A DNA stretch of 64,000 nucleotides from Saccharothrix sp. (GTDB lineage Bacteria > Actinomycetota > Actinomycetes > Mycobacteriales > Pseudonocardiaceae), in contig NZ_JAPSLK010000025.1 in assembly GCF_031180885.1 (NCBI RefSeq), positions 1-64,000 on the forward strand. Direction: 5' to 3'. The translations under genes and the position numbers were made by a program. The notes below the pieces were generated by a model. That model was not told the origin of the DNA. It saw only the letters and a program-made list of their open reading frames with translations, and ran no database searches. Positions 1-64,000 of the stretch are shown here, one piece after another. Each line of letters starts with the position of its first letter. The stretch's first letter is position 1.

Positions 1-2
1 CG

Positions 3-191
3 CGGGAGCGGTCGGTGCTGGGGTTGGTGGCGTTGGGGCGGACGAACCGGGAGGTCGGGGAGGAGCTGTTCATCTCGGAGAAGACGGTCAGCGTGCACTT
101 GACCCGGATCATGGCGAAGCTGGGGGCCAGCCGGCGGGCGGAGGCGGTGGCGATCGCCTTCGACCGGGGCCTGCTGGACCAACCGGGCTGA
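3..191 (+). CDS. LuxR-family response regulator, C-terminal fragment
   Basis: Only the last 62 codons lie in the window; the N-terminus is cut by the left edge. The visible part is a LuxR-type helix-turn-helix: GRTNREVGEELFIS, then EKTVSVHL, then an IMAKLGA-type end of the recognition helix. In full-length NarL/LuxR regulators this domain follows a receiver or AAA domain and binds promoter DNA. The frame ends with TGA at 189-191, and the same frame stays open until 914 (see the next entry). The input domain and the target cannot be known from this fragment. Confidence 0.85.
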   Translation, partial: RERSVLGLVALGRTNREVGEELFISEKTVSVHLTRIMAKLGASRRAEAVAIAFDRGLLDQPG

Positions 192-356
192 CCGCAGATC
201 TGCGTAGGTCACCCACGGCCGCGCGGTGAGAATCCGCGCATCGAACCCGATAGAACGCGCAACACGGTCAGCGGCCACAGCGGAGCCACCGCGCAGACCG
301 GCCACGCCCGCGACGTCCACATCGGCGACCGCCACGACCGCCGCGGCCTCGCCGCC

Positions 357-914
357 GTGACGGTGATCGCCCTCGCCCTGGTGCTGGCGGTCGTCGTGGT
401 GGCAATGAGTTCGCGGCCGACGACGACGACCGGTTCCGCCGTGGCCGGGACGCCGGAACCTGCGGCGCCGGATCCAAGCACGTCGAATGTCGGCACTCGG
501 GGCACCGGGACGTCGGGGACACCTGTCCCACCTACCACTCCGGCGGGGCCGCCACCGCGGGAGGTGACTTTCGGCGTGGGCACGGGCCTCGACCTGGAAT
601 CGGCCGAGACGAAGGGGCGCCGCAGCGCCGGCGCGACCGGCGACATGGACCTCCACCTCGGCGAAAGTCGGATGTTCACCGCGAACTCCAGCGCCTTCTT
701 CAAGGACACCGGTGCCGGCGAAGGAACCCGGGAGCGGTGCGCCGAGGCCGTCGCCGTCCCGGAGGACGGGAAAGCACAGGTCATTCCGTCACGCGGAGAC
801 CGCTATTGCTTCCGCACGTCGACCGGCCGCCTCGCGTGGCTGCGCGTGGAGCACGAGACGGTGCTGGATCGGGCCGAGGATGTCGTGGTGGTGCTCGACG
901 TCGTCGTCTGGTGA
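357..914 (+). CDS. Single-pass membrane protein, true start unclear
   Basis: The first standard start is GTG 357, giving 185 residues: a membrane segment at about residues 3-17 (VIALALVLAVVVVAM), a Thr/Pro/Gly-rich linker, and a C-terminal domain of about 110 residues with two cysteines that I do not recognise. The frame is open back to the LuxR stop at 189-191. Codons 255-320 of that upstream stretch encode TRNTVSGHSGATAQTGHARD, followed by VHIGD. This closely resembles the N-terminal motif of the NB-ARC protein at 55134-57305 (TRNDIGG..TAVQAGTISGDVHIHG). The motif suggests the real protein begins upstream of 357, but no ATG, GTG or TTG exists in that frame between 192 and 356. A rare ATC start (198 or 240), a frameshift, or read-through from the LuxR gene could explain it. 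The coding call is moderate and the start is weak. Confidence 0.5.
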   Translation: MTVIALALVLAVVVVAMSSRPTTTTGSAVAGTPEPAAPDPSTSNVGTRGTGTSGTPVPPTTPAGPPPREVTFGVGTGLDLESAETKGRRSAGATGDMDLHLGESRMFTANSSAFFKDTGAGEGTRERCAEAVAVPEDGKAQVIPSRGDRYCFRTSTGRLAWLRVEHETVLDRAEDVVVVLDVVVW

Positions 915-1038
915 TGCCCGGGTAGGAGCCGTGGTCATCCTGTGGGTGGACCGGCGGTTCCGCCGGCGAGGTGACGACCGGGTACGTCCCCCGCCCATAG
1001 CTTTTCCCTCGTCCGAGAGACCGAGGGAATGAGGGAGC

Positions 1039-1791
1039 ATGTCCGCACTGGTGTCCGACGTCGGGACCCGTACCGCTGTAGCCGCCGCGAACCTGGTGAA
1101 GGTCTACGGCAAGGGCGACACCGCGGTCCGGGCGCTGGACGGCGTGAGCGTCGCGTTCCAGGCCGGGAGGTTCACCGCCATCATGGGCCCCTCCGGCTCC
1201 GGCAAGTCCACCCTGATGCACTGCCTGGCCGGGCTGGACGACGTGGACGGCGGCGCGGTGCACATCGGCGGCACCGAGATCACGTCCCTGGGCGACAAGG
1301 ACCTCACCAAGCTGCGCCGCGACCGGGTCGGCTTCGTCTTCCAGGCGTTCAACCTGCTGCCCACCCTGACCGCCGAGGCGAACATCCTGCTGGGCCTGGA
1401 ACTGGCCGGCCGCAAGCCCGACCGCCAGTGGTTCGACCGGATCGTCGACGTGCTCGGCCTGCGCGAGCGGTTGAAGCACAAGCCGACCGAGTTGTCCGGT
1501 GGTCAGCAGCAGCGCGTGGCGTGCGCGCGGGCGTTGGTGTCCAAGCCGGACGTGGTGTTCGCGGACGAACCCACCGGCAACCTCGACTCCCGTTCGGGCG
1601 CGGAGGTGCTGGACTTCCTGCGGATGTCGGTGCGGCAGCTCGGCCAGACCGTGATCATGGTGACGCACGACCCGGTCGCCGCCTCCTACGCCGACCGCGT
1701 GGTGCTGCTGGCCGACGGCCACCTGGCCGGCGAGATCGACAACCCGACCGCCGACTCCGTGCTGGCCGCCCTGAAGCACCTGGGGGCGTGA
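1039..1791 (+). CDS. ABC transporter ATP-binding protein, MacB/LolD type
   Basis: This is a 250-residue nucleotide-binding subunit that powers the FtsX-like permease encoded 4 bases downstream. All ABC motifs are present: Walker A GPSGSGKST at 50-58, Q-loop Gln102, signature LSGGQQQR at 152-159, Walker B VVFADEPT at 172-179 and H-loop His210. ATPases of this subgroup, paired with MacB/FtsX permeases, act by mechanotransmission at the membrane, on lipoproteins, peptides or cell-wall enzymes. ATG 1039 follows a GAGGGA Shine-Dalgarno sequence. The substrate is not predictable from sequence. Confidence 0.95.
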   Translation: MSALVSDVGTRTAVAAANLVKVYGKGDTAVRALDGVSVAFQAGRFTAIMGPSGSGKSTLMHCLAGLDDVDGGAVHIGGTEITSLGDKDLTKLRRDRVGFVFQAFNLLPTLTAEANILLGLELAGRKPDRQWFDRIVDVLGLRERLKHKPTELSGGQQQRVACARALVSKPDVVFADEPTGNLDSRSGAEVLDFLRMSVRQLGQTVIMVTHDPVAASYADRVVLLADGHLAGEIDNPTADSVLAALKHLGA

Positions 1792-1795
1792 CCTG

Positions 1796-4300
1796 ATGCT
1801 GCGCACGATCATCGCGGGCCTCAAGGCCCGCACCGCGCGGCTCGTGCTGTCCTCGGTCGCCATCGCGCTCGGGGTCGCCTTCGTGACCGGCACGCTCGTC
1901 CTCGGCGACGCCATGAACGAGAGCATGCGCGACGAGTTCGCCAAGAGCGCCCGGGGCGTCGACGTCTCGGTCACGCTCGACGGCCCGGGGGACGCCAAGG
2001 GCATCACCCCGGAAACTCTCGCAAAGATCCGGCAAGCGCCGGGTGTCGCCGGGGCGGATCCGCGCGGGTACCTCCAGGTGCCGCTGATCTCCAGTGCGGG
2101 CAAGGCGAAGCCCGCCATGGCCACGCCACTGGCCGGCACCGAGAAGTTGCGCGAGTTCGACCTCGCCAACGGGCGCTACCCCAACAGCGCCAACGAGATC
2201 GCGGTGGACGTCCGCACCGCCGAGACCGCCAAGCTGTCCGTCGGGCAGAAGGTGAAGCTGCTCGGCCAGGACGACCAGACCCGCGAGTACACCCTCGTCG
2301 GCACCTACAAGCAGGGCGTCGGCGAGATGTCGATGGCCGGCGGCGACCACCTCGTGCTGACGCCGGACGCCTTCCAGGCGCTGGCCCCGGAAAACCTGCC
2401 CTACCAGGTGGTCGCGGTGGCGGCCAACGGGTTCACGCAGCAGCAGGTGGCCGACAACGTCCGGAAAGCCATTGGTGACAGCGGTTTTCGCGTCCAGACC
2501 GGTGAGCAGCTCACCGCGGAGACGCTGAAGTCCATCAGTTCGCAGGCGGCCGAGTTCACCACGTTCCTGTTGGCGTTCGCGGTGATCGCGCTCGTCGTCG
2601 CGGCGATGGTCATCTACAACACGTTCACCATCCTGGTCGCTCAGCGCACGCGTGAGCTGGCGCTGATGCGGTGCGTCGGCGCGAGCCGGAAGCAGGTGTT
2701 CCGCGGTGTGCTCGCGGAGGCCGTGGTGATGGGCTTCGCCGCGTCCGTGCTCGGCCTGCTCGGCGGGCTCGGGGTGTCCGCGTTGCTGCAAAAGGTGATC
2801 GCCTCGTTCGGCGACGCCTCGGAGACCGTGGTTCGGCTGCCGATCTCCTTGACGACCGTGCTCGCCGCGTTCGGCGTGGGTGTCGTGGTGACGGTGCTGT
2901 CCGCGGTGCTGCCGGCGCGCAAGGCGACCCGTGTGCCGCCGGTCGCGGCGCTGCGCAGCCAGCCCGACAGCGGCGAGGAGGTGTCCCGCACCAGCAAGCT
3001 CCGCGTGCTGTTCGCCACGCTGCTGGGGGTGGTCGGTGCCGGGACGATCGTCCTGGGCATGAAGGCCGAGAGCGAAGAACCGGCGATGTTCATCAGCGGC
3101 GCGGGCACGATGGTGCTGCTGGCCGCGGTCCTGGTGCTCGGCCCGCTGCTGGTCGGCCCGGTCAACCGGTTCCTGGGCGCGGTGCCGCGGGCGATCTTCG
3201 GCGTGCCCGCCAAGCTCGCCTCCGCCAACGCCGGCCGCAACCCCAAGCGCACCGCCGCCACGACCGCGGCGCTCATGATCGGCGTGACCATCGTGGCCAT
3301 GGTGACCGTGGTCGCCAACAGCGCCAAGGAGACCGCCGGCGAACAGGTCGACCAACGCCTGCCCGCCGACTACACGGTCACGTCCTCGGTCTACGACCGC
3401 CCGCTGCCGCGCGACCTGGCGACCCGGTTGGCCGCCGTGCCCGAGGTCGCGAAGGTCGCGCCGACCAGCCGGGTGATCGCCGAACGGCTGTTCTTCACCG
3501 CCGTGTCCCCGGACGCGCTGGGTGACCTGTTCCGGCCGAAGGTGGAGAGCGGTTCGCTTTCCGACCTGAAGGACGGCACGGTCGCTTTGAAGGCGGATTA
3601 CGCCAAGAAGGCGGGTTTGTCGGTCGGTTCCACCACGACCGTGAAAACCGACCAGGGCAGCGAGTCGCTGAAGGTCGTGGCGATCGTGTCCGGCCAGCGC
3701 CTGGGCGACGGCGTCCTGACGCTGAACACCGCCGCCAAGCTCAACCCGGAGTTCGACGGCTACGAGACCATCATGGTCAAGCTCAAGCCCGGCGTGGCCA
3801 ACGGCCGGGCCGCGGTGGAGAAGGTCACCGACCCGTCGCCGCTGGCCCTGATCGACTCGGCCGCGGAGACCAAGGCGCAGCTGAACAAGCAGCTCGACCA
3901 GGTGTTGGCGTTCGTGTGGGCGCTGATCGGGCTGGCCGTGGTGATCGCGTTGTTCGGCATCGCCAACACGCTCACGCTGTCGGTGCTGGAACGGACGCGC
4001 GAATCGGCCCTGCTGCGGGCGCTCGGCCTGACCCGGGGGCAGCTGCGGTTGATGCTGGTCGTGGAGTCGGTGCTGATGGCCCTGATGGGCGCGGCGATCG
4101 GGCTGGTGCTCGGCGTCGGGTTCGGCTGGGTGCTGACGACCGCGCTGTCGACCGAGGCGGTGCAGCTGGCGTTCATCGTTCCGTTCGGGCAGATCGGCGC
4201 GATGCTGGCGGCTGCCGTGGTGGCCGCGGTCGTGGCCGCCGCGATGCCGGCCCGCCGGGCGGCGAAGACCTCGGTGGTCGCGGGGATGGCCGAGGCGTAG
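1796..4300 (+). CDS. FtsX/MacB-like ABC permease with two FtsX domains
   Basis: This 834-residue permease is translationally linked to the ATPase before it. It has an N-terminal membrane segment (about 15-37), a large extracytoplasmic MacB_PCD-like region, and a first FtsX domain marked by QRTRELALMRCVGASRKQ around residue 282. A middle membrane block (about 400-460), a second extracytoplasmic region and a second FtsX domain follow, the last marked by ERTRESALLRALGLTRGQL near 730. The duplicated eight-to-ten-helix layout is typical of actinobacterial two-gene ABC systems for lipoprotein, antimicrobial-peptide or envelope functions. No accessory lipoprotein or two-component pair is adjacent. 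A strong hairpin follows at 4383-4418. Confidence 0.93.
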   Translation: MLRTIIAGLKARTARLVLSSVAIALGVAFVTGTLVLGDAMNESMRDEFAKSARGVDVSVTLDGPGDAKGITPETLAKIRQAPGVAGADPRGYLQVPLISSAGKAKPAMATPLAGTEKLREFDLANGRYPNSANEIAVDVRTAETAKLSVGQKVKLLGQDDQTREYTLVGTYKQGVGEMSMAGGDHLVLTPDAFQALAPENLPYQVVAVAANGFTQQQVADNVRKAIGDSGFRVQTGEQLTAETLKSISSQAAEFTTFLLAFAVIALVVAAMVIYNTFTILVAQRTRELALMRCVGASRKQVFRGVLAEAVVMGFAASVLGLLGGLGVSALLQKVIASFGDASETVVRLPISLTTVLAAFGVGVVVTVLSAVLPARKATRVPPVAALRSQPDSGEEVSRTSKLRVLFATLLGVVGAGTIVLGMKAESEEPAMFISGAGTMVLLAAVLVLGPLLVGPVNRFLGAVPRAIFGVPAKLASANAGRNPKRTAATTAALMIGVTIVAMVTVVANSAKETAGEQVDQRLPADYTVTSSVYDRPLPRDLATRLAAVPEVAKVAPTSRVIAERLFFTAVSPDALGDLFRPKVESGSLSDLKDGTVALKADYAKKAGLSVGSTTTVKTDQGSESLKVVAIVSGQRLGDGVLTLNTAAKLNPEFDGYETIMVKLKPGVANGRAAVEKVTDPSPLALIDSAAETKAQLNKQLDQVLAFVWALIGLAVVIALFGIANTLTLSVLERTRESALLRALGLTRGQLRLMLVVESVLMALMGAAIGLVLGVGFGWVLTTALSTEAVQLAFIVPFGQIGAMLAAAVVAAVVAAAMPARRAAKTSVVAGMAEA

Positions 4301-4382
4301 GACCACCTGGGGCGCGCGTTCGGGGCGTGTGCTCGGGGTGTGGCCAAGGCGCGCGTCGGGGGCGCGCCGCGGCCGGGGGTGT

Positions 4383-4418
4383 GGGAGGCCCGTTCCGGGG
4401 AACCGGAGCGGGCCTCCC
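4383..4418 (+). terminator. Hairpin after the ABC/FtsX operon
   Basis: GGGAGGCCCG pairs with CGGGCCTCCC, with an inner CCGG/CCGG extension. It lies 83 bases after the permease stop. There is no T tract, which is common for actinobacterial terminators. Confidence 0.6.
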
Positions 4419-4445
4419 GCGTCTTCGCGCACCACGCACCAACTC

Positions 4446-4500
4446 GCTTTCCGCCGCACAGCGGCTGCTTTTCGCTTTTCGCCGCACAGCGGGTGCTTTA
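4446..4500. repeat. 27-bp direct repeat, two copies with a 28-bp period
   Basis: Positions 4446-4472 and 4474-4500 differ at only a few bases. Both contain CGCCGCACAGCGG followed by (C/G)TGCTTT. The pair forms the left shoulder of the palindrome island. Function unknown. Confidence 0.7.
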
Positions 4501-4539
4501 GGCCGCGCTCCGCGCGGCGGGCTGCTCCCAGCCACAGGC

Positions 4540-4950
4540 GGGGCTTCGGTTCCCACCGTATGGCCTGCCCGAAGGGCAATGCCGCTAACTTAAGGTTTCG
4601 GCTGGTCAGAGCCCGCTTCTTGGGTGCTCCGGGCCCTGTGCGGGCCCGTAGCAGTGTCCACTTAGGACGCATGGGGGCCACGCTGGCGCAAAGTCCCTGG
4701 TCGAGTCTCGCGCCGACTGGCATCACCCTCAGGAAGTTGATCAATCTGAACTTGATCTGAATCAGCGCTGACGTGCGAAGATCATCCTTAAGTTAGCGGC
4801 ATTGGCCCGAAGGGCTACCACACTTTGGTCGGGTGCGGCCGAAATTTTTTGTGAGGAACGAGCAAAAAATTTCAGCGGCATCCGACACAAAGTGTGGTTG
4901 GCTTTGCCAGGCCATGCGGTGGGGGAACCGACGCCCTTCCCTTCCCCCAT
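4540..4950. repeat. Long palindrome 1, interrupted by a MITE-like insertion
   Basis: The centre is GAAATTTTTTG (4841-4851), an 11-base loop TGAGGAACGAG (4852-4862) and CAAAAAATTTC (4863-4873). Outward the arms continue imperfectly: CCACACTTTG on the left matches the complement of CAAAGTGTGG on the right. Further out, the GTATGGCCTGCCCGAAGGGC region on the left (4558-4577) matches the complement of the right arm near GCTTTGCCAGGCCATGC. The left arm is split by the element at 4577-4804. Without that insert the arms are close to 80 bp. Its loop is the exact reverse complement of the loop of palindrome 2, so the two are members of one repeat family in opposite orientation. Confidence 0.8.
4577..4804. 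mobile_element. 228-bp MITE-like element with 19-bp terminal inverted repeats
   Basis: The ends are perfect inverted repeats: CAATGCCGCTAACTTAAGG at 4577-4595 and its complement at 4786-4804. The element is flanked by a 10-bp direct repeat GCCCGAAGGG (4567-4576 and 4805-4814), as expected for a target-site duplication. Removing the element and one repeat restores an uninterrupted palindrome arm like the one at 5299-5330. It has no open frame large enough for a transposase, so it would have to be mobilised in trans. I cannot assign a transposase family. Confidence 0.75.
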
Positions 4951-5160
4951 TGGCGGCCTGCCCGCCGGCGAGGCGCCTTTGATCTTGAGAGCGCGCGGCG
5001 CGTTCAGCTTGAGGGCGCGTCAGCGCCGTTCAAGAGCGCGAAGCGCGTTCATTCTCCAGCAGCGCGGAGCGCGTTGCATCTACACGCGCGAAGCGTGGAC
5101 TTGAGCGCGTAAGCGCAATTCCAAAGATTAAAAGAGCCTCGCCGGCGGGCGAGCCGCCAA
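4951..5160. repeat. Array of six small hairpins flanked by inverted repeats
   Basis: Six units of about 22 bp (starting near 4989, 5011, 5034, 5059, 5084 and 5103) share the form GAGCGCG-N-AGCGCG-TT and each can fold into a tiny hairpin. The array is enclosed by imperfect inverted arms: 4951-4990 (GGCGGCCTGCCCGCCGGCG, then a CTTTGATCTTGAGA region) and 5118-5160 (TTCCAAAGATTAAAAG, then CCTCGCCGGCGGGCGAGCC). No open frame or promoter is evident. Confidence 0.65.
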
Positions 5161-5183
5161 TGATGACACAACCACAACTGCGG

Positions 5184-5352
5184 GGGCTTCTTGCTTGTGT
5201 CATCCCCGCATGACCCGGCAAAGCCGACCACATTTTTGGCCGGGTGCCGCTGAAAATTTTGCTCGTTCCTCACAAAATTTTCGGCTGCACCCGACCAAAA
5301 ATGTGGTAGCCCTTCGGGCGGGCCATACGGGGATGACGCAAGCAAGAAGCCC
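5184..5352. repeat. Long palindrome 2, arms near 78 bp
   Basis: The left arm at 5184-5261 begins GGGCTTCTTGCTTG and ends GAAAATTTTG. The right arm at 5273-5352 is its imperfect complement, ending CAAGCAAGAAGCCC. The loop CTCGTTCCTCA (5262-5272) is the reverse complement of the loop of palindrome 1. It could fold into a very long hairpin or cruciform. Nothing in it looks coding. Confidence 0.85.
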
Positions 5353-5361
5353 AAGTTGAGG

Positions 5362-5415
5362 TGTGTCCGCTCGGCGGACTGCCCGCTCGGCGAGGACTTC
5401 CCGCTTGGCGGGAGC
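5362..5415. repeat. Three tandem small hairpins
   Basis: Three successive units TCCGCTCGGCGGA, CCCGCTCGGCGAG and CCCGCTTGGCGGG recur every 20 or so bases. Each is a 5-bp stem with a 3-base loop. They are followed by TGATCTTGAGAG, which also follows the arm at 4975-4990. Confidence 0.6.
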
Positions 5416-5513
5416 TTCTGATCTTGAGAGGCGCTTGGTTTGTGGTGGGGGTCACAAGGTTTTTCGCGGCGGCGCGTCCCATCCGGGTCGCTGTCCCCTC
5501 TAACCAGAGTGCG

Positions 5514-5542
5514 GGGTGGCCCGGGCGAGGGCCGGGCCACCC
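5514..5542. terminator. 11-bp hairpin closing the repeat island
   Basis: GGGTGGCCCGG (5514-5524) pairs perfectly with CCGGGCCACCC (5532-5542) across a 7-base loop. It may act as a terminator that isolates the sugar operon promoter from transcription entering from the left. Confidence 0.45.
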
Positions 5543-5634
5543 TCGCCCTTCACAGCTCGTGGCACCGATGTGACTTCGCGTCCACAAAAGCGCTTCAGAA
5601 AGTTACGGAACGGTGTCGACCGTCCGCCCTTGGC

Positions 5635-5677
5635 TTGACACCGTCCACCGCTCACCGCACCGTGAGAGCGCTCTCAC
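5635..5677 (+). promoter_or_regulatory. Promoter and LacI-type operator of the sugar operon
   Basis: A -35 box TTGACA (5635-5640) is followed, 17 bases on, by a weak -10 (about 5658-5663). A perfect 16-bp palindrome GTGAGAGCGCTCTCAC (5662-5677) covers the -10/start area. LacI-family operators centred on GCGC are typical for actinobacterial sugar operons, and a lacI gene lies downstream at 10976-12013. A binder here would block RNA polymerase until sugar is present. Confidence 0.8.
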
Positions 5678-5717
5678 AGCGGACCGCGGGAGTGGTCCGA
5701 AGCGTCGAGGAGGACGG

Positions 5718-6998
5718 ATGAGCAGGACTCTGGTCGGCCGGGTCACGGCGACCATCGCGACGGCCATGGCTGCCACCATGGCGGTCGCGTGCGGCGGGGG
5801 TGGGGACGCCGGTGACGGGAAGATCAAGCTGTCGATCGGGATCTTCTCCGACTTCGGGTACGACAACCTGATCAAGGAGTACCAGGCGCAGCACCCGAAC
5901 ATCGAGATCGAGCAGCGCAAGGTCAAGATGGAGCAGCACCACACGCAGCTCGCCACCCAGCTCGCCGGCGGGCGCGGCGCGGCCGACATCGTGGCCATCG
6001 AGGAGGGCAACGTCGCCCTGTTCCGCCAGTCCAAGGACAAGTTCGTCAACCTCGCCGACTACGGCGCCAAGGACCTGAAGTCCCAGTGGGCGGCCTGGAA
6101 GTGGAACCAGGGCACCACCGACGACGGCAACTTCGTCCTCGGTCTGGGCACCGACATGGGCAGCCTCGCCCTGTGCTACCGCCGCGACCTGTTCCAGGCC
6201 GCCGGCCTGCCCACCGAGCGCGACGCCGTGAGCAAGCTCTGGCCGACGTGGAACGACTTCCTCGCCACCGCCGACAAGTTCACCGCCGCCACGCCGAACG
6301 TGAAGTTCGTCGACGCCGCGCAGAACGTCTACAAGGCGATCCTCGACCAGACCGAGGAGGGCTACTTCGCCAAGGCCGACGACTCGTTCATCGCGGACAA
6401 GAACCCGAAGGTCGCCGACGCGTTCAAGCTGGCCGCGAGCCTGGGCGAGAAGAAGCAGACCGGCGCGCTGGCCCCGTTCAGCCAGGACTGGAACGTCGCG
6501 CTCAAGCAGGCCTCCTTCGCCACCACCACCTGCCCGGCGTGGGCGCTCGCGCTGATCAAGGCCGGCGCCGGCGACGAAGCCGCGGGCAAGTGGGACGTGG
6601 CCGCCGCGCCCGGTGGCGGCGGCAACTGGGGCGGCTCGTTCCTGGCCGTGCCCAAGCAGGGCAAGCACCCCAAGGAGGCCTACGAGCTGGCCAAGTGGCT
6701 GACCGCGCCGGAGCAGCAGAAGCGGATCTTCAAGGAGACCGGCAACCTGCCCAGCGAGCCCGCCGCGTACAAGGACCCCGAGGTCACCGCCGCGGTCAAC
6801 GAGTACTTCAACAAGGCTCCCGTGGGCCAGATCTTCGGCAACTCCGCGGAGAACCTGAAGCCGACCTACCGCGGCACCAAGGACGCCAAGGTCACCCCGG
6901 TGTTCAACAACGCCCTGTCCCGCGTGGAAACCGGCAAGCAGTCCACAGTGGACGCCTTCGAGCAGGCCGTGCGGGAAGCGCGGGACGCGGCCAAGTGA
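5718..6998 (+). CDS. Sugar ABC transporter substrate-binding lipoprotein
   Basis: This 426-residue extracellular solute-binding protein (family 1) captures a sugar outside the membrane and hands it to the two permeases that follow. ATG 5718 follows GAGGAGGA. A lipoprotein signal ends in the lipobox MAVAC near residue 25, followed by a Gly-rich spacer. KIKLSIGIFSDFGYDNLIKEYQAQHP is the usual start of the mature domain in this family. The next gene starts inside its stop (GTGA overlap). The beta-glucosidase at the end of the operon suggests a beta-glucoside or cello-oligosaccharide, as in CebE-type systems; that is inference. Confidence 0.93.
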   Translation: MSRTLVGRVTATIATAMAATMAVACGGGGDAGDGKIKLSIGIFSDFGYDNLIKEYQAQHPNIEIEQRKVKMEQHHTQLATQLAGGRGAADIVAIEEGNVALFRQSKDKFVNLADYGAKDLKSQWAAWKWNQGTTDDGNFVLGLGTDMGSLALCYRRDLFQAAGLPTERDAVSKLWPTWNDFLATADKFTAATPNVKFVDAAQNVYKAILDQTEEGYFAKADDSFIADKNPKVADAFKLAASLGEKKQTGALAPFSQDWNVALKQASFATTTCPAWALALIKAGAGDEAAGKWDVAAAPGGGGNWGGSFLAVPKQGKHPKEAYELAKWLTAPEQQKRIFKETGNLPSEPAAYKDPEVTAAVNEYFNKAPVGQIFGNSAENLKPTYRGTKDAKVTPVFNNALSRVETGKQSTVDAFEQAVREARDAAK

Positions 6999-7978
6999 CG
7001 GTCGCTCCGGCGCGAAGCGGGACGGAGTCCGGGCGCTCCGTCCCGCCGCCGCGCGTGGACCCGCCGTCGTGGCGGCACCGCCTGGGGCGCTGGGACACCA
7101 GGTACACCCCGTACCTGGCGATCGCGCCGTTCTTCGTCGTCTTCGGGATCTTCGGCCTCTACCCGCTGCTCTACACGGCGTGGGTGTCGCTGCACGACTG
7201 GCAGCTCGTCGACGGCGCACAGGGTTTCGTGGGACTGGAGAACTTCCGCGAACTCTTCACCGATCCGCACTTCTGGAACGCGCTGGGCAACACGGTCAGC
7301 CTCTTCGTGCTGTCGACCGTGCCGCAGCTGTTGGCGGCACTGGCGTTGGCGGCGCTGCTGGACCGCGGGCTGCGCGGGCGGGCGTTCTGGCGGGCGGGGG
7401 TGTTGCTGCCCAACGTCATCTCGGTCGCCGCGGTGGCGCTGGTGTTCGCGCAGCTCTTCGGGCGCGACTTCGGCATCGTCAACGGGGTCCTGGGTGTGTT
7501 CGGGATCGACCCGGTCGACTGGCGCGCCGAGACGTGGGCCTCGCACCTGGCCATCAGCTCGATGGTGATGTGGCGCTGGACCGGCTACAACGCCCTGATC
7601 TACCTGGCCGCCATGCAGTCCGTGCCCAAGGACATGTACGAATCCGCGATGCTGGACGGCGCGTCGCGGTGGCGGGTGTTCTGGTCGATCACCGTGCCGA
7701 GCATCAGGCCGACGATCCTGTTCACCGTCATCGTGTCCACCATCGGCGGCATGCAGCTGTTCGTGGAGCCGCAGCTGTTCGACCCGGGCGGCACGGCGAC
7801 CGGCACCGGCGGCGCGGACCGGCAGTTCCAGACGCTGGTGATGTACCTGTACGAGAAGGGTTTCCGGCTGTTCGACGCCGGCTACTCGTCGGCGATCGCG
7901 TGGGTGCTGTTCATGCTGATCCTGCTCGTGGCCCTGCTGAACTTCACGTTGACGCGGCGCATCGCGTCCAAGGGGTGA
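6995..7978 (+). CDS. Sugar ABC transporter permease 1 (MalF/CebF type)
   Basis: GTG 6995 overlaps the previous stop by 4 bases and gives 327 residues. About six membrane helices are visible, beginning YLAIAPFFVVFGIFGLYPLL near residue 38. The EAA loop that contacts the ATPase reads MYESAMLDGASRWRVFWSITVP, around residues 212-233. It forms the membrane channel with the next protein. No ATPase gene is present in the operon, so a shared MsiK-like ATPase encoded elsewhere is likely needed. Confidence 0.94.
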   Translation: MTVAPARSGTESGRSVPPPRVDPPSWRHRLGRWDTRYTPYLAIAPFFVVFGIFGLYPLLYTAWVSLHDWQLVDGAQGFVGLENFRELFTDPHFWNALGNTVSLFVLSTVPQLLAALALAALLDRGLRGRAFWRAGVLLPNVISVAAVALVFAQLFGRDFGIVNGVLGVFGIDPVDWRAETWASHLAISSMVMWRWTGYNALIYLAAMQSVPKDMYESAMLDGASRWRVFWSITVPSIRPTILFTVIVSTIGGMQLFVEPQLFDPGGTATGTGGADRQFQTLVMYLYEKGFRLFDAGYSSAIAWVLFMLILLVALLNFTLTRRIASKG

Positions 7979-8814
7979 GCGCCGTGGCTTCCCGTGTCGG
8001 CAGGGCGGGGCCGATGGCGTACGCGATGCTCGTCATCGTGCTGGTCGCCTCGATCTTCCCGCTGTACTACTCGTTCCTGATCGCCAGCAAGGACAACTCC
8101 GCCCTGGGTGACGCGGTGCCGTCGCTGATCCCGGGCGGGAACCTGTTCGAGAACCTGGGTCGGGTGTTCGACACCGTCGACTTCTGGCTGGCCATGCAGA
8201 ACTCGCTGATCGTGGCGGGCACGGTGGCGGTCAGCAACGTCGTGCTGGGCACGCTGGCCGGGTTCGCGTTCGCCCGCCTTCGGTTCCCGGGCAGCAACTC
8301 GCTGTTCCTGGTGGTCGTGGGCACGTCCATGGTGCCGACCCAGCTCGGCGTCATCCCGCTGTACATGCTGATGTCCGACCTCGACTGGTACGGCACGCTG
8401 CAAGCGGTCGTCGTGCCCGCGCTGATCGGCGCGTTCTCGGTGTTCTGGATGCGCCAGGCGTGCGAGGAGTCCGTGCCGTTCGAGCTGGTCGAGGCGGCGC
8501 GGGTGGACGGGTGCTCGGTGTTGCGCACCTTCTGGCACGTGGCGTTCCCCGCGGTCCGGCCACAGGCGGCCGTGATGGGCATGTTCACGTTCATGACGGC
8601 GTGGAACGACTTCTTCTGGCCGCTGATCGTGCTGGACCCCAACGACAGCCCCACCGTGCAGGTGGCACTGTCCACTTTGGCCAGCGGCTACTACACGGAC
8701 TACTCGCTCATGCTCTCCGGCGCATCGCTCGCGGTGCTGCCGGTCGTCGGGATCTTCCTCCTGCTGGCCCGCCAGATCGTCGGCGGGATCATGCAGGGCG
8801 CCGTTAAGGGGTGA
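7975..8814 (+). CDS. Sugar ABC transporter permease 2 (MalG/CebG type)
   Basis: GTG 7975 overlaps the permease-1 stop (GTGA), giving 279 residues with six membrane helices. The EAA loop reads ELVEAARVDGCSVLRTFWHVAFP in the middle of the protein. The order of binding protein, two permeases and beta-glucosidase matches actinobacterial cellobiose or beta-glucoside uptake operons. The stop is 4 bases before the glucosidase start, so the four genes are one transcription unit. Confidence 0.94.
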   Translation: MSAVASRVGRAGPMAYAMLVIVLVASIFPLYYSFLIASKDNSALGDAVPSLIPGGNLFENLGRVFDTVDFWLAMQNSLIVAGTVAVSNVVLGTLAGFAFARLRFPGSNSLFLVVVGTSMVPTQLGVIPLYMLMSDLDWYGTLQAVVVPALIGAFSVFWMRQACEESVPFELVEAARVDGCSVLRTFWHVAFPAVRPQAAVMGMFTFMTAWNDFFWPLIVLDPNDSPTVQVALSTLASGYYTDYSLMLSGASLAVLPVVGIFLLLARQIVGGIMQGAVKG

Positions 8815-8818
8815 ACAC

Positions 8819-10234
8819 ATGACCGCAACCGACCCGGACACCCAGGTCGGGCAGGAGCTGCTGCGCTTCCCACCGGACTTCCTGTGGGGAGCGGCGACGG
8901 CCTCCTTCCAGATCGAGGGCTCGACCACCGCGGACGGTCGGGGCCCGTCGATCTGGGACACCTTCGCCGCCACGCCGGGCAAGGTCGAGGGCGGCGACAC
9001 CGGTGAACCCGCGTGCGACCACTACCGGCGCTACGCCTCCGACGTCGGCCTGATGGCGGACCTGGGACTGGGCGCGTACCGGTTCTCGGTGGCGTGGCCG
9101 CGCGTGCAGCCCACCGGGGCTGGTCCGGTCGAGCCGAGGGGGCTGGACTTCTACGAGCGCTTGGTGGATTCCCTGCTGGCGCACGGAATCCAGCCCGTGG
9201 CCACGCTCTACCACTGGGACCTGCCGCAGGCGCTGGAGGACCACGGCGGCTGGCGCAACCGCGACACTGCCTACCGCTTCGCCGAGTACGCGACCCTGGT
9301 CCACGCCCGCCTCGCTGACCGCGTGAAGGCGTGGACGACGCTGAACGAGCCCTGGTGCTCGGCCTTCTTGGGCTACGGCAACGGAATCCACGCGCCAGGG
9401 GTCGTCGACCCGTTGGGCGCGTTGGAGGCCGCGCACCACCTGCTGTTGGCGCACGGCTTGGCGGTGGAGGCGCTGCGCGCGCAGGCACCGGCCGACCACC
9501 GGTTGTCGATCGTCCTGAACTTCTCCTCGGTGTACGCCGACGACCCGGCGCACGCCGAGGCGGTGCGCAAGGTCGACGGGCTGCAGAACCGGTTCTTCCT
9601 GGACCCGTTGAACGGCAAGGGATATCCGGCGGACGTCGTCGAGGACACCGCGTGGCTGGGCGACTGGCGGCACGTGGTGCGCGACGGCGACCTGGACGTC
9701 ATCGCCGCCCCGATCGACTGGCTGGGCGTGAACTACTACAGCCCGTCCAGGGTCGCCCTGTCGGCCGATCCCGATCATGCGACCCCCGGTCCGTTCCCGG
9801 GGCTGCGCGGTGTGGACCTGGTGCCGCCGCGCGGGGAACTGACCGGGTTCGGTTGGGAGGTGGACGCGGACGCGTTCACGGATCTGCTGGAGCGGTTGGA
9901 CCGTGACGTGTCGGTGCCGTTGGTGGTCACCGAGAACGGCTCGGCGTTCCCGGACGTGGTGACCGGTGGCCGGGTGGCGGACGTCGAACGCACCCGGTAC
10001 CTGGTGGACCACCTGCGGTCCGTGCACACCGCGATCGCCCGGGGTGTGGACGTGCGCGGGTACTTCGCGTGGTCGCTGCTGGACAACTTCGAGTGGGCGG
10101 CGGGGTACAGCCAGCGGTTCGGCATCGTGCACGTCGACTACGCCACGCAGCGGCGGACGGTGAAGGACAGCGGCCACACCCTGGCCCGGGTCATCCGGCA
10201 CAACGCCGTGCCGGCCGAGGGCCACCGGTTCTGA
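8819..10234 (+). CDS. GH1 beta-glucosidase
   Basis: This 471-residue family-1 glycoside hydrolase cleaves beta-linked glucosides in the cytoplasm after uptake. The family's start motif is present (FLWGAATASFQIEG at 21-34). The acid/base Glu177 lies in TLNEP and the nucleophile Glu372 in VTENG. The length is usual for the family and there is no signal peptide. ATG 8819 lies just after the permease stop, with AAGGGG as ribosome site. The substrate could also be another beta-glycoside. Confidence 0.95.
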   Translation: MTATDPDTQVGQELLRFPPDFLWGAATASFQIEGSTTADGRGPSIWDTFAATPGKVEGGDTGEPACDHYRRYASDVGLMADLGLGAYRFSVAWPRVQPTGAGPVEPRGLDFYERLVDSLLAHGIQPVATLYHWDLPQALEDHGGWRNRDTAYRFAEYATLVHARLADRVKAWTTLNEPWCSAFLGYGNGIHAPGVVDPLGALEAAHHLLLAHGLAVEALRAQAPADHRLSIVLNFSSVYADDPAHAEAVRKVDGLQNRFFLDPLNGKGYPADVVEDTAWLGDWRHVVRDGDLDVIAAPIDWLGVNYYSPSRVALSADPDHATPGPFPGLRGVDLVPPRGELTGFGWEVDADAFTDLLERLDRDVSVPLVVTENGSAFPDVVTGGRVADVERTRYLVDHLRSVHTAIARGVDVRGYFAWSLLDNFEWAAGYSQRFGIVHVDYATQRRTVKDSGHTLARVIRHNAVPAEGHRF

Positions 10235-10277
10235 CCGGAGCCCGCTACCATCCGCCGCACGGACGGATGGGGGCTCG

Positions 10278-10979
10278 ATGAGCGGGAGAGGCGCGGTGCG
10301 GCCGGCACCCGTGCGGCCCGGCCCGGTCGTCCTCTGGGGCGGCGCCGGGTCGGGCCGGACCACGTTCCTCGCCGCACTGGCCGCCGCGGCGGCGCAGGCG
10401 CACCCGCCGTGGCAGGTGACCGGGCGGGCCGAACAGGCGCACGAGTACGCGCTCAGCGCGGACTTCACGGTGCGGCGCAAGAGGTTCCTGCGGTTCCGGA
10501 CGGACACCGTGCGGGTCGCCTTCGACCTGGCGGTGACCGACCGGCCGGGCGCGGACTTCACCGCACCCGACGACTCGTGCAGCGGGATCGTGTACTTCTT
10601 CGACCCCACCCGGTCCGCGGACGACGGGGCGGCGGACGCCATCGCGGAGGCGGCCGGCGACGGCCCGGTCCCGCACCCGCTCGCCGTGTGCGTCACGAAG
10701 TACGACGAACCGGACATCCTCGCCGAGGCGCGGGCGGCCGGTGTCCTCGCAGTGGACGACGAGGGCGGCACCCCGACGGTCCCCATCGACTTCGCCGAAC
10801 GCTTCTTCGACCACCTCTGCGACACCGGCGGGCGCGCAGCGGTCCGAGAGGCGATCAAGCGCCACTTCGCCCCCGAGTCGGTCCGCTACTTCACCACGTC
10901 GTCGATCGGCTTCCACCATGACCCGGTCCGGCCGGTCAACGTCCTGGAACCGCTGCTCTGGGTGAAGCTCGGCGTCTAG
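10278..10979 (+). CDS. P-loop GTPase-like protein, function unknown
   Basis: A 233-residue protein with WGGAGSGRTTF (a P-loop with Arg where Lys is usual) near residues 19-29, DRPGADF (DxxG-like switch) near 90, and VTKYD (a TKxD-type base-specificity motif) near 138. The order G1-G3-G4 suggests a TRAFAC-type GTPase fold. The P-loop Lys-to-Arg change would be unusual if it hydrolyses GTP. Its TAG stop (10977-10979) shares CTAG with the stop of the convergent lacI gene. A role with the sugar operon is not evident. Confidence 0.7.
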   Translation: MSGRGAVRPAPVRPGPVVLWGGAGSGRTTFLAALAAAAAQAHPPWQVTGRAEQAHEYALSADFTVRRKRFLRFRTDTVRVAFDLAVTDRPGADFTAPDDSCSGIVYFFDPTRSADDGAADAIAEAAGDGPVPHPLAVCVTKYDEPDILAEARAAGVLAVDDEGGTPTVPIDFAERFFDHLCDTGGRAAVREAIKRHFAPESVRYFTTSSIGFHHDPVRPVNVLEPLLWVKLGV

Positions 10980-12013
10980 GCGGATTCGCGGCGCACGAGC
11001 ACGGTCGGCAGGACCTCGCGGCGGGCGCGGATGGGTTCTTCGCGGAGCAGGCGCATCAGGTGGGTGACCATGTGCCGCACCTGGTTGCTGGTGTCCTGCT
11101 GCACGCTGGTCAGCGGCGGCACGGTGTGCGGCGCGATCATCGGGTGGTCGTCGAAGCCGACCACGGCCACGTCCTCCGGCACGCGCTTGCCCGCCTCGCG
11201 CAGGGCGTCCAAAGCCCCCGCGGCCATCAGGTCGCTCGCCACGAACACCGCGTCCAAATCCGGCACCCGCGCCAGCAGCGCCGCCATCGCCTGCTTGCCG
11301 CCCTCGCGGGAGAAGCCGCCGTCCTCGGTCAGCAGCTCGACGTCCGCGTCCGACGCGCCGGTCGCCGACCGCCAGCCGGCCAGGCGGTCCATCGCCGAGT
11401 GCTCGTCCAGCGGACCCGTGACGTGCGCGATCCGCTTGCGGCCCAACGAGATCAGGTGCTCGGTGGCGAGCACGCCGCCACCCTCGTTGTCGTGGTCCAC
11501 CAGGTGCATCCCGCGCAGCGGACCCCACGGCCGGCCCGCGTACACCACCGGCAGCGACAGCTTCCGGGCCAACGCCGGCAGCTGGTCACCCTTGTGCGGC
11601 GCGAACATCAGCGCGCCGTCGACGTGGCCACCGGCCAGGAACCGCTCGGCGCGCGCCATGTCCTCGGGCGAGTGCACGAGCAGCAGCACCATCTGCACGT
11701 CGGCGTCGGCCAGCGACCGCGCGGCCGACCGGATCAGCCACGCGAAGTGCGGGTCGTCGAAGATCTTCGGCTCGGGCTCGGAGAACACCACCGCGACCGC
11801 GCCGGTCCGCCGCGTCACCAGCGCCCGCGCCGCCTGGTTGGGCTGGTACCCCAGCGCGAGGACGGCCGCCGTGACCGCCTCGTGCGCCTCCGGGCTCACC
11901 CGCGGCGAGGCGTTGAGCACGCGGGACGCCGTCGCCCGCGACACGCCCGCCCGCGCCGCCACGTCCTCCAGCGTGGGCCGGGCGCCGGAGTGCGACTGGA
12001 CGGACACGGGCAC
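10976..12013 (-). CDS. LacI-family transcriptional repressor
   Basis: A LacI regulator with helix-turn-helix TLEDVAARAGVSRATASRVLN close to the N-terminus, hinge region YQPNQAARALVTRRTGAVAVVF, and a periplasmic-binding-like sugar domain (VGFDDHPMIAPHTVPPLTSV). It very probably controls the neighbouring uptake operon through the GTGAGAGCGCTCTCAC operator at 5662-5677. A related half-conserved site at 12067-12080 could give autoregulation. The start is uncertain: TTG 12016, GTG 12013 and GTG 12007 are all in frame, and a GGAG lies 3 bases before 12013 and 9 before 12007. Confidence 0.92.
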   Translation of the reverse strand: MPVSVQSHSGARPTLEDVAARAGVSRATASRVLNASPRVSPEAHEAVTAAVLALGYQPNQAARALVTRRTGAVAVVFSEPEPKIFDDPHFAWLIRSAARSLADADVQMVLLLVHSPEDMARAERFLAGGHVDGALMFAPHKGDQLPALARKLSLPVVYAGRPWGPLRGMHLVDHDNEGGGVLATEHLISLGRKRIAHVTGPLDEHSAMDRLAGWRSATGASDADVELLTEDGGFSREGGKQAMAALLARVPDLDAVFVASDLMAAGALDALREAGKRVPEDVAVVGFDDHPMIAPHTVPPLTSVQQDTSNQVRHMVTHLMRLLREEPIRARREVLPTVLVRRESA

Positions 12014-12046
12014 CAACTCCTCGAACGGCTCGCAGACCGTCCCAGC

Positions 12047-13087
12047 TTAGCCCGAGGCCACCTGCGGGGAAGCGCTCTCCACGCGAGACGACCCGACCGA
12101 CACCCGCAGCAGACCGTCCTCCCGCCGCGACGACACCGGCAGCCCCGCCTTGGCCGCCGTGCGCAGCAGCCCGGTCTCGGCGGTCAGGCACCAGCCGACC
12201 AGCTCCCGGTACCCGGCCGCGCGCGCCGTGCGGGCCAGCGCCAGCAGCAGCCCGGTCCCCACGCCCCGGCCCTGCCAGGCGTCCTCCACCAGCAGCGACA
12301 CCTCGGCGCTGTCCGGTGTGGACATCGGGATCAGCTGGCCCATCCCGATGACCTGGTCCGCGCACTGCGCGAGCACCGTCGTGCCGCGCGGCGGGGTGAG
12401 CAGGCGGTGCAGCCAGCGGCGGGGGAGGGTGCGCAGGCCCGAGTGGTAGCGGTTGAACAGGGTGCCCATCGAGCACCGCGTGTGCAGCGCGGCCACCGCG
12501 TCGGCGTCACCCACCAGCCCCGGCCGCAGCACCACCGCCATGCCGTCCTCGGTCATCAACGCCGACGTGGTGGGCGCCCCCGCACCCAGCAGTTCGACCA
12601 GCGCCTCCGCCCGAGCCACCTCGACGTGCGTGAACGGCGCCCACCCCCGTCGCGCCACCAGCGTCGCGTCCGCCGTCTCGATCCGGATCCGGTGGTCGTT
12701 CTCCTCCACGTCCCCGTCCGCGACCACCACCGAGTCGGCCCCCAGCACGCCCCGCACGGCGTCGCACACCCCACCCGGCAACTTCATCGCGTGCCCGGCC
12801 GCCCGAAGCGCCGCCGTGGGGCCGTCCACCAGGTCCCGCATGTCGGCGGAGGTGATGCCCACGCACCGGCCGCCTTCGGCCTTGACGGCGGCGACCAGGT
12901 CGGCGGGCAGCAACCCGGGCGCGGCGCGCACCACCAGCTCGTCGATCACCCCGCCGGGCACCGGGATGACGGACAGGGCCAGCACGTTGCACTCGCGTTC
13001 GGCCAGCCGGATCGTCATGCGGGCCAACGCGCCGGGGCTGTCGTCCAGCTCGACGCGCAGGCGCCAGGTCTTCGGTGTGGACTCCAT
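12047..13087 (-). CDS. ACT domain-GNAT acetyltransferase fusion
   Basis: This 346-residue protein starts with an ACT-like ligand-binding fold (WRLRVELDDSPGALARMTIRLAERECNVLAL), which in other proteins senses amino acids. The C-terminal half is a GNAT acetyltransferase with the acetyl-CoA loop EDAWQGRGVGTGLL around residues 259-272. The fusion suggests allosteric control of an acetyltransfer by a small metabolite. It ends 33 bases upstream of lacI on the same strand, so read-through into lacI is possible. Neither ligand nor acceptor can be named. Confidence 0.85.
   Translation of the reverse strand: MESTPKTWRLRVELDDSPGALARMTIRLAERECNVLALSVIPVPGGVIDELVVRAAPGLLPADLVAAVKAEGGRCVGITSADMRDLVDGPTAALRAAGHAMKLPGGVCDAVRGVLGADSVVVADGDVEENDHRIRIETADATLVARRGWAPFTHVEVARAEALVELLGAGAPTTSALMTEDGMAVVLRPGLVGDADAVAALHTRCSMGTLFNRYHSGLRTLPRRWLHRLLTPPRGTTVLAQCADQVIGMGQLIPMSTPDSAEVSLLVEDAWQGRGVGTGLLLALARTARAAGYRELVGWCLTAETGLLRTAAKAGLPVSSRREDGLLRVSVGSSRVESASPQVASG
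12066..12080 (-). promoter_or_regulatory. Possible autoregulatory LacI operator
   Basis: GGAAGCGCTCTCCA matches the core and one arm of the operon operator. It lies about 55 bases before lacI, inside the 3' end of the upstream ACT-GNAT gene. The other arm is degenerate, so binding would be weaker. Confidence 0.4.
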
Positions 13088-13144
13088 GCACCCAGGCTGA
13101 CCGGCCGACGTTGCGTCAAGGGGACACGCACGTAAAGGCGTGGC

Positions 13145-13522
13145 TCACTCGTCGCACTGGGGCGGTGGCAGGGGGTTCAGGGGGCCGCAGGGCCACTCGG
13201 TCTTCTTGACCTTCGTCGTGGTCGGCGGCGGTGGTGGCGGCGGGGCCTCGGTGGTGGACTCGGGCGTCGTCGTGGCCACCGTGGTCGTCGTGGGCTTCGG
13301 CGCGGACGTCGAGGCCTTCGGCGCGGACGCGCCTTCCGTCGTCGGGACGCTCGCCGGCGCGGACTCGGTCACCGAGGTGGACGAGCGGCTCGTGATCCAG
13401 GTGGACGCCGGTGGTTCGGCCTTCTGGCCGTCGTCGATCCCGTGGATGTACACGCCCACCAGCACACCGGTCAGCGCCGACGCCGCCACGGCCAAGCCGC
13501 ACGCCGCCCACACCACCCGCAC
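13145..13522 (-). CDS. Membrane-anchored Thr/Pro-rich small protein
   Basis: 125 residues: one N-terminal membrane segment (about 3-25, VVWAACGLAVAASALTGVLVG), then a low-complexity Ser/Thr/Pro/Ala stalk with a run of prolines, and a short tail with two cysteines (WPCGPLNP, PPQCDE). It is probably anchored with the stalk outside; the tail cysteines could form a disulfide. No known domain is seen. It lies 58 bases after the winged-helix gene on the same strand. Confidence 0.65.
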   Translation of the reverse strand: MRVVWAACGLAVAASALTGVLVGVYIHGIDDGQKAEPPASTWITSRSSTSVTESAPASVPTTEGASAPKASTSAPKPTTTTVATTTPESTTEAPPPPPPPTTTKVKKTEWPCGPLNPLPPPQCDE

Positions 13523-13580
13523 AGCCGACCCCCTCCGTCCCGACGTGAGCGCCAGAACAGTACCGCTTGATCGACCGGAC

Positions 13581-14678
13581 CTACCCGGCCCAGGCCACCT
13601 CGACCGACCGGCCCCAGCGGTCCGCCTCCGCGGCCACCGCTTTCCGCACCTCGGCGGTCAACGAGCGGAAGGGTTCAACAGTTATGACCACCCGGCCGCC
13701 CTTCCGTTCCTGCGACCACACGCCGGCCATCAACCCGTCGACGAGCAGCACCGGCGACAACCAGCCCTGCGACCGGTACACGGCGTCCGGCGAACCGCCG
13801 TCCATCAGGCACGCCGCGTGCTTGGTCGCCGCCACGACGTACTGGTCGAACGCGGGCAGCAGCCGCACGGTGCGCACCGGTTCGGCTTTCCGCAACGCTG
13901 TTACCAAATCGCTGCGCGCCCAGTGCGGCACGCCCTCGACGTCCACGGACGTGAGCCGGTCGCCCAGCGCCTTGACCACCCGACCACCCTCGGCCGGGCT
14001 GACGCCCCACCAGCGCGCGAACTCCTCCCGCGTCGCCACGCCCTGCACGCCCCACCACCGCAGCGCGATCTCGCAGACCGCGTCGGCGGGCGGCGGACCG
14101 ACGGCGATCCACGTGTCCGGCCGGGTGAACCGCACCAACTGGCCCTCTCCCGGCCCGAACACCAGCCGGCCCTGGAACGACGCCGGTTTCAGGTACGCGC
14201 CCCAGCTCTCCCGCAGCTTCTCGCCGATGTGCTCGGAGGTCCGCGCGGCCACCTCGTCGGCCAGTTCGGCCCGGGTCAACACCCGACCTTCCAACGCCGC
14301 CGACACGCCCTCCAACAGCGCCTGCAACTCCTCGGCGGTGATCTTGAAGCCCCGGTGCCAGACTGGTTTCGTGTAATGCTTGTAGGTCGCGAACCCGGCC
14401 TGCCACAACGGGTACTCGTCGGAGCGCAGCAGGTGCAGCGTGCCGCGCATGCACCACGTCTTGACCAGCGTCCGGTCCTCCCACAGGGCCTTCTCGACGT
14501 AGTCGGCCGGCAACCCGTCGACCCGCGCGTGCAGCATGGCCTCGGCCGACGACATGAGCTGCGCGTGCAGCCCGCACAGCTCCGACACCACGTCCAGCGC
14601 GTCCGCCGCCGGTCGCCGCACGTCCAGGCTGTGCGCACGCGTCCGCCACGCCGCGACCCGCCCCCAGGTCAGGCTCAC
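13581..14678 (-). CDS. Winged-helix DNA-binding protein of the AlkZ/YcaQ superfamily
   Basis: 365 residues starting at GTG 14678, which overlaps the stop of the upstream gene (GTGA). The sequence follows the HTH_42/AlkZ-like fold: an N-terminal GLHAQLMSSAEAML segment, WEDRTLVKTWCMRGTLHLL, a central winged-helix region with FARWWGVSPAEGGRVVKAL, and a C-terminal LLPAFDQYVVA block. AlkZ-type DNA glycosylases that remove bulky or cross-linked bases carry a Q-x-Q or H-x-Q catalytic triplet at the GL(Q/H)AQ position; here it reads HAQ. Glycosylase activity is inference; many homologues are unstudied. Confidence 0.85.
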   Translation of the reverse strand: MSLTWGRVAAWRTRAHSLDVRRPAADALDVVSELCGLHAQLMSSAEAMLHARVDGLPADYVEKALWEDRTLVKTWCMRGTLHLLRSDEYPLWQAGFATYKHYTKPVWHRGFKITAEELQALLEGVSAALEGRVLTRAELADEVAARTSEHIGEKLRESWGAYLKPASFQGRLVFGPGEGQLVRFTRPDTWIAVGPPPADAVCEIALRWWGVQGVATREEFARWWGVSPAEGGRVVKALGDRLTSVDVEGVPHWARSDLVTALRKAEPVRTVRLLPAFDQYVVAATKHAACLMDGGSPDAVYRSQGWLSPVLLVDGLMAGVWSQERKGGRVVITVEPFRSLTAEVRKAVAAEADRWGRSVEVAWAG

Positions 14679-15079
14679 TCGTCCCCCTTCTCGCGCACCG
14701 CGTGCTCGATGGCGGCGAGCCTGCGGGCCAACTCGGCCGTGCCCAGGACCCGGGCCAGCACGAGGGCGGCGCCGGACAGTCCCGCGACCAGCACCGATCC
14801 GGTCATGTGCCAGGTGGGCGCGTCGCCGGTGCAGGTGAACACGTCGCCGAACTTCGCCGACGAGCACGTCACGAACGGCACCGACGCGATGCCGACCCCG
14901 GTCGCCGCGACCCCGCCGAGCAGGGCCGAGCCGAACGTCCGCATCAGCGGGAAGACCGCGTTGACGGCACCGGCGGCGGCGATCGCGAACAGCAGCGGCA
15001 CCGGGTGCGGGAACGGGCCGAGCGCGGCGCAGCCCACCATCAGCGCCGTCACGACCACGAGCCCGGTCCGTTCACCCAC
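14675..15079 (-). CDS. Small multi-pass membrane protein, unknown function
   Basis: 134 residues with about four hydrophobic segments (about 5-20, 27-45, 48-67, 90-112) and a charged C-terminal tail. Two cysteines (VTCSS, FTCTG) lie in the loop between segments three and four. Its last codon overlaps the start of the AlkZ-like gene, indicating one transcript. No family recognised. Confidence 0.75.
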   Translation of the reverse strand: MGERTGLVVVTALMVGCAALGPFPHPVPLLFAIAAAGAVNAVFPLMRTFGSALLGGVAATGVGIASVPFVTCSSAKFGDVFTCTGDAPTWHMTGSVLVAGLSGAALVLARVLGTAELARRLAAIEHAVREKGDE

Positions 15080-15201
15080 CCGGCGACCCTAACCCGCGTC
15101 GACAGCCGGACGTCAGAAGTTCGTAAGGCGTTTCCGGGACTCTGAGGGGCGTCCGGTTCGTCACAGTGGGCACAAGCGACGAATCGGAACGAGGCGAGGT
15201 C

Positions 15202-15759
15202 ATGTCCAAGCGGGTTGTCCTGATCGGGGTGTCGGCGGTGCTGGTGGTCGCGCTGGCGGTGGGGCTGTACCTGTTCCAGCCCTGGCGACTGGTCACCGAC
15301 CGGACGGCGGACGAGGCGCTGCTGGTGCCGGTGTCCACTTCGGAGACCGCTCCGGCGACGACGGGGAGCGCGACGACCGGGAGCGCGGCGACGACGAAGC
15401 CGGCCGCGCCGGCGGGTCCGGTGGCGGTGGCGTCCGGGCCGTTCCGGTCGCTGGAGCACGCCACGACCGGAAGCGCGTCGCTGGTGCGGCGGCCGGACGG
15501 CACGCACGCCGTGCAGTTCGAGGCGCTGGACACCAGCGACGGTCCGGACCTGTACGTGTACCTGTCGGAGAAGCCGTCGGACTCGCCCGAGTCGGCGTTC
15601 GGCACCGGGTTCGTCGACCTGGGCAAGCTGAAGGCCAACCAGGGCAACCAGGTCTACGAGGTGCCCGCCGGGACGGACCTGACGACCGTCCGGAGTGTCG
15701 TGATCTGGTGCAAGAGGTTCTCCGCGGGCTTCGCGGTAGCGCCGTTGGAACAGGGCTGA
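15202..15759 (+). CDS. Membrane-anchored DM13-domain protein
   Basis: 185 residues from ATG 15202, which is preceded by GAGGCGAGG. An N-terminal membrane anchor (VVLIGVSAVLVVALAVGLYLF) is followed by a Thr/Ala-rich linker and a DM13 domain of about 105 residues. Its hallmark end is present (VVIWCKRFSAGFAVAPL), as is DLYVYLSEKP. DM13 domains are proposed to bind a cofactor or take part in redox reactions through the conserved Cys in WCKRF. The domain would face outward. It stands alone, with regulatory sites just downstream. Confidence 0.88.
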   Translation: MSKRVVLIGVSAVLVVALAVGLYLFQPWRLVTDRTADEALLVPVSTSETAPATTGSATTGSAATTKPAAPAGPVAVASGPFRSLEHATTGSASLVRRPDGTHAVQFEALDTSDGPDLYVYLSEKPSDSPESAFGTGFVDLGKLKANQGNQVYEVPAGTDLTTVRSVVIWCKRFSAGFAVAPLEQG

Positions 15760-15782
15760 CACATGGGGGAAACAAACGAGCA

Positions 15783-15843
15783 TGGTCTGGACCAGGTATA
15801 GCCTTTTCGCAGTATTGACGCATCTGGTCTAGACCATTTAAAG
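15783..15843 (+). promoter_or_regulatory. Promoter with two DasR-type (dre) operators
   Basis: TGGTCTGGACCA (15783-15794) and the perfect palindrome TGGTCTAGACCA (15825-15836) match the core of the dre site bound by the GntR regulator DasR in actinomycetes. The second lies between a TTGACG -35 (15815-15820) and a TTTAAA -10 (15837-15842), so binding would block the promoter. The transcript would run toward the AraC gene at 16026. DasR responds to aminosugar phosphates in Streptomyces; use of the same ligand here is inference. Confidence 0.75.
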
Positions 15844-15867
15844 TGGTCGGGGACACAACGAAACGTC

Positions 15868-15904
15868 CCTCGTGGATGGGCGGGCGGATGCCCCATCCAC
15901 GAGG
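15868..15904 (+). ncRNA. Strong hairpin in the leader before the AraC gene
   Basis: CCTCGTGGATGGG (15868-15880) pairs perfectly with CCCATCCACGAGG (15892-15904) across an 11-base loop. It lies just after the putative start of the dre-controlled transcript and 120 bases before the AraC gene. It could be an attenuator or a terminator for the DM13 gene. There is no T tract. Confidence 0.5.
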
Positions 15905-16025
15905 AGCCGGCTCACTGGGGTGGGCCACCGGGGGCGGCGGCGCGGTACCTTCTCTCTCCCCACACCGCGTCGCCGCCTTCGGCTGTGCGCGATTCCGGCC
16001 ACCCGCGGTTCCTGCCACACTGTGA

Positions 16026-17024
16026 GTGATGCTCACGAGGACCATCGCCATCCACTACGTCAAGGCGGCGCTGCGCGGTGCCCGGCGCCACGGCCACGAC
16101 GTGTCCGGCCTGCTCGCCGCCGCCGGCATCCCGGAAGCGCTGCTGGCCGACGACCGCGCGCGGGTGACGCCCGCCCAGTACTCCCGGCTGATCCAGGCGC
16201 TGTGGGAGGTGCTGGACGACGAGTTCATGGGTTTCGGGCCGCAGCGCAGCAAGCGCGGGACGTTCCCCACCATGTGCCTGCTCGCGGTGCACTGCTCGTC
16301 GCTGGAGGACGCGTTGCGCCGGGGGCTGGCGTTCTACGCGCTGTTCGACGTGCGGCCGGAGATGACGCTGGGGGAGCGGGGCGGCGTCGCCCGGTTCACC
16401 CTGGGCACGGAGGGCGTGGACGACCCGGACCGGTTCCTGGTGGAGTCGCTGCTGGTGCTGTGGCACCGGTTCTCGTCGTGGCTGATCGGTCGGCGGATCC
16501 CGTTGCGCGGGGTGGAACTGGCCTACCCCGAGCCGCCGCACGCCGCCGAGTACCACCTGATCTTCGGGTGCCCGCTGCGGTTCAACGCGCCGGAGACGGT
16601 GCTGGCGTTCGACACCCGGTTCCTGCGGATGCCGGTGGTGCAGGACGAGGCCGCGCTGCGTCGGTTCCTGCGCAACTCGCCGGGTGAGCTGCTGTCGAGG
16701 CGGGACTACGGCGCGGACTTCTCCAGCCAGGTGCGGCGGATGCTCGGGGGAGGGGTCGTCGGCTTGGACAACGTGGCCGCGCGGTTGGGGGTGTCGGCGC
16801 CGACGCTGCGGCGGAAGTTGGCGGCGGAGGGGACGTCGTTCCGGGAGGTGCGGGAGCAGTTGCTGCGGGACCAGGCGGTGGCGAGCCTGGTGCGCGGCGG
16901 GGAGTCGGTGGAGGAGTTGGCGCTGCGGCTGGGGTTCTCCGAGGCCAGCGCGTTTCACCGGGCGTTCAAGCGCTGGACGGGCAACAGCCCTGGCGCCTAC
17001 CGGACGGGTGCTGCTACCCAGTAG
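16026..17024 (+). CDS. AraC-family regulator with Arabinose_bd-type N-terminus
   Basis: 332 residues; GTG 16026 is followed directly by ATG 16029 and either may be the start. The N-terminal two thirds follow the Arabinose_bd/OruR-like layout (HDVSGLLAAAGIPEALLADDRARVTPAQYSRL). The C-terminus is an AraC helix-turn-helix pair: LDNVAARLGVSAPTLRRKLAAEGTSF and VEELALRLGFSEASAFHRAFKRWTGNSP. This subgroup often activates lipid or amino-acid catabolism, but no partner gene is adjacent on the same strand. It is probably downstream of the dre promoter at 15815-15842. Confidence 0.92.
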   Translation: MMLTRTIAIHYVKAALRGARRHGHDVSGLLAAAGIPEALLADDRARVTPAQYSRLIQALWEVLDDEFMGFGPQRSKRGTFPTMCLLAVHCSSLEDALRRGLAFYALFDVRPEMTLGERGGVARFTLGTEGVDDPDRFLVESLLVLWHRFSSWLIGRRIPLRGVELAYPEPPHAAEYHLIFGCPLRFNAPETVLAFDTRFLRMPVVQDEAALRRFLRNSPGELLSRRDYGADFSSQVRRMLGGGVVGLDNVAARLGVSAPTLRRKLAAEGTSFREVREQLLRDQAVASLVRGGESVEELALRLGFSEASAFHRAFKRWTGNSPGAYRTGAATQ

Positions 17025-17040
17025 TGCGGGCGGCCGCACT
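17023..17040 (+). terminator. Hairpin overlapping the AraC stop
   Basis: AGTGCGG (17023-17029) pairs with CCGCACT (17034-17040) around a 4-base loop and overlaps the TAG stop at 17022-17024. Short but perfect; a modest terminator. Confidence 0.45.
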
Positions 17041-17124
17041 TGCTCCGAATGGCCGGTGTTCTGCCAAGCTCTCACAAGGTTGGCTGACGGCGGGTAACTC
17101 ATTCACCACACTGCGGGAGTCCCC

Positions 17125-20100
17125 GTGTCCAGACGCCTCCGACCGCTGGTGGTCGCCGCCGTTCTGACCCTCGTCCCCCTGACCCCTGCCCACGCCGACC
17201 CGCGGCCTCCGGCCCCCGACACCATTGTCCCAGGTACCACCGACAATTCGGGCCTGAGCACCCCCGGGGTCAATTATCCCGCGCCCCACCGACAAACCCC
17301 CGACCTGCCGGACTGGCCCGTCGTCAGGTCCGCCGTCGAGCGCCGCATCGAGACCGCGCGGACCACGCGGCCGGTCGCGCCGGGCGTCGAGCTCAGCTCC
17401 TTCGACTGGTACGAGCCGGGCGACGCGGGCGGCTGGATCCGCGGTGACGCGCTCACCGTCGACCTCACCGCCGGCACCCGCGTCGACTACCTGCACCCCG
17501 GCCGGGTCACCGCCGCCGAACCCCTGTCCGCGCAGGCCGCCCGCACCCGCGCCGTCGCGGCGGTCAACGGTGACTTCTTCGACATCAACAACTCCAACGC
17601 GCCCGAGGGCGTCGGCGTCCAGGACGGCCGCACGATCAAGTCCCCCGCCGCCAACCACCGCCGCGCGGTCGGCATCGACGCGGCGGGTGTCGGCCGGGTC
17701 ATGGACGTGCTGTTCGACGGCCGGATCACCCGCGCCGACGGCACCACGATCCCGCTCGACCAGCTCAACAGCGCCTCCATCGCCACCAACGGCACCGGTG
17801 TCTTCACCCCGCTCTGGGGCTCCTACAGCCGCTCCCGCGCGGTCCGCGGCGCCACGAAGGTCGCGGAAGTGGTGGTGCGCAACGACGTCGTCACCGAGCG
17901 CCGCACGACCGCCGGCGACGACCCGATCCCCGCCGACGGTTTCGTCCTCGTCGGCCGCGAAACCGGCGCGGACGTCCTCAAAACCCTGGAAATCGGCCAG
18001 AAGGTCACCGTCGACCACACCACCAAGGCCCAGGGCGGCACCGCCCTCCAAGCCGCCATCGGCGGCAACCAACTGCTGATCAAGGACGGGCAGGTCGTCG
18101 CGCCCGACGACCCGCTGCACCCGCGTACGGCGGTCGGCTTCTCCGCGGACGGCAAGAAGATGTTCCTGCTCACCGTGGACGGCCGGCAGGCGCCCTTCCT
18201 GCTCGGCCTCAACCTCAAGGACATGGCGTCGATCCTCAAGGAGATGGGCGCGCACAACGCGCTCAACCTCGACGGCGGCGGCTCGTCCACGCTGCTCGCC
18301 CGCACACCCGGCACCGAGGCCGTCACCGTGGAGAACACGCCCTCCGACGGCGGCGAACGCCCGGTGCCCAACGGCCTCGCGCTCTACGCGCCGGAAGGCA
18401 GCGGCGACCTGGTCGGGTTCTGGACCCGCACCGCGATCGACCCGCGCCGCGCGCCCGGCGCGGACACGGTGCCCGGCGGCCACCCGGAGCGGGTGTTCCC
18501 CGGCCTGACCCGCGAGCTCGTCGCGGACGGCTACGACGAGACCTACGGCCCGGCCCGCGACGGCGCGCACTCGTGGCACTCGACGCGCCCGTTCGTCGGC
18601 CACGTCCGCGACGGCGTGTTCCGCGGCCACACCCCCGGCACCACCAAGGCGGTGGCCCGGCGCGGGGGCGTCACCGGCGAGGTCGAGCTGACCGTCCTGG
18701 GCCCACTGACCCGCCTGTCCGCCACCACGAACCGGCTCAGCCTCACCACCTCCGGCGCGTTCGGCGTGATCGGCCACGACCCGGACGGCTTCACCGCGCC
18801 GATCGAGCCGACCGACATCGCGCTGGACTACGACAGCTCCGTGGTCGACATCGCCCCCGGTCCCAACGGCTCGTTCACCGTTACCGCGCGCAAGACCGGC
18901 GCCACCACGGTGACCGCGCGCGTCGGCGGCCAGGAGGTCCGGGTCGCGGTGACCGTGGGGCTGGAGGAGAAGCTGGTCGCGGGCTTCGACGACGGCGCGT
19001 CCTGGACGTTCGGCTCCGCGCGCGGCTCGGGCTCGGTCACGCCGGTCCCGGACGGGCGGACCGGCGCGGGCCTGAAGATCTCCTACGACTTCAGCCAGTC
19101 CACCGGCACCCGCACCGCGTACGCGATCCCACCCAAGCCGATCGTGGTGGAGGGTCAGCCGCTCGCGCTGGGCGCGTGGGTGTACGGGCACGGCCGCGGC
19201 GAGTGGACGGCGTTCACCGTGACCGACAACGCCGGGCTCACGAGATCCCTGTACGGCCCCTACGTCACGTGGACCGGCTGGAAGCACTTGGAAGTCCCGG
19301 TGCCCGCCGGCCTGGCGTTCCCCTTGCGGATCAACAGGTTCTACACCATCGAGACCAAGGCCGACCGGCAGTACAAGGGCGAGGTCGTGGTGGACGACAT
19401 CGTGGCCAAGGTCCCGCCCGCCGTCGACCTCCCGCCGGCCCATCCGACCTCGGACCGGGTCGTGGTGCGCGACGGCACGGTGGACGACCGGCCCTGGCGG
19501 TTCGCGGTGATGTCCGACGCCCAGTTCGTGGCCCGCAACCCGGACAGCGACCTGGTCCGCTCTGCCCGCCGGACGTTGCGCGAGATCAAGGCGCAGAAGC
19601 CGGACTTCGTCGTGATCAACGGCGACTTCGTGGACGAGGCCGCACCCGCCGACCTCGCGCTCGCCCGCCGCATCCTCACCGAGGAGCTGGGCGACGAACT
19701 GCCCTGGTACTACGTGCCGGGCAACCACGAGATCATGGGACCGGGCACGATCGACAACTTCCGCCGCGAGTTCGGGGCCACCAACCGGACGTTCGACCAC
19801 AAGGGCACCCGCTTCGTCCTGCTCGACTCGTCCACCGGCACCGTCCGCGGCGGCGGCTTCGACCAGGCCGCGATGCTCCGCGACGCCCTGCGCAACCACG
19901 AGAACGTCGACTCGGTCGTGGTCATGGAACACCACCCGCCGCGCGACCCGACGCCCACCAAGGGCAGCCAGCTCAACGACCGCCTCGAAGCCGACATGGT
20001 CGAGGACTGGCTGGCGGAGTTCCGCCGCTCCACCGGCAAGGGCGCGATGTTCATCGGCGCGCACGTCGGCGTGTTCCACGCGTCCAGAGTGGACGGTGTG

Positions 20101-20538
20101 CCGTACCTGATCAACGGCAACTCCGGCAAGTCCCCGGCGGAGGGCGGCTTCTCCGGCTGGACCCTGCTGGGCGTCGACCACCGACGCCCGGACTGGATCG
20201 CCGCCGAGATCCGCCCCCACGTGGACGCCCTGACCCTGACCGCGCCCGAAGTCGTCGTGGTGGGCGCCCCGACCACGGTCAGCGCCACCCTCACCCAGGG
20301 CACGCGCCAGGTCCCCGTCCAGTACCCGGTGAGCGCCGACTGGACCGCGTCCCCGAACGTCCACATCGGACCCTCCCGCGGCCTGCGCCCCTGGCACGCC
20401 GCGTGGTTGGACCCCGAGACCGGCCGGCTCACCACCTTCCGAGCCGCCAACATCTCCCTCGCCGTCACCGTCAACGGCACGACCCAGCGCCAGGACATGG
20501 CCCTCGTCTGGCGCGAGTGGGGTCGCGAGGTGGCCTGA
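17125..20538 (+). CDS. Secreted phosphodiester glycosidase-metallophosphoesterase fusion
   Basis: This 1137-residue exported enzyme has a signal peptide ending PLTPAHA near residue 24. The N-terminal half is a NAGPA/phosphodiester-glycosidase domain (AAVNGDFFDI near 145-155, and the hallmark NLDGGGSST with Asp383). A middle part contains beta-sandwich or Ig-like segments (about 470-780). The C-terminal part is a calcineurin-like phosphoesterase: SDAQF with Asp798, NGDF with Asp834, GNHE at 866-869, then MEHHPP and GAHVGVFH. The first metal motif is D-x-Q instead of the usual D-x-H. NAGPA-type enzymes hydrolyse sugar-phosphodiesters, so teichoic acid or another cell-wall phosphodiester is a plausible substrate. 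It is transcribed alone, GTG start after GCGGGAG. Confidence 0.88.
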   Translation: MSRRLRPLVVAAVLTLVPLTPAHADPRPPAPDTIVPGTTDNSGLSTPGVNYPAPHRQTPDLPDWPVVRSAVERRIETARTTRPVAPGVELSSFDWYEPGDAGGWIRGDALTVDLTAGTRVDYLHPGRVTAAEPLSAQAARTRAVAAVNGDFFDINNSNAPEGVGVQDGRTIKSPAANHRRAVGIDAAGVGRVMDVLFDGRITRADGTTIPLDQLNSASIATNGTGVFTPLWGSYSRSRAVRGATKVAEVVVRNDVVTERRTTAGDDPIPADGFVLVGRETGADVLKTLEIGQKVTVDHTTKAQGGTALQAAIGGNQLLIKDGQVVAPDDPLHPRTAVGFSADGKKMFLLTVDGRQAPFLLGLNLKDMASILKEMGAHNALNLDGGGSSTLLARTPGTEAVTVENTPSDGGERPVPNGLALYAPEGSGDLVGFWTRTAIDPRRAPGADTVPGGHPERVFPGLTRELVADGYDETYGPARDGAHSWHSTRPFVGHVRDGVFRGHTPGTTKAVARRGGVTGEVELTVLGPLTRLSATTNRLSLTTSGAFGVIGHDPDGFTAPIEPTDIALDYDSSVVDIAPGPNGSFTVTARKTGATTVTARVGGQEVRVAVTVGLEEKLVAGFDDGASWTFGSARGSGSVTPVPDGRTGAGLKISYDFSQSTGTRTAYAIPPKPIVVEGQPLALGAWVYGHGRGEWTAFTVTDNAGLTRSLYGPYVTWTGWKHLEVPVPAGLAFPLRINRFYTIETKADRQYKGEVVVDDIVAKVPPAVDLPPAHPTSDRVVVRDGTVDDRPWRFAVMSDAQFVARNPDSDLVRSARRTLREIKAQKPDFVVINGDFVDEAAPADLALARRILTEELGDELPWYYVPGNHEIMGPGTIDNFRREFGATNRTFDHKGTRFVLLDSSTGTVRGGGFDQAAMLRDALRNHENVDSVVVMEHHPPRDPTPTKGSQLNDRLEADMVEDWLAEFRRSTGKGAMFIGAHVGVFHASRVDGVPYLINGNSGKSPAEGGFSGWTLLGVDHRRPDWIAAEIRPHVDALTLTAPEVVVVGAPTTVSATLTQGTRQVPVQYPVSADWTASPNVHIGPSRGLRPWHAAWLDPETGRLTTFRAANISLAVTVNGTTQRQDMALVWREWGREVA

Positions 20539-20548
20539 CGTCGCACGC

Positions 20549-20596
20549 TTGACGCAACCGGGCGGTTGCCATACTTTGGCAACCGTCCGGTTGCCA
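20549..20596 (+). promoter_or_regulatory. Promoter with twin ArsR-type operators
   Basis: TTGACG (20549-20554), a 17-base spacer and TACTTT (20572-20577) form a good promoter. A palindrome GCAACCG-GG-CGGTTGC (20554-20569) fills the spacer, and a perfect 20-bp palindrome TGGCAACCGTCCGGTTGCCA (20577-20596) follows the -10. Both share GCAACCGNNCGGTTGC, 25 bp centre to centre. The ArsR protein encoded at 21036 is the obvious binder, giving autorepression. Confidence 0.85.
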
Positions 20597-20614
20597 CACG
20601 TGTGGAGGTCAGTC

Positions 20615-21046
20615 ATGGGTTTCCCCGACCGCATCGAGCGGACCGTCGAGGTCGCGCAGCCGCCCGGCCGGGTCTGGTCGGCGATCACCACGGCGGAGGG
20701 CCTGGCCTCGTGGTTCGGCGACAAGGCGACGATCGACCTGCGGCCCGGCGGTGAGGTGAAGATGTCCTGGGAGAGCGGGGACGCCGTCGAGATGCGGGTG
20801 GAACGCGTCGAGGAGCCCTCGGTGTTCGGGTTCACCTGGCGGATGCACGGCATGCCCGAGGACGACCCGCGCCGCACGTACGTCGAGTTCACCCTCGAAC
20901 CCACCGAGTCCGGCACCCGGCTCACGGTCGTGGAGTCCGGTTTCGCCCAGTTGCCGGACAACTGCCACGGCAAGGCCTACGACGCCCACTCGCAGGGCTG
21001 GAAGAGCGAACTGGGCCAATTGGTCGACCTCCTCGATGCGGCCTGA
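20615..21046 (+). CDS. SRPBCC/AHSA1-family protein
   Basis: 143 residues starting at ATG 20615 after GGAGGTC. This is an SRPBCC (START-like) domain protein: IERTVEVAQPPGRVWSAITTAEGLASWFG at the N-terminus, and the central GGEVKMSWESGDAVEMRVERVEEPSVFGFTWR typical of the AHSA1 group. Such proteins form a hydrophobic cavity and are often paired with ArsR regulators, as here; the ArsR gene starts inside this gene (11-base overlap). Ligand unknown. Confidence 0.9.
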   Translation: MGFPDRIERTVEVAQPPGRVWSAITTAEGLASWFGDKATIDLRPGGEVKMSWESGDAVEMRVERVEEPSVFGFTWRMHGMPEDDPRRTYVEFTLEPTESGTRLTVVESGFAQLPDNCHGKAYDAHSQGWKSELGQLVDLLDAA

Positions 21047-21482
21047 CGCCGACTCGACCCGGCCCGCCGACTCGACGCCGCCCGACGCCCGCTCGACGCG
21101 GCCGGACGCCGGGGCGGTGCGGCCCGACGCCGGCTCGACCCGGCTCGACGCCGAGGCGATCGCCGAGCAGGTCTTCACCGCCCTGGCCGACCCGACCAGG
21201 CGCTCGATCCTGGCCACCCTCGCCGCGCGCGGCCCCGCCACGGCCACCGACCTGGCGGACCGGCTGCCCATCACCCGGCAGGCGATCGCCAAGCACCTGG
21301 CCCTGCTGGCCGAGGTCGGCCTGGTGACCGCCGAACCCGGTGAACGCCGCCGCGTGCGCTACCGCCTCGACTCCGCTCCCATGCAAGTGGCCCAGCAGTT
21401 CCTGGCCGCCCTGGCCCGCGACTGGGACGGCCCTCTCGCCGCCTTGAAGAACCACCTCGATCGCATACCCGACGAACGATGA
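21036..21482 (+). CDS. ArsR-family repressor with repetitive N-terminal tail
   Basis: 148 residues from ATG 21036. The winged helix is clear: FTALADPTRRSILATLAARGPATATDLADRLPITRQAIAKHLALLAEVGLVTAEPGERRRVRYRL. There are no metal-binding cysteines, so it belongs to the metal-independent ArsR group found with SRPBCC partners. Residues 1-38 are an odd run of RPDA/STRPDA-like repeats encoded by imperfect direct repeats of about 15-24 bp. GTG 21117 is an in-frame alternative start that would remove most of this tail. It probably binds the twin palindromes at 20554-20594. Confidence 0.9.
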   Translation: MRPDADSTRPADSTPPDARSTRPDAGAVRPDAGSTRLDAEAIAEQVFTALADPTRRSILATLAARGPATATDLADRLPITRQAIAKHLALLAEVGLVTAEPGERRRVRYRLDSAPMQVAQQFLAALARDWDGPLAALKNHLDRIPDER

Positions 21483-21489
21483 GGACCCG

Positions 21490-22158
21490 ATGAAAACTCC
21501 GCCGATCGTCACCGCCGAGGAGTGGGAAGAGCACCGCCAAGCCCTTCTCACCAGGGAAAAAGAACTCACGAAGGCCCGCGACGCACTGGCCGCCGAACGC
21601 CGCAGGATGCCGTGGCTCCCGGTCACAAAGCCCTACGCCTTCGACACCGCCAATGGCCCCAAGTCCCTGCTGGACCTCTTCGAGGGCCGCCGCCAGCTGA
21701 TCGTCTACCGGGCCTTCATGGACCCCGGTGTGCACGGCTGGCCGGACCACGGCTGCAAGGGCTGCTCGATGGTCGCCGACCAGGTCGCCCACCCGGCCCA
21801 CCTGAACGCCCGCGACACCACCCTGGTCTTCGCCTCCCGGGCGCCGCAGTCGGATCTGGTCAGGATCAAGGCGAAGATGGGCTGGGAGCACATCCCGTGG
21901 CACACCATCACCGACGACTTCGACAAGGACTTCGGCGTCGACCAGTGGCACGGGACGAACGCCTTCATCCGCGAGGACGACAAGGTCTACCGGACGTACT
22001 TCGTCAACAACCGCGGTGACGAGGCCATGGGCAGCACCTGGTCCTATTTGGACATCACCGCGCTGGGCCGCCAGGAAACCTGGGAAGACTCCCCGGAGGG
22101 CTATCCCCAGACCCCGCCCTACGAGTGGTGGATCTGGCACGACGAGCCCGTTCGCTAG
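21490..22158 (+). CDS. DUF899 thioredoxin-like protein
   Basis: 222 residues, third gene of the SRPBCC-ArsR operon (7 bases after the ArsR stop). Family features of DUF899 are clear: EEWEEHRQALLTREKELTKARDALAAERRRMPW at the N-terminus, SLLDLFEGRRQLIVYRAFM, and CKGCSMVADQVAHPAHLNARDTTL with a Cys-x-x-Cys-like pair. The fold resembles thioredoxin/peroxiredoxin proteins; a redox role is inferred. ArsR, SRPBCC and DUF899 genes are often found together in actinobacteria. Confidence 0.9.
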   Translation: MKTPPIVTAEEWEEHRQALLTREKELTKARDALAAERRRMPWLPVTKPYAFDTANGPKSLLDLFEGRRQLIVYRAFMDPGVHGWPDHGCKGCSMVADQVAHPAHLNARDTTLVFASRAPQSDLVRIKAKMGWEHIPWHTITDDFDKDFGVDQWHGTNAFIREDDKVYRTYFVNNRGDEAMGSTWSYLDITALGRQETWEDSPEGYPQTPPYEWWIWHDEPVR

Positions 22159-22170
22159 GGCATGACGAAA

Positions 22171-22219
22171 GCAGCCGCCGCACCGGCACGACGTGGGGCC
22201 GTACCGGCGCGGCGGCTGC
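22171..22219. terminator. Bidirectional hairpin between convergent genes
   Basis: GCAGCCGCCGC (22171-22181) pairs perfectly with GCGGCGGCTGC (22209-22219), with an extra CCGG/CCGG match inside. It lies between the DUF899 gene and the convergent fadB-like gene and can serve both. Confidence 0.65.
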
Positions 22220-22231
22220 CGTGCCCGGCTG

Positions 22232-24294
22232 TCAGAACTTCTCGCCCTTCGCGGCCCGCTCCCGCAGCGAAGCCGCGGGACGGAACCGCTCGCCGTACGT
22301 GTCGGCCAGGTAGTCCGCCCGCTCGACGAACTCACTGACCCCGTACGAGTTGATGAACTGCAAAGTCCCACCGCTCCAAGGCGCGAACCCGAACCCGAAC
22401 ACACTGCCCACGTTCGCGTCGCCCACGGACCGCAGCACGCCCTCGTCCAAGCACCGCACCGTCTCCAGCGACTGGATGAACAGCAGCCGGTCCTCGACGT
22501 CCTGCTCGGTGACCCCGGCGTCGTCCCGCGCGTACCGCGCCAGGCCGGGCCACAGGAACTTCTTGCCGCCCTCCGGGTACTCGTAGAACCCGGCGCCACC
22601 CGCCTTGCCGGTCCGCCCTTCCGCGACCAGCTCCTCCAGCACCTTGAACGCCGGGTGCTCGCCCAGCGCGCCGGCCACCGAAGGGTCGTCGGCCAGCGTC
22701 TGGTCGCGGATCTTCAGTTGCAGCGTCAGCGTCACCTCGTCGGACACCGCCAACGGCCCGACCGCCATGCCCGCGCGCTTGGCCACGTTCTCGATCAGCG
22801 CCGGCCGCACGCCCTCCGCGATCATCGACACGGCCTCGGTGACGTACGTGCCGAACGTCCGCGACGTGTAGAACCCACGACTGTCGTTGACCACGATCGG
22901 GGTCTTGCCGATCTGCAACACGTAGTCGAACGCGCGCGCCAGCGTCTCGTCGGACGTCTCCGCGCCGACGATGATCTCCACCAGCCGCATCTTCGGCACC
23001 GGCGAGAAGAAGTGCAGGCCGATGAACTTCGTCGGGTCCTGCACCGCCTTCGCCAACCCCGTGATGGGCAGCGTCGAGGTGTTGGACGCGATCACGGCGT
23101 CGGGCAGCGCCACCGCCTCGGCCGCCGGCAGCACCTTGTTCTTCAGCTCGCGGTTCTCGAAGACCGCCTCGATGACGAGGTCGCAACCCGCCAGGTCGTC
23201 ATCCGAGTCGGTGGGCGTGATCCCCGGGTTCCCGGCCGCGCCCCGCGTCGCCGCCTCCAGCGTCACGTCCTTCAGCACGACCTCGATGCCCGCCTTGGCC
23301 GACACCTCGGCGATCCCGGCGCCCATCATGCCCGCGCCCAGCACGCCGACCTTGGTCACCTTCGCGGCGTCCACACCGGACGGACGGGACCCGCCCGCGC
23401 CGATCTCGTTGAGCTGGAACCAGAAAGTCCCGATCATGTTCTTCGCCACCTGGCCGGTGACCAGCTCGACGAAGTACCGGCCCTCGATCGTCAGCGCGGT
23501 GTCGAAGTCGACCAGCGCACCCTCGACCGCCGCCGCCAGGATCTTCTCCGGAGCCGGGTAGACCCCGTGCGTCTTCTTGCGCAGCACGGCCGGCGCGGCG
23601 GCGAGCAGGCTGTAGACGTTGGGGTCGCCGAACTTCACGTCCGGCACGGTGTACCCGGGCTGGTCCCACGGCTGCACGGGCGCCGGGTTGGCCTTGATCC
23701 ACGCCCGCGCCTGGGCGATCAGGTCCTCCCGCGACGACGCCAGCGCGTGCACCAGACCGGCCTGCAACGCCCGCTGCGGCCGGAGCTGCTTGCCCTCCAT
23801 CAACAACGGCAACGCCGGCTGCACGCCCAGCAGCCGCACCAGCCGCGTCACGCCACCGCCACCGGGCAGCAGGCCCAAGGTCGCCTCGGGCAGTCCGATC
23901 TTGATGCGATCGTCGTCCAGGACCACCCGGTGGTGGCACGCCAGCGCGATCTCGAACCCGCCGCCCAGCGCGCTGCCGTTGACGGCCGCCACGACCGGCT
24001 TGCCCAGCTGCTCCAGCCGGCGCAGCTGGCCCTTCATGTCCTCCAGGAAGCCCAGCGCCTCGGCGGCGTTGTCCGGCGTGACCTGCACGAGCAGGTTGAG
24101 GTCGCCGCCCGCGAAGAAGGTCTTCTTGGCCGAGGTCAGCACCACGCCGGCGATCTCGTCGCGCACGGCCTCGACCTTCGCGACCGCCTCGCCCATCGCC
24201 TCGTGGTACTCGGCGTTCATCACGTTCGCCGAGCCCGACATGTCCATGGTCAGCGTGACGATGCCCTCGTCGTCGCGCTCGAAGTGGATAGCCA

Positions 24295-24295
<1 letters not shown>
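22232..24295 (-). CDS. FadB-like enoyl-CoA hydratase / 3-hydroxyacyl-CoA dehydrogenase
   Basis: This 687-residue bifunctional beta-oxidation enzyme hydrates trans-2-enoyl-CoA and oxidises the 3-hydroxyacyl-CoA with NAD. The N-terminal crotonase part has FFAGGDLNLL, GGGFEIALACHHRVV and GLPEATLGLLPGGGGVTRL, with the two catalytic Glu in the latter two. The dehydrogenase part has the NAD loop GVLGAGMMGAGIAEVSAKAG, SNTSTLPITGLA and GLHFFSPVPKMRLVEII. Its ATG at 24295 overlaps the thiolase stop by one base (TGATG), so both subunits are made together and likely form a trifunctional complex. Confidence 0.95.
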
Positions 24296-25497
<1,202 letters not shown>

Positions 25498-25553
25498 GAC
25501 ACCCACGGTAGGCAGCGCGGACGCCCAAGCCCATGACCGCGCCGACTGACTTA

Positions 25554-25997
25554 TTAGCTCACCGCCAACTGCATCACCTCGCCGTCGCCGGAGAAGCCGA
25601 GCCGCTCGTAGAGCCGCCGCGCGGCGAGGTTGCCGCGGAACACCCGCAACTGCACGCGCCGCCACCCGTGCTCGCGCGCCCACGCCACCACGTCGCGCAC
25701 CAGGGCCTCGCCGACGCCCCTCTTCCGGAACGACGGTTTGACCCACATGGAGTAGAGGTACAGCACGTCGTCGTGGTCCTCGTGGGGGACGCCCGCCACG
25801 AGCCCCACCGGATCCGGCGCCTCCGCCACCACTTTCACACCCCACTTCGGGTGCAGCAGCTCGCGCCACCGGTCCTCGTCGTAGTCCTGTTCCCGGGACA
25901 GGGCGGAGCCGAACGCCTGCGGGTCGCTGGCCAGCGCGGTGAGCCTGAGATCGCGCCAGGTCGCCCAGTCCCCCGGGGACAGCCTGCGGAGCTTCAT
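25554..25997 (-). CDS. GNAT-family N-acetyltransferase
   Basis: 147 residues from ATG 25997 (GTG 26015 is a longer alternative). The GNAT core is clear: [33 protein letters not shown] with the acetyl-CoA loop RKRGVG, then [25 protein letters not shown]. The substrate is not predictable. It may be cotranscribed with the thiolase. Confidence 0.88.
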
Positions 25998-26101
25998 GAC
26001 CGCAGTGTTGCGCACGCCCTGACAATTGCGCTCACGATCTCGGGGCGACTGTGGGTGCGGCGGTCATGGCGGGCGGCCGGCGGCGGTGGGACCGTCGAGG
26101 C

Positions 26102-27250
26102 ATGCCTACTCGCCGTTCACCGTGGATGACCGACGACCTGGACCAGCTCCGGCAGCTCGCCAGGACGTTCTTCGAGAAGGAATCGGTCCCCAACCAGGAG
26201 CGCTGGGCCGCGCAGAAGCAGGTCGACCGGGAGTTCTGGAACAAAGCGGGCGAACTGGGCCTGCTGTGCCTGTCCATCCCGGAGGAGTACGGCGGTGGCG
26301 GCGGCACGTTCGCGCACGAGGCGGTGCTGCTGGAGGAGCAGGCGCGCGCCGGTGACAGCGCGTGGGGCAACAGCGTGCACAGCGGCATCGTGGCGCACTA
26401 CATCAACGCCTACGGTACCGAGGAGCAGAAGCACCGCTGGCTGCCGAAGCTCGCGAGCGGCGAGTTCGTGGGCGCGATAGCGATGACCGAGCCAGGCGGC
26501 GGGTCGGACCTGCAGAACGTCAAGACCCGGGCCATCCGGCGCGACGACGGGTACGTCATCAACGGCTCGAAGACCTTCATCACCAACGGCGCCCAGTGCG
26601 ACCTCGTCATCGTGGTCGCCAAGACCGACCCGGGCCAGGGCGCGACCGGCATCTCCCTGCTGGTCGTCGAGACGGCGTCGACGCCGGGCTTCCGGCGCGG
26701 CCGGGTGCTGGACAAGGTCGGCCTGAAGGGCCAGGACACCGCGGAGCTGTTCTTCGACGACGTCCACGTGCCCGCCGAGAACCTGCTCGGCTCGTCCGAG
26801 GGCCAGGGCTTCATCCAGCTCATGCAGCAGCTCCCGCAGGAGCGGCTGATCATCGCGGTGGCGTCCATCGCGGGCATCGAGGCCGCCGTCGACCTGACCG
26901 TCGACTACGTCAAGGACCGCACCGCGTTCGGCCGGGAGCTGATCAAGTTCCAGAACACCCGGTTCACCCTCGCCGAGTGCGCCACAGAGGCCCGCGTGAC
27001 CAGGGCGTTCGTCGACGAGTGCATCGAGGCGCATCTCGAAGGCAAGCTCGACGTGCCCACGGCGGCGATGGCCAAGTGGTGGTCCACCGAGCGGCTGTGC
27101 CGGGTCGTGGACGAGTGCGTGCAGCTGTTCGGCGGGTACGGCTACATGACCGAGTACCCGATCGCCCGGGCCTGGGCGGACGCCCGCGTCCAGAAGATCT
27201 ACGGCGGGACGAACGAGATCATGAAGGAAATCATCGCGAGGTCGCTCTAG
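26102..27250 (+). CDS. Acyl-CoA dehydrogenase
   Basis: 382 residues. FAD-dependent acyl-CoA dehydrogenase that introduces the trans-2 double bond. Signature stretches: AIAMTEPGGGSDLQNVKTRA, NGSKTFITNGAQCDLVIVVAKT, DRTAFGRELIKFQNTRF and QLFGGYGYMTEYPIARAWADARVQKIYGGTNEIMKEIIARSL. The catalytic Glu is in the YGGTNEIMKE region. The start at ATG 26102 fits family length; ATG 26126 is possible. The stop overlaps the start of the next gene. The gene is divergent from the GNAT-fadA-fadB group. Confidence 0.94.
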   Translation: MPTRRSPWMTDDLDQLRQLARTFFEKESVPNQERWAAQKQVDREFWNKAGELGLLCLSIPEEYGGGGGTFAHEAVLLEEQARAGDSAWGNSVHSGIVAHYINAYGTEEQKHRWLPKLASGEFVGAIAMTEPGGGSDLQNVKTRAIRRDDGYVINGSKTFITNGAQCDLVIVVAKTDPGQGATGISLLVVETASTPGFRRGRVLDKVGLKGQDTAELFFDDVHVPAENLLGSSEGQGFIQLMQQLPQERLIIAVASIAGIEAAVDLTVDYVKDRTAFGRELIKFQNTRFTLAECATEARVTRAFVDECIEAHLEGKLDVPTAAMAKWWSTERLCRVVDECVQLFGGYGYMTEYPIARAWADARVQKIYGGTNEIMKEIIARSL

Positions 27251-28380
27251 TGGGCGGGCCGCTGGCGGGGTTGAAGGTGGTCGAGCTGGCCGGGCTCGCG
27301 CCCGCGCCGTTCGGCTGCATGGTGCTCGCGGACCTGGGCGCGGACGTGGTCCGGGTGGACCGGGTGTCCGGCGGGCTGGAGGTGCCCGGCGACGTGCTCG
27401 GGCGCGGCCGGCGGTCCATCGGCGTGGACATCCGCCGGCCCGAGGGCGCGGAGCTGGTGCTCAAGCTGGTGGAGCGGTCCGACGTGCTGGTGGAGGGCTT
27501 CCGGCCGGGCGTGACCGAGCGGCTGGGCATCGGGCCGGCCCAGTGCCTGGCGCGCAACCAGCGGCTGGTCTACGGCCGGATGACCGGCTGGGGCCAGGAC
27601 GGCCCGCTGGCCGACCGGGCGGGCCACGACATCAACTACATCGCCCTGGCGGGCGCGCTGGAGCCGATCGGCCGGGCCGGGCAGCCGCCCACGGTGCCGC
27701 TCAACGTCATCGGCGACTTCGGCGGCGGCGGGCTGCTGCTCGCGCTGGGCGTCCTGGCGGCCCTGTACGAGCGGGAGCGGTCCGGGCGCGGGCAGGTGGT
27801 GGACGCGGCCATGGTGGACGGCGCGGCGCTGCTGACGACGTTCCTGCACGGCATGAAGGCCGCCGGGGCGTGGGGCGGCGAGCGGGGCACCAACCTCCTC
27901 GACGGCGGTGCGCCGTTCTACGACGTTTATGCCACAGCGGATGGAAAGTTTGTCAGCATCGGCGCGCTGGAGGAGAAGTTCTACGCGGATCTCCTGGCAC
28001 TGCTCGGGCTGGCCGACTCGGACGTGCCCAACCGGCACGACCCGGCCCAGTGGCCCGCCCTGCGGGCGCGGATCGCCGAGGCGGTGGCCACCCGGACGAG
28101 GGACGAGTGGGCGGCGCTGGCGGAGGGCAGTGACGCGTGCCTGGCGCCCGTGCTCGCGCCCGACGAGGCGCCGGCGCACCCGCACAACCGGGCGCGCGGG
28201 ACGTTCGTCGAGGTCGGGGGCTTGGCCCAGCCGGGACCCGCGCCGCGCTTCGACCGCACCCCGGCCGGTGCACCGTCCGTGCCGCCCTCGGCGGGGCACC
28301 ACACGAACGAGGTGCTGGCGTCCCTCGGACTGGGTGAAGCGGATATTGCGGAACTGCGACGGTCCGGTGTCGTGGGCTAA
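27250..28380 (+). CDS. Alpha-methylacyl-CoA racemase (CaiB/BaiF family)
   Basis: 376 residues, GTG 27250 overlapping the last base of the previous stop. Residues His126 (AGHDINY), Asp156 (VIGDFGGG) and Glu241 (GALEEKF) fall at the same positions as the catalytic residues known for the Mycobacterium tuberculosis enzyme MCR, which supports both function and start. It epimerises 2-methyl-branched acyl-CoA so that the dehydrogenase encoded just upstream can act. Role: oxidation of branched fatty acids or sterol side chains. Confidence 0.93.
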   Translation: MGGPLAGLKVVELAGLAPAPFGCMVLADLGADVVRVDRVSGGLEVPGDVLGRGRRSIGVDIRRPEGAELVLKLVERSDVLVEGFRPGVTERLGIGPAQCLARNQRLVYGRMTGWGQDGPLADRAGHDINYIALAGALEPIGRAGQPPTVPLNVIGDFGGGGLLLALGVLAALYERERSGRGQVVDAAMVDGAALLTTFLHGMKAAGAWGGERGTNLLDGGAPFYDVYATADGKFVSIGALEEKFYADLLALLGLADSDVPNRHDPAQWPALRARIAEAVATRTRDEWAALAEGSDACLAPVLAPDEAPAHPHNRARGTFVEVGGLAQPGPAPRFDRTPAGAPSVPPSAGHHTNEVLASLGLGEADIAELRRSGVVG

Positions 28381-28768
28381 TGCGAAAAGGGTGCGACTAA
28401 TCGTCCGGAGTGGTGCCGGGAAATGGACGGCCGTGCCTCGGCCCAATGACACACGGTGCGTGTGTCGCGCAAGCGGGTGATGTGCTCTGCGATTGCCGAC
28501 GAGTGGCGGAACCTCGGTGTCCGTGCTGGGGGGAGTGGGGCGAGTGGCCCGCACCCTGGTCATCGGCGGACGCCGGGGACCTCTTGATCGGCCGTTCGGG
28601 TGATGCGGGTCACGGGCCCCGCGTGGCAGCGTGCCTCCCGCTACCCCCGGTCGTGGGATCACGGCGGGTTCTGGGCTCATCGTCCGGGTGAATGAGGGAC
28701 CATGTGGGGTAACACGGCGGGCGCGCGGGCCCGTCACCGCGCACCTGTGAACGGACGGAGAGACACCG
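28381..28768. other. Intergenic region without a recognised gene
   Basis: 388 bases between the racemase and a small membrane-protein gene. I see no conserved coding frame, riboswitch or clear promoter; GC-rich stretches at 28610-28690 may hold the promoter of the small gene. Confidence 0.5.
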
Positions 28769-28930
28769 GTGAACGTCAAGAAGGTGGTGACGCTGGCGGC
28801 CGTCGCGCTGCTGCTGTTCCTCCTGATCACCCAGCCCGACCAGTCCGCCGAGGCGGTCAAGACGGCCCTCGGCTGGCTGCGCCAGGGCGCCGAGTCGATC
28901 ATCACGTTCGTCCGGAGCCTGTTCAACTAG
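28769..28930 (+). CDS. Small single-pass membrane protein (53 aa)
   Basis: GTG 28769 follows GGACGGAGAG at good spacing. The product starts VNVKKVVTLAAVALLLFLLI (one membrane segment at about 6-20), then a polar acidic stretch TQPDQSAEAVKTALGWLRQG and a short amphipathic end SIITFVRSLFN. The segment layout and codon positions look like a real gene. No family recognised. Confidence 0.65.
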   Translation: MNVKKVVTLAAVALLLFLLITQPDQSAEAVKTALGWLRQGAESIITFVRSLFN

Positions 28931-29121
28931 TCCACCTGACAGATCATCAATGGTCTGCTCACCATCCGTGACGGGCTGCCTCCCCCGTTGGACCGTCTGG
29001 GTGGAATGAGGGCTATAACGTGCTGGTAACAGGGTTTTTGACAAACCAGGGTCTAGCGGTTGCCGGTACCCGCTAATACGGTGCGCTGCATTGGCTGATC
29101 TTCGACCGACGAGGAGGCAGA

Positions 29122-29610
29122 ATGGTCGAGGACTCCGGAGTCGACGAGCTGCTGCGGCAGTGGGCGGCCGAGCGCTCGGACGACGCCGAGCTGCGCGAGG
29201 TGAACCGGATCAAGGACGAGTGGCTGGCCGAGGCCCCGCCGTCCGCGCCGGGCATCCCCGTGCAGCGGGCGAACGGCGGACCGCGGGGGCTGGTGAAGGT
29301 CGAGTCCGCGGACCCGGCCTACGTCGCGGCGATGCGGAAGCGGGCGCCCGAGGTGCCCGAGGTCCTGCTCGCCGCCGCCGCGAGCTACTGGCAGCTCGTG
29401 GGCGACCTGTCCGAGGCGGAGGCGTGGTGGGACGCGGGCATCAGCCCGTTGGACCAGCGCGCCCTCGACTACCGGGCCGCCGGGCTCACGCCCGCCGACC
29501 TGGGACGTCGGCTCGGGCCGATGACGGTGCTCCAGCACCTGCGTCGGGGCAGTGCGGCGGCCTGGTGCGTGGCCAGGTTGCAGCGGCAGCGCCGGGACGG
29601 CGTTGCGTGA
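29122..29610 (+). CDS. Hypothetical cytoplasmic protein, 162 aa
   Basis: ATG 29122 follows a strong GAGGAGG. The protein is acidic at its N-terminus (VDELLRQWAAERSDDAELREVNRIKDEWL), with a helical middle and a basic C-terminus (LQRQRRDG). The central SYWQLVGDLSEAEAWWDAGISPLDQRALDYRAAGLTPADLGRRLG suggests a helical protein with a short ligand- or DNA-binding turn. No membrane segment or known domain. It ends before a perfect hairpin. Confidence 0.7.
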   Translation: MVEDSGVDELLRQWAAERSDDAELREVNRIKDEWLAEAPPSAPGIPVQRANGGPRGLVKVESADPAYVAAMRKRAPEVPEVLLAAAASYWQLVGDLSEAEAWWDAGISPLDQRALDYRAAGLTPADLGRRLGPMTVLQHLRRGSAAAWCVARLQRQRRDGVA

Positions 29611-29618
29611 TGTCGAAC

Positions 29619-29640
29619 GCGCCACGCGCGAGCGTGGCGC
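29619..29640 (+). terminator. Perfect 9-bp hairpin
   Basis: GCGCCACGC (29619-29627), loop GCGA, GCGTGGCGC (29632-29640), 8 bases after the preceding stop. Confidence 0.65.
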
Positions 29641-29771
29641 AGCGCAAGGGCGTCGCGCGGTGAGGGCGCGGCGTGGTCGGGACTAGCGTGATCCGGGAGG
29701 GCGGGCTCCTGTGCGGGGAGCCCATCCCGGTTGGCGGTCGCCTTGTCGGTGGCCCGAAGTACTCTTGAGGC

Positions 29772-30296
29772 GTGACCACCCCTCCTCCCCGCGAGGTCGC
29801 GTCGGTAGGTCGAGACTCATCCGACGACGATCACGCTTTTCGATCCGCGGCGGATCAGGCTCGAACTGCCGACCCCCGGGCGACCTCGCCGCGCGAGCGG
29901 GGCGAGCGCAATTGGACACCGGTGGCGATCGGCGCTGTGTGCTTGCTCTCGCTGGTGGTGTGCTGCGGGCTCGCGTACTGGCAGTGGGAGCGGTTCTCGC
30001 AGGCCGGTGGGACGTTCCAGAACCTCGGCTACGTCTTCCAGTGGCCCCTGTTCGGCCTGTTCCCGGCCTTCATGGTGTGGCGGATGCGCAAGCTCGCCGC
30101 CCAGCGCAGGGCCGAGGACGCCGCCGCTGTGGGCGCCGACACGTCCACGCAGGTGGTCGGGGAGCCGGTGCCGGCCGCTCAGGAGCCGGTCGTTACCGTG
30201 GAGCCCGTCAGGACACCCGCGCACGACGACGAGGACGACGAGCTGGCGGCCTACAACCGCTACCTCCGCGAACTCCACGCGCGGGACCAGCGGTGA
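29772..30296 (+). CDS. Two-pass membrane protein carrying an in-frame palindromic insert
   Basis: 174 residues from GTG 29772. Residues 7-41 (REVASVGR..DHAFRS..RATSP) are encoded by a palindromic repeat also found in the metallophosphoesterase at 39422-40741. After it come two membrane segments, about 48-69 (TPVAIGAVCLLSLVVCCGLAYW) and 84-102 (YVFQWPLFGLFPAFMVWRM), and a charged, acidic C-terminal tail. Function unknown. It is followed closely by a DUF3817 gene on the same strand. Confidence 0.75.
   Translation: MTTPPPREVASVGRDSSDDDHAFRSAADQARTADPRATSPRERGERNWTPVAIGAVCLLSLVVCCGLAYWQWERFSQAGGTFQNLGYVFQWPLFGLFPAFMVWRMRKLAAQRRAEDAAAVGADTSTQVVGEPVPAAQEPVVTVEPVRTPAHDDEDDELAAYNRYLRELHARDQR
29790..29892 (+). 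repeat. In-frame palindromic repeat, copy A
   Basis: The outer arms are GCGAGGTCGC (29791-29800) and GCGACCTCGC near 29880-29889. The inner imperfect arms flank a core GATCACGCTTTTCGATC (29829-29845). The element is read through in frame by the gene starting at 29772. Copy B is at 40293-40393 on the other strand. Confidence 0.8.
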
Positions 30297-30317
30297 GCGA
30301 AGGCGGTCGGTAGGGCG

Positions 30318-30620
30318 ATGAGCGGTGCGTTGGGCCGGTTCCGGTTCATGGCTTACGTGGTCGGTGTGGGCCTGCTCCTGCTCGTGGCGGCGATGCTGGT
30401 CAAGTACGTGGGCGACAGCGACGGCATGATGAAGGTCGTCGGCCCGGTGCACGGCTTCCTGTACGCGATCTACCTCGTCATCACGGTCGACCTGGCGCTC
30501 AAGGCGCGCTGGTCGCTCAAGGGCACGGCCCTGGTGCTGCTCGCGGGCACGATCCCGTTCGTGTCCTTCTACGCCGAGCGCAAGGTCGTGGAGAGCGTCC
30601 GCCTCGAGCGCGCCCTGTGA
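30318..30620 (+). CDS. DUF3817 integral membrane protein
   Basis: 100 residues with three membrane helices (about 10-28, 40-60, 67-86) and the DUF3817 pattern: FRFMAYVVGVGLLLLVAAMLVKYV, then GPVHGFLYAIYLVITVDLALKARWSLKGT and PFVSFYAERKV. Common in actinobacteria, role unknown. It lies 21 bases after the preceding membrane-protein gene. Confidence 0.9.
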   Translation: MSGALGRFRFMAYVVGVGLLLLVAAMLVKYVGDSDGMMKVVGPVHGFLYAIYLVITVDLALKARWSLKGTALVLLAGTIPFVSFYAERKVVESVRLERAL

Positions 30621-30656
30621 CCGTGTCGACCGGGTCTGTGTCGACCGGACCCGTGT

Positions 30657-30686
30657 TGACTGGTCTGGCCAGGCACAACTAGCGTC
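30657..30686 (+). promoter_or_regulatory. Promoter of the glycine-cleavage leader
   Basis: TTGACT (30657-30662), an 18-base spacer and TAGCGT (30681-30686), placed about 30 bases before the first riboswitch stem. Confidence 0.6.
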
Positions 30687-30718
30687 TGGCGGTACCAACT
30701 GAACACGGCCGTCGATGT

Positions 30719-30915
30719 CGCGCGGGAGAGTCCCCACGCACCACGGGGCGCCGAAGGAGCAACTCCTCCCCGGAATCTCTCAGGCACCGTCACCGCGCAG
30801 ACGAAGGCAACTCTGGAAAGCAGGCGCCCGGCGCCTCGCCCACGGTGCAAGCCGCCCTCGCCGACGTGCGGGGTCGCGGTGAAGCTCTCAGGCTCATGAC
30901 AGAGGGGGAGGCTCA
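30719..30915 (+). ncRNA. Tandem glycine riboswitch
   Basis: The leader carries the glycine-aptamer signature. Aptamer 1 has CGGGAGAGTCC, CGCCGAAGGAGCAA, AATCTCTCAGGCA, then CAGACGAAGGCAACTCTGG. Aptamer 2 follows with ACGGTGCAAGCCGCC, GGTGAAGCTCTCAGG and a closing GACAGAGGGGGAGG. It precedes gcvT by about 100 bases, the usual position in actinobacteria. Glycine binding is expected to turn on the glycine-cleavage and serine genes. Confidence 0.93.
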
Positions 30916-31014
30916 CTCGGACGAGGAGTCTCGATGGACCGTGTCATCCTTCGTAGCGGCAGGCCGACCCACCCGGTCGGCGACGCTGCCGTGCCCGCCT
31001 TCAGGGAGGACCCC

Positions 31015-32115
31015 GTGGAAACCCGCCGGACGCCGCTGCACGCCGAGCACGAGGCGCTGGGCGCCCAGTTCACCGACTTCGCGGGCTGGCGGATGCCGCT
31101 GCGCTACGACAGCGAGCTGGCCGAGCACCACGCCGTGCGCACGTCGGCGGGCCTGTTCGACCTGACCCACATGGGTGAGATCGTGTTGACCGGCCCGCAG
31201 GCCGGCGCCGCGCTCGACCACGCCCTGGTCGGCCACGCGTCCGCGATCGGCGTCGGCCGCGCCCGCTACACCATGATCTGCCAGGCCGACGGCGGCGTGA
31301 TCGATGACCTGATCGTGTACCGCACCGGTGACCAGGAGTACCTGGTCGTCGCCAACGCCTCCAACGCGGCCGTCGTCTTCGACGCCCTGAAGGAGCGCGC
31401 CGAGGGCTTCGACACCACCGTCGAGGACAAGTCCACCGACTACGCGTTGCTGGCCGTGCAGGGCCCCAAGGCGGTCGCCATCCTGGAGGGCCTGACCGAG
31501 ACGGACCTGTCGAAGGTCAAGTACTACGCCTCCTACCCGACCGAGGTGGCCGGCAAGCCCGCGCTGCTGGCCCGCACCGGCTACACCGGCGAGGACGGCT
31601 TCGAGCTGTTCCTGGCCCCGGCCGACGCCCCGCACGTGTGGCAGGCGCTCCTCGAAGCGGGCAAGCCGCACGACCTCAAGCCGGCCGGCCTGGGCTGCCG
31701 CGACACCCTGCGCCTGGAGGCCGGGATGCCGCTGTACGGCAACGAGCTGAGCACCTCCCGCACGCCCTACCACGCCAACCTGGGCCGCGTGGTGAAGCTG
31801 GACAAGCCGGGCGACTTCGTCGGCCGCGAGCCGCTGGCCAAGGTGGCCGAGGCGGGCGTCGAGGCCAAGCTGGTCGGGCTGAAGACCGAGTCCCGCCGCG
31901 CGCCGCGCCACGGGTACGCCGTGCTGGACGTCGACGGCACGGCCATCGGCGAGGTCACCAGCGGCGCGCTGTCGCCGACGCTGGGGTACTCGGTGGCGAT
32001 GGCGTACGTGCCGCCCGCGCACGCCGAGCCCGGCACCAAGCTGTCCGTCGACGTCCGGGGCCGGCAGGAGCCCGTGGAGGTCGTCGCCCTGCCGTTCTAC
32101 AAGCGCAACTCGTAG
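31015..32115 (+). CDS. gcvT: Aminomethyltransferase (glycine cleavage T protein)
   Basis: 366 residues from GTG 31015 after GGGAGGA (an in-frame ATG at 30934 is a less likely start). The T protein transfers the methylene group from the aminomethyl-lipoyl H protein to tetrahydrofolate. The family patterns are present: [35 protein letters not shown] and [13 protein letters not shown], with [19 protein letters not shown]. It is expressed with glyA 13 bases downstream under the glycine riboswitch; gcvP and gcvH are not in the window. Confidence 0.96.
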
Positions 32116-32128
32116 GGAGAGGTCCCAC

Positions 32129-33394
32129 ATGTCCGAGCACTTCAACACCTCCCTCGCGGAGTTCGACCCCGAGGTCGCCGACGCGGTCGCGGCCGAGCTG
32201 CGCCGGCAGCAGGGCACGCTGGAGATGATCGCGTCGGAGAACTTCACGCCGGTGTCGGTGCTCCAGGCGCAGGGCTCGGTGCTGACCAACAAGTACGCCG
32301 AGGGCTACCCGGGCCGCCGCTACTACGGCGGGTGCGAGAACGTCGACGTCATCGAGCGGCTGGCCATCGCGCGGGTCAAGGAGCTGTTCGGCGCGGGCTA
32401 CGCCAACGTGCAGCCGCACTCGGGCGCGCAGGCCAACGCGTGCGCCATGTTCGCCCTGCTCCAGCCCGGTGACACCATCCTGGGCCTGGACCTGGCGCAC
32501 GGCGGCCACCTGACCCACGGCATGCGGATCAACTTCTCCGGCAAGCTCTACAACGTCGTGCCCTACCACGTGTCCGATGTGGACGGGCGGGTGGACATGG
32601 CCGAGGTCGAGGCGCTGGCGCAGGAGCACCGGCCGAAGCTGATCGTGGCGGGCTGGTCGGCCTACCCGCGGCAGCTGGACTTCGCGGAGTTCCGCCGGAT
32701 CGCCGACTCGGTGGGCGCGTACCTGCTGGTGGACATGGCCCACTTCGCCGGTCTGGTGGCGGCGGGCCTGCACCCGAGCCCGGTGCCGCACGCCCACGTC
32801 GTCACGACGACGACGCACAAGACCCTCGGCGGCCCGCGCGGCGGCGTGATCCTGACCAACGAGGCGGACCTCGCCAAGAAGATCAACTCGGCGGTGTTCC
32901 CCGGCCAGCAGGGCGGTCCGCTGGAGCACGTGATCGCGGGCAAGGCGGTGGCGTTCAAGCACGCCGCGTCCCCGGAGTTCGCCGACCGCCAGCGCCGCAC
33001 GGTCGAGGGCGCGAAGATCCTCGCCGACCGGCTGTCCCAGCCCGACGCGGCGGCCGCCGGCGTGAAGGTGCTGACCGGCGGCACGGACGTGCACCTGGTG
33101 CTGGTCGACCTGGTGAACTCGGAGCTGGACGGCAAGCAGGCCGAGGACCGGCTGCACGAGGTGGGCATCACGGTCAACCGCAACGCCGTCCCGAACGACC
33201 CGCGCCCGCCGATGGTCACCTCGGGCCTGCGCATCGGCACCCCGGCGTTGGCCACGCGCGGCTTCGGCGCGGCGGACTTCGCGGAGGTCGCCGACATCAT
33301 CGCGACCGCTTTGCAGCCTTCCGCCGATCTCGCTGAGCTGCGTTCGCGGGTCGAGGTGCTGGCCGCGAAGCACCCGCTCTACCCCAACCTGTAA
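32129..33394 (+). CDS. glyA: Serine hydroxymethyltransferase
   Basis: 421 residues, PLP enzyme that interconverts serine and glycine with tetrahydrofolate. Patterns: [38 protein letters not shown], the PLP-Lys motif [16 protein letters not shown] near 222-237, and the C-terminal [14 protein letters not shown]. It forms an operon with gcvT, joining glycine cleavage to serine synthesis and one-carbon supply. Confidence 0.97.
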
Positions 33395-33409
33395 GGGTGC
33401 GACCTCGCC

Positions 33410-33483
33410 GACCCGCCGGAGGCGGGTCAATTCAACACAGCGCATGACATGACCCCCGGCCCAACCCCAGGCCGGGGGTCATG
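33410..33483. terminator. Two hairpins between glyA and the convergent lipoprotein gene
   Basis: First: GACCCGCC-GGA-GGCGGGTC (33410-33428), followed by AATTC. Second: ACATGACCCCCGGCC (33446-33460) pairing with its complement at 33469-33483 across an 8-base loop. Both are perfect. The sequence around the first (GCGACCTCGCC, CAATTCAAC) resembles the tail of the in-frame palindromic repeat. Confidence 0.8.
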
Positions 33484-33494
33484 TTCTTGGGGAT

Positions 33495-34154
33495 TCAGGC
33501 TCCTGAGGGAACCGCCACACCGGGCGGCAGGCACTCCACGTTGCGCTTGCCGTCGGGCTGCACGACGAACCACGTGCCGCCCACGCCCTGGCCCTTCCAC
33601 TGGCCCGGCGCCTCGTCCTTCGAGTACGTGTACAGCGCCCAGCCCGCCAGCGTCACCTGCTCGGTCCCGTCGGCCCGCTTCACCGTGCCGACCAGCGCCG
33701 GGTCGACGCCCTCCAGCTTCGGCGCGCCGTTGGCCAGCAGCGGCGGCCAGGTCTCCGCGCACTTGCCCTCGCAGTTGGACTTCGGCGGGTTCGGCGTGTC
33801 CTTGTCGAACCGGTACAGCGTGCGGCCGTCGCCGTCCTGCACGACATCGCCCATCTTCGGCACGCTCTTGGCCACCAGCGTGACGCCCGGCCCGGACGGC
33901 GCGGGCGCGGCCTGGCCGGCCGGGGTCTCCTCGGTCGTTTCGGCGGCGGGTTCCTGCTGCTCGGCGGGGGTCTCCGCGGCCGGAGGTGCCGGTGGGACGT
34001 CCCCGTAGTCGGCCTGCGCGGCGGCGCCCACCTGCTCGGTCTGCGCGACGTTCGTGCCCTGCACGCCGACCGCGTTGGAACTCCACATGACCAGCGCGAG
34101 CACGGCCGCCATGCCACCCGCTGCGGCGATGGCGATGCGGTTTCGTCGGATCAC
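33495..34154 (-). CDS. Secreted repeat protein (Lipoprotein_15-like, COG4315)
   Basis: 219 residues. GTG 34154 is chosen because GGAGGAG lies 6 bases before it; TTG 34160 would be too close. An N-terminal hydrophobic segment (AIAAAGGMAAVLALVMW) anchors or exports it, followed by a Pro/Ala/Glu-rich linker. The C-terminal domain has the two secreted-repeat motifs: DGRTLYRFDKDTPNPPKSNCEGKCAETWPPLL and TLAGWALYTYSKDEAPGQWKGQGVGGTWFVV. This domain is widespread in actinobacterial envelopes; role unknown. Confidence 0.88.
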   Translation of the reverse strand: MIRRNRIAIAAAGGMAAVLALVMWSSNAVGVQGTNVAQTEQVGAAAQADYGDVPPAPPAAETPAEQQEPAAETTEETPAGQAAPAPSGPGVTLVAKSVPKMGDVVQDGDGRTLYRFDKDTPNPPKSNCEGKCAETWPPLLANGAPKLEGVDPALVGTVKRADGTEQVTLAGWALYTYSKDEAPGQWKGQGVGGTWFVVQPDGKRNVECLPPGVAVPSGA

Positions 34155-34267
34155 ACTCAACTCCTCCTCGATGGCGTCGGTCGCTCACCGACGATTACGG
34201 CCCGGTCACGGGCGCGGTTCAGCGGCGGCCCAAGACAGGGGCTCCGGCGCGGTTAGGAGGAGTGCGG

Positions 34268-34708
34268 TCAGGACTGGAAGGTGACCACGTAGACGGTCAC
34301 GTCCTCGGGGTGGCCGAGGTCCACCATGACCTTGCGGTTGCCGTCGATCACCCCGGCGACCTTCGTCGCCTTGTCCGGGTGCCACGTGCCGCTGTCCGGG
34401 AAGTCCTTGTCGGTGATCGTGCGCTGGTCCGGCACGGCCGCCTCGAACCCGCTGTTGGCCAGGAACCTCGGCACGGCGGACGCGGGCATCCGCAGTTGCG
34501 CCATCACCCGGCTCTCCAGCCCGCCGCTGAGCGACGTGCGGGCCGCCGACAGCAGGACCGTGCCCGAGGGCAGGCGGACCCCGGCGTTGGCCTCCAGTTC
34601 GGCCGCGGACTGGGGGCTGGTGGAGTCGGGCAGGAACCGGTCGTCGGCCGACCCGGACGACGAACACCCGGCCACCACCAGGGCCGCGGCGAGCCAGACC
34701 AGACGCAT
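34268..34708 (-). CDS. Putative lipoprotein, unknown function
   Basis: 146 residues. A lipoprotein signal MRLVWLAAALVVAGCSSSGS has Cys15 as the lipidation site. The mature part is unrecognised; it has no cysteines and includes VLLSAARTSLSGGLESRVMAQLRMPASAVPRFLANSGF, which may be an amphipathic helix region. It is divergent from the peptidase gene with only 41 bases between the starts. Confidence 0.8.
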   Translation of the reverse strand: MRLVWLAAALVVAGCSSSGSADDRFLPDSTSPQSAAELEANAGVRLPSGTVLLSAARTSLSGGLESRVMAQLRMPASAVPRFLANSGFEAAVPDQRTITDKDFPDSGTWHPDKATKVAGVIDGNRKVMVDLGHPEDVTVYVVTFQS

Positions 34709-34749
34709 GGCCCGCAGACTAGCCGCCGCCGCCCGCCTAGGCTGTCCCG

Positions 34750-36804
34750 GTGGGCAACGAGATCTCCTTCCCGCGCCAGCAAGCGCGCACCCAGCGGTTC
34801 ACCCTTGGCGCTCCCCGGAACTTCACCGTCGCACCCGACGGTGGCCACGTGTACTTCCTGCGCACCGCCGCGGCCACGAGCCGCGCGAACGGGCTGTGGG
34901 CGTTCGACACCGCCACCGGGACCGAGCGGTTGCTGGTGGACCCGAACGACCTGCTGACCGACCCGGAAGACCTGTCACCCGAGGAACGCGCGCGCCGTGA
35001 GCGCAGCCGGGAGCAGGCGGCGGGCATCGTGGGGTACGCGACCGACGCGGACTGCCGGCAGGCCGCGTTCGCCTTGTCCGGCCGACTGTTCGTGGTCGAG
35101 TTGGCGACCGGCGTGGTCCGCGAGCTGTCCGCACCCGGCAGCGTCATCGACCCGCGCCTGGACCCGACCGGCCGCCGCGTCGGCTACGTCACCGGCGGCG
35201 CGCTGCACGTCATGGACCTGGAGTCGGGCGAAGACCTCGTGCTCGCCGAGCCGGACGGCGCCGACGTCACGTGGGGCCTGGCGGAGTTCGTGGCGGCCGA
35301 GGAGATGGGCCGCTACCGCGGCTACTGGTTCTCCCCGGACGGCGAGCACGTCCTGGCCGCCCGCGTCGACAACTCCCCGGTCACCCGCTGGCACATCGCC
35401 GACCCGGCCAACCCGGCCACCCCCGCCGCCGAGATCGCCTACCCGGCGGCCGGCACGCCGAACGCGGTCGTCGAGGTCTTCGTCCTGGCGCTGGACGGCA
35501 CCCGGACCCCGGTGGTGTGGGACCACGAGTCCTTCCCGTACCTGAACACGGCTACCTGGTCCGCCCACGGCCGCCCGCTCCTTCAGGTGCAGAGCCGGGA
35601 CCAGCGCCGGGTGCAGGTCCTGGCGGTGACGCCCGACGGAGTGGAGGTCGTGGCCGACAACTCCGACCCCGTCTGGCTGGAGATCTTCCCCGGCGCGCCC
35701 GCGTGGACCCCGGACGGCAAGCTCGTGCAGGTCCTCCCGGTGGACGGCGCGAACCGCCTGGTGGTCGACGGCACCCCGTGGACCCCGGACGACTTCCAGG
35801 TCCGCTCGGTGGTCGAGGTCGCCGACGACGTCCTGGTCACCGCGTCCACCGACGACCCGACCCAGGTCCACGTCTACCGCGTCACGGCCGATTCGGTGGA
35901 GCGCCTGTCCACGGAGCCGGGTGTTTATGGCGTGGCACGTGGTGCTGACACGGTGGTCCTGTCGCGTAGCGGCTTGGACCACTTCGGCGCTAAGACGACC
36001 GTCGGCGGCCACGAAATCCCGTCCCACGCCGAAACTCCGGTCCTGACGCCGGAAGTCCGCCTGCTGACCGTGGGCGAACGCGACCTCCGCGCCGCTCTCT
36101 TGTTCCCCCGGGACCACGTGAAGGGCACCAAGCTGCCGGTCCTGCTGGACCCGTACGGCGGGCCGCACGCGCAGCGCGTCCTGTACGCCCGAAACGCTTA
36201 CCTGGCTTCACAGTGGTTGGCCGACCAGGGCTTCGCGGTGCTCGTGGTCGACGGCCGGGGCACCCCGGGCCGCGGGCCGGAGTGGGAGCGTTCGATCGCC
36301 TTCGACTTCGCCGGCGCCACCCTCGAAGACCAGGTGGACGCGCTGCAAGCCGTTGCGGCGCAGGAAGAAGACCTCGACCTGACCAGGGTGGGCATCCGCG
36401 GCTGGTCGTACGGCGGTTACCTGTCGGCGTTGGCGGTCCTGCGCAGGCCGGACGTCTTCCACGCGGGCATCGCGGGCGCACCCGTGACGGACTGGCGCCT
36501 GTACGACACCCACTACACCGAGCGGTATCTGGGTCACCCGGACGAGAAGCCGGAGGTCTACGACAGCAACTCGCTGATCGAGGACGCGCCGAAGCTGGAG
36601 CGCCCGTTGATGATCGTGCACGGGTTGGCCGACGACAACGTCGTTGCCGCACACACACTGCGCCTGTCCTCGGCACTCCTGGCCGCTGGCAGGCCGCACA
36701 CGGTGCTGCCGTTGTCGGGCGTCACGCACATGACCCCGCAGGAACAGGTGGCCGAGAACCTGCTGCTGCTCCAGGTCGACTTCCTCAAGAAGTCCCTGGC
36801 CTGA
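34750..36804 (+). CDS. S9 prolyl oligopeptidase / dipeptidyl peptidase IV-like
   Basis: 684 residues without signal peptide. The N-terminal part is a DPP IV-type beta-propeller (LLVDPNDLL, YWFSPDGEHVLAARVDNSPVTRW); the C-terminal part is an alpha/beta hydrolase. Catalytic residues: Ser553 in GWSYGGYLSA, Asp628 or 629 in HGLADDNV, and His660 in GVTHMTPQ. It removes dipeptides from the N-terminus of peptides, after proline in most relatives. GTG start; ends at a strong hairpin. Confidence 0.94.
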   Translation: MGNEISFPRQQARTQRFTLGAPRNFTVAPDGGHVYFLRTAAATSRANGLWAFDTATGTERLLVDPNDLLTDPEDLSPEERARRERSREQAAGIVGYATDADCRQAAFALSGRLFVVELATGVVRELSAPGSVIDPRLDPTGRRVGYVTGGALHVMDLESGEDLVLAEPDGADVTWGLAEFVAAEEMGRYRGYWFSPDGEHVLAARVDNSPVTRWHIADPANPATPAAEIAYPAAGTPNAVVEVFVLALDGTRTPVVWDHESFPYLNTATWSAHGRPLLQVQSRDQRRVQVLAVTPDGVEVVADNSDPVWLEIFPGAPAWTPDGKLVQVLPVDGANRLVVDGTPWTPDDFQVRSVVEVADDVLVTASTDDPTQVHVYRVTADSVERLSTEPGVYGVARGADTVVLSRSGLDHFGAKTTVGGHEIPSHAETPVLTPEVRLLTVGERDLRAALLFPRDHVKGTKLPVLLDPYGGPHAQRVLYARNAYLASQWLADQGFAVLVVDGRGTPGRGPEWERSIAFDFAGATLEDQVDALQAVAAQEEDLDLTRVGIRGWSYGGYLSALAVLRRPDVFHAGIAGAPVTDWRLYDTHYTERYLGHPDEKPEVYDSNSLIEDAPKLERPLMIVHGLADDNVVAAHTLRLSSALLAAGRPHTVLPLSGVTHMTPQEQVAENLLLLQVDFLKKSLA

Positions 36805-36809
36805 GCGAA

Positions 36810-36848
36810 AGGGCCGCTTCCCGCTGTCGGACAACGGGAAGCGGCCCT
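36810..36848. terminator. Hairpin between convergent genes
   Basis: GGGCCGCTTCCCG (36811-36823) pairs perfectly with CGGGAAGCGGCCC (36835-36847). Serves the peptidase gene and the convergent spermidine operon. Confidence 0.8.
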
Positions 36849-36857
36849 CGGCTCACG

Positions 36858-37694
36858 TCAGGCGTTGCGGACCTGGTACGGGGGGATCGAGTTGCCCAGC
36901 AGGGCCAGGTCGTCGATCGTCTCCGGCTGGTAACCGCACTCCTTCAGGCGCTCGGTCATCAGCGCGGTCGGGTCGGCGACCTCGTCCGCGCGGCCGAACA
37001 GGTAGGCCCACTCGTGCTCGTCGGAGCCGTAGTACGCCACCGTCGCGAACACGTCGTTGAAGCGCTGCCACATCCGCTTCAACGTGGTGTTGCGCCACAT
37101 GGTCTGGCAGCCGGCCTGGGAGACCACCACGCCGCCCGGGGTGAGGAGGGCCTTGCACATGGCCAGGAACTCCTCGCCGTACAGGCGGTTGTGCTGCGCC
37201 TCCTCCTCGCGCTCGTCCGGCAGGTCCACCAGGACGATGTCGTAGCGCTCCGACGTCGTCCGGATGTACTCGTAGCCGTCGATGTACTGCACGCGGACCG
37301 GGCCGTCACCCTGCTCGGCCGCCGCCAGCTCCTCCGGCGTGTAGCCGTAGGGCAGGTGCTCGGCGCACAGCTTCACGGCTTCTTCGTCGATGTCGATGTG
37401 GTCGACCACCGACGCGCCCGCGGCCACCGCCATCTGGCACACCACGCCCTCGCTGGACCCGATGACCAGCACGCGGTCCACGCGGTCCGCGAGCAGGAGC
37501 GCCGGGACCATCAGCGCCTCGTGGTAGGTCAGCTGGCTGAACTCGGTGCTCTGCCGGTCGTCGTCGCAGAACAGCGACAACCCCTGGGCGGTGCGGGCGA
37601 TCACCAGGTGCTGGAACTTCGTCTGGGTGTCGACGACGACCTCGTCGACCTCCCAGACCCTGGTCAAACCGGCCGCGAGCGGTTCGCGGATCAA
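36858..37694 (-). CDS. speE: Spermidine synthase
   Basis: 278 residues, TTG 37694 overlapping the SpeH stop (TTGA). Aminopropyltransferase that moves the aminopropyl group from decarboxylated SAM to putrescine. Patterns: DDRQSTEFSQLTYHEALMVPALL (substrate loop), RVLVIGSSEGVVCQMAV (SAM-site loop, a variant of the usual GGGDG), HIDIDEEAV and DIVLVDLPDE. The GSSEG variant is seen in other actinobacterial relatives. Third gene of the polyamine operon. Confidence 0.92.
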   Translation of the reverse strand: MIREPLAAGLTRVWEVDEVVVDTQTKFQHLVIARTAQGLSLFCDDDRQSTEFSQLTYHEALMVPALLLADRVDRVLVIGSSEGVVCQMAVAAGASVVDHIDIDEEAVKLCAEHLPYGYTPEELAAAEQGDGPVRVQYIDGYEYIRTTSERYDIVLVDLPDEREEEAQHNRLYGEEFLAMCKALLTPGGVVVSQAGCQTMWRNTTLKRMWQRFNDVFATVAYYGSDEHEWAYLFGRADEVADPTALMTERLKECGYQPETIDDLALLGNSIPPYQVRNA

Positions 37695-38104
37695 GACGCC
37701 TTCTCCTCACCGACGAGCGCGGGGACCTGGGTGCCCCGGCTGATCATGTCCGTGCGTGCGGAACGGGCACCCAGCGCCTCGGCCAGGAGCTGCACCGCGA
37801 GCGCGGGCTTGGCCCGTGTGCCGCAGGTGAACACGTCCACGAACACCGCTCCGACTTCCGGATAGGTGTGGATGGACGCGTGCGACTCCGACAGCAGGGC
37901 CAGCACGGTGACCCCCTGCGGCTCGAACTGCTTGGAGACCACCTCCAACACCGTGGCATCAGCCTGGGTGAGCGCCTCGCCGAGGGCGTGTCGCAGGAAC
38001 TGCTCGTCGTCGAGCAGTTCCGGGCTGACACCTTCCAGCTCGGCCAGCACGTGCTGTCCTGCGAACAAGCCAACCGGCTCGGATTCGCACGGGAGTCCGG
38101 ACAT
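37691..38104 (-). CDS. speH: S-adenosylmethionine decarboxylase proenzyme
   Basis: 137 residues from ATG 38104. Pyruvoyl-dependent enzyme of the short bacterial type. The self-cleavage site is LLSESHASIHTYPE, with the pyruvoyl-forming Ser74 after Glu73, His79, and Cys94 in FTCGT. It supplies decarboxylated SAM to the spermidine synthase, whose start overlaps its stop. Middle gene of the operon. Confidence 0.94.
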   Translation of the reverse strand: MSGLPCESEPVGLFAGQHVLAELEGVSPELLDDEQFLRHALGEALTQADATVLEVVSKQFEPQGVTVLALLSESHASIHTYPEVGAVFVDVFTCGTRAKPALAVQLLAEALGARSARTDMISRGTQVPALVGEEKAS

Positions 38105-38159
38105 CAATCACTCCAAACATCTTCAGAAGGGTGAAGCTTCGAACAAACCTTGAGCGCGC

Positions 38160-39347
38160 TCACCGCACGCAGTACGTGGCCAACGGCTCGAAGCCGTTGA
38201 ACGCCACCGAGGAGTAGCTCGCCGTGTACGCGCCGGCGCACATCAGGTCGACGTGATCGCCCGCTCGCAGCTCCATCGGCAGCTCGTAGCAGGTGGTCTG
38301 GTACAGCACGTCGTCCGCGTCGCACGTCGGACCGGCGATCACCACGGGGCCCGTCGGCCCCTCGTCCAGGGAAACACCATCGCGGCTGGTTCGCAACGGG
38401 TAGGCGATCGCTTCGCCTTCCGTCTCCGCCAGACCGCCGTAGCGCCCGATGTCGAGGAACACCCAGCGGCGATCGTCCGAATAGGACTTCTTCGCCACCA
38501 GCACCACTTCGGAGCGCAGCACGCCGGACTCGGCGACCACCGCGCGACCGGGCTCGATCATCACCTTGGGCACGTCGTCCCCGAAGTGGCGGGCGAGTGA
38601 GGCCTTGATGCCGGCGGCGTAGTCGGCCAGCGACGGCAACGGGTCCAGGTAGCCCGCGGGCAGACCACCCCCGAGGTTCACCGTGCTCAGCTCGACGCCC
38701 TCGGCGCGCAGCTTCGCGGTGATCTCGGCGGCGTCGGCGATCGCGCCGTCCCAGCCGTCCGTGGCCAACTGCTGCGAACCCGCGTGGAATGCGACGCCCA
38801 GCGGCACCAGGCCCAGTTCCCCGGTCAGGCGCAGGAGATCCGTCGCCATCTCGGGCGAACAGCCGAACTTCTTCCCGAACGGGTACGTCGAACCCCGGCT
38901 GTCGACCTGGATGCGCAGCATGACCGACGAGCCGGGCGCGTGCTCGGCCAGCGCCCGCACGTCCTGCTCGCTGTCGGAAACGAAGATCCGCACGCCGCGC
39001 GAGTACGCGTAGGCGATGTCCCGGGCCTTCTTGATGGGGTTGCTGTAGGAGATGGTCCCCGGCGCGGCCCCGCGGGCCAGGCACAGGTCGATCTCGTTGG
39101 GGCTGGCCACGTCGAAGCTGCACCCCTCGGCGGCGAGCAGCTCGACCACCTCGGGCGTCGGGTTCGCCTTGACGGCGTAGAAGATCCCTACCCCGGGCAG
39201 GGCGTCGCGGATCGCGGTGAAGCGGTCGCGAACCGTGGGGAGGTCGATGACCAGGCAGGGCGTGCCGGGTTGCTCATGGTCCAGGAAACGACGAATACGA
39301 GCTGTTGCCTCGTGATCAAGCCGTTGGCCGGCAAAGCTCGTCTTCAT
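38160..39347 (-). CDS. Ornithine/lysine decarboxylase, alanine-racemase fold
   Basis: 395 residues from ATG 39347. PLP enzyme of the group IV decarboxylases (eukaryotic ODC-like). Lys60 in FYAVKANP holds PLP; FHAGSQ, the phosphate loop GGGLPAGY, EPGRAVVAESG, and the catalytic Cys in GPTCDADDVLYQ follow. It makes putrescine (or cadaverine) for the spermidine synthase two genes downstream. First gene of a minus-strand operon with speH and speE; the promoter should lie in 39348-39421. Confidence 0.93.
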   Translation of the reverse strand: MKTSFAGQRLDHEATARIRRFLDHEQPGTPCLVIDLPTVRDRFTAIRDALPGVGIFYAVKANPTPEVVELLAAEGCSFDVASPNEIDLCLARGAAPGTISYSNPIKKARDIAYAYSRGVRIFVSDSEQDVRALAEHAPGSSVMLRIQVDSRGSTYPFGKKFGCSPEMATDLLRLTGELGLVPLGVAFHAGSQQLATDGWDGAIADAAEITAKLRAEGVELSTVNLGGGLPAGYLDPLPSLADYAAGIKASLARHFGDDVPKVMIEPGRAVVAESGVLRSEVVLVAKKSYSDDRRWVFLDIGRYGGLAETEGEAIAYPLRTSRDGVSLDEGPTGPVVIAGPTCDADDVLYQTTCYELPMELRAGDHVDLMCAGAYTASYSSVAFNGFEPLATYCVR

Positions 39348-39421
39348 CTCGCTAGGGGTCCCCCTCCGCAACCGCATGTTGGCACGGCCGTCCACTCTAA
39401 GCGGTTTCGGTGAAGATCGCC

Positions 39422-40741
39422 CTATCGGGACGCGAAGTTGTGATGCAGCTCCACCAACGAGATGTCGGGCGGGGCGCCCACGCGGACCGGCGGACCCCAG
39501 AAACCGGCCCCGTTGGTGGTGTAGACCTGCACCCCGTCCACCACCTCCAGGCCACTGCGGACGGGCTGCTGGAGGCCCACCGCGAGGTGGAACGGGAACA
39601 TCTGCCCGCCGTGCGTGTGGCCGGACAGCTGGAGGTCCACGCCGTGCTTGGCGGCCTCGTGCGCCTGCACCGGCTGGTGCGCCAGCAGCACGACGGGACT
39701 GGCCGGGTCGCGGCCGTCCAGCGCCCGGGCGAAGTCCGGACCGTCCTGGAAGTTCGTGCCCGTCACGTCGTTCACACCGGCCAGTTCGAACGAGGCGCCC
39801 GCCCGTTCGATCCGCACCCGCTCGTTGCGCAGCGGGTGGACGCCCAACCGGTCGAGTTCGGCCAGCCAGGGCTCGAAGCCCGAGTAGTACTCGTGGTTGC
39901 CGGTGACGAAGTAGGTGCCGTGCGTGCTCACCAGGTCGCGCAGCGGCGCCGCCGCCTCGCCGAGCTGCTCGACCGTGCCGTCCACGAGGTCGCCGACGAC
40001 GGCCACCAGGTCCGGCTGCAGCTCGTTGATCATCCGCACGATCCGCTCGGTGTGCGCGCGGCCGAGCAGCGGGCCGAGGTGGATGTCGCTGACGACGGCG
40101 ATGCGGTATCCCGCAAGCCTCCGGTCCAACTTCGTCAGGTTCACCGGGACCGTCTTGATACGCGGCGCACTCAACGCCTCCGTCGCCCCGTACCCGACGA
40201 TGCCGGCCGTCGCCACCCCACCCGCAACAGCCAGTGAACGTGCGATGAACAGCCTGCGACCTGCGTTGAATTGCCGCTCCTCCGTCGCGGCGGGCGAGGT
40301 CGCCCGAAAGTCGGCACGTCGGGCCTCGTCTTCCGACGATCGAAAAGCGTGATCGCCGGAAGACGAGGCCCGACCCACCGACGCGACCTCGCGGATGGGC
40401 ACCTTCCGGCGGGTGGTCCGGTTGAGCGCCAGTCGCGGGATTTCCAGGACGCCGAACACCACGGCCAGGTAGAACACGCAGGCCAGCCAGATGTACCCCG
40501 GCCACGACAGCACCGGCGTCTCGACCAGCAGCCCGGCGATCATGAGGGCGAACAGCCCGACGACCGCCGCGGTGCCGATCCGCCGGGCCCGGCCGGGGGC
40601 GGTCGTGTTCCGCACGGCCCGCCGCCACACGTAGTAGTGCGCGGACCCCATCACGACCGTGAACAGCAACAAGAACAACAACGCCCGGCCTCCCAGAGTC
40701 TCTGGCAACCAGTCTCCACGAAACTCGTGAACGGGATGCAA
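39422..40741 (-). CDS. Membrane metallophosphoesterase with in-frame palindromic insert
   Basis: 439 residues in the longest form (TTG 40741; start uncertain). Membrane helices at about 17-38, 57-75 and 80-100 are followed by a cytoplasmic stretch that contains the palindromic repeat product (REVASVGR..DHAFRS..RATSP). A further hydrophobic segment (SLAVAGGVATAGIVGYGAT) follows, then a calcineurin-like domain: VVSDIHLG, VVGDLVDG, TGNHEYY, LLAHQP and SGHTHGGQ. All metal ligands are present. The catalytic domain after a last membrane segment fits the YkuE/YaeI-like group. The natural substrate is unknown. Confidence 0.92.
   Translation of the reverse strand: MHPVHEFRGDWLPETLGGRALLFLLLFTVVMGSAHYYVWRRAVRNTTAPGRARRIGTAAVVGLFALMIAGLLVETPVLSWPGYIWLACVFYLAVVFGVLEIPRLALNRTTRRKVPIREVASVGRASSSGDHAFRSSEDEARRADFRATSPAATEERQFNAGRRLFIARSLAVAGGVATAGIVGYGATEALSAPRIKTVPVNLTKLDRRLAGYRIAVVSDIHLGPLLGRAHTERIVRMINELQPDLVAVVGDLVDGTVEQLGEAAAPLRDLVSTHGTYFVTGNHEYYSGFEPWLAELDRLGVHPLRNERVRIERAGASFELAGVNDVTGTNFQDGPDFARALDGRDPASPVVLLAHQPVQAHEAAKHGVDLQLSGHTHGGQMFPFHLAVGLQQPVRSGLEVVDGVQVYTTNGAGFWGPPVRVGAPPDISLVELHHNFASR
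40293..40393 (-). repeat. In-frame palindromic repeat, copy B
   Basis: On the coding (minus) strand: outer GCGAGGTCGCG, inner stem GTCGGGCCTCGTCTTCCG pairing perfectly with its complement, core GATCACGCTTTTCGATC (40338-40354), outer GCGACCTCGCC. The gene reads straight through it. Copy A is at 29790-29892. Confidence 0.85.
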
Positions 40742-40796
40742 CCCGCCGGCCCGCCGCGAGCGTGACTAACCCGGTACCGCTGGATGGGGAGGACAG

Positions 40797-41300
40797 ATGG
40801 GTGATCGGGACACCGCGTTCGCGGAGTACTTCGCGGCGCGGTCCGAGGCCATGCGCGGCACGGCGTACCTGCTGTGCGGCGACTGGCACCGTGCCGAGGA
40901 CCTGGTTCAGGCCACGTTCACGAAGCTCTACGTGGCCTGGAAGCGGATCAACCGGCACGAGGCACTCGACGCCTACACCCGGCAGACGCTGGTCCGGACG
41001 TTCGTGTCCGACCTGCGCCGGGGCTGGTTCCGCAAGGAGCGCGTGAGCGACACGACGCCGGAGACCGCGAGCGTCGGTCGCGGGTCCGCGGAGGACCGGT
41101 TGGTGCTGCTGGCGGCACTGGCCAAGGTCCCGCCGCGGCAGCGCGCCGTCCTCGTCCTCAGGTACTGGGAAGACCTGTCGGTGGAGGAGACCGCCAGGGC
41201 ACTGCGCTGTTCCGAGGGAACGGTGAAAAGCCAGGCCGCGCGGGGGCTGCAGACGCTGCGCGGCCTGATCACCCCGCAGCAGGGAGAAATGGTGCGATGA
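40797..41300 (+). CDS. SigE-family RNA polymerase sigma factor
   Basis: 167 residues, ATG after GGGGAGGA. Small sigma-70 factor of the actinobacterial SigE group: region 2 AMRGTAYLLCGDWHRAEDLVQATFTKLYVAW and region 4 LAALAKVPPRQRAVLVLRYWEDLSVEETARALRCSEGTVKSQAARGLQTLR. Its stop overlaps the start of a membrane protein (ATGA), the usual arrangement for a sigma factor and its regulator. The target promoters are unknown. Confidence 0.93.
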   Translation: MGDRDTAFAEYFAARSEAMRGTAYLLCGDWHRAEDLVQATFTKLYVAWKRINRHEALDAYTRQTLVRTFVSDLRRGWFRKERVSDTTPETASVGRGSAEDRLVLLAALAKVPPRQRAVLVLRYWEDLSVEETARALRCSEGTVKSQAARGLQTLRGLITPQQGEMVR

Positions 41301-42244
41301 ACGAGCACGAGCTGAAGAGCGCGTTGCAGGACGCGATGGTGGCGAGCAGCCCGCCGCCTCCGATGAGCCCCGAGGGCGCGGTGGCGGCCGGTCGGGCGGC
41401 CCGGCGCCGGCGCAAGACGGCGTGGACGGGCGGTGTGGCGGGGCTCGCCGTGGTGGCGATCGCCGTGGGCGCGGTGCTGGTGCCGCAGTTCACCGGCGGC
41501 GGCACCACCGAGGCCGGCGGACCACCGCTGACCACGACGGCTCCGCCCCCACCGTCGGCGTCGCCCTCGGTGTCGCCGACCGCGTCGCCGCCGCCCAGCG
41601 CCTCCGTCGACGCGTCGGGCAAGCCGGAGTGGCCGGACGGGCAGACCGACCGCACGGCCCGCTCCGGTCCGCGCGCCGACAAGTCCGTCCAGGTGCTCAA
41701 CGACCTGGGCGCGTCCCTGCCGCCGACCTACGAGGCGGTGGACAAGGAGCCCCTGACCCCGGGCGACACGCCCGAGACCTGGCACGGCCCGATGCGCTAC
41801 ACCCAGTCGCAGTTCGAGGACTACTACGACGGTGACAAGCAGGTCTGGGAGTACATGGGCACCACGCCGGTCACCCAGGACGGCACGTCCGGCGTGGGCA
41901 AGCTGTGGATCTTGGTCCTCACCAAGGGCAACCGGTTCGCGGACGTCTCGTCGCCGTGCGAGGCGAAGCAGGCGGTGTGGACGATCAGCCGCGGCGAGTG
42001 CCGGCTGGTCGACGTCGACGGCAAGAAGGTCGCCCACCTGACCGCCGGGCCGTCCGGTGAGGGTCCGTACGACATCAACGGCATGGACGAGGCCGCCATC
42101 CACAAGCACGACGACGGCACGCTGGTCGTGATCGCGCAGAGCCGCGAGTTCCGCCGGTCGGGCCACCCGGCGCTGGCCGAGCTGCCGTTCACCGCCGACC
42201 AGCTCGCGAAGCTGGCGACGGAGCGGAAGTTCCACCTGGACTGA
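41297..42244 (+). CDS. Membrane protein paired with the sigma factor
   Basis: 315 residues. A short cytoplasmic N-terminus (MNEHELKSALQDAMVASSPPPPMSPEGAVAAGRAARRRRK), one membrane segment (about 42-63), a Thr/Pro/Ser-rich stalk, and an extracellular domain of about 190 residues with two cysteines (SSPCEAK, RGECRLV). It starts inside the sigma-factor stop, so it probably acts as anti-sigma factor or sensor, although no zinc anti-sigma motif is seen. The extracytoplasmic domain is unrecognised. Confidence 0.8.
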   Translation: MNEHELKSALQDAMVASSPPPPMSPEGAVAAGRAARRRRKTAWTGGVAGLAVVAIAVGAVLVPQFTGGGTTEAGGPPLTTTAPPPPSASPSVSPTASPPPSASVDASGKPEWPDGQTDRTARSGPRADKSVQVLNDLGASLPPTYEAVDKEPLTPGDTPETWHGPMRYTQSQFEDYYDGDKQVWEYMGTTPVTQDGTSGVGKLWILVLTKGNRFADVSSPCEAKQAVWTISRGECRLVDVDGKKVAHLTAGPSGEGPYDINGMDEAAIHKHDDGTLVVIAQSREFRRSGHPALAELPFTADQLAKLATERKFHLD

Positions 42245-42256
42245 GTCGGGGAAGGA

Positions 42257-42292
42257 CCTGCGGGGCCGGTCTCTCGCGACCGGCCCCGCAGG
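42257..42292 (+). terminator. 15-bp hairpin
   Basis: CCTGCGGGGCCGGTC (42257-42271) pairs perfectly with GACCGGCCCCGCAGG (42278-42292), 13 bases after the preceding stop. Confidence 0.85.
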
Positions 42293-42335
42293 GGTACTCC
42301 ATCCGGGTGTTTGGGCAGGTAGCCTGCTGTTTGCC

Positions 42336-44345
42336 ATGCGGACCCTGCTCATCGACAACTACGACTCGTTCACCTTCAACCTGTTCCAGTACCTGGCTCG
42401 GGTGAACGGGCGGGAACCGGTCGTCATCACCAACGACGACCCGGGCTTCCGGCTGTCCGACCTGCGCCGGTTCGACAACGTGGTGATCTCACCGGGTCCC
42501 GGGCGCCCGCAGAACCGGGCCGACTTCGGCCTGTGCCGCTCCGTCGTCGAGCACGCCGACCTGCCGCTGCTCGGCGTGTGCCTGGGCCACCAGGGGCTGT
42601 GCCTGGCCGAAGGCGCCTCCGTGGGGCTGGTCCCGCCCCGGCACGGCGTGGTCGACCGGGTCCGGCACACCGGGGTCGACGTGTTCGCCGGGTTGCCGTC
42701 GCCGCTGACCGTGGTCCGCTACCACTCGCTGGCCGTCACCGACCTGCCGCCGTCGCTGGAGGCGATCGCCTGGTCGGACACCGACGACGTGCTGATGGGC
42801 GTGCGGCACCGGTCCCGGCCGGTGTGGGGCGTGCAGTTCCACCCCGAGTCCATCTGCACCGAGCACGGCCACGAGCTGCTGGCCAACTTCCGCGACCTCA
42901 CCGGCGGATTCTCCGCCGCCACCCCCGAGCCGCTGGCCGTGCCCACGCCGCCCCCGGTGACGCACGAGGTGCTGGTGCGGCGGCTGGACGTCCACCCCGA
43001 CCCCGAAGCGGTGTTCCAGGCCCTCTACGGGGGCTCTGAGGACGCGTTCTGGCTGGACAGCAGCCTGGCGGGGGAGCGGGGCCGGTTCTCGGTCATGGGG
43101 GACGCGAGCGGGCCGCTGGCCCGGGTGGCGACCTACGACGTGTGGACCCGCCGGGTGCGGGTGGGCGACGAGGAGTTCAACGGGCCGTTCCTGTCGTGGC
43201 TGGAGGCCGACCTGGCGGCGTGGCGGGTGGCCCGGCCCGACGTCCCGTTCGAGTTCGCGCTGGGCTGGGTCGGCTACCTGGGGTACGAGCTGAAGGCCGA
43301 GTGCGGCGGCGAGGCGGCCCACCGTTCGGAGCAGCCGGACGCGGCGTTCGTGTTCGCCGACCGGGCCGTCGTGTTCGACCACCACGAGCGGCGCACGTAC
43401 CTGATGACGCTGTCCGACGACGGCTGGTTGGAGCGCACGGCCGCTTTCCTGACCGGTTTCACACCGCCCGCCGCGGCTGCCCCCGTCCCGGCCCGCGCCG
43501 AATCCGTCCAGCTCAGGCACAACCGGGCGCACTACCTGAAGCTGGTCGACGCCTGCCAGGAAGCCATCACGGCGGGCGAGACCTACGAGGTGTGCCTGAC
43601 CAACATGGTGACCTGGCGGGGCGCGGTGGACCCGTGGGACGCCTACCGGTTCCTGCGCGCCGAAAGCCCCGCACCCTTCGGGGCGTTGCTCCGTTTCGGT
43701 GCTCTCTCGGTGCTCAGCACTTCACCCGAGCGGTTCATCCGGGTGGACCGGCGCGGTGTCGTGGAATCCGAACCAATCAAGGGCACCCGCCCGCGCGGCG
43801 CGACGCCCGCGCAGGACGAAGCTTTGCGCACAGCCTTGGCGACCAGCGAGAAGGACCGCGCCGAGAACCTGATGATCGTGGACTTGGTGCGCAATGATCT
43901 GGGCCATTGCGCGGAAGTCGGCAGCGTCGAGGTGCCCCGGATCTTCGCGGTGGAGACCTACGCGACCGTGCACCAGCTCGTCAGCACCGTTCGGGCGACA
44001 CTTCGGCCGGGCAGTTCGGCGGTCGCGGCGGTTAGGGCGGCGTTCCCCGGCGGGTCCATGACGGGTGCGCCCAAGATCCGGACAATGCAGATCATCGACG
44101 GGCTGGAAGCGGGCCCGAGGGGTGTCTACTCGGGTGCGCTGGGCTACTTCTCACTGTCCGGAACGGCCGACTTCAGCATCGTCATCAGGACGCTGGTGGT
44201 GGACCGGGACAAGGTGAGTTTCGGGGTGGGCGGGGCGGTCATCGCCCTGTCCGACCCGGCGGAGGAATTCGAGGAGACGGCGGTGAAGGCCACCGCGCTC
44301 CTGCGCCTGCTGGGCACCGCCTTTCCGGGCCGCGCGAATCGCTGA
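42336..44345 (+). CDS. pabAB: Aminodeoxychorismate synthase, fused PabA-PabB
   Basis: 669 residues. The N-terminal glutamine amidotransferase has Cys82 in GVCLGHQG and FHPESICTEHG; the C-terminal chorismate-binding part has SSPERF-like STSPERFI, PIKGTRPRG, ENLMIVDLVRNDLG and the closing GGSMTGAPKIRTMQII. It makes 4-amino-4-deoxychorismate for folate or for aminobenzoate-derived antibiotics. It stands alone without pabC, flanked by hairpins on both sides. Confidence 0.94.
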   Translation: MRTLLIDNYDSFTFNLFQYLARVNGREPVVITNDDPGFRLSDLRRFDNVVISPGPGRPQNRADFGLCRSVVEHADLPLLGVCLGHQGLCLAEGASVGLVPPRHGVVDRVRHTGVDVFAGLPSPLTVVRYHSLAVTDLPPSLEAIAWSDTDDVLMGVRHRSRPVWGVQFHPESICTEHGHELLANFRDLTGGFSAATPEPLAVPTPPPVTHEVLVRRLDVHPDPEAVFQALYGGSEDAFWLDSSLAGERGRFSVMGDASGPLARVATYDVWTRRVRVGDEEFNGPFLSWLEADLAAWRVARPDVPFEFALGWVGYLGYELKAECGGEAAHRSEQPDAAFVFADRAVVFDHHERRTYLMTLSDDGWLERTAAFLTGFTPPAAAAPVPARAESVQLRHNRAHYLKLVDACQEAITAGETYEVCLTNMVTWRGAVDPWDAYRFLRAESPAPFGALLRFGALSVLSTSPERFIRVDRRGVVESEPIKGTRPRGATPAQDEALRTALATSEKDRAENLMIVDLVRNDLGHCAEVGSVEVPRIFAVETYATVHQLVSTVRATLRPGSSAVAAVRAAFPGGSMTGAPKIRTMQIIDGLEAGPRGVYSGALGYFSLSGTADFSIVIRTLVVDRDKVSFGVGGAVIALSDPAEEFEETAVKATALLRLLGTAFPGRANR

Positions 44346-44356
44346 CCTGGGGTTTT

Positions 44357-44390
44357 CCCCTGCGGTCGGCGTCGCACGCCACCGCAGGGG
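44357..44390. terminator. Bidirectional hairpin
   Basis: CCCCTGCGGT (44357-44366) pairs with ACCGCAGGGG (44381-44390), preceded by TTTT. It lies between pabAB and the convergent lsr2. Confidence 0.75.
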
Positions 44391-44405
44391 ATACGACACC
44401 CGGTA

Positions 44406-44747
44406 TCAGGAAGCGTGCGCTTCCTGGAACTGCACCACCAGTCCCTGGGGAATCCGGCCGCGGTCGGAGATCTGGTGCCCCTGGGCCCGCGCCCAGTCCC
44501 GAATGGCCTGGGCCTGGGCCTTGTCACCGGCCTTTACCGTGCTCTTGCCGCTGCCCTTGCGCTGCTTGCGGCCACCCGCGCGGCGCGCCTTGGCGACGAA
44601 GTCGGCCAGGGAGTCGCGGAGCTTGTCCGCATTCTCCTTGGACAGGTCGATGGAGTACTCCACACCGTCCAGCGCGAAGGTCACGGTCTCGGCGGCTTCG
44701 CTGCCGTCGAGGTCGTCGATGAGTTGGACGACGGTCTGCTGTGCCAC
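44406..44747 (-). CDS. lsr2: Lsr2 nucleoid-associated protein
   Basis: 113 residues from GTG 44747 after GGAGGA. Lsr2 bridges AT-rich DNA and silences foreign genes. The N-terminal dimer part is VAQQTVVQLIDDLDGSEAAETVTFALDGVEYSIDLS; the C-terminal DNA-binding part holds IRDWARAQGHQISDRGRIPQGLVVQF with the RGR minor-groove hook. A basic linker (GGRKQRKGSGKS) separates them. Confidence 0.96.
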   Translation of the reverse strand: MAQQTVVQLIDDLDGSEAAETVTFALDGVEYSIDLSKENADKLRDSLADFVAKARRAGGRKQRKGSGKSTVKAGDKAQAQAIRDWARAQGHQISDRGRIPQGLVVQFQEAHAS

Positions 44748-44993
44748 TGTTCCTCCGTGTGTGCTCGCATAGCGCGTGTTGCCGTCGACTTGTATCTGCG
44801 CCACACGCTCCGGTCGACACCATAGTGCACGGAAGGAATATCGCCTAACCTTTCGTCCCGAAAATGTGACTGATGCCCCCGGACGGGTCATTTCGGGACG
44901 TTAAGCACCACCCCCGAAATGTGAGGCCGCCCTTCGGACGTCCGCGTGGTGCCCGTCACACCCGGTCGAGTGGCCTATCCTGGAGCGCAGGGG

Positions 44994-45008
44994 TACCCGC
45001 CCAGGGTA
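44994..45008 (+). promoter_or_regulatory. Possible CsoR operator
   Basis: TACCC-GCCCA-GGGTA is a GC-rich inverted repeat 16 bases before the csoR start, just downstream of a possible -10 TATCCT (44976-44981). Its place and base composition fit CsoR operators. Confidence 0.5.
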
Positions 45009-45023
45009 GGAAGGCCGGGAGCG

Positions 45024-45305
45024 ATGCACGGTTACACAGCGGACAAGGACGCGTTCCTCAAGCGCCTGCGCCGCATCGAGGGCCAGGTCCGCGGTCTCCA
45101 GCGGATGGTCGAGAACGACGAGTACTGCATCGACGTGCTGACCCAGATCTCGGCGGCGACCAAGGCCCTCCAGGCGGTCTCCCTGGGCTTGCTGGACGAG
45201 CACCTGAAGCACTGCGTCGCCCAGGCCGTGGCCGAGGGCGGCGACGTGGCCGACGAGAAACTGGCCGAGGCGACCGCCGCCATCACCCGCCTCGTCCGTT
45301 CGTGA
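45024..45305 (+). CDS. CsoR-family metal-sensing repressor
   Basis: 93 residues, all-helical CsoR/RcnR fold. The copper ligands of CsoR are present as Cys35 (EYCIDV), His60 and Cys64 (DEHLKHCV), the same C-H-C layout as in the mycobacterial protein. FLKRLRRIEGQVRGLQRMVENDEYCIDVLTQ is the family signature. It likely represses copper-efflux genes and itself; no copper pump is adjacent. Confidence 0.92.
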   Translation: MHGYTADKDAFLKRLRRIEGQVRGLQRMVENDEYCIDVLTQISAATKALQAVSLGLLDEHLKHCVAQAVAEGGDVADEKLAEATAAITRLVRS

Positions 45306-45355
45306 ACCCTGCGGTCAGCCTCTCCAGCCTGATCGAGTAGAGTGCAGACCGACCG

Positions 45356-45429
45356 GCCCCCGTAGCCCAATCGGCAGAGGCAGCGGACTCAAAATCCGTC
45401 CAGTGTGCGTTCGAGTCGCACCGGGGGCA
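45356..45429 (+). tRNA. tRNA-Leu (anticodon CAA), short variable loop
   Basis: A 74-base cloverleaf: acceptor GCCCCCG/CGGGGGC, anticodon stem GCGGA/TCCGT (G-U at one end) with loop CTCAAAA (anticodon CAA at 45390-45392), and T arm GTGCG TTCGAGT CGCAC. The discriminator is A73. CCA is not encoded. The variable loop is only 5 bases, whereas bacterial leucine tRNAs usually have a long variable arm. Confidence 0.88.
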
Positions 45430-45518
45430 CTCACAGCATTCGCGCCGGCCTCCACGCCGTGCGGTTCCGGTCCTGGCGCGCTCCGTCTCCGGCCGGCGGG
45501 TCTCCGCGGGAAGCATGA

Positions 45519-45800
45519 TCATTGTCGTGGCTTCGCTGTTTTGAACATCCACTGTGGAATGAGCGTTTCGCGGGAGCGGAGAATTCCGCCCCGACAGCGA
45601 CCGGGCATCCGACCGCCGGCCGCGGTTCCGGCCAGCCGGAGACGTCCCAGACGCAGTCCTGATTGGACGCTGGTGGTGGTGCCGTCGGCGTTGAACCGCC
45701 ACTGCTGGTTGCCCTGGCCTTGGAATGCACCGGGAGGCGATCGCACTACGGCGAGAGCCATCCCGGTCATCAGTGCCACGGCTATACGTGCAACGCCTCG
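45519..45800 (-). pseudogene. Remnant of a ricin-type lectin (RICIN) protein
   Basis: On the minus strand a signal-peptide-like run (VARIAVALMTGMALAVV) is followed by GNQQWRFNADGTTTSVQSGL, a clear end of a ricin B-lectin repeat. The frame then slips: the expected CLDVSG continuation appears in another frame (VWDVSGWPEP). The neighbouring gene at 45843 ends with the same kind of repeat ([20 protein letters not shown]). This looks like a decayed copy or deletion product. Confidence 0.6.
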
Positions 45801-45842
45801 AACTTCACCACCCCTCCTCTGAATGGACCCGTCGGTTACCGG

Positions 45843-47303
<1,461 letters not shown>

Positions 47304-48569
47304 GTGGTGAGCGGTCAGGGGATGTGGGATCGGCGGTCGGCGTTGCGGGCTGCCGCGGTGATGGCCGGGGTGGCCGCGGTCGTGCCGTTGGCGGGGGAAG
47401 CCGCGGCGGAGGAGACGAGCGCCGACGCGTTGTTCAAGGCGGGGAAGTTCGAGGAGGCCGGCCGGGCTTACGAGGCCGTGCTCCGGAACGATCCGACCGA
47501 CGTGCACGCGGCCCGGCAACGCGGGTACGTGGGCTTGCTGTCCAACAGGTTCGCCGACGCGGAGAAGTACCTCGGCATGGCCCTCGCCTTGGCACCGCAG
47601 GATGTGGCGGCGAACCGGTTGATGGCCGATTGCTACACCCGCCAGGACAAGCTCGTCCGGGCGGCACCGCACTGGCGGGCGGCCGGCAAGGAGGCCAACG
47701 CGAAGTGGTTCGAGGCGGTCGACGGGGAGCCCTACCAACTCAGCGGTGAGGTGGCGCGCCTGCCGTTGCAGCAGATGGACCCGATACCGCTGCTGGCGGG
47801 CTCGATCAACGGCGGACCGCCCAAGCGGTTCTCGTTCTACACCCGGATCGCGTCCCTGAACGTGTCGGCGAAGACAGCCGCGGAAGCCGGGTTGCGCGCG
47901 GTCGGCGAGGAGATCGAGTTCAACGGCAGAACCGTCTGGAGCTACTACGGGTTCGTGGATTCCTTCCGGCTCGGTGACGTCGAACTGCGCAACGTCCCGG
48001 TGCGCTGGTCGGACGGCGAAGCCATGCCGGGATCGGGTGACGGCATGATCGGGACGTGGATCTTCTACCACTTCCTGACCACGTTCGACTACGCGGGCCG
48101 ATCGCTGATCCTGCGCCGCCGGACACCTGAAACCGCCGCCCGAGCAAGTGCCGGCGCAGAACGCCTCCCGCTGTGGCTGGCCCGTGAGCACTTGACCTTC
48201 AGCCGGGGCAGTGTCGCCGACTCCGGAGAACGGGTGGTGGCCCTGCACATCGGTGGCGTCGGCAGCAACGTCGCGGGCATGTACGAGGGAACAGCCAGAC
48301 AACTCCGCGTCCGCACGGATTACGAACGCCCGGAGGAGTCCTTGGCCGGCGGCCAGCCCGTCATCGTCTACCCGTGCTACCCGAAGGAAGTCCGGCTCGG
48401 CACGGCCAACGCCATCGGCAGCTACTCCGTGGCGAGCGCGAACAACCTCCACACGGGCCACGGCTTCGACGTGCTGGCCGATTTCGCCCACAGCTTCTTC
48501 AAGCCCTACAACATCACCCTCGACTTCGTCGACATGAACGTCCACATCGGCCGCGGCAAGGCCGCCTGA
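47304..48569 (+). CDS. Exported TPR and degenerate aspartic-protease-like protein
   Basis: 421 residues; GTG 47304 or the next GTG 47307. A twin-arginine-like signal WDRRSALRAAAVMAGVAAVVPLAGEAAA is followed by a TPR-like segment (ADALFKAGKFEEAGRAYEAVLRNDPTD and two more repeats, about 40-130). The rest follows the retropepsin-like fold seen in exported TPR-protease proteins of actinobacteria, but the catalytic D-T-G is replaced by Y-T-R (FSFYTRIASLNVS). It is therefore probably not a protease but a binding protein. The promoter region may be controlled by a LacI-type operator. Confidence 0.75.
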   Translation: MVSGQGMWDRRSALRAAAVMAGVAAVVPLAGEAAAEETSADALFKAGKFEEAGRAYEAVLRNDPTDVHAARQRGYVGLLSNRFADAEKYLGMALALAPQDVAANRLMADCYTRQDKLVRAAPHWRAAGKEANAKWFEAVDGEPYQLSGEVARLPLQQMDPIPLLAGSINGGPPKRFSFYTRIASLNVSAKTAAEAGLRAVGEEIEFNGRTVWSYYGFVDSFRLGDVELRNVPVRWSDGEAMPGSGDGMIGTWIFYHFLTTFDYAGRSLILRRRTPETAARASAGAERLPLWLAREHLTFSRGSVADSGERVVALHIGGVGSNVAGMYEGTARQLRVRTDYERPEESLAGGQPVIVYPCYPKEVRLGTANAIGSYSVASANNLHTGHGFDVLADFAHSFFKPYNITLDFVDMNVHIGRGKAA

Positions 48570-48573
48570 AAGC

Positions 48574-49332
48574 TCAGTCCGCGGTACGACGGCGGTACAG
48601 GAAGGTCGCCAGGACGAACGAACCGACCAGCAAACCACCCGACCACACCAGGGCGAGCGCCGCGTTGGCCCCGATCGGCGTGCCGGTCAACAACCCCCGC
48701 ACGGTCTCGATGACGGGCGTGATCGGCTGGTGCTCGCTGATCACCCGCAGCACCGCGGGCATCGTCCCCGGCGGCACGAAAGCGCTGCTGAGGTAAGGCA
48801 GGAACAGCATGAAAAAGCTCAACGCACTCGCCGACTCGACCGACTTCGCGACCACCCCCAACCCCGCCGCCAACCACGACAGCGCGAGCACGTACAGCAG
48901 CACGATCCCGGCCGCCGCCAGCCATCCCCCGAGGCCGGCGGTCGGCCGGAAACCCATCAGTACGGCCGCCACCACCACGATGGTCGTGGACAACGCGTTG
49001 CGGGTCACGCTCGCCACGACATGTCCGGTCAGCAACGCGAAGCTGTTGACGGGCATGGACCTCAGCCGGTCCACCATGCCGTTGGACATGTCGTCGGTGA
49101 CGGACATCGCGGTGGACGCGGCGCCGTACCCGGTGCACAACAGGATGATCCCGGGCACCACGTAGTTCACGTAGGCGGTGCCGGTGTTGATCGCGCCGCC
49201 GAAGACGAAGACGAACAGCGCCATCATCAGCAGTGGCAGGAGGATCGACATGATGAGGGTCTCGACGTTGCGCCGGCTCAAGCGGATGCTGCGGCCGATC
49301 AGCGTCACCGAGTCGGTGAGGGCGTGGCTCAT
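48574..49332 (-). CDS. ABC-2 type permease (DrrB-like)
   Basis: 252 residues, six membrane helices, with the ABC-2 signature region SVTDDMSNGMVDRLRSMPVNSFALLTGHVVA. It forms the exporter with the ATPase before it; their genes overlap by 4 bases (ATGA). Related DrrAB pumps export antibiotics or lipids. It is convergent with and very close (4 bases) to the protein at 47304. Confidence 0.92.
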   Translation of the reverse strand: MSHALTDSVTLIGRSIRLSRRNVETLIMSILLPLLMMALFVFVFGGAINTGTAYVNYVVPGIILLCTGYGAASTAMSVTDDMSNGMVDRLRSMPVNSFALLTGHVVASVTRNALSTTIVVVAAVLMGFRPTAGLGGWLAAAGIVLLYVLALSWLAAGLGVVAKSVESASALSFFMLFLPYLSSAFVPPGTMPAVLRVISEHQPITPVIETVRGLLTGTPIGANAALALVWSGGLLVGSFVLATFLYRRRTAD

Positions 49333-50252
49333 GCCCGAACTCCTTGCGGTGCGGTGAGGGCGAGGAACACGTCGTCGAGGGTCGGGCGGTGCGACGAGAC
49401 GCGGGCCACCGGGACACCGGACCCGCGCAGGTCGTCGAGGAGGCGGTGCAGGTGGGCGGCGCTGCCGTCGGACGGGACGCTGAGCAGCAGTCGGGCCGGG
49501 TCCGGGAAGCCGTCGAGCAGCGCGGTCGCGGCGTCGAGGTCGGCCACCGTGTCGAACGCCAGGTCCACGCGGTCACCGCCGACCTGGGCCTTGAGCGCGT
49601 CGGCGGTGCCCTCGGCGGCGACCTTCCCGCGGTGCAGCACGACGATCCGGTCCGCGAGCCGGTCCGCTTCCTCCAGGTACTGGGTGGTGAGGAAGATCGT
49701 CGTGCCGGTGTGGACGAGGTCGCGGATGGCGTCCCACATCGTCGCGCGGCTCGCCGGGTCCAGGCCGGTCGTCGGCTCGTCGAGGAAGATCACCTCGGGT
49801 CGGGCGACCAGGCTCATCGCGAGGTCCAGGCGGCGGCGCATGCCGCCCGAGTACGTCTTCACCCGCCGGTCCGCGGCCCTGACCAGGTCGAACCGCTCCA
49901 GCAGTTCGTCTGCCCGGCGACGCGCCCCGGCCCGGCCCAGGTGCCGCAGCCGGCCGATCATCGCCAGGTTCTCCCGGCCGGTCTGCTCGGCGTCCACGGC
50001 CGCGTACTGGCCGGTGAGGCTGATCGCGGCGCGCACCCGGGCCGGGTCGCGCAGCACGTCGTGCCCGGCCACGCGGGCCAGGCCGCCGTCCGGGCGGGAC
50101 AGCGTGGTGAGGATGCGGATGGTCGTCGTCTTGCCCGCGCCGTTCGGCCCGAGCAGGGCGAACACCGACCCGGCCGCCACGCGCAGGTCGAGCCCGTCCA
50201 GCACGACCGTCGGTCCGTACCTCTTCCGCAGGTCAGCGGCTTCCACGATCAC
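49329..50252 (-). CDS. ABC transporter ATPase (DrrA-like)
   Basis: 307 residues, GTG 50252. Walker A GPNGAGKTTTIRILTTL, signature YSGGMRRRLDLAMSL, Walker B VIFLDEPTTGLDP, switch His in IFLTTQYLEEADRL (Gln replaces the usual His, as in DrrA-type proteins), and the DrrA C-terminal region GVPVARVSSHRPTLDDVFLALTAPQG. It drives the ABC-2 permease. It is controlled by two palindromes shared with a divergent TetR gene. Confidence 0.94.
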   Translation of the reverse strand: MIVEAADLRKRYGPTVVLDGLDLRVAAGSVFALLGPNGAGKTTTIRILTTLSRPDGGLARVAGHDVLRDPARVRAAISLTGQYAAVDAEQTGRENLAMIGRLRHLGRAGARRRADELLERFDLVRAADRRVKTYSGGMRRRLDLAMSLVARPEVIFLDEPTTGLDPASRATMWDAIRDLVHTGTTIFLTTQYLEEADRLADRIVVLHRGKVAAEGTADALKAQVGGDRVDLAFDTVADLDAATALLDGFPDPARLLLSVPSDGSAAHLHRLLDDLRGSGVPVARVSSHRPTLDDVFLALTAPQGVRA

Positions 50253-50265
50253 GAGTACCCCCTCT

Positions 50266-50305
50266 TTGCGTATGTCCTACGCAAATTAGCGTAGCTCATA
50301 CGCAA
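50266..50305. promoter_or_regulatory. Twin TetR operators between the exporter and its regulator
   Basis: TTGCGTA-N5-TACGCAA (50266-50284) and TTAGCGTA-N5-TACGCAA (50286-50305) lie side by side, sharing GCGTA-N5-TACGC, 20 bp apart. They cover the start region of the minus-strand exporter operon and lie upstream of the TetR gene. They are the likely binding sites of the TetR protein encoded at 50337. Confidence 0.82.
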
Positions 50306-50336
50306 TTGCGGGCGGAAGCCCTAGACTCTGGAAGCG

Positions 50337-51110
50337 ATGACCGAGATGCCCGCCGACATCGCGCTGCTCTGGGGCCTGCGCGAGGCGCCACGCCGCGGCC
50401 GCCGACCGACCCTGACGGCGGCGGACGTGACCAAGGCCGCCATCGCCGTGGCCGACGCGGAGGGGCTCGGCGCGGTGTCCATGGCCCGCGTGGCGGCCGA
50501 ACTGGGCAACTCGACGATGGCGCTCTACCGGTACGTCAAGAGCAAGGACGAGCTGCTCACGCTCATGTCCGACGCGGCACTGGACGACCCGCCCGAGCTG
50601 CCCGCCGACGGCGACTGGCGCGCCGGCATCACCCTGCTGGCCCGGTCCATGCTCGACGTCTGGCGCCGACACCCGTGGTACGTGCAACTCCCGGTCAACG
50701 GCCCCCCGGCCGGCCCGCGCAACCTCCAGTGGTTCGACCGCCTCCTCAGCGCCCTCGCCGACACCCCGCTGGACGAGGGCGAGCAGGTCGGCGTGGTGAT
50801 GGGCCTGCTCACCTTCGTCCACGGCGAGATGCGCCTGCGCTCCGAACTCGCGGCCGGCTACCGCAACAACCCGGAGTCCTTCGGCCGCGCCTACGCGGCG
50901 GCCCTGCGGCGCCTGGTGGACCCGCGCGAAATGCCCGCACTGCGCCGGATCGTCGACGCCGGCGTGTTCGACGTGGACAGCCTCCACGACGAACCCGACC
51001 TGGACGCCGACTTCACGGCCACCCTGAACCGCTACCTGGACGGGGTCGCCGCCCACATGGCACGCCGTGCTCAGGGTCGTTCTCAGAGCATGGGCGGCAA
51101 CAGCCGATAG
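50337..51110 (+). CDS. TetR/AcrR-family repressor of the exporter
   Basis: 257 residues. Helix-turn-helix TLTAADVTKAAIAVADAEGLGAVSMARVAAELGNSTMALYRYVKSKDELLTLM at residues 20-72; the ligand domain is of the TetR_C type common in actinobacterial drug-pump regulators. A -10-like TAGACT (50322-50327) ends only 9 bases before ATG 50337, so the mRNA may be nearly leaderless. Its 3' end overlaps the convergent PRC-barrel gene by 28 bases. Confidence 0.93.
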   Translation: MTEMPADIALLWGLREAPRRGRRPTLTAADVTKAAIAVADAEGLGAVSMARVAAELGNSTMALYRYVKSKDELLTLMSDAALDDPPELPADGDWRAGITLLARSMLDVWRRHPWYVQLPVNGPPAGPRNLQWFDRLLSALADTPLDEGEQVGVVMGLLTFVHGEMRLRSELAAGYRNNPESFGRAYAAALRRLVDPREMPALRRIVDAGVFDVDSLHDEPDLDADFTATLNRYLDGVAAHMARRAQGRSQSMGGNSR

Positions 51111-51502
51111 CTCTCGGTGTAGTAGTCGCCGGTGCGCCTGCGATGTTCCTCGGCGTCAGCGTCCGGGTCGTACTCGGGAGCGTTCTTGATCTGCTCCTTG
51201 GTCCGGTCGACGTAGACCTTGCGCTCTTCGTGGTCCACCCGGTGCACAGTCCCCACCGGCAACACGACCTTCCGCCCGAAGATCCACGGCCCGGTGTCGA
51301 CCATCAGGCAGTCCGCGGGCACAAGCGCGTTGTCCTCGTCGATCTCGCCGATCCGACCATCGGTCGCTTCGACTTCGTACCCGATCAGCCCGGTATCAGG
51401 CCGTTCATCACGACCCTCGGCATCCTCGGTGTCCGCAGCATCACGCTCAGCCAACCAGGTCGGATCCCGCCACACCCAGGGGACGAACGGAAACGGCTGC
51501 AT
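51083..51502 (-). CDS. PRC-barrel domain protein
   Basis: 139 residues from ATG 51502 after GGGAGG. Contains a PRC-barrel: GYEVEATDGRIGEIDEDNALVPADCLMVDTGPWIFGRKVVLPVGTVHRVDHEERKVYVDRTKEQIKNAPEY. Such proteins are common in actinobacteria as stress or adaptor proteins of unknown mechanism. The 3' end overlaps that of the convergent TetR gene by 28 bases, so the two mRNAs would be complementary there. Confidence 0.88.
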   Translation of the reverse strand: MQPFPFVPWVWRDPTWLAERDAADTEDAEGRDERPDTGLIGYEVEATDGRIGEIDEDNALVPADCLMVDTGPWIFGRKVVLPVGTVHRVDHEERKVYVDRTKEQIKNAPEYDPDADAEEHRRRTGDYYTESYRLLPPML

Positions 51503-51868
51503 ATCAACCTCCCAGATCGATGCCCACCCCCGGACTACCCTCGATCGCCCCACCGAACACCCGCCCAGACACCGCATCACCAACCGTGATTGACCCGTTT
51601 GGTCGCTGTGAGATCAAGCGGGGCCGGTCATAGTGCTCTTCGGGGTCGGGAACCTCGCATCACGACTGGGCGGCGTTCGGTCGGCCTTGGGGGGCTGGTA
51701 CATGAGATCGCGCGTTGTCGCGCAACCTGTGCGGCGTTCGCTCCGCGATCATTCTGCCCGCTCTCGGTGGCCGTCGCGATCTGCGGAACCTTCAGCGGCC
51801 GGCTTGGCGGCGGTAGTCCGACCGAGGTGGTTCGGGTAGACGATCGGCCTTTGGGCAGGCGCACCGTT
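51503..51868. other. Intergenic region without a recognised gene
   Basis: 366 bases between the PRC-barrel start and the end of the receptor gene. GC content is slightly lower than in neighbouring genes. I see no conserved protein, tRNA or clear operator; a rightward open frame here has no family features and runs antisense into the next gene. Confidence 0.5.
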
Positions 51869-54502
51869 TCAGCAGTGCCGGGTGTCGTCGGGAAGCATGA
51901 GGACGCAGGTCGGGGGTTCGGCGGTGTTCTTCACGTCCGGCACGCGCAGGATGGTGATAGGGCGGTGGTCGCCCGCTCGGCCCGCCCGGAAGTCGATGGC
52001 GCCGGACGCACCGTCGTAGCAGTTACCCCGTGGAGCGTCCGGGGTGGTGGGGCAGGTGAGTTCGAGGAGTTCGTGGGAGATCGCCGCGCGGTTCGGGGTG
52101 CGGGTGGTGGGGTGGGTGCGGGCTGATTGGTTCCAGCGGATTGCGTGCAGGAACAGGCCGGCGCTGTCGTAGGCGATGGCGACCCGTTCACCGATCCACG
52201 GGATCTTGTTCTTGTCCAGCAACGCACCCAGGGCGCGCCACGCCGGTGGGTCCTCGTCGGTGGGCCGGCGCAAGTCGCGCAGGGCGGAGCACAAGGCCGT
52301 CGGGGTGCTCGGCGGCGTGGAGGACAGCCAGTCGCGGTTGTCCAGGACCGCCACGCCACCCAGCGAGACGTACAGGATCTCCTTGCCGGCGTAGTCGGGG
52401 TCGTCGCGCTTGTCGGGTTGGGCGACGAAACGGGCCACGGTGTCGCCGCCCAGGATCGTGGGCAGGTTGCCGGCGCATTCGCCGAGGACGCGGTCCAGGA
52501 AGCCGTCAAATGCGGCCTGCCTTCCCGCGTAGACAGCAATCCTGTTGCCGCACAAGGGCTTTGCGCTGCTCACCGCGCCGTCCCAGTAGCGGAAGGACGC
52601 CTCGCCCACCTGGGCCGCCAGCTCAGCGCGCAGCGACGCCAAGTAACCGTCGCCCGGAATATTGCGCTGTTGGTACACGTCCACCGGCCTCCCCGAGCGG
52701 TCGACGTAGGCCTTCACGATCGCGGCCTGGGCGCGGTTGCCGGGTACGAACTGGAAGTACATCGGGGAACGGGTGGCCACGGAGTCGCCGGTCAGGGTGG
52801 TGCCGATGACCGGAATTCCGTTGTCCCCCAAGGCTGCGATGGCGGTTTCCACCGGGTCCACGGTGCGGCCCATGCCGACCACGCCCATCAGGGATGGATC
52901 GGATGTGAACAGCGGGATGAGGAAGTCGTCGGTCACCTCCCTCGCGCGGTTCATCTCGTAGCCGCCGTTGGCGATGAGCACGCGCAGCAGCGGGCCGTTG
53001 TGGTCGCTGGGGACGTTGTCCTGGGACTGGCGCAGCAGCAGGCCCGTGAGCTGCTCGGTCACCGAGTCGGCGGAACCCAACTCGCCCTCCGGGTTGGTCA
53101 ACTCCGAGAAGTAGACGATGCTGACCAGCGGACGGTCCGGGTCCACCGCGTGCAGGTCCTCGGCCTTCTCGTTGAGTTCGAAGATCGCTCGCTGCGCCGC
53201 CCGAAGCCGTTGGTTGTCGCCGAAGACCTGCGCCGCGCTGTCGCTGTAACCGACGCACTCGCCACCGCGCGCGTCCTCGACCCACCGCACGCCCACGCCC
53301 GCGCGTGGCGACGGCAGGCAGTCGCCGGTGATCCGGGGCCACAGCCACGACCCGCCGGTGGTGGCGGCCAGGGCGAGAGCGATCACCGTGGCCAGGACCA
53401 AAGAAGAACGGCGTGCGAGCACCGGGACCGGTCGTGGGTGGATCGGCTCGACGGCGGTGTCGTCGTCCGGCGACAGGTCAACGGTGATCACCCGCATGCC
53501 GTCACCCAGGAGGCGCTTGCGGTTCGGCCGGTCGACCCAGGCGTCCAGGTCGTCACCGATCCGGTGGACCGGTTGCGCCATACCGGTTTTCGTCAGCCAC
53601 TGCGGGTGATCGCGCATGGTGGCGACGACGAGCAGCGGCGCGTGCGCGGGGGATTCCTTGCGGACGTCGTTGATCAGGTGCAGCAGTTCGCCGCCGGCGT
53701 TGTCCTCGGTGACGTTGTTGAGCAGTACCAACGGGTACATCGTGCGGCGGAAGCGGCGCAAGCGGAAGGTTCCGGTGCCGTAGGCGGTTCTGAGGTCGTT
53801 CAGGAAGGCGTGGACGAGGAGTTTCTTGAGTTCCCACTGGCCTTGCTCGTCCTCTTCGTGGTCCCGCTGGGCGGCGAGGCGTTCGGCGAAACCGACGAAC
53901 CCGGTGGAGTGGCCGGGCAGCGCGAACCGTTGCCGCATCAGCCAACGCGGCTCCGCGCCGAACGGCCACACCCCGCGCGACCAGAGCCAGTAGCGCACGG
54001 GCCGGTGCCAGGCGACGAAGATCGCGAGGAAGAACTGCGCCCACGGCGGGAGCGCCGCCCTGGCAGCGGCGCCGGCTTCGACACGTTCGGGGTCGGGCTC
54101 CTCACGCCGCCTGCGCCACGCCCCGGCGAGCCCGCCGTCCCGAGTCTGCCGCGTGATGTCGTCCACCAGCCGGAAGTGCGGGAACGCCCGCACCCGCTGG
54201 TCGCCGAACCGGTCCTCCGCCAGCCGGTCGCGCACCTCGACGAGCAGCGGGAGGAGCGGGGGCCGCTGTCTCGCGGACACGTCGGCGACCGGCGGGTTCT
54301 CCGCGTCCACCCTGGCGAACAGGACCTTCGGCGGTTCGGCGTCCGCGAGCCGGCGGGCCAGCGCGACCGAGGAGCGCTCGGCGGCGGGCTGCCCGATCAG
54401 GCAGACCAACGGCAACGCCCGTTCGCCGCGCTTCGGCCGGTCCAGCAAGGCTTTCAGCACTCGGGAGACGCTGTGCGGACCGCGTAAGGCAGGGGTGGAC
54501 AA
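51869..54502 (-). CDS. Receptor-like protein: NTPase-like domain, one TM helix, periplasmic-binding domain
   Basis: 877 residues, TTG 54502 after GGGGA. The cytoplasmic part (1-365) looks like a degenerate STAND/AAA NTPase: LVCLIGQPAAERSSVALARRL replaces a normal P-loop, and YPLVLLNNVTEDNAGGELL resembles Walker B. A membrane helix spans about 367-388. The outer part (about 400-870) resembles type-1 periplasmic-binding domains of branched-chain amino-acid receptors (LVSIVYFSEL, LLRVLIANGGYEMN, MGVVGMGRTVDPVETAIAALGDNGIPVIGTT). It would sense an external ligand and signal inside. Probably the last gene of an operon with the methyltransferase and the NB-ARC protein. Confidence 0.75.
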   Translation of the reverse strand: MSTPALRGPHSVSRVLKALLDRPKRGERALPLVCLIGQPAAERSSVALARRLADAEPPKVLFARVDAENPPVADVSARQRPPLLPLLVEVRDRLAEDRFGDQRVRAFPHFRLVDDITRQTRDGGLAGAWRRRREEPDPERVEAGAAARAALPPWAQFFLAIFVAWHRPVRYWLWSRGVWPFGAEPRWLMRQRFALPGHSTGFVGFAERLAAQRDHEEDEQGQWELKKLLVHAFLNDLRTAYGTGTFRLRRFRRTMYPLVLLNNVTEDNAGGELLHLINDVRKESPAHAPLLVVATMRDHPQWLTKTGMAQPVHRIGDDLDAWVDRPNRKRLLGDGMRVITVDLSPDDDTAVEPIHPRPVPVLARRSSLVLATVIALALAATTGGSWLWPRITGDCLPSPRAGVGVRWVEDARGGECVGYSDSAAQVFGDNQRLRAAQRAIFELNEKAEDLHAVDPDRPLVSIVYFSELTNPEGELGSADSVTEQLTGLLLRQSQDNVPSDHNGPLLRVLIANGGYEMNRAREVTDDFLIPLFTSDPSLMGVVGMGRTVDPVETAIAALGDNGIPVIGTTLTGDSVATRSPMYFQFVPGNRAQAAIVKAYVDRSGRPVDVYQQRNIPGDGYLASLRAELAAQVGEASFRYWDGAVSSAKPLCGNRIAVYAGRQAAFDGFLDRVLGECAGNLPTILGGDTVARFVAQPDKRDDPDYAGKEILYVSLGGVAVLDNRDWLSSTPPSTPTALCSALRDLRRPTDEDPPAWRALGALLDKNKIPWIGERVAIAYDSAGLFLHAIRWNQSARTHPTTRTPNRAAISHELLELTCPTTPDAPRGNCYDGASGAIDFRAGRAGDHRPITILRVPDVKNTAEPPTCVLMLPDDTRHC

Positions 54503-54543
54503 AGTTTTCCCCGTTCCTGTGAGGCGTCACCGCGAGTATCGCT

Positions 54544-55137
54544 TCACGTGCCGGAGTCGTTGCGCCCCAAGCCTCCTCCATCGGCCACCGATCGAACCCC
54601 GACCACGACAGCCATGTCCGGCGCCACCTGTACCTCGGTAGCGGTGAGCTGCGCGTGGGTCAGGTAACGCATGCGCAGCACATCCACCTCCCCGGCGTAC
54701 CGCGGCGGCCAAGTGGTGGCAGGCACGAAGTCGTCAAGCACAAGAACCCCACCCGGCGCCAGCAGCCCCACCACACCGTCCGGATCGTCCCGCTTACCGC
54801 CACCATCGCAGAACAGCAGGTCGAACGGCCCGTGCTCACGGAGTGCGGTCCAGTCGCCGGTCAAGACGGTCACGCGGGGGTCGTCGGCGAACAACGCCCG
54901 AGCGGCCCGGGCACGCTCGACATCCCACTCGACAGTGGTGAGCCGAGCCCCGGCAGCCATCCCGGCCACCAACCACGCCGCCCCCACCCCGTAACCCGTG
55001 CCAGACTCCCCAAGCCGCCCACCGGGCTTGCTCGCGGCCAGCACCGCGAGCAACCGACCCGTGGCGTCCCCACTGCTGTGCTCGAACCCGGCGGCTTCGG
55101 CGTTGGCGATCGCCGCGCGCACCAATGCTGGTCTCAT
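54544..55137 (-). CDS. SAM-dependent O-methyltransferase-like protein
   Basis: 197 residues from ATG 55137, overlapping the stop of the NB-ARC gene by 4 bases. Rossmann-type methyltransferase: GGRLGESGTGYGVGAAWLVAGM (SAM loop), LTTVEWDVERARAARALF (acidic loop) and FDLLFCDGGGKRDDPDGVVGLLAPGGVLVLDDF. It is close to caffeoyl-CoA O-methyltransferase-like proteins. The substrate is unknown; the tight coupling suggests that it works with the NB-ARC protein or its product. Confidence 0.88.
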   Translation of the reverse strand: MRPALVRAAIANAEAAGFEHSSGDATGRLLAVLAASKPGGRLGESGTGYGVGAAWLVAGMAAGARLTTVEWDVERARAARALFADDPRVTVLTGDWTALREHGPFDLLFCDGGGKRDDPDGVVGLLAPGGVLVLDDFVPATTWPPRYAGEVDVLRMRYLTHAQLTATEVQVAPDMAVVVGVRSVADGGGLGRNDSGT

Positions 55138-57305
55138 ACCCCGATTGTCGGGGGAGGGTCGAAGCTCTGAGGAGGTTCCAAGCCGGCAAGGAGCGAGCGC
55201 ACCGACTCCGCCTCCGAGAGGCGGCTCTGTGCCCGGTAGAGGCTGTACGCCTGGTGCAGCACCTCGCGGGCCTCCACCTGCTCCCCGACGGCGGCGAGGC
55301 AGCGGCCGAGACCCGCGGTGCTGTCGGCCGCGCCGTAGGCGTTCCCCAGTTGGCGGCGCAGCCGAAGGGCTTCCCGGTACAGCGTGACGGCGGTGTTGTG
55401 GTCGCCGGAGCGGACGTGGACGTCGGCGAGGCAGTCCAGCGACGCCGCTTCGCCGTCGAGGTCGTTCAGCTTTCGCGACAACTCCAGCGACCGGGCGCAG
55501 AGTTCGCGCGCCTGCGCGTGCTCGCCGAGGTGGGCCTGGTAGCTGCCGGCGAGGTTGAGCGCCCTGGCCTCCCACACCGGCGTGCCCGCGTCGCGGAAGA
55601 GGGGCCACGCCAGCATGGCGTGCTCCAGCGCGTTCGCGTAGTTTTCCCGCGCTTCCCACGCGTGGGCGAAGTTCTGGTGCGCCCGCGCCTGCTCGCGCAC
55701 GTCGCCCGTGCGCACCGCCAGTTCCAGCGCCAGGGTCAGGTGCCGTACGGCCTCGTCGTGCGAACCACGTCGCGACGCGGCGAAGCCGAGGTACCGGTGC
55801 GCCTTGCCCAGCAGGCCGTCGTCGTCCAGCGCCCGCGCCGCGTCCAGGGCGTCCTGCCACAGCGCGAAGTGGTCGTGGACGTGACCGCGTCGCCAGTGGA
55901 ACGTGTCGAGCGCGTACGCGAGCTGCCAGACCTTGGCGTGCCAGCGGCGGGCGACGGCGACCTTCCCGGCGGCCAGCAGGCAGGCGTGCTCGGCGTCGAG
56001 CCAGTCGAGCGCAGTGGTGCGGTTCGGGAAGTCCAAGGGGCGGCAGCCGGTCGTCGGTTCGGCGGTCGGCACCCTCGTCCGCTGGCCGTCGACCTGTACG
56101 GACGCGGCCAACGCGGTGTGCAGGTGGAAGTCGACGAACCGCTCCTGCGCGGCGGTCCGGTCGGTGTCGCTGTCGAGCTGTTCGGCTTTCTCCAACGCCC
56201 ATAATCGCACCAGGTCGTGCATGCGGAACCGGCGTGGCGCGTGGTTCTCCACGAGGTGCGCCTCGACCAGGTGCCGCAGGAGCCGTCGGCTCTCCGCGTC
56301 CGACACCGCCGCCAGGCTCGCCACGGCGGCGGTGGTCGTGTCCGGGGCCGTCACCTCGCCGAGCAGCCGGAACACCCGCGCCTCGGCGCCGGGCAGCGCG
56401 CGGTACGACCAGTCGAACACCGCGCGGAGGTCGTGCTGCGGGATCCGGCCGTGGAACGCGTCCAGCCGCCGACCGGCGTCGCGCAGTTCGGCCACGAACT
56501 CGTCCAGCGGGAAGTGCGGGTACATGACCGCCCGGGCGGCGACGATGCTCAGCGCCAGGGGCAGCCGGCCGGTCAGCTCGACCAGGGCGCGGACCGCGTC
56601 CGGTTCGGCCGCGACCCGGTCGGCGCCGAGGTAGCCCGCGAGCATGTCGACCGCGGCTCGTCCGGTCAGCACGTCCAACGACAGCAGCCGTGCGCCGTGC
56701 GCGCTCACCAGGCCGCTCAACGTGTTGCGGCTGGTCACCAGCACGGTGGACGTGCCGCTGCCGGGCAGCAGCGGCAGCACCTGCTCCTCGTCCACGGCGT
56801 TGTCGAGCACGACCAGCACCCGGCGGTCGGCCAGGAGCGTCCGGTAGAGCGCGGCCTGCGCGTCGAGGTCGGCGGGGATCGAGGCGGGCGCGACGTTGAG
56901 CGCGTCCAGGAAGCCCCGGACGGCGACCGCGGGGTCCAGCGGCTTGCCGCCCGGGTCGAACCCGCGCAGGTTGACGTAGAGCTGCCCGTCGGGGAAACGG
57001 GACTGGTTGAGGTGGGCCCAGTGCAGCGCGAGCGACGTCTTCCCGACACCGCCCATGCCGCCGATCGCAGAGATCGCGACGGTCGCGCCGTGCCGAGCGC
57101 CCTCGTCCACGGCTTCCGCGAGCACGGCGAGCTCCGGTTCGCGGCCCGAGAACGAGCGCGGAGCGGCGGGCAGTTGCCGCGGCACGACCGGCCCGGCCGC
57201 GGCGGACCCGTGGATGTGGACGTCGCCGGAGATGGTGCCCGCCTGCACCGCCGTGTGCGGGTTGCCCCCGATGTCGTTGCGTGTCGTGGCGGTGTCGTCC
57301 GCCAT
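55134..57305 (-). CDS. NLR-like NB-ARC/TPR protein with amyloid-type N-terminal motif
   Basis: 723 residues. Residues 8-33 (TRNDIGG..TAVQAGTISGDVHIHG) resemble the N-x-x-G...V-Q-A-G..G motif known for bacterial amyloid-signalling sequences (RHIM-like). The NB-ARC ATPase follows: GMGGVGKTSLAL (Walker A, 83-94), RRVLVVLDNAVDE (Walker B), STVLVTSRN, GRLPLAL (GLPL) and FRMHDLVRLWA (MHD motif). The C-terminal half is TPR (ARAHQNFAHAWEARENYANALEHA and others), ending with YRAQSRLSEAESVRSLLAGL. There is no DNA-binding domain, so it is not an AfsR-type activator in the usual sense. It starts a probable three-gene operon. Confidence 0.85.
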   Translation of the reverse strand: MADDTATTRNDIGGNPHTAVQAGTISGDVHIHGSAAAGPVVPRQLPAAPRSFSGREPELAVLAEAVDEGARHGATVAISAIGGMGGVGKTSLALHWAHLNQSRFPDGQLYVNLRGFDPGGKPLDPAVAVRGFLDALNVAPASIPADLDAQAALYRTLLADRRVLVVLDNAVDEEQVLPLLPGSGTSTVLVTSRNTLSGLVSAHGARLLSLDVLTGRAAVDMLAGYLGADRVAAEPDAVRALVELTGRLPLALSIVAARAVMYPHFPLDEFVAELRDAGRRLDAFHGRIPQHDLRAVFDWSYRALPGAEARVFRLLGEVTAPDTTTAAVASLAAVSDAESRRLLRHLVEAHLVENHAPRRFRMHDLVRLWALEKAEQLDSDTDRTAAQERFVDFHLHTALAASVQVDGQRTRVPTAEPTTGCRPLDFPNRTTALDWLDAEHACLLAAGKVAVARRWHAKVWQLAYALDTFHWRRGHVHDHFALWQDALDAARALDDDGLLGKAHRYLGFAASRRGSHDEAVRHLTLALELAVRTGDVREQARAHQNFAHAWEARENYANALEHAMLAWPLFRDAGTPVWEARALNLAGSYQAHLGEHAQARELCARSLELSRKLNDLDGEAASLDCLADVHVRSGDHNTAVTLYREALRLRRQLGNAYGAADSTAGLGRCLAAVGEQVEAREVLHQAYSLYRAQSRLSEAESVRSLLAGLEPPQSFDPPPTIGV

Positions 57306-57490
57306 TCGGTGCTCCAAGGCGTGTGGGACGAATGAGCGGCAGGGTAGTGGTTGAGCCGTCGTGGTCCGGGGTGTTCGCGTGAACTGGGCTCGCAGCCGCA
57401 CAAATGCGGTTTCGTTGTGGCCTGCGCGAAACGGCTGCGTTGTGCAACGATCCGTCCGTTGTGCGACCGTCGACCGAAGGCCTTCCTGCG

Positions 57491-58519
57491 ATGACCCGAT
57501 TGCTGATCCAGCCCGTGCGGAACAAGGAGGCCAAGCGCAACAGGCAGAAAACGCTGCACAACGACGTGCCCTTCAGCGAACCTCGCTACCGGTCGAAGTT
57601 GGTGGACGGCGAGTGGGCCGCCTTGGAGCGGTTGCACCCGGACGGCCGTGCCCGGTTTTGGGGCACCCGTCCCTTCCTCGACGAGGCCATGAAGCAGGTG
57701 GCGTTGGGTGATGTCGCGCTTTTCGCCTGGGAAGGCCGCATCGGGGCCATCGGCGAGGTCGGTGCGAGCTTCCGCAACCAGGCGTTCGCGGACGAGCTGT
57801 GGAAGGAGCCCGGCGACGCCGACAGCTTCGTCAACGTGTACAGCCTGATCACAGTGGAAGAAGACCTGGCGATCTCCTACGAGGAACTCGCGGACGTTTC
57901 GGATGGCCGGCTGTCGGGGCCGTTCCGGGCCGGTCGGGTGATCACGGACAACGCTCTCGTGCGCCAGGTCCTGGAGGGCCTCGGCAGGCGTGCGGCGGAG
58001 GCCGCGGAGGCAAGCGACAAGTACGTCGAGTCGCAGTTGGAGCAGGGCCTGGTCGTGGAACTCGAGAACTTCTTCGCGTCGAAGGTCACGTACAGCCGCA
58101 CCGCCCGCGACATCACCGTCCACCGGGCCGAGTCCCTGTTGATGACCGAGTACCTGGAGGCGCACTCCGACCGGAAGTTCCAGCGGCTCAGGTCCGGTGC
58201 GGGTATCTCGGACATGTACACGCTCTGGCCCGAGGGCGCGGAGATCATCGAAGCCAAGGGCGGCAGCACGCGCGAACGGGTGCGCCAAGCGGTGGCCCAA
58301 CTCCTGCACTACTCGCTCCACCGCCCGAAGGAGGTCGAAGTAGTGCGGCTGACGGCGTTGTTCCCCGCCCGTCCGGACCGCGACGACGTGCACTTCCTGC
58401 ACAGCGTGGGCATCGACTGCGTGTACCGGAGCGAGCCGGGGAGGTTCGAGCGCCTGGAAGCACCGGCGGCGCGACGGCTCCACATGAAGCCCGTGTGGAA
58501 CGACTGCGTGCCGGAGTAG
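57491..58519 (+). CDS. PD-(D/E)XK nuclease with possible EVE-like N-terminal domain
   Basis: 342 residues from ATG 57491. The N-terminal part (about 45-130: FWGTRPFLDEAMKQVALGDVALFAWEGRIGAIGEVG) looks like a small barrel resembling EVE/PUA-type base readers; this is a weak match. The C-terminal part has a nuclease core: Asp241 in GISDMYT, Glu254-Ala-Lys256 in EIIEAKGGS, and a helix with RVRQAVAQLLHYSLH. Together they suggest a restriction-like endonuclease. It is divergent from the NB-ARC operon with 185 bases between, where CGTTGTG occurs three times. Confidence 0.72.
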   Translation: MTRLLIQPVRNKEAKRNRQKTLHNDVPFSEPRYRSKLVDGEWAALERLHPDGRARFWGTRPFLDEAMKQVALGDVALFAWEGRIGAIGEVGASFRNQAFADELWKEPGDADSFVNVYSLITVEEDLAISYEELADVSDGRLSGPFRAGRVITDNALVRQVLEGLGRRAAEAAEASDKYVESQLEQGLVVELENFFASKVTYSRTARDITVHRAESLLMTEYLEAHSDRKFQRLRSGAGISDMYTLWPEGAEIIEAKGGSTRERVRQAVAQLLHYSLHRPKEVEVVRLTALFPARPDRDDVHFLHSVGIDCVYRSEPGRFERLEAPAARRLHMKPVWNDCVPE

Positions 58520-58522
58520 CGA

Positions 58523-60382
58523 CTACCGGCGCAGCCGCAGGAGGAAGTCCTGCGTCTCGGCGTCGGTCGAGTACAGCCGGCAGCCCGACATGCCGCGGCT
58601 GGCCAGCACCCAGTAGATGTTCAACGCGAGCGGCAGGTACTCCTCGGCGGAGAGCCGGTTGACCCGGTCGTCCGCGCTCTCCGCCGGCTGCGCCACCCAC
58701 CGGTCGTCCCGCCGCACCAGGTCCGGCCCCATGATCACGCCGCCGTAGTCGTACTCGAGGCCCTGGCACGTGTACACGCACCCGACCTGGTCCTGGCCGC
58801 CCGCGTCCGTCGCCCAGAACTTGCGCCCGGGGACGGTCACGGCCCCGGTGCGGTCCCGGTGCTCCACATGCGCGTTCCACGGGCGGCGCCAGGTCCGGTC
58901 CACGCCGTTCCGGTCGGTCCAACGGAGCACGACGTCGTCCACCAGCGGTTGCTTGGCGTCGACTTCGGTCCAGTCCCAGCAGAAACCCGCCGCGATGCGT
59001 GCCGTGAACCCGTGGGCTCCGTGGTGCCGGACCCACGCGTCCAAGTCGTCCGGGTCACGCGCGATGTCGAAGTCGTAGGTGCGCTCGGTCCACGGCTCGG
59101 GCGTCTTGTCCGCGGACAGCAGGCGACTGAGCCAGTTGAGGTAGGACTGAGACCCACCGCACCGGAACTGGCTCTCGAGTTCGACGTGGTGGAATTCGGC
59201 GCCCAGCCGCAGCGCCTCTTCCCGCAACTCGGCGACGCGGTAACCCTCGTTCGGCAGGATCACCTGCCTCTCGTCCAACATGAACAGGCTGACCGGTGCG
59301 CACGTCATGAGCCGCTCGAGTTGCCAACCATTGCGCTCGAGCCGCTGCGCCTCGTCCACCACTGGCACGACCGAGGTGGACGGCGGGTGTGAACTCGGGT
59401 GGCCGAACATGCCCCTGGCGCCGTCGACCCCCTCGACGTCGCGTTTGAGCTGCGCGAGGAGGGTGCCGGACGGAGTGAGGTACCTGGCCTCCGTCCTGAT
59501 GGACGGCTGCCGGCGCGTGAGGTCCACGACCAGTCTGAGGGCGATCACGGACTTGCCGGTCCCGGGGCCGCCGGACACGACGATCACCCGCTTGCGCTGC
59601 GCGGTCACGTCGGTCGCCGCTTTCCACACCAGCGCTTGCGCCTCCAGTTGGGCGCCGATCAGCCGGAACCGGGATCGCTGGTCCAACACGTCGCCGATGC
59701 CGTCCAGCAGCTTGGTCGACGGCCGGGGTTCGAGCGCGAGGAACGCAGCCAACTGCGCCTCGGCCGGTGACACCAGGTCGCCGCACCGCAACAGCCCCGC
59801 GAGGGTTCCTGGGTCCGGTTCGGCCAGCTCACGACGTCCCAGCACCGCCACGTCACCGCTGCCGACGCTGCCCCGGACCGATTCGGCGAGCAGCGCCGTC
59901 GACCGGTCGTCGGCGTTGTGCAGCACCGCGGCAGCGCGGAACTCCAGCCGCAGGACCTCGTCCTCGAGCCACTGCTCCAGGTGCCCGACGTACCCGGCGG
60001 CCTGCCGGCAGGGGTGCCCCCGGTGCTCGCCGCGGGTCTCGACCAGAGCCGTGCCGGCGGTCGCGATCTTGTCCCACTGCTTGAGTTCGACCACCACGCC
60101 GGTGACGCCGCCGTCCGGTCGTGCACCGAGGACCAGTGCGTCGATCCGCTCGGAAGTCCTGGGTAACTCGTACTCGAACAACAGGGCGAGGTCCCGCAGC
60201 CCGGCTCGGACGAGGGCATCGACGAGCACCGGCCAACTGTTGCGCCAACTCCGAAACTCGGCGTCGCCGGGCGGCTCACCACGTCGCCTGCGGAAGTCCT
60301 CCGCGCACCGCTCCACGAACGCTTCGGGAGCGGATCGCAGCCACTCGTCCGCCTCGCCGACCGTGCCCAGGTACACCTGCAT
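58523..60382 (-). CDS. Nuclease-DUF2075 ATPase/helicase fusion
   Basis: 619 residues from ATG 60382. The N-terminal domain has a PD-(D/E)XK-like core: FEYELPRTSERIDALVLG with Asp81, and VVVELKQWDK with Glu99 and Lys101, then RQAAGYVGHLEQW. The rest is a DUF2075-type P-loop ATPase: GGPGTGKSVIALRLV (271-285), VVPVVDEAQRLERNGWQLE, ELESQFRCGGSQSYLNWLSRLL and CVYTCQGLEYDYGGVIMGPDL. Such proteins are common in defence islands. Its 3' end is 3 bases from the nuclease gene on the other strand. Confidence 0.88.
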   Translation of the reverse strand: MQVYLGTVGEADEWLRSAPEAFVERCAEDFRRRRGEPPGDAEFRSWRNSWPVLVDALVRAGLRDLALLFEYELPRTSERIDALVLGARPDGGVTGVVVELKQWDKIATAGTALVETRGEHRGHPCRQAAGYVGHLEQWLEDEVLRLEFRAAAVLHNADDRSTALLAESVRGSVGSGDVAVLGRRELAEPDPGTLAGLLRCGDLVSPAEAQLAAFLALEPRPSTKLLDGIGDVLDQRSRFRLIGAQLEAQALVWKAATDVTAQRKRVIVVSGGPGTGKSVIALRLVVDLTRRQPSIRTEARYLTPSGTLLAQLKRDVEGVDGARGMFGHPSSHPPSTSVVPVVDEAQRLERNGWQLERLMTCAPVSLFMLDERQVILPNEGYRVAELREEALRLGAEFHHVELESQFRCGGSQSYLNWLSRLLSADKTPEPWTERTYDFDIARDPDDLDAWVRHHGAHGFTARIAAGFCWDWTEVDAKQPLVDDVVLRWTDRNGVDRTWRRPWNAHVEHRDRTGAVTVPGRKFWATDAGGQDQVGCVYTCQGLEYDYGGVIMGPDLVRRDDRWVAQPAESADDRVNRLSAEEYLPLALNIYWVLASRGMSGCRLYSTDAETQDFLLRLRR

Positions 60383-60424
60383 GATCAAGGACTACCAGTC
60401 TGGCACCGTGTGCGTGTGCGATCG

Positions 60425-61675
60425 ATGGAAGATGGGCAGCCGCCGGTTCAGGTGGACCGGTCGTGGGCCGACCCGGTGGAGAAGTTGATGGTGTCGTTGG
60501 GGTCGCTCAACCGGTACCAGCGGGACGGGCAGCCGAGCCTCCACAAGCCGCTTGCCGTGATGTGGGCGTTCGGGCAGCTTGCGGCGGGGCGTGGGCGGCT
60601 GTTCGGGTGGCCCGAGTTCCGGGAGGGGGTCGGGGAGGTGTTGGCCGAGTTCGGGATGTCTCGGAACACCCCGCAGTACCCGTTCTGGCACCTGGGGTCG
60701 GATGGTGGGTTGTGGGAGCGGCATGGGTTGGTGAAGGAGCCCACGTCGGCGGATGTCGATGCCGTTGCGGGGTTCACCGAGCAGGCCGCGGCGTTGTTGG
60801 CGGACCCGGCGGTGCGGGCGCAGGCGGTGGATGTGGTTCGGGCTGCTTATCTCGTTGACCTGGACGACCAGCCTTCCCTGTTGCGCCGAGTGGGGTTGCC
60901 GGTGCCGGTGGCGCCGGCGGCGGTGGACGTGTTGCAGCGGCTGGTGGGGGTTGAGATCACCACGGTCGACGGGAGTCTCAACCGGGTGTTGGAGGTGGAT
61001 TCACGCAACGCCCTGGTGGCTACCGAGCGGTCGCCGCGGGGGAAGTTGGTGCCGGTCGCCTGGGTGCAGGAAGGGCTGGACAAGCTGTACGCGCGTGGGC
61101 GGGTGGCGGCGTCTGTCAAGGAACTGAAGTACCGGAGTGCGTTTGTGGCGGCGGTGTTGGCGACCTTGCCGCGGGCCGTGGTGACGACGAAGCCGGCGGC
61201 CGTGTCGCTCGGGTACGCACCGGTCGCGCCGGATCGGCAGTTCGGTGTGCTCGACCGGACCGCGCTGGCCAAGTACCGGGTCGAGCAGGGGGCGCTGCGG
61301 CACGTCCTGATCGGTGACGCCGCGGTGGGGACGTGCGCGCTGTGCGGGCGGGAACTGCCGGTCAACCTGCTGGTCGCCGCGCACATCAAGCAGCGGGCCG
61401 AGTGTTCCGACGACGAGCGCAACGACCTGCGGAACGTGGCGATGCTGGCGTGTTCCCTGGGGTGCGACCGGCTGTTCGAGCTGGGGTACGTGACCGTGGG
61501 ACCGGACGGGACGATCTTGGCCACTCCGGTGGAAGGCGCACTGGCGGAGCAGCTCGCGACCCTGGCCGGCCGGGTCTCACCCGCGCACCACGCCGCGTCC
61601 GCCGGCTACTTCGCGTGGCATCGCGAACACGTCTTCGCGCGGGGCACGCGGTCCGTTGTCGGTGGGGGTCGTTAG
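60425..61675 (+). CDS. HNH endonuclease with sulfur-binding-like domain (McrA type)
   Basis: 416 residues from ATG 60425 (GTG 60410 possible). The N-terminal 100 residues resemble the sulfur-binding domain of ScoMcrA-type enzymes: LHKPLAVMWAFGQLAAGRGRLFGWPEF (HKPL at 40-43), FGMSRNTPQYPFWHL (YPFWHL at 85-90) and GGLWE. The C-terminal HNH nuclease has Cys304-x-x-Cys307 in TCALCGREL, VAAHIKQRAECSDDERNDLRN with His320, and ACSLGCDRLFELGYV. It is likely a type IV restriction enzyme cutting phosphorothioate-modified DNA. No dnd genes are seen in the window. Confidence 0.82.
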   Translation: MEDGQPPVQVDRSWADPVEKLMVSLGSLNRYQRDGQPSLHKPLAVMWAFGQLAAGRGRLFGWPEFREGVGEVLAEFGMSRNTPQYPFWHLGSDGGLWERHGLVKEPTSADVDAVAGFTEQAAALLADPAVRAQAVDVVRAAYLVDLDDQPSLLRRVGLPVPVAPAAVDVLQRLVGVEITTVDGSLNRVLEVDSRNALVATERSPRGKLVPVAWVQEGLDKLYARGRVAASVKELKYRSAFVAAVLATLPRAVVTTKPAAVSLGYAPVAPDRQFGVLDRTALAKYRVEQGALRHVLIGDAAVGTCALCGRELPVNLLVAAHIKQRAECSDDERNDLRNVAMLACSLGCDRLFELGYVTVGPDGTILATPVEGALAEQLATLAGRVSPAHHAASAGYFAWHREHVFARGTRSVVGGGR

Positions 61676-61684
61676 GATCGGTTC

Positions 61685-63489
<1,805 letters not shown>

Positions 63490-63493
<4 letters not shown>

Positions 63494-64000
63494 CGGAACT
63501 GCGCGCCGACTGCGAGCGGTGCTTCGGGTTGTGCTGCGTGGTCCCGGCGTTCGCCAAGTCCGCGGACTTCGCGATCGACAAACCGGCCCGCACGCCGTGC
63601 CGCAACCTCGGCGCCGACTTCCGCTGCCGCATCCATGAGACCCTGCCGCAGCGCGGTTTCCGCGGCTGCACGGTCTACGACTGCTTCGGTGCGGGCCAGC
63701 AGGTCGCCCAGGCGACCTTCGGGGGCCGCAGCTGGCGGGACGCGCCGGAGTCCGCCGAGCTGATGTTCGACGTCTTCCCGGTCGTGCGGGAGCTGCACGA
63801 ACTCCTCTGGTACCTCACCCAGGCCCTTGCCCTGCCGAAGGCCGCGAGCCTGACCACGAAGCTCGACGAGGCCCGGAAGGAGATCGAAGCGCTCACCGCC
63901 GAACGGCCGGAAGTGTTGGCACGGCTGGACGTCGGCCCCCGCTGGCGCGCCGTCGCCGCCCTGCTGGAACAGGCCAGCGACCTCGCGCGCCGGCACGTCA
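63490..64000 (+). CDS. Cysteine-rich protein, probable pentapeptide-repeat protein N-terminus (cut by edge)
   Basis: ATG 63490 overlaps the RecQ stop (ATGA) and the frame is open to the window end (170 residues visible). The start is rich in cysteines: [56 protein letters not shown], a pattern that could bind a metal. The rest is helical ([21 protein letters not shown]). In relatives that I recall, this N-terminus precedes pentapeptide repeats; they would lie beyond the edge. Confidence 0.7.

Follow-up and report, generated by a model that had tools for sequence, protein, structure and literature searches.

A mobile family of structured repeats of about 131 nucleotides in the genome of a Saccharothrix species

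Background

The movement of small palindromic repeats is best understood where a RAYT enzyme is present, the enzyme being described as binding and cutting the single-stranded form of the REP sequence (PMC3733652). The REP units themselves are given as 20-40 bp in length; they bear a tag of four nucleotides and go with a Y1 enzyme. A second group, ERIC and the repeats RU-1, RU-2 and RU-3, consists of enterobacterial intergenic repeats of 103-168 bp, for which in-frame fusions are reported and for which the account consulted gives the mechanism of transfer as not known (PMC2759123). The Rickettsia palindromic elements (RPE) are described as palindromic repeats of 100-150 bp, some of which lie within genes and leave the frame unbroken (PMC3767692), and a CGTC end tag is stated elsewhere (PMC3733652).

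We report an interspersed, non-autonomous, mobile family of about 131 nt in the genome of a Saccharothrix species, a soil actinomycete, starting from two copies in a stretch of 64,000 nucleotides that is referred to throughout as the window. Among the titles and abstract openings of the best-matching open-access papers, none describes such an element for Saccharothrix, other Pseudonocardiaceae or Nocardia.

Three further classes of sequence enter the comparison. MITEs are short, non-autonomous and present in high copy number, with terminal inverted repeats and a target duplication. SINE-like retroelements are eukaryotic and consist of a short structured unit, whose truncated copies keep the 3' end. 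Integron attC sites carry GTTRRRY and RYYYAAC boxes at their two ends.

The Saccharothrix element shares with RPE a length of 100-150 bp, the palindromic form and the presence of some copies in genes without a break of frame. It differs in lying mostly outside genes, in adding a second hairpin and a tail, in being actinobacterial and in occupying sites that differ between species; furthermore, the listed copies end in GCGAGG-like and ACAG-like sequence, with neither a CGTC nor a GTAG tag at the hairpin foot. With ERIC and the RU repeats it has in common the size class, the intergenic position and the in-frame fusions but, in a comparison made by description, it is distinguished by a family resemblance across genera that is one of shape and not of sequence. 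The copies are extragenic palindromes, as are REP sequences, though the unit is about 131 bp long, has no tag and occurs in a genus in which 20 of 25 genomes hold no Y1 enzyme. Like MITEs, the element is short, non-autonomous and of high copy number; like SINEs, it is short and structured and its truncated copies retain the 3' end, but many of its carriers hold no RVT_1 and the loop inversions described below are not accounted for by such a model. An attC site was considered and rejected, since the common tail has a RYYYAAC-like stretch for which the 5' end offers no partner.

The family combines rigidity of shape with numerous insertions for which an empty site is available for comparison, and with tails that partly record the target; with compensatory change at single loci too, the question of how such a repeat moves becomes testable. 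The repeat also adds about 43 residues to proteins and makes a natural fusion frame of a molybdopterin oxidoreductase and an AMP-binding enzyme.

Results and discussion

The repeat unit and its copies

A search of the genome with the 17-bp core, as the original prediction had proposed, found it at 53 places with two mismatches or fewer, 12 of them exact, against none for a reversed-pattern control. Within the window the exact core lies at 29829-29845 on the plus strand and at 40338-40354 on the minus strand, and two matches were reached in none of 100 shuffles of the window with up to three mismatches allowed. Aligning the 53 core places revealed a repeat unit of about 131 bp, which starts with GCGAGG, continues through a long hairpin with a 10-bp closing stem and then a second hairpin, and finishes in a tail like CAATCCAACACAG. 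The long hairpin has a bulge on its 3' side only, a long variable stem and the core as its loop, and the aligned copies hold no gene of the element's own. Forty-five of the places make up alignment A1, the remaining eight having been left out as truncated, tandem or loop-inverted, and the covariance model built from it, R1, gave 90 matches at an E-value of 1e-12 or better in the loci fetched from the same genome. Removal of one double call leaves 89 distinct places, with one locus (L194) cut by a contig end; this number is a lower bound (150 candidates had been scored). A full-looking relative upstream of position 2002 in L271 has a different loop (GGCCGCGCCTTTGGCC) and was detected only via its tail, so that further subfamilies exist in the Saccharothrix genome.

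Both window sites are thus genuine members of the family, each being one of the 89 places. Copy A (131 bp; 29791-29921, plus strand) is supported by R1 at 109.8 bits, by the alignment and by its fold. Its long hairpin, at 29791-29888, comprises the 10-bp basal stem, a 6-nt bulge on the 3' side only, the variable stem and the loop with the core GATCACGCTTTTCGATC (29829-29845); next comes the second hairpin at 29890-29909, whose pairing in copy A is poor, and the 3' tail AATTGGACACCG occupies 29910-29921. Copy B (132 bp; 40261-40392, minus strand), supported by R1 at 135.8 bits and by its fold, has its loop core at 40338-40354 and its tail AATTCAACGCAG at 40261-40272. The extent of about 100 bp originally proposed for the palindromes covers only the first hairpin; the element runs on through the second hairpin and the tail, ending at 29921 in copy A and, for the minus-strand copy B, at 40261. 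A third, partial copy had been missed: at 33399-33440 on the plus strand, beginning 4 nt past the point where the gene at 32129-33394 ends in its stop codon, lie the 3' arm of the basal stem (GCGACCTCGC), the second hairpin and the tail AATTCAACACAG.

Host genes, reading frames and position

Copy A lies in the gene of a small membrane protein without a Pfam match (29772-30296, plus strand), where it codes for residues about 7-50 if translation starts at the GTG at 29772, a start that is kept in aligned relatives. At the 24 orthologous loci R1 gives no match below E 0.15 and, among the 14 that were aligned as DNA, 13 are without a long insert at this place and one (G015) has a long stretch of another sequence. 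Copy B sits in the gene of a calcineurin-like phosphoesterase with an N-terminal membrane part (39422-40741, minus strand), in a linker that is longer in some of the 24 orthologues than in others; none of the 24 aligned relatives has the peptide, and R1 has no match at the gene in the 24 relative loci. Site occupancy is thus 0 of 24 loci for each window gene, and the segment, which had been taken for an inserted repeat and not for a conserved domain of the two proteins, is confirmed as such by the absence of the peptide from the orthologues. In the stretch of G016, the nearest relative, that matches the window, a weak R1 match of 27.2 bits (L198:16752-16863) was noted away from the phosphoesterase gene.

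Elsewhere in the genome, on contig C48, a single open frame of 1319 amino acids (L012:906-4862) runs through an element, so that a molybdopterin oxidoreductase and an AMP-binding enzyme become continuous. These partners are two genes in all nine relatives examined at the DNA level (nine of the 13 loci fetched), G016 included, where the first gene has its own stop and the second its own start, preceded by a ribosome-binding stretch. Inside a gene, an insertion adds about 43 amino acids.

Called genes contain four of the 89 copies (L012, L015, L044 and window copy B) and 85 are not so contained, although six of these "outside" copies (L024, L034, L043, L048, L164:3536 and L188) overlap one called gene by at least 44 nt. 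The gene caller, which was home-made and based on codon usage, chose the GTG at 29922 and so placed copy A just upstream of its gene; we count this copy as coding because a GTG corresponding to that at 29772 is conserved in the aligned relatives, which brings the number of copies outside genes to 84 of 89. Four copies are read in the sense direction inside genes, namely copy A, copy B, one in a DUF58 protein and the one joining two genes in L012, and all four keep the same core frame, DHAFRS, a point on which the original prediction had invited a check. The copy in L044 lies at the end of a gene and is read in antisense. Over 87 copies, 3.92 of the 6 frames are open, slightly fewer than the 4.42 of a composition model; as open frames do not exceed what composition would give, coding seems to be a side effect, and the view of the repeat as an element of genes is not upheld. 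Nor do we take as evidence for genes the large open frames around copies in other genomes, one of which, of 2653 amino acids (G005, C56), lies between two divergent called genes.

Copies often abut stop codons. Fifteen of 51 copies start 0-4 nt after a stop codon (15 of the 49 usable, against 8.2 expected from uniform placing), and in 17 of 31 cases an oppositely oriented gene ends within the final 14 nt of the element. Relative to both flanking genes the orientation is the same in 34 copies and opposite in 14 (p 0.0055), and 18 of the 83 copies with genes on both sides sit between divergent genes.

Empty sites and insertion junctions

Mobility was examined by searching the joined flanks of 30 copies in G016, which is 90.2% identical over one region. 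For 22 of the 30 queries one match runs through the joint, and for a 23rd (L017) it runs 57 nt past the joint. The L175 site holds a remnant made up of the second hairpin and tail, leaving 21 of 30 sites without the element; R1, run on 21 of the 22 through-joint sites (all except that of L038), finds no element at any of them, the L203 match being about 250 nt away. At the L038 site the flank match spans 213 bases for 244 of the query, which is too short for the element, and three copies without a through match (L179, L041:1764 and L173) are also present in G016. Comparison of a second set with G001, G003, G005 and G007 added more empty sites, together with some sites that hold remnants, and the clean cases are L192 and, against two genomes, L304. 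The element moves: the nearest relative is without it at most of the sites tested. At the site of L022:4342, which is among the tail pairs used below, G016 (L222) carries a small hairpin whose C-rich stem stands on the same foot, GCGAGGCCG...CGGCCTCG; this hairpin may be a remnant.

Inspection by eye of the 89 junctions and of the empty-site pairs gave no consistent target-site duplication, and the copies carry no terminal inverted repeats, the 5' end being GCGAGG and the 3' end ACACAG; a MITE with inverted ends was rejected on these two grounds. In a lone copy (L038:2954-3084) we noticed that a direct repeat of 10 bp (TTGACCGGTC) clearly flanks the element; the site is self-complementary.

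The junctions do bear a relation to the tail. At L304 the empty site reads CCACA-ACCGGAAATTG-TCGG in one relative, with one base different in the tail part in the second, and thus already contains the last 7-9 nt of the tail. For 28 pairs of a tail and its own empty site (five more were dropped, the flank match beginning too far in, and two of those used, L042 and L032, rest on the downstream flank alone), the last 8 nt are identical at 120 of 224 positions, where permutation gives a mean of 78.0 and a maximum of 102 in 5000; removal of four less certain pairs leaves 104 of 192 against 65.6. The match reaches at least six of the last eight bases in 8 of the 28 pairs and falls below six in 20, so the tail-target signal rests on a minority of sites. 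The empty site ends in G in 22 of 28 pairs. Upstream, no sharp 5' leader was found in 88 copies; within 22 nt, CCACC occurs in 17 of them against a mean of 5.8 farther out, and TGACC in 11 against 2.6.

Partial copies that retain the 3' end exist. One insertion is shared by G024, in which it is complete, and G007, in which most of the long stem has been lost, and some partial copies are surely deletions. We also observed, at L166, L183 and L023, short tandem arrays in head-to-tail order, built either from the tail or from the second hairpin together with the tail, in which the truncated units start directly after CACAG.

Folding and compensatory change

Copy B folds with an energy of -94.9 kcal/mol (z -9.60), which none of 200 shuffles equalled; the fold of copy A, at -64.9 kcal/mol (z -2.61, with two of 200 shuffles as good), is weaker because its stem has several mismatches. 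Across 90 aligned rows both sides change in 31 of 41 pairs, and 97.5% of pair cells show standard pairing against 87.7% when shuffled and 28-44% when slid, values that come from an alignment fitted to R1 and leaning towards the model. The expectation, drawn originally from the two window copies, that pairing is kept while the stem bases differ thus holds for the family. By folding, 74 of the 89 copies have a bulge of 5-7 nt on the 3' side only, after 8-11 bp.

Change of the same kind is seen within single loci. Three orthologous pairs gave nine compensated double changes, two one-sided changes and four broken pairs, with 13 more gapped and not comparable. The copy shared as L179 and L221, whose flanks are identical at 293 of 300 positions on the 5' side and 259 of 300 on the 3' side, has dense compensated change across the inner stem. 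The stems stay paired by compensatory change, both between copies and at one locus in two species.

The two strands of the element are not equivalent. Wobble pairs are biased towards G.U, with 188 cells against 31 for A.C among 3616 (67 and 29 once three columns are left out), and of the two strands the element strand gives the more stable fold in 71 of the 89 copies and in 18 of the 24 tested among 32 copies from other genera; the wobble cells and the copies are related by descent, and no probability is therefore attached to the asymmetry. In six of the 89 copies (L014, L022 twice, L037:2922, L182 and L192) the loop is inverted relative to the arms, and these inverted loops derive from more than one loop type.

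Distribution

With R1 at E 0.001, 22 of 25 genomes of the genus match, the three without a match being G004, G011 and G013, and G015, G006 and G001 have at least 35 matches each, in counts that stop at 56 and may include both strands of one place. Three named pattern matches were compared with the model: that in S. algeriensis DSM 44581 reaches 53.9 bits even though the stretch ends within it; that in S. tamanrassetensis has no R1 support at that place, with 29.9 bits nearby; and the third, in a MAG, has no R1 match. Among 397 genomes of the order 17 match, four of them in the same genus; the other 13 are spread over four further genera, of which three fall in the same family and one in a different family. 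The 32 copies extracted from these other genera differ greatly in sequence. The same shape, with the one-sided bulge and second hairpin, is present in 29 of the 31 measured, a figure in which shape is partly selected for by the use of R1 to find the copies, and many of their tails, whose length depends in part on where the model stops, read AATCAAACACAG or near it. Carriage by plasmids or phages was considered and rejected: a blastn search with one copy each against plasmids and phages gave no match, and the single core match on a viral contig holds no element by R1.

Mechanism of movement

The reading that we prefer, and to which we give about an even chance, is of a non-autonomous element copied via a folded single strand and joined at its 3' tail, with RNA more likely than DNA. 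Copying would pass through the folded strand, a transcript more probably than DNA, and would be done by an enzyme acting in trans. The 3' tail would then anneal to the target or be joined there, with a junction base that is most often G, and joining would leave small changes or losses at the target and no duplication. Insertions that leave genes functional would be retained, which would place most copies outside genes, often touching a stop codon; as the GC-rich unit has few stops, some insertions would extend or join reading frames. Our leaning towards an RNA over a DNA intermediate is drawn from the wobble asymmetry and the orientation bias. DNA events act too, as the loop inversion and hairpin loss indicate, and these observations count against the preferred reading: inverted loops are better explained by a DNA event than by copying of RNA, and the partial copies may be deletions of an unstable hairpin.

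The most serious competitor, which we nevertheless think unlikely, is a DNA miniature transposon moved by a DNA transposase, in which compensatory stem changes would arise when one arm of the palindrome serves as the template for correcting its partner, during hairpin repair or through a template switch, and RNA plays no role. Hairpin flipping predicts just such inverted loops, of more than one type, as are found in the six copies; the dense compensated change in the copy shared by L179 and L221, with its near-identical 5' flank, and the partial loss of hairpins also fit. Such a transposon is opposed by ends without inverted repeats and by junctions without consistent duplication, by the excess of G.U over A.C and the strand asymmetry of folding energy, and by a one-sided bulge and second hairpin that are kept across genera.

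Candidate enzymes were sought with profiles. Y1_Tnp is present in five of the 25 genomes of the genus and absent from 20, including the genome under study (G000), G016, G015 and G006. RVT_1 is present in ten, G000 among them, and absent from 15, which include the heavy carriers G015, G006 and G001; a resident RVT_1 reverse transcriptase was accordingly rejected as a general answer. Neither enzyme accounts for the whole family, and this negative result weighs against the preferred reading, as do the 20 of 28 tails that match their empty site at fewer than six bases. A narrower form of copying through RNA would make the family a bacterial SINE-like element, a short structured RNA whose 3' tail pairs with the target, copied by neither a RAYT-type transposase nor an RVT_1 enzyme and keeping its shape, not its sequence, across two actinobacterial families; taken as a whole, we regard this combination as improbable.

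Very improbable is a host structure, a terminator or stabiliser of mRNA ends that has spread through its usefulness. It would suit the 85 copies not contained in a called gene and the excess of 5' ends just after stop codons, but it sits badly with the copies between divergent genes, with a closest relative that does not share the site for most copies tested, and with insertions that extend or join genes. A REP-type element moved by RAYT or by an IS200/IS605 tyrosine transposase can be given hardly any credence: the copies are palindromic, lie for the most part outside genes and have a hairpin close to their 3' end, but Y1_Tnp is missing from most of the genus and neither tag stands at the ends. 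The likeness to the Rickettsia palindromic elements, which had been noted at the outset, amounts to length, palindromic form and four sense-read copies with one core frame, and an element of that type adapted to coding sequence was rejected as hardly tenable, given the different ends and phylum, the location outside genes, the lack of enrichment for open frames and the sites not common to orthologues.

A known RNA family was rejected as well, the element having no Rfam match at gathering score. One copy searched at a relaxed threshold gave eight hits, none at gathering score and with microRNA models among them, since a long hairpin gives such matches. For the whole window, Rfam reports at gathering score only a glycine riboswitch aptamer at 30713-30805 on the plus strand (66.6 bits), upstream of the open frame at 30934-32115, and a tRNA gene at 45356-45429, also on the plus strand (RF00005, 56.7 bits).
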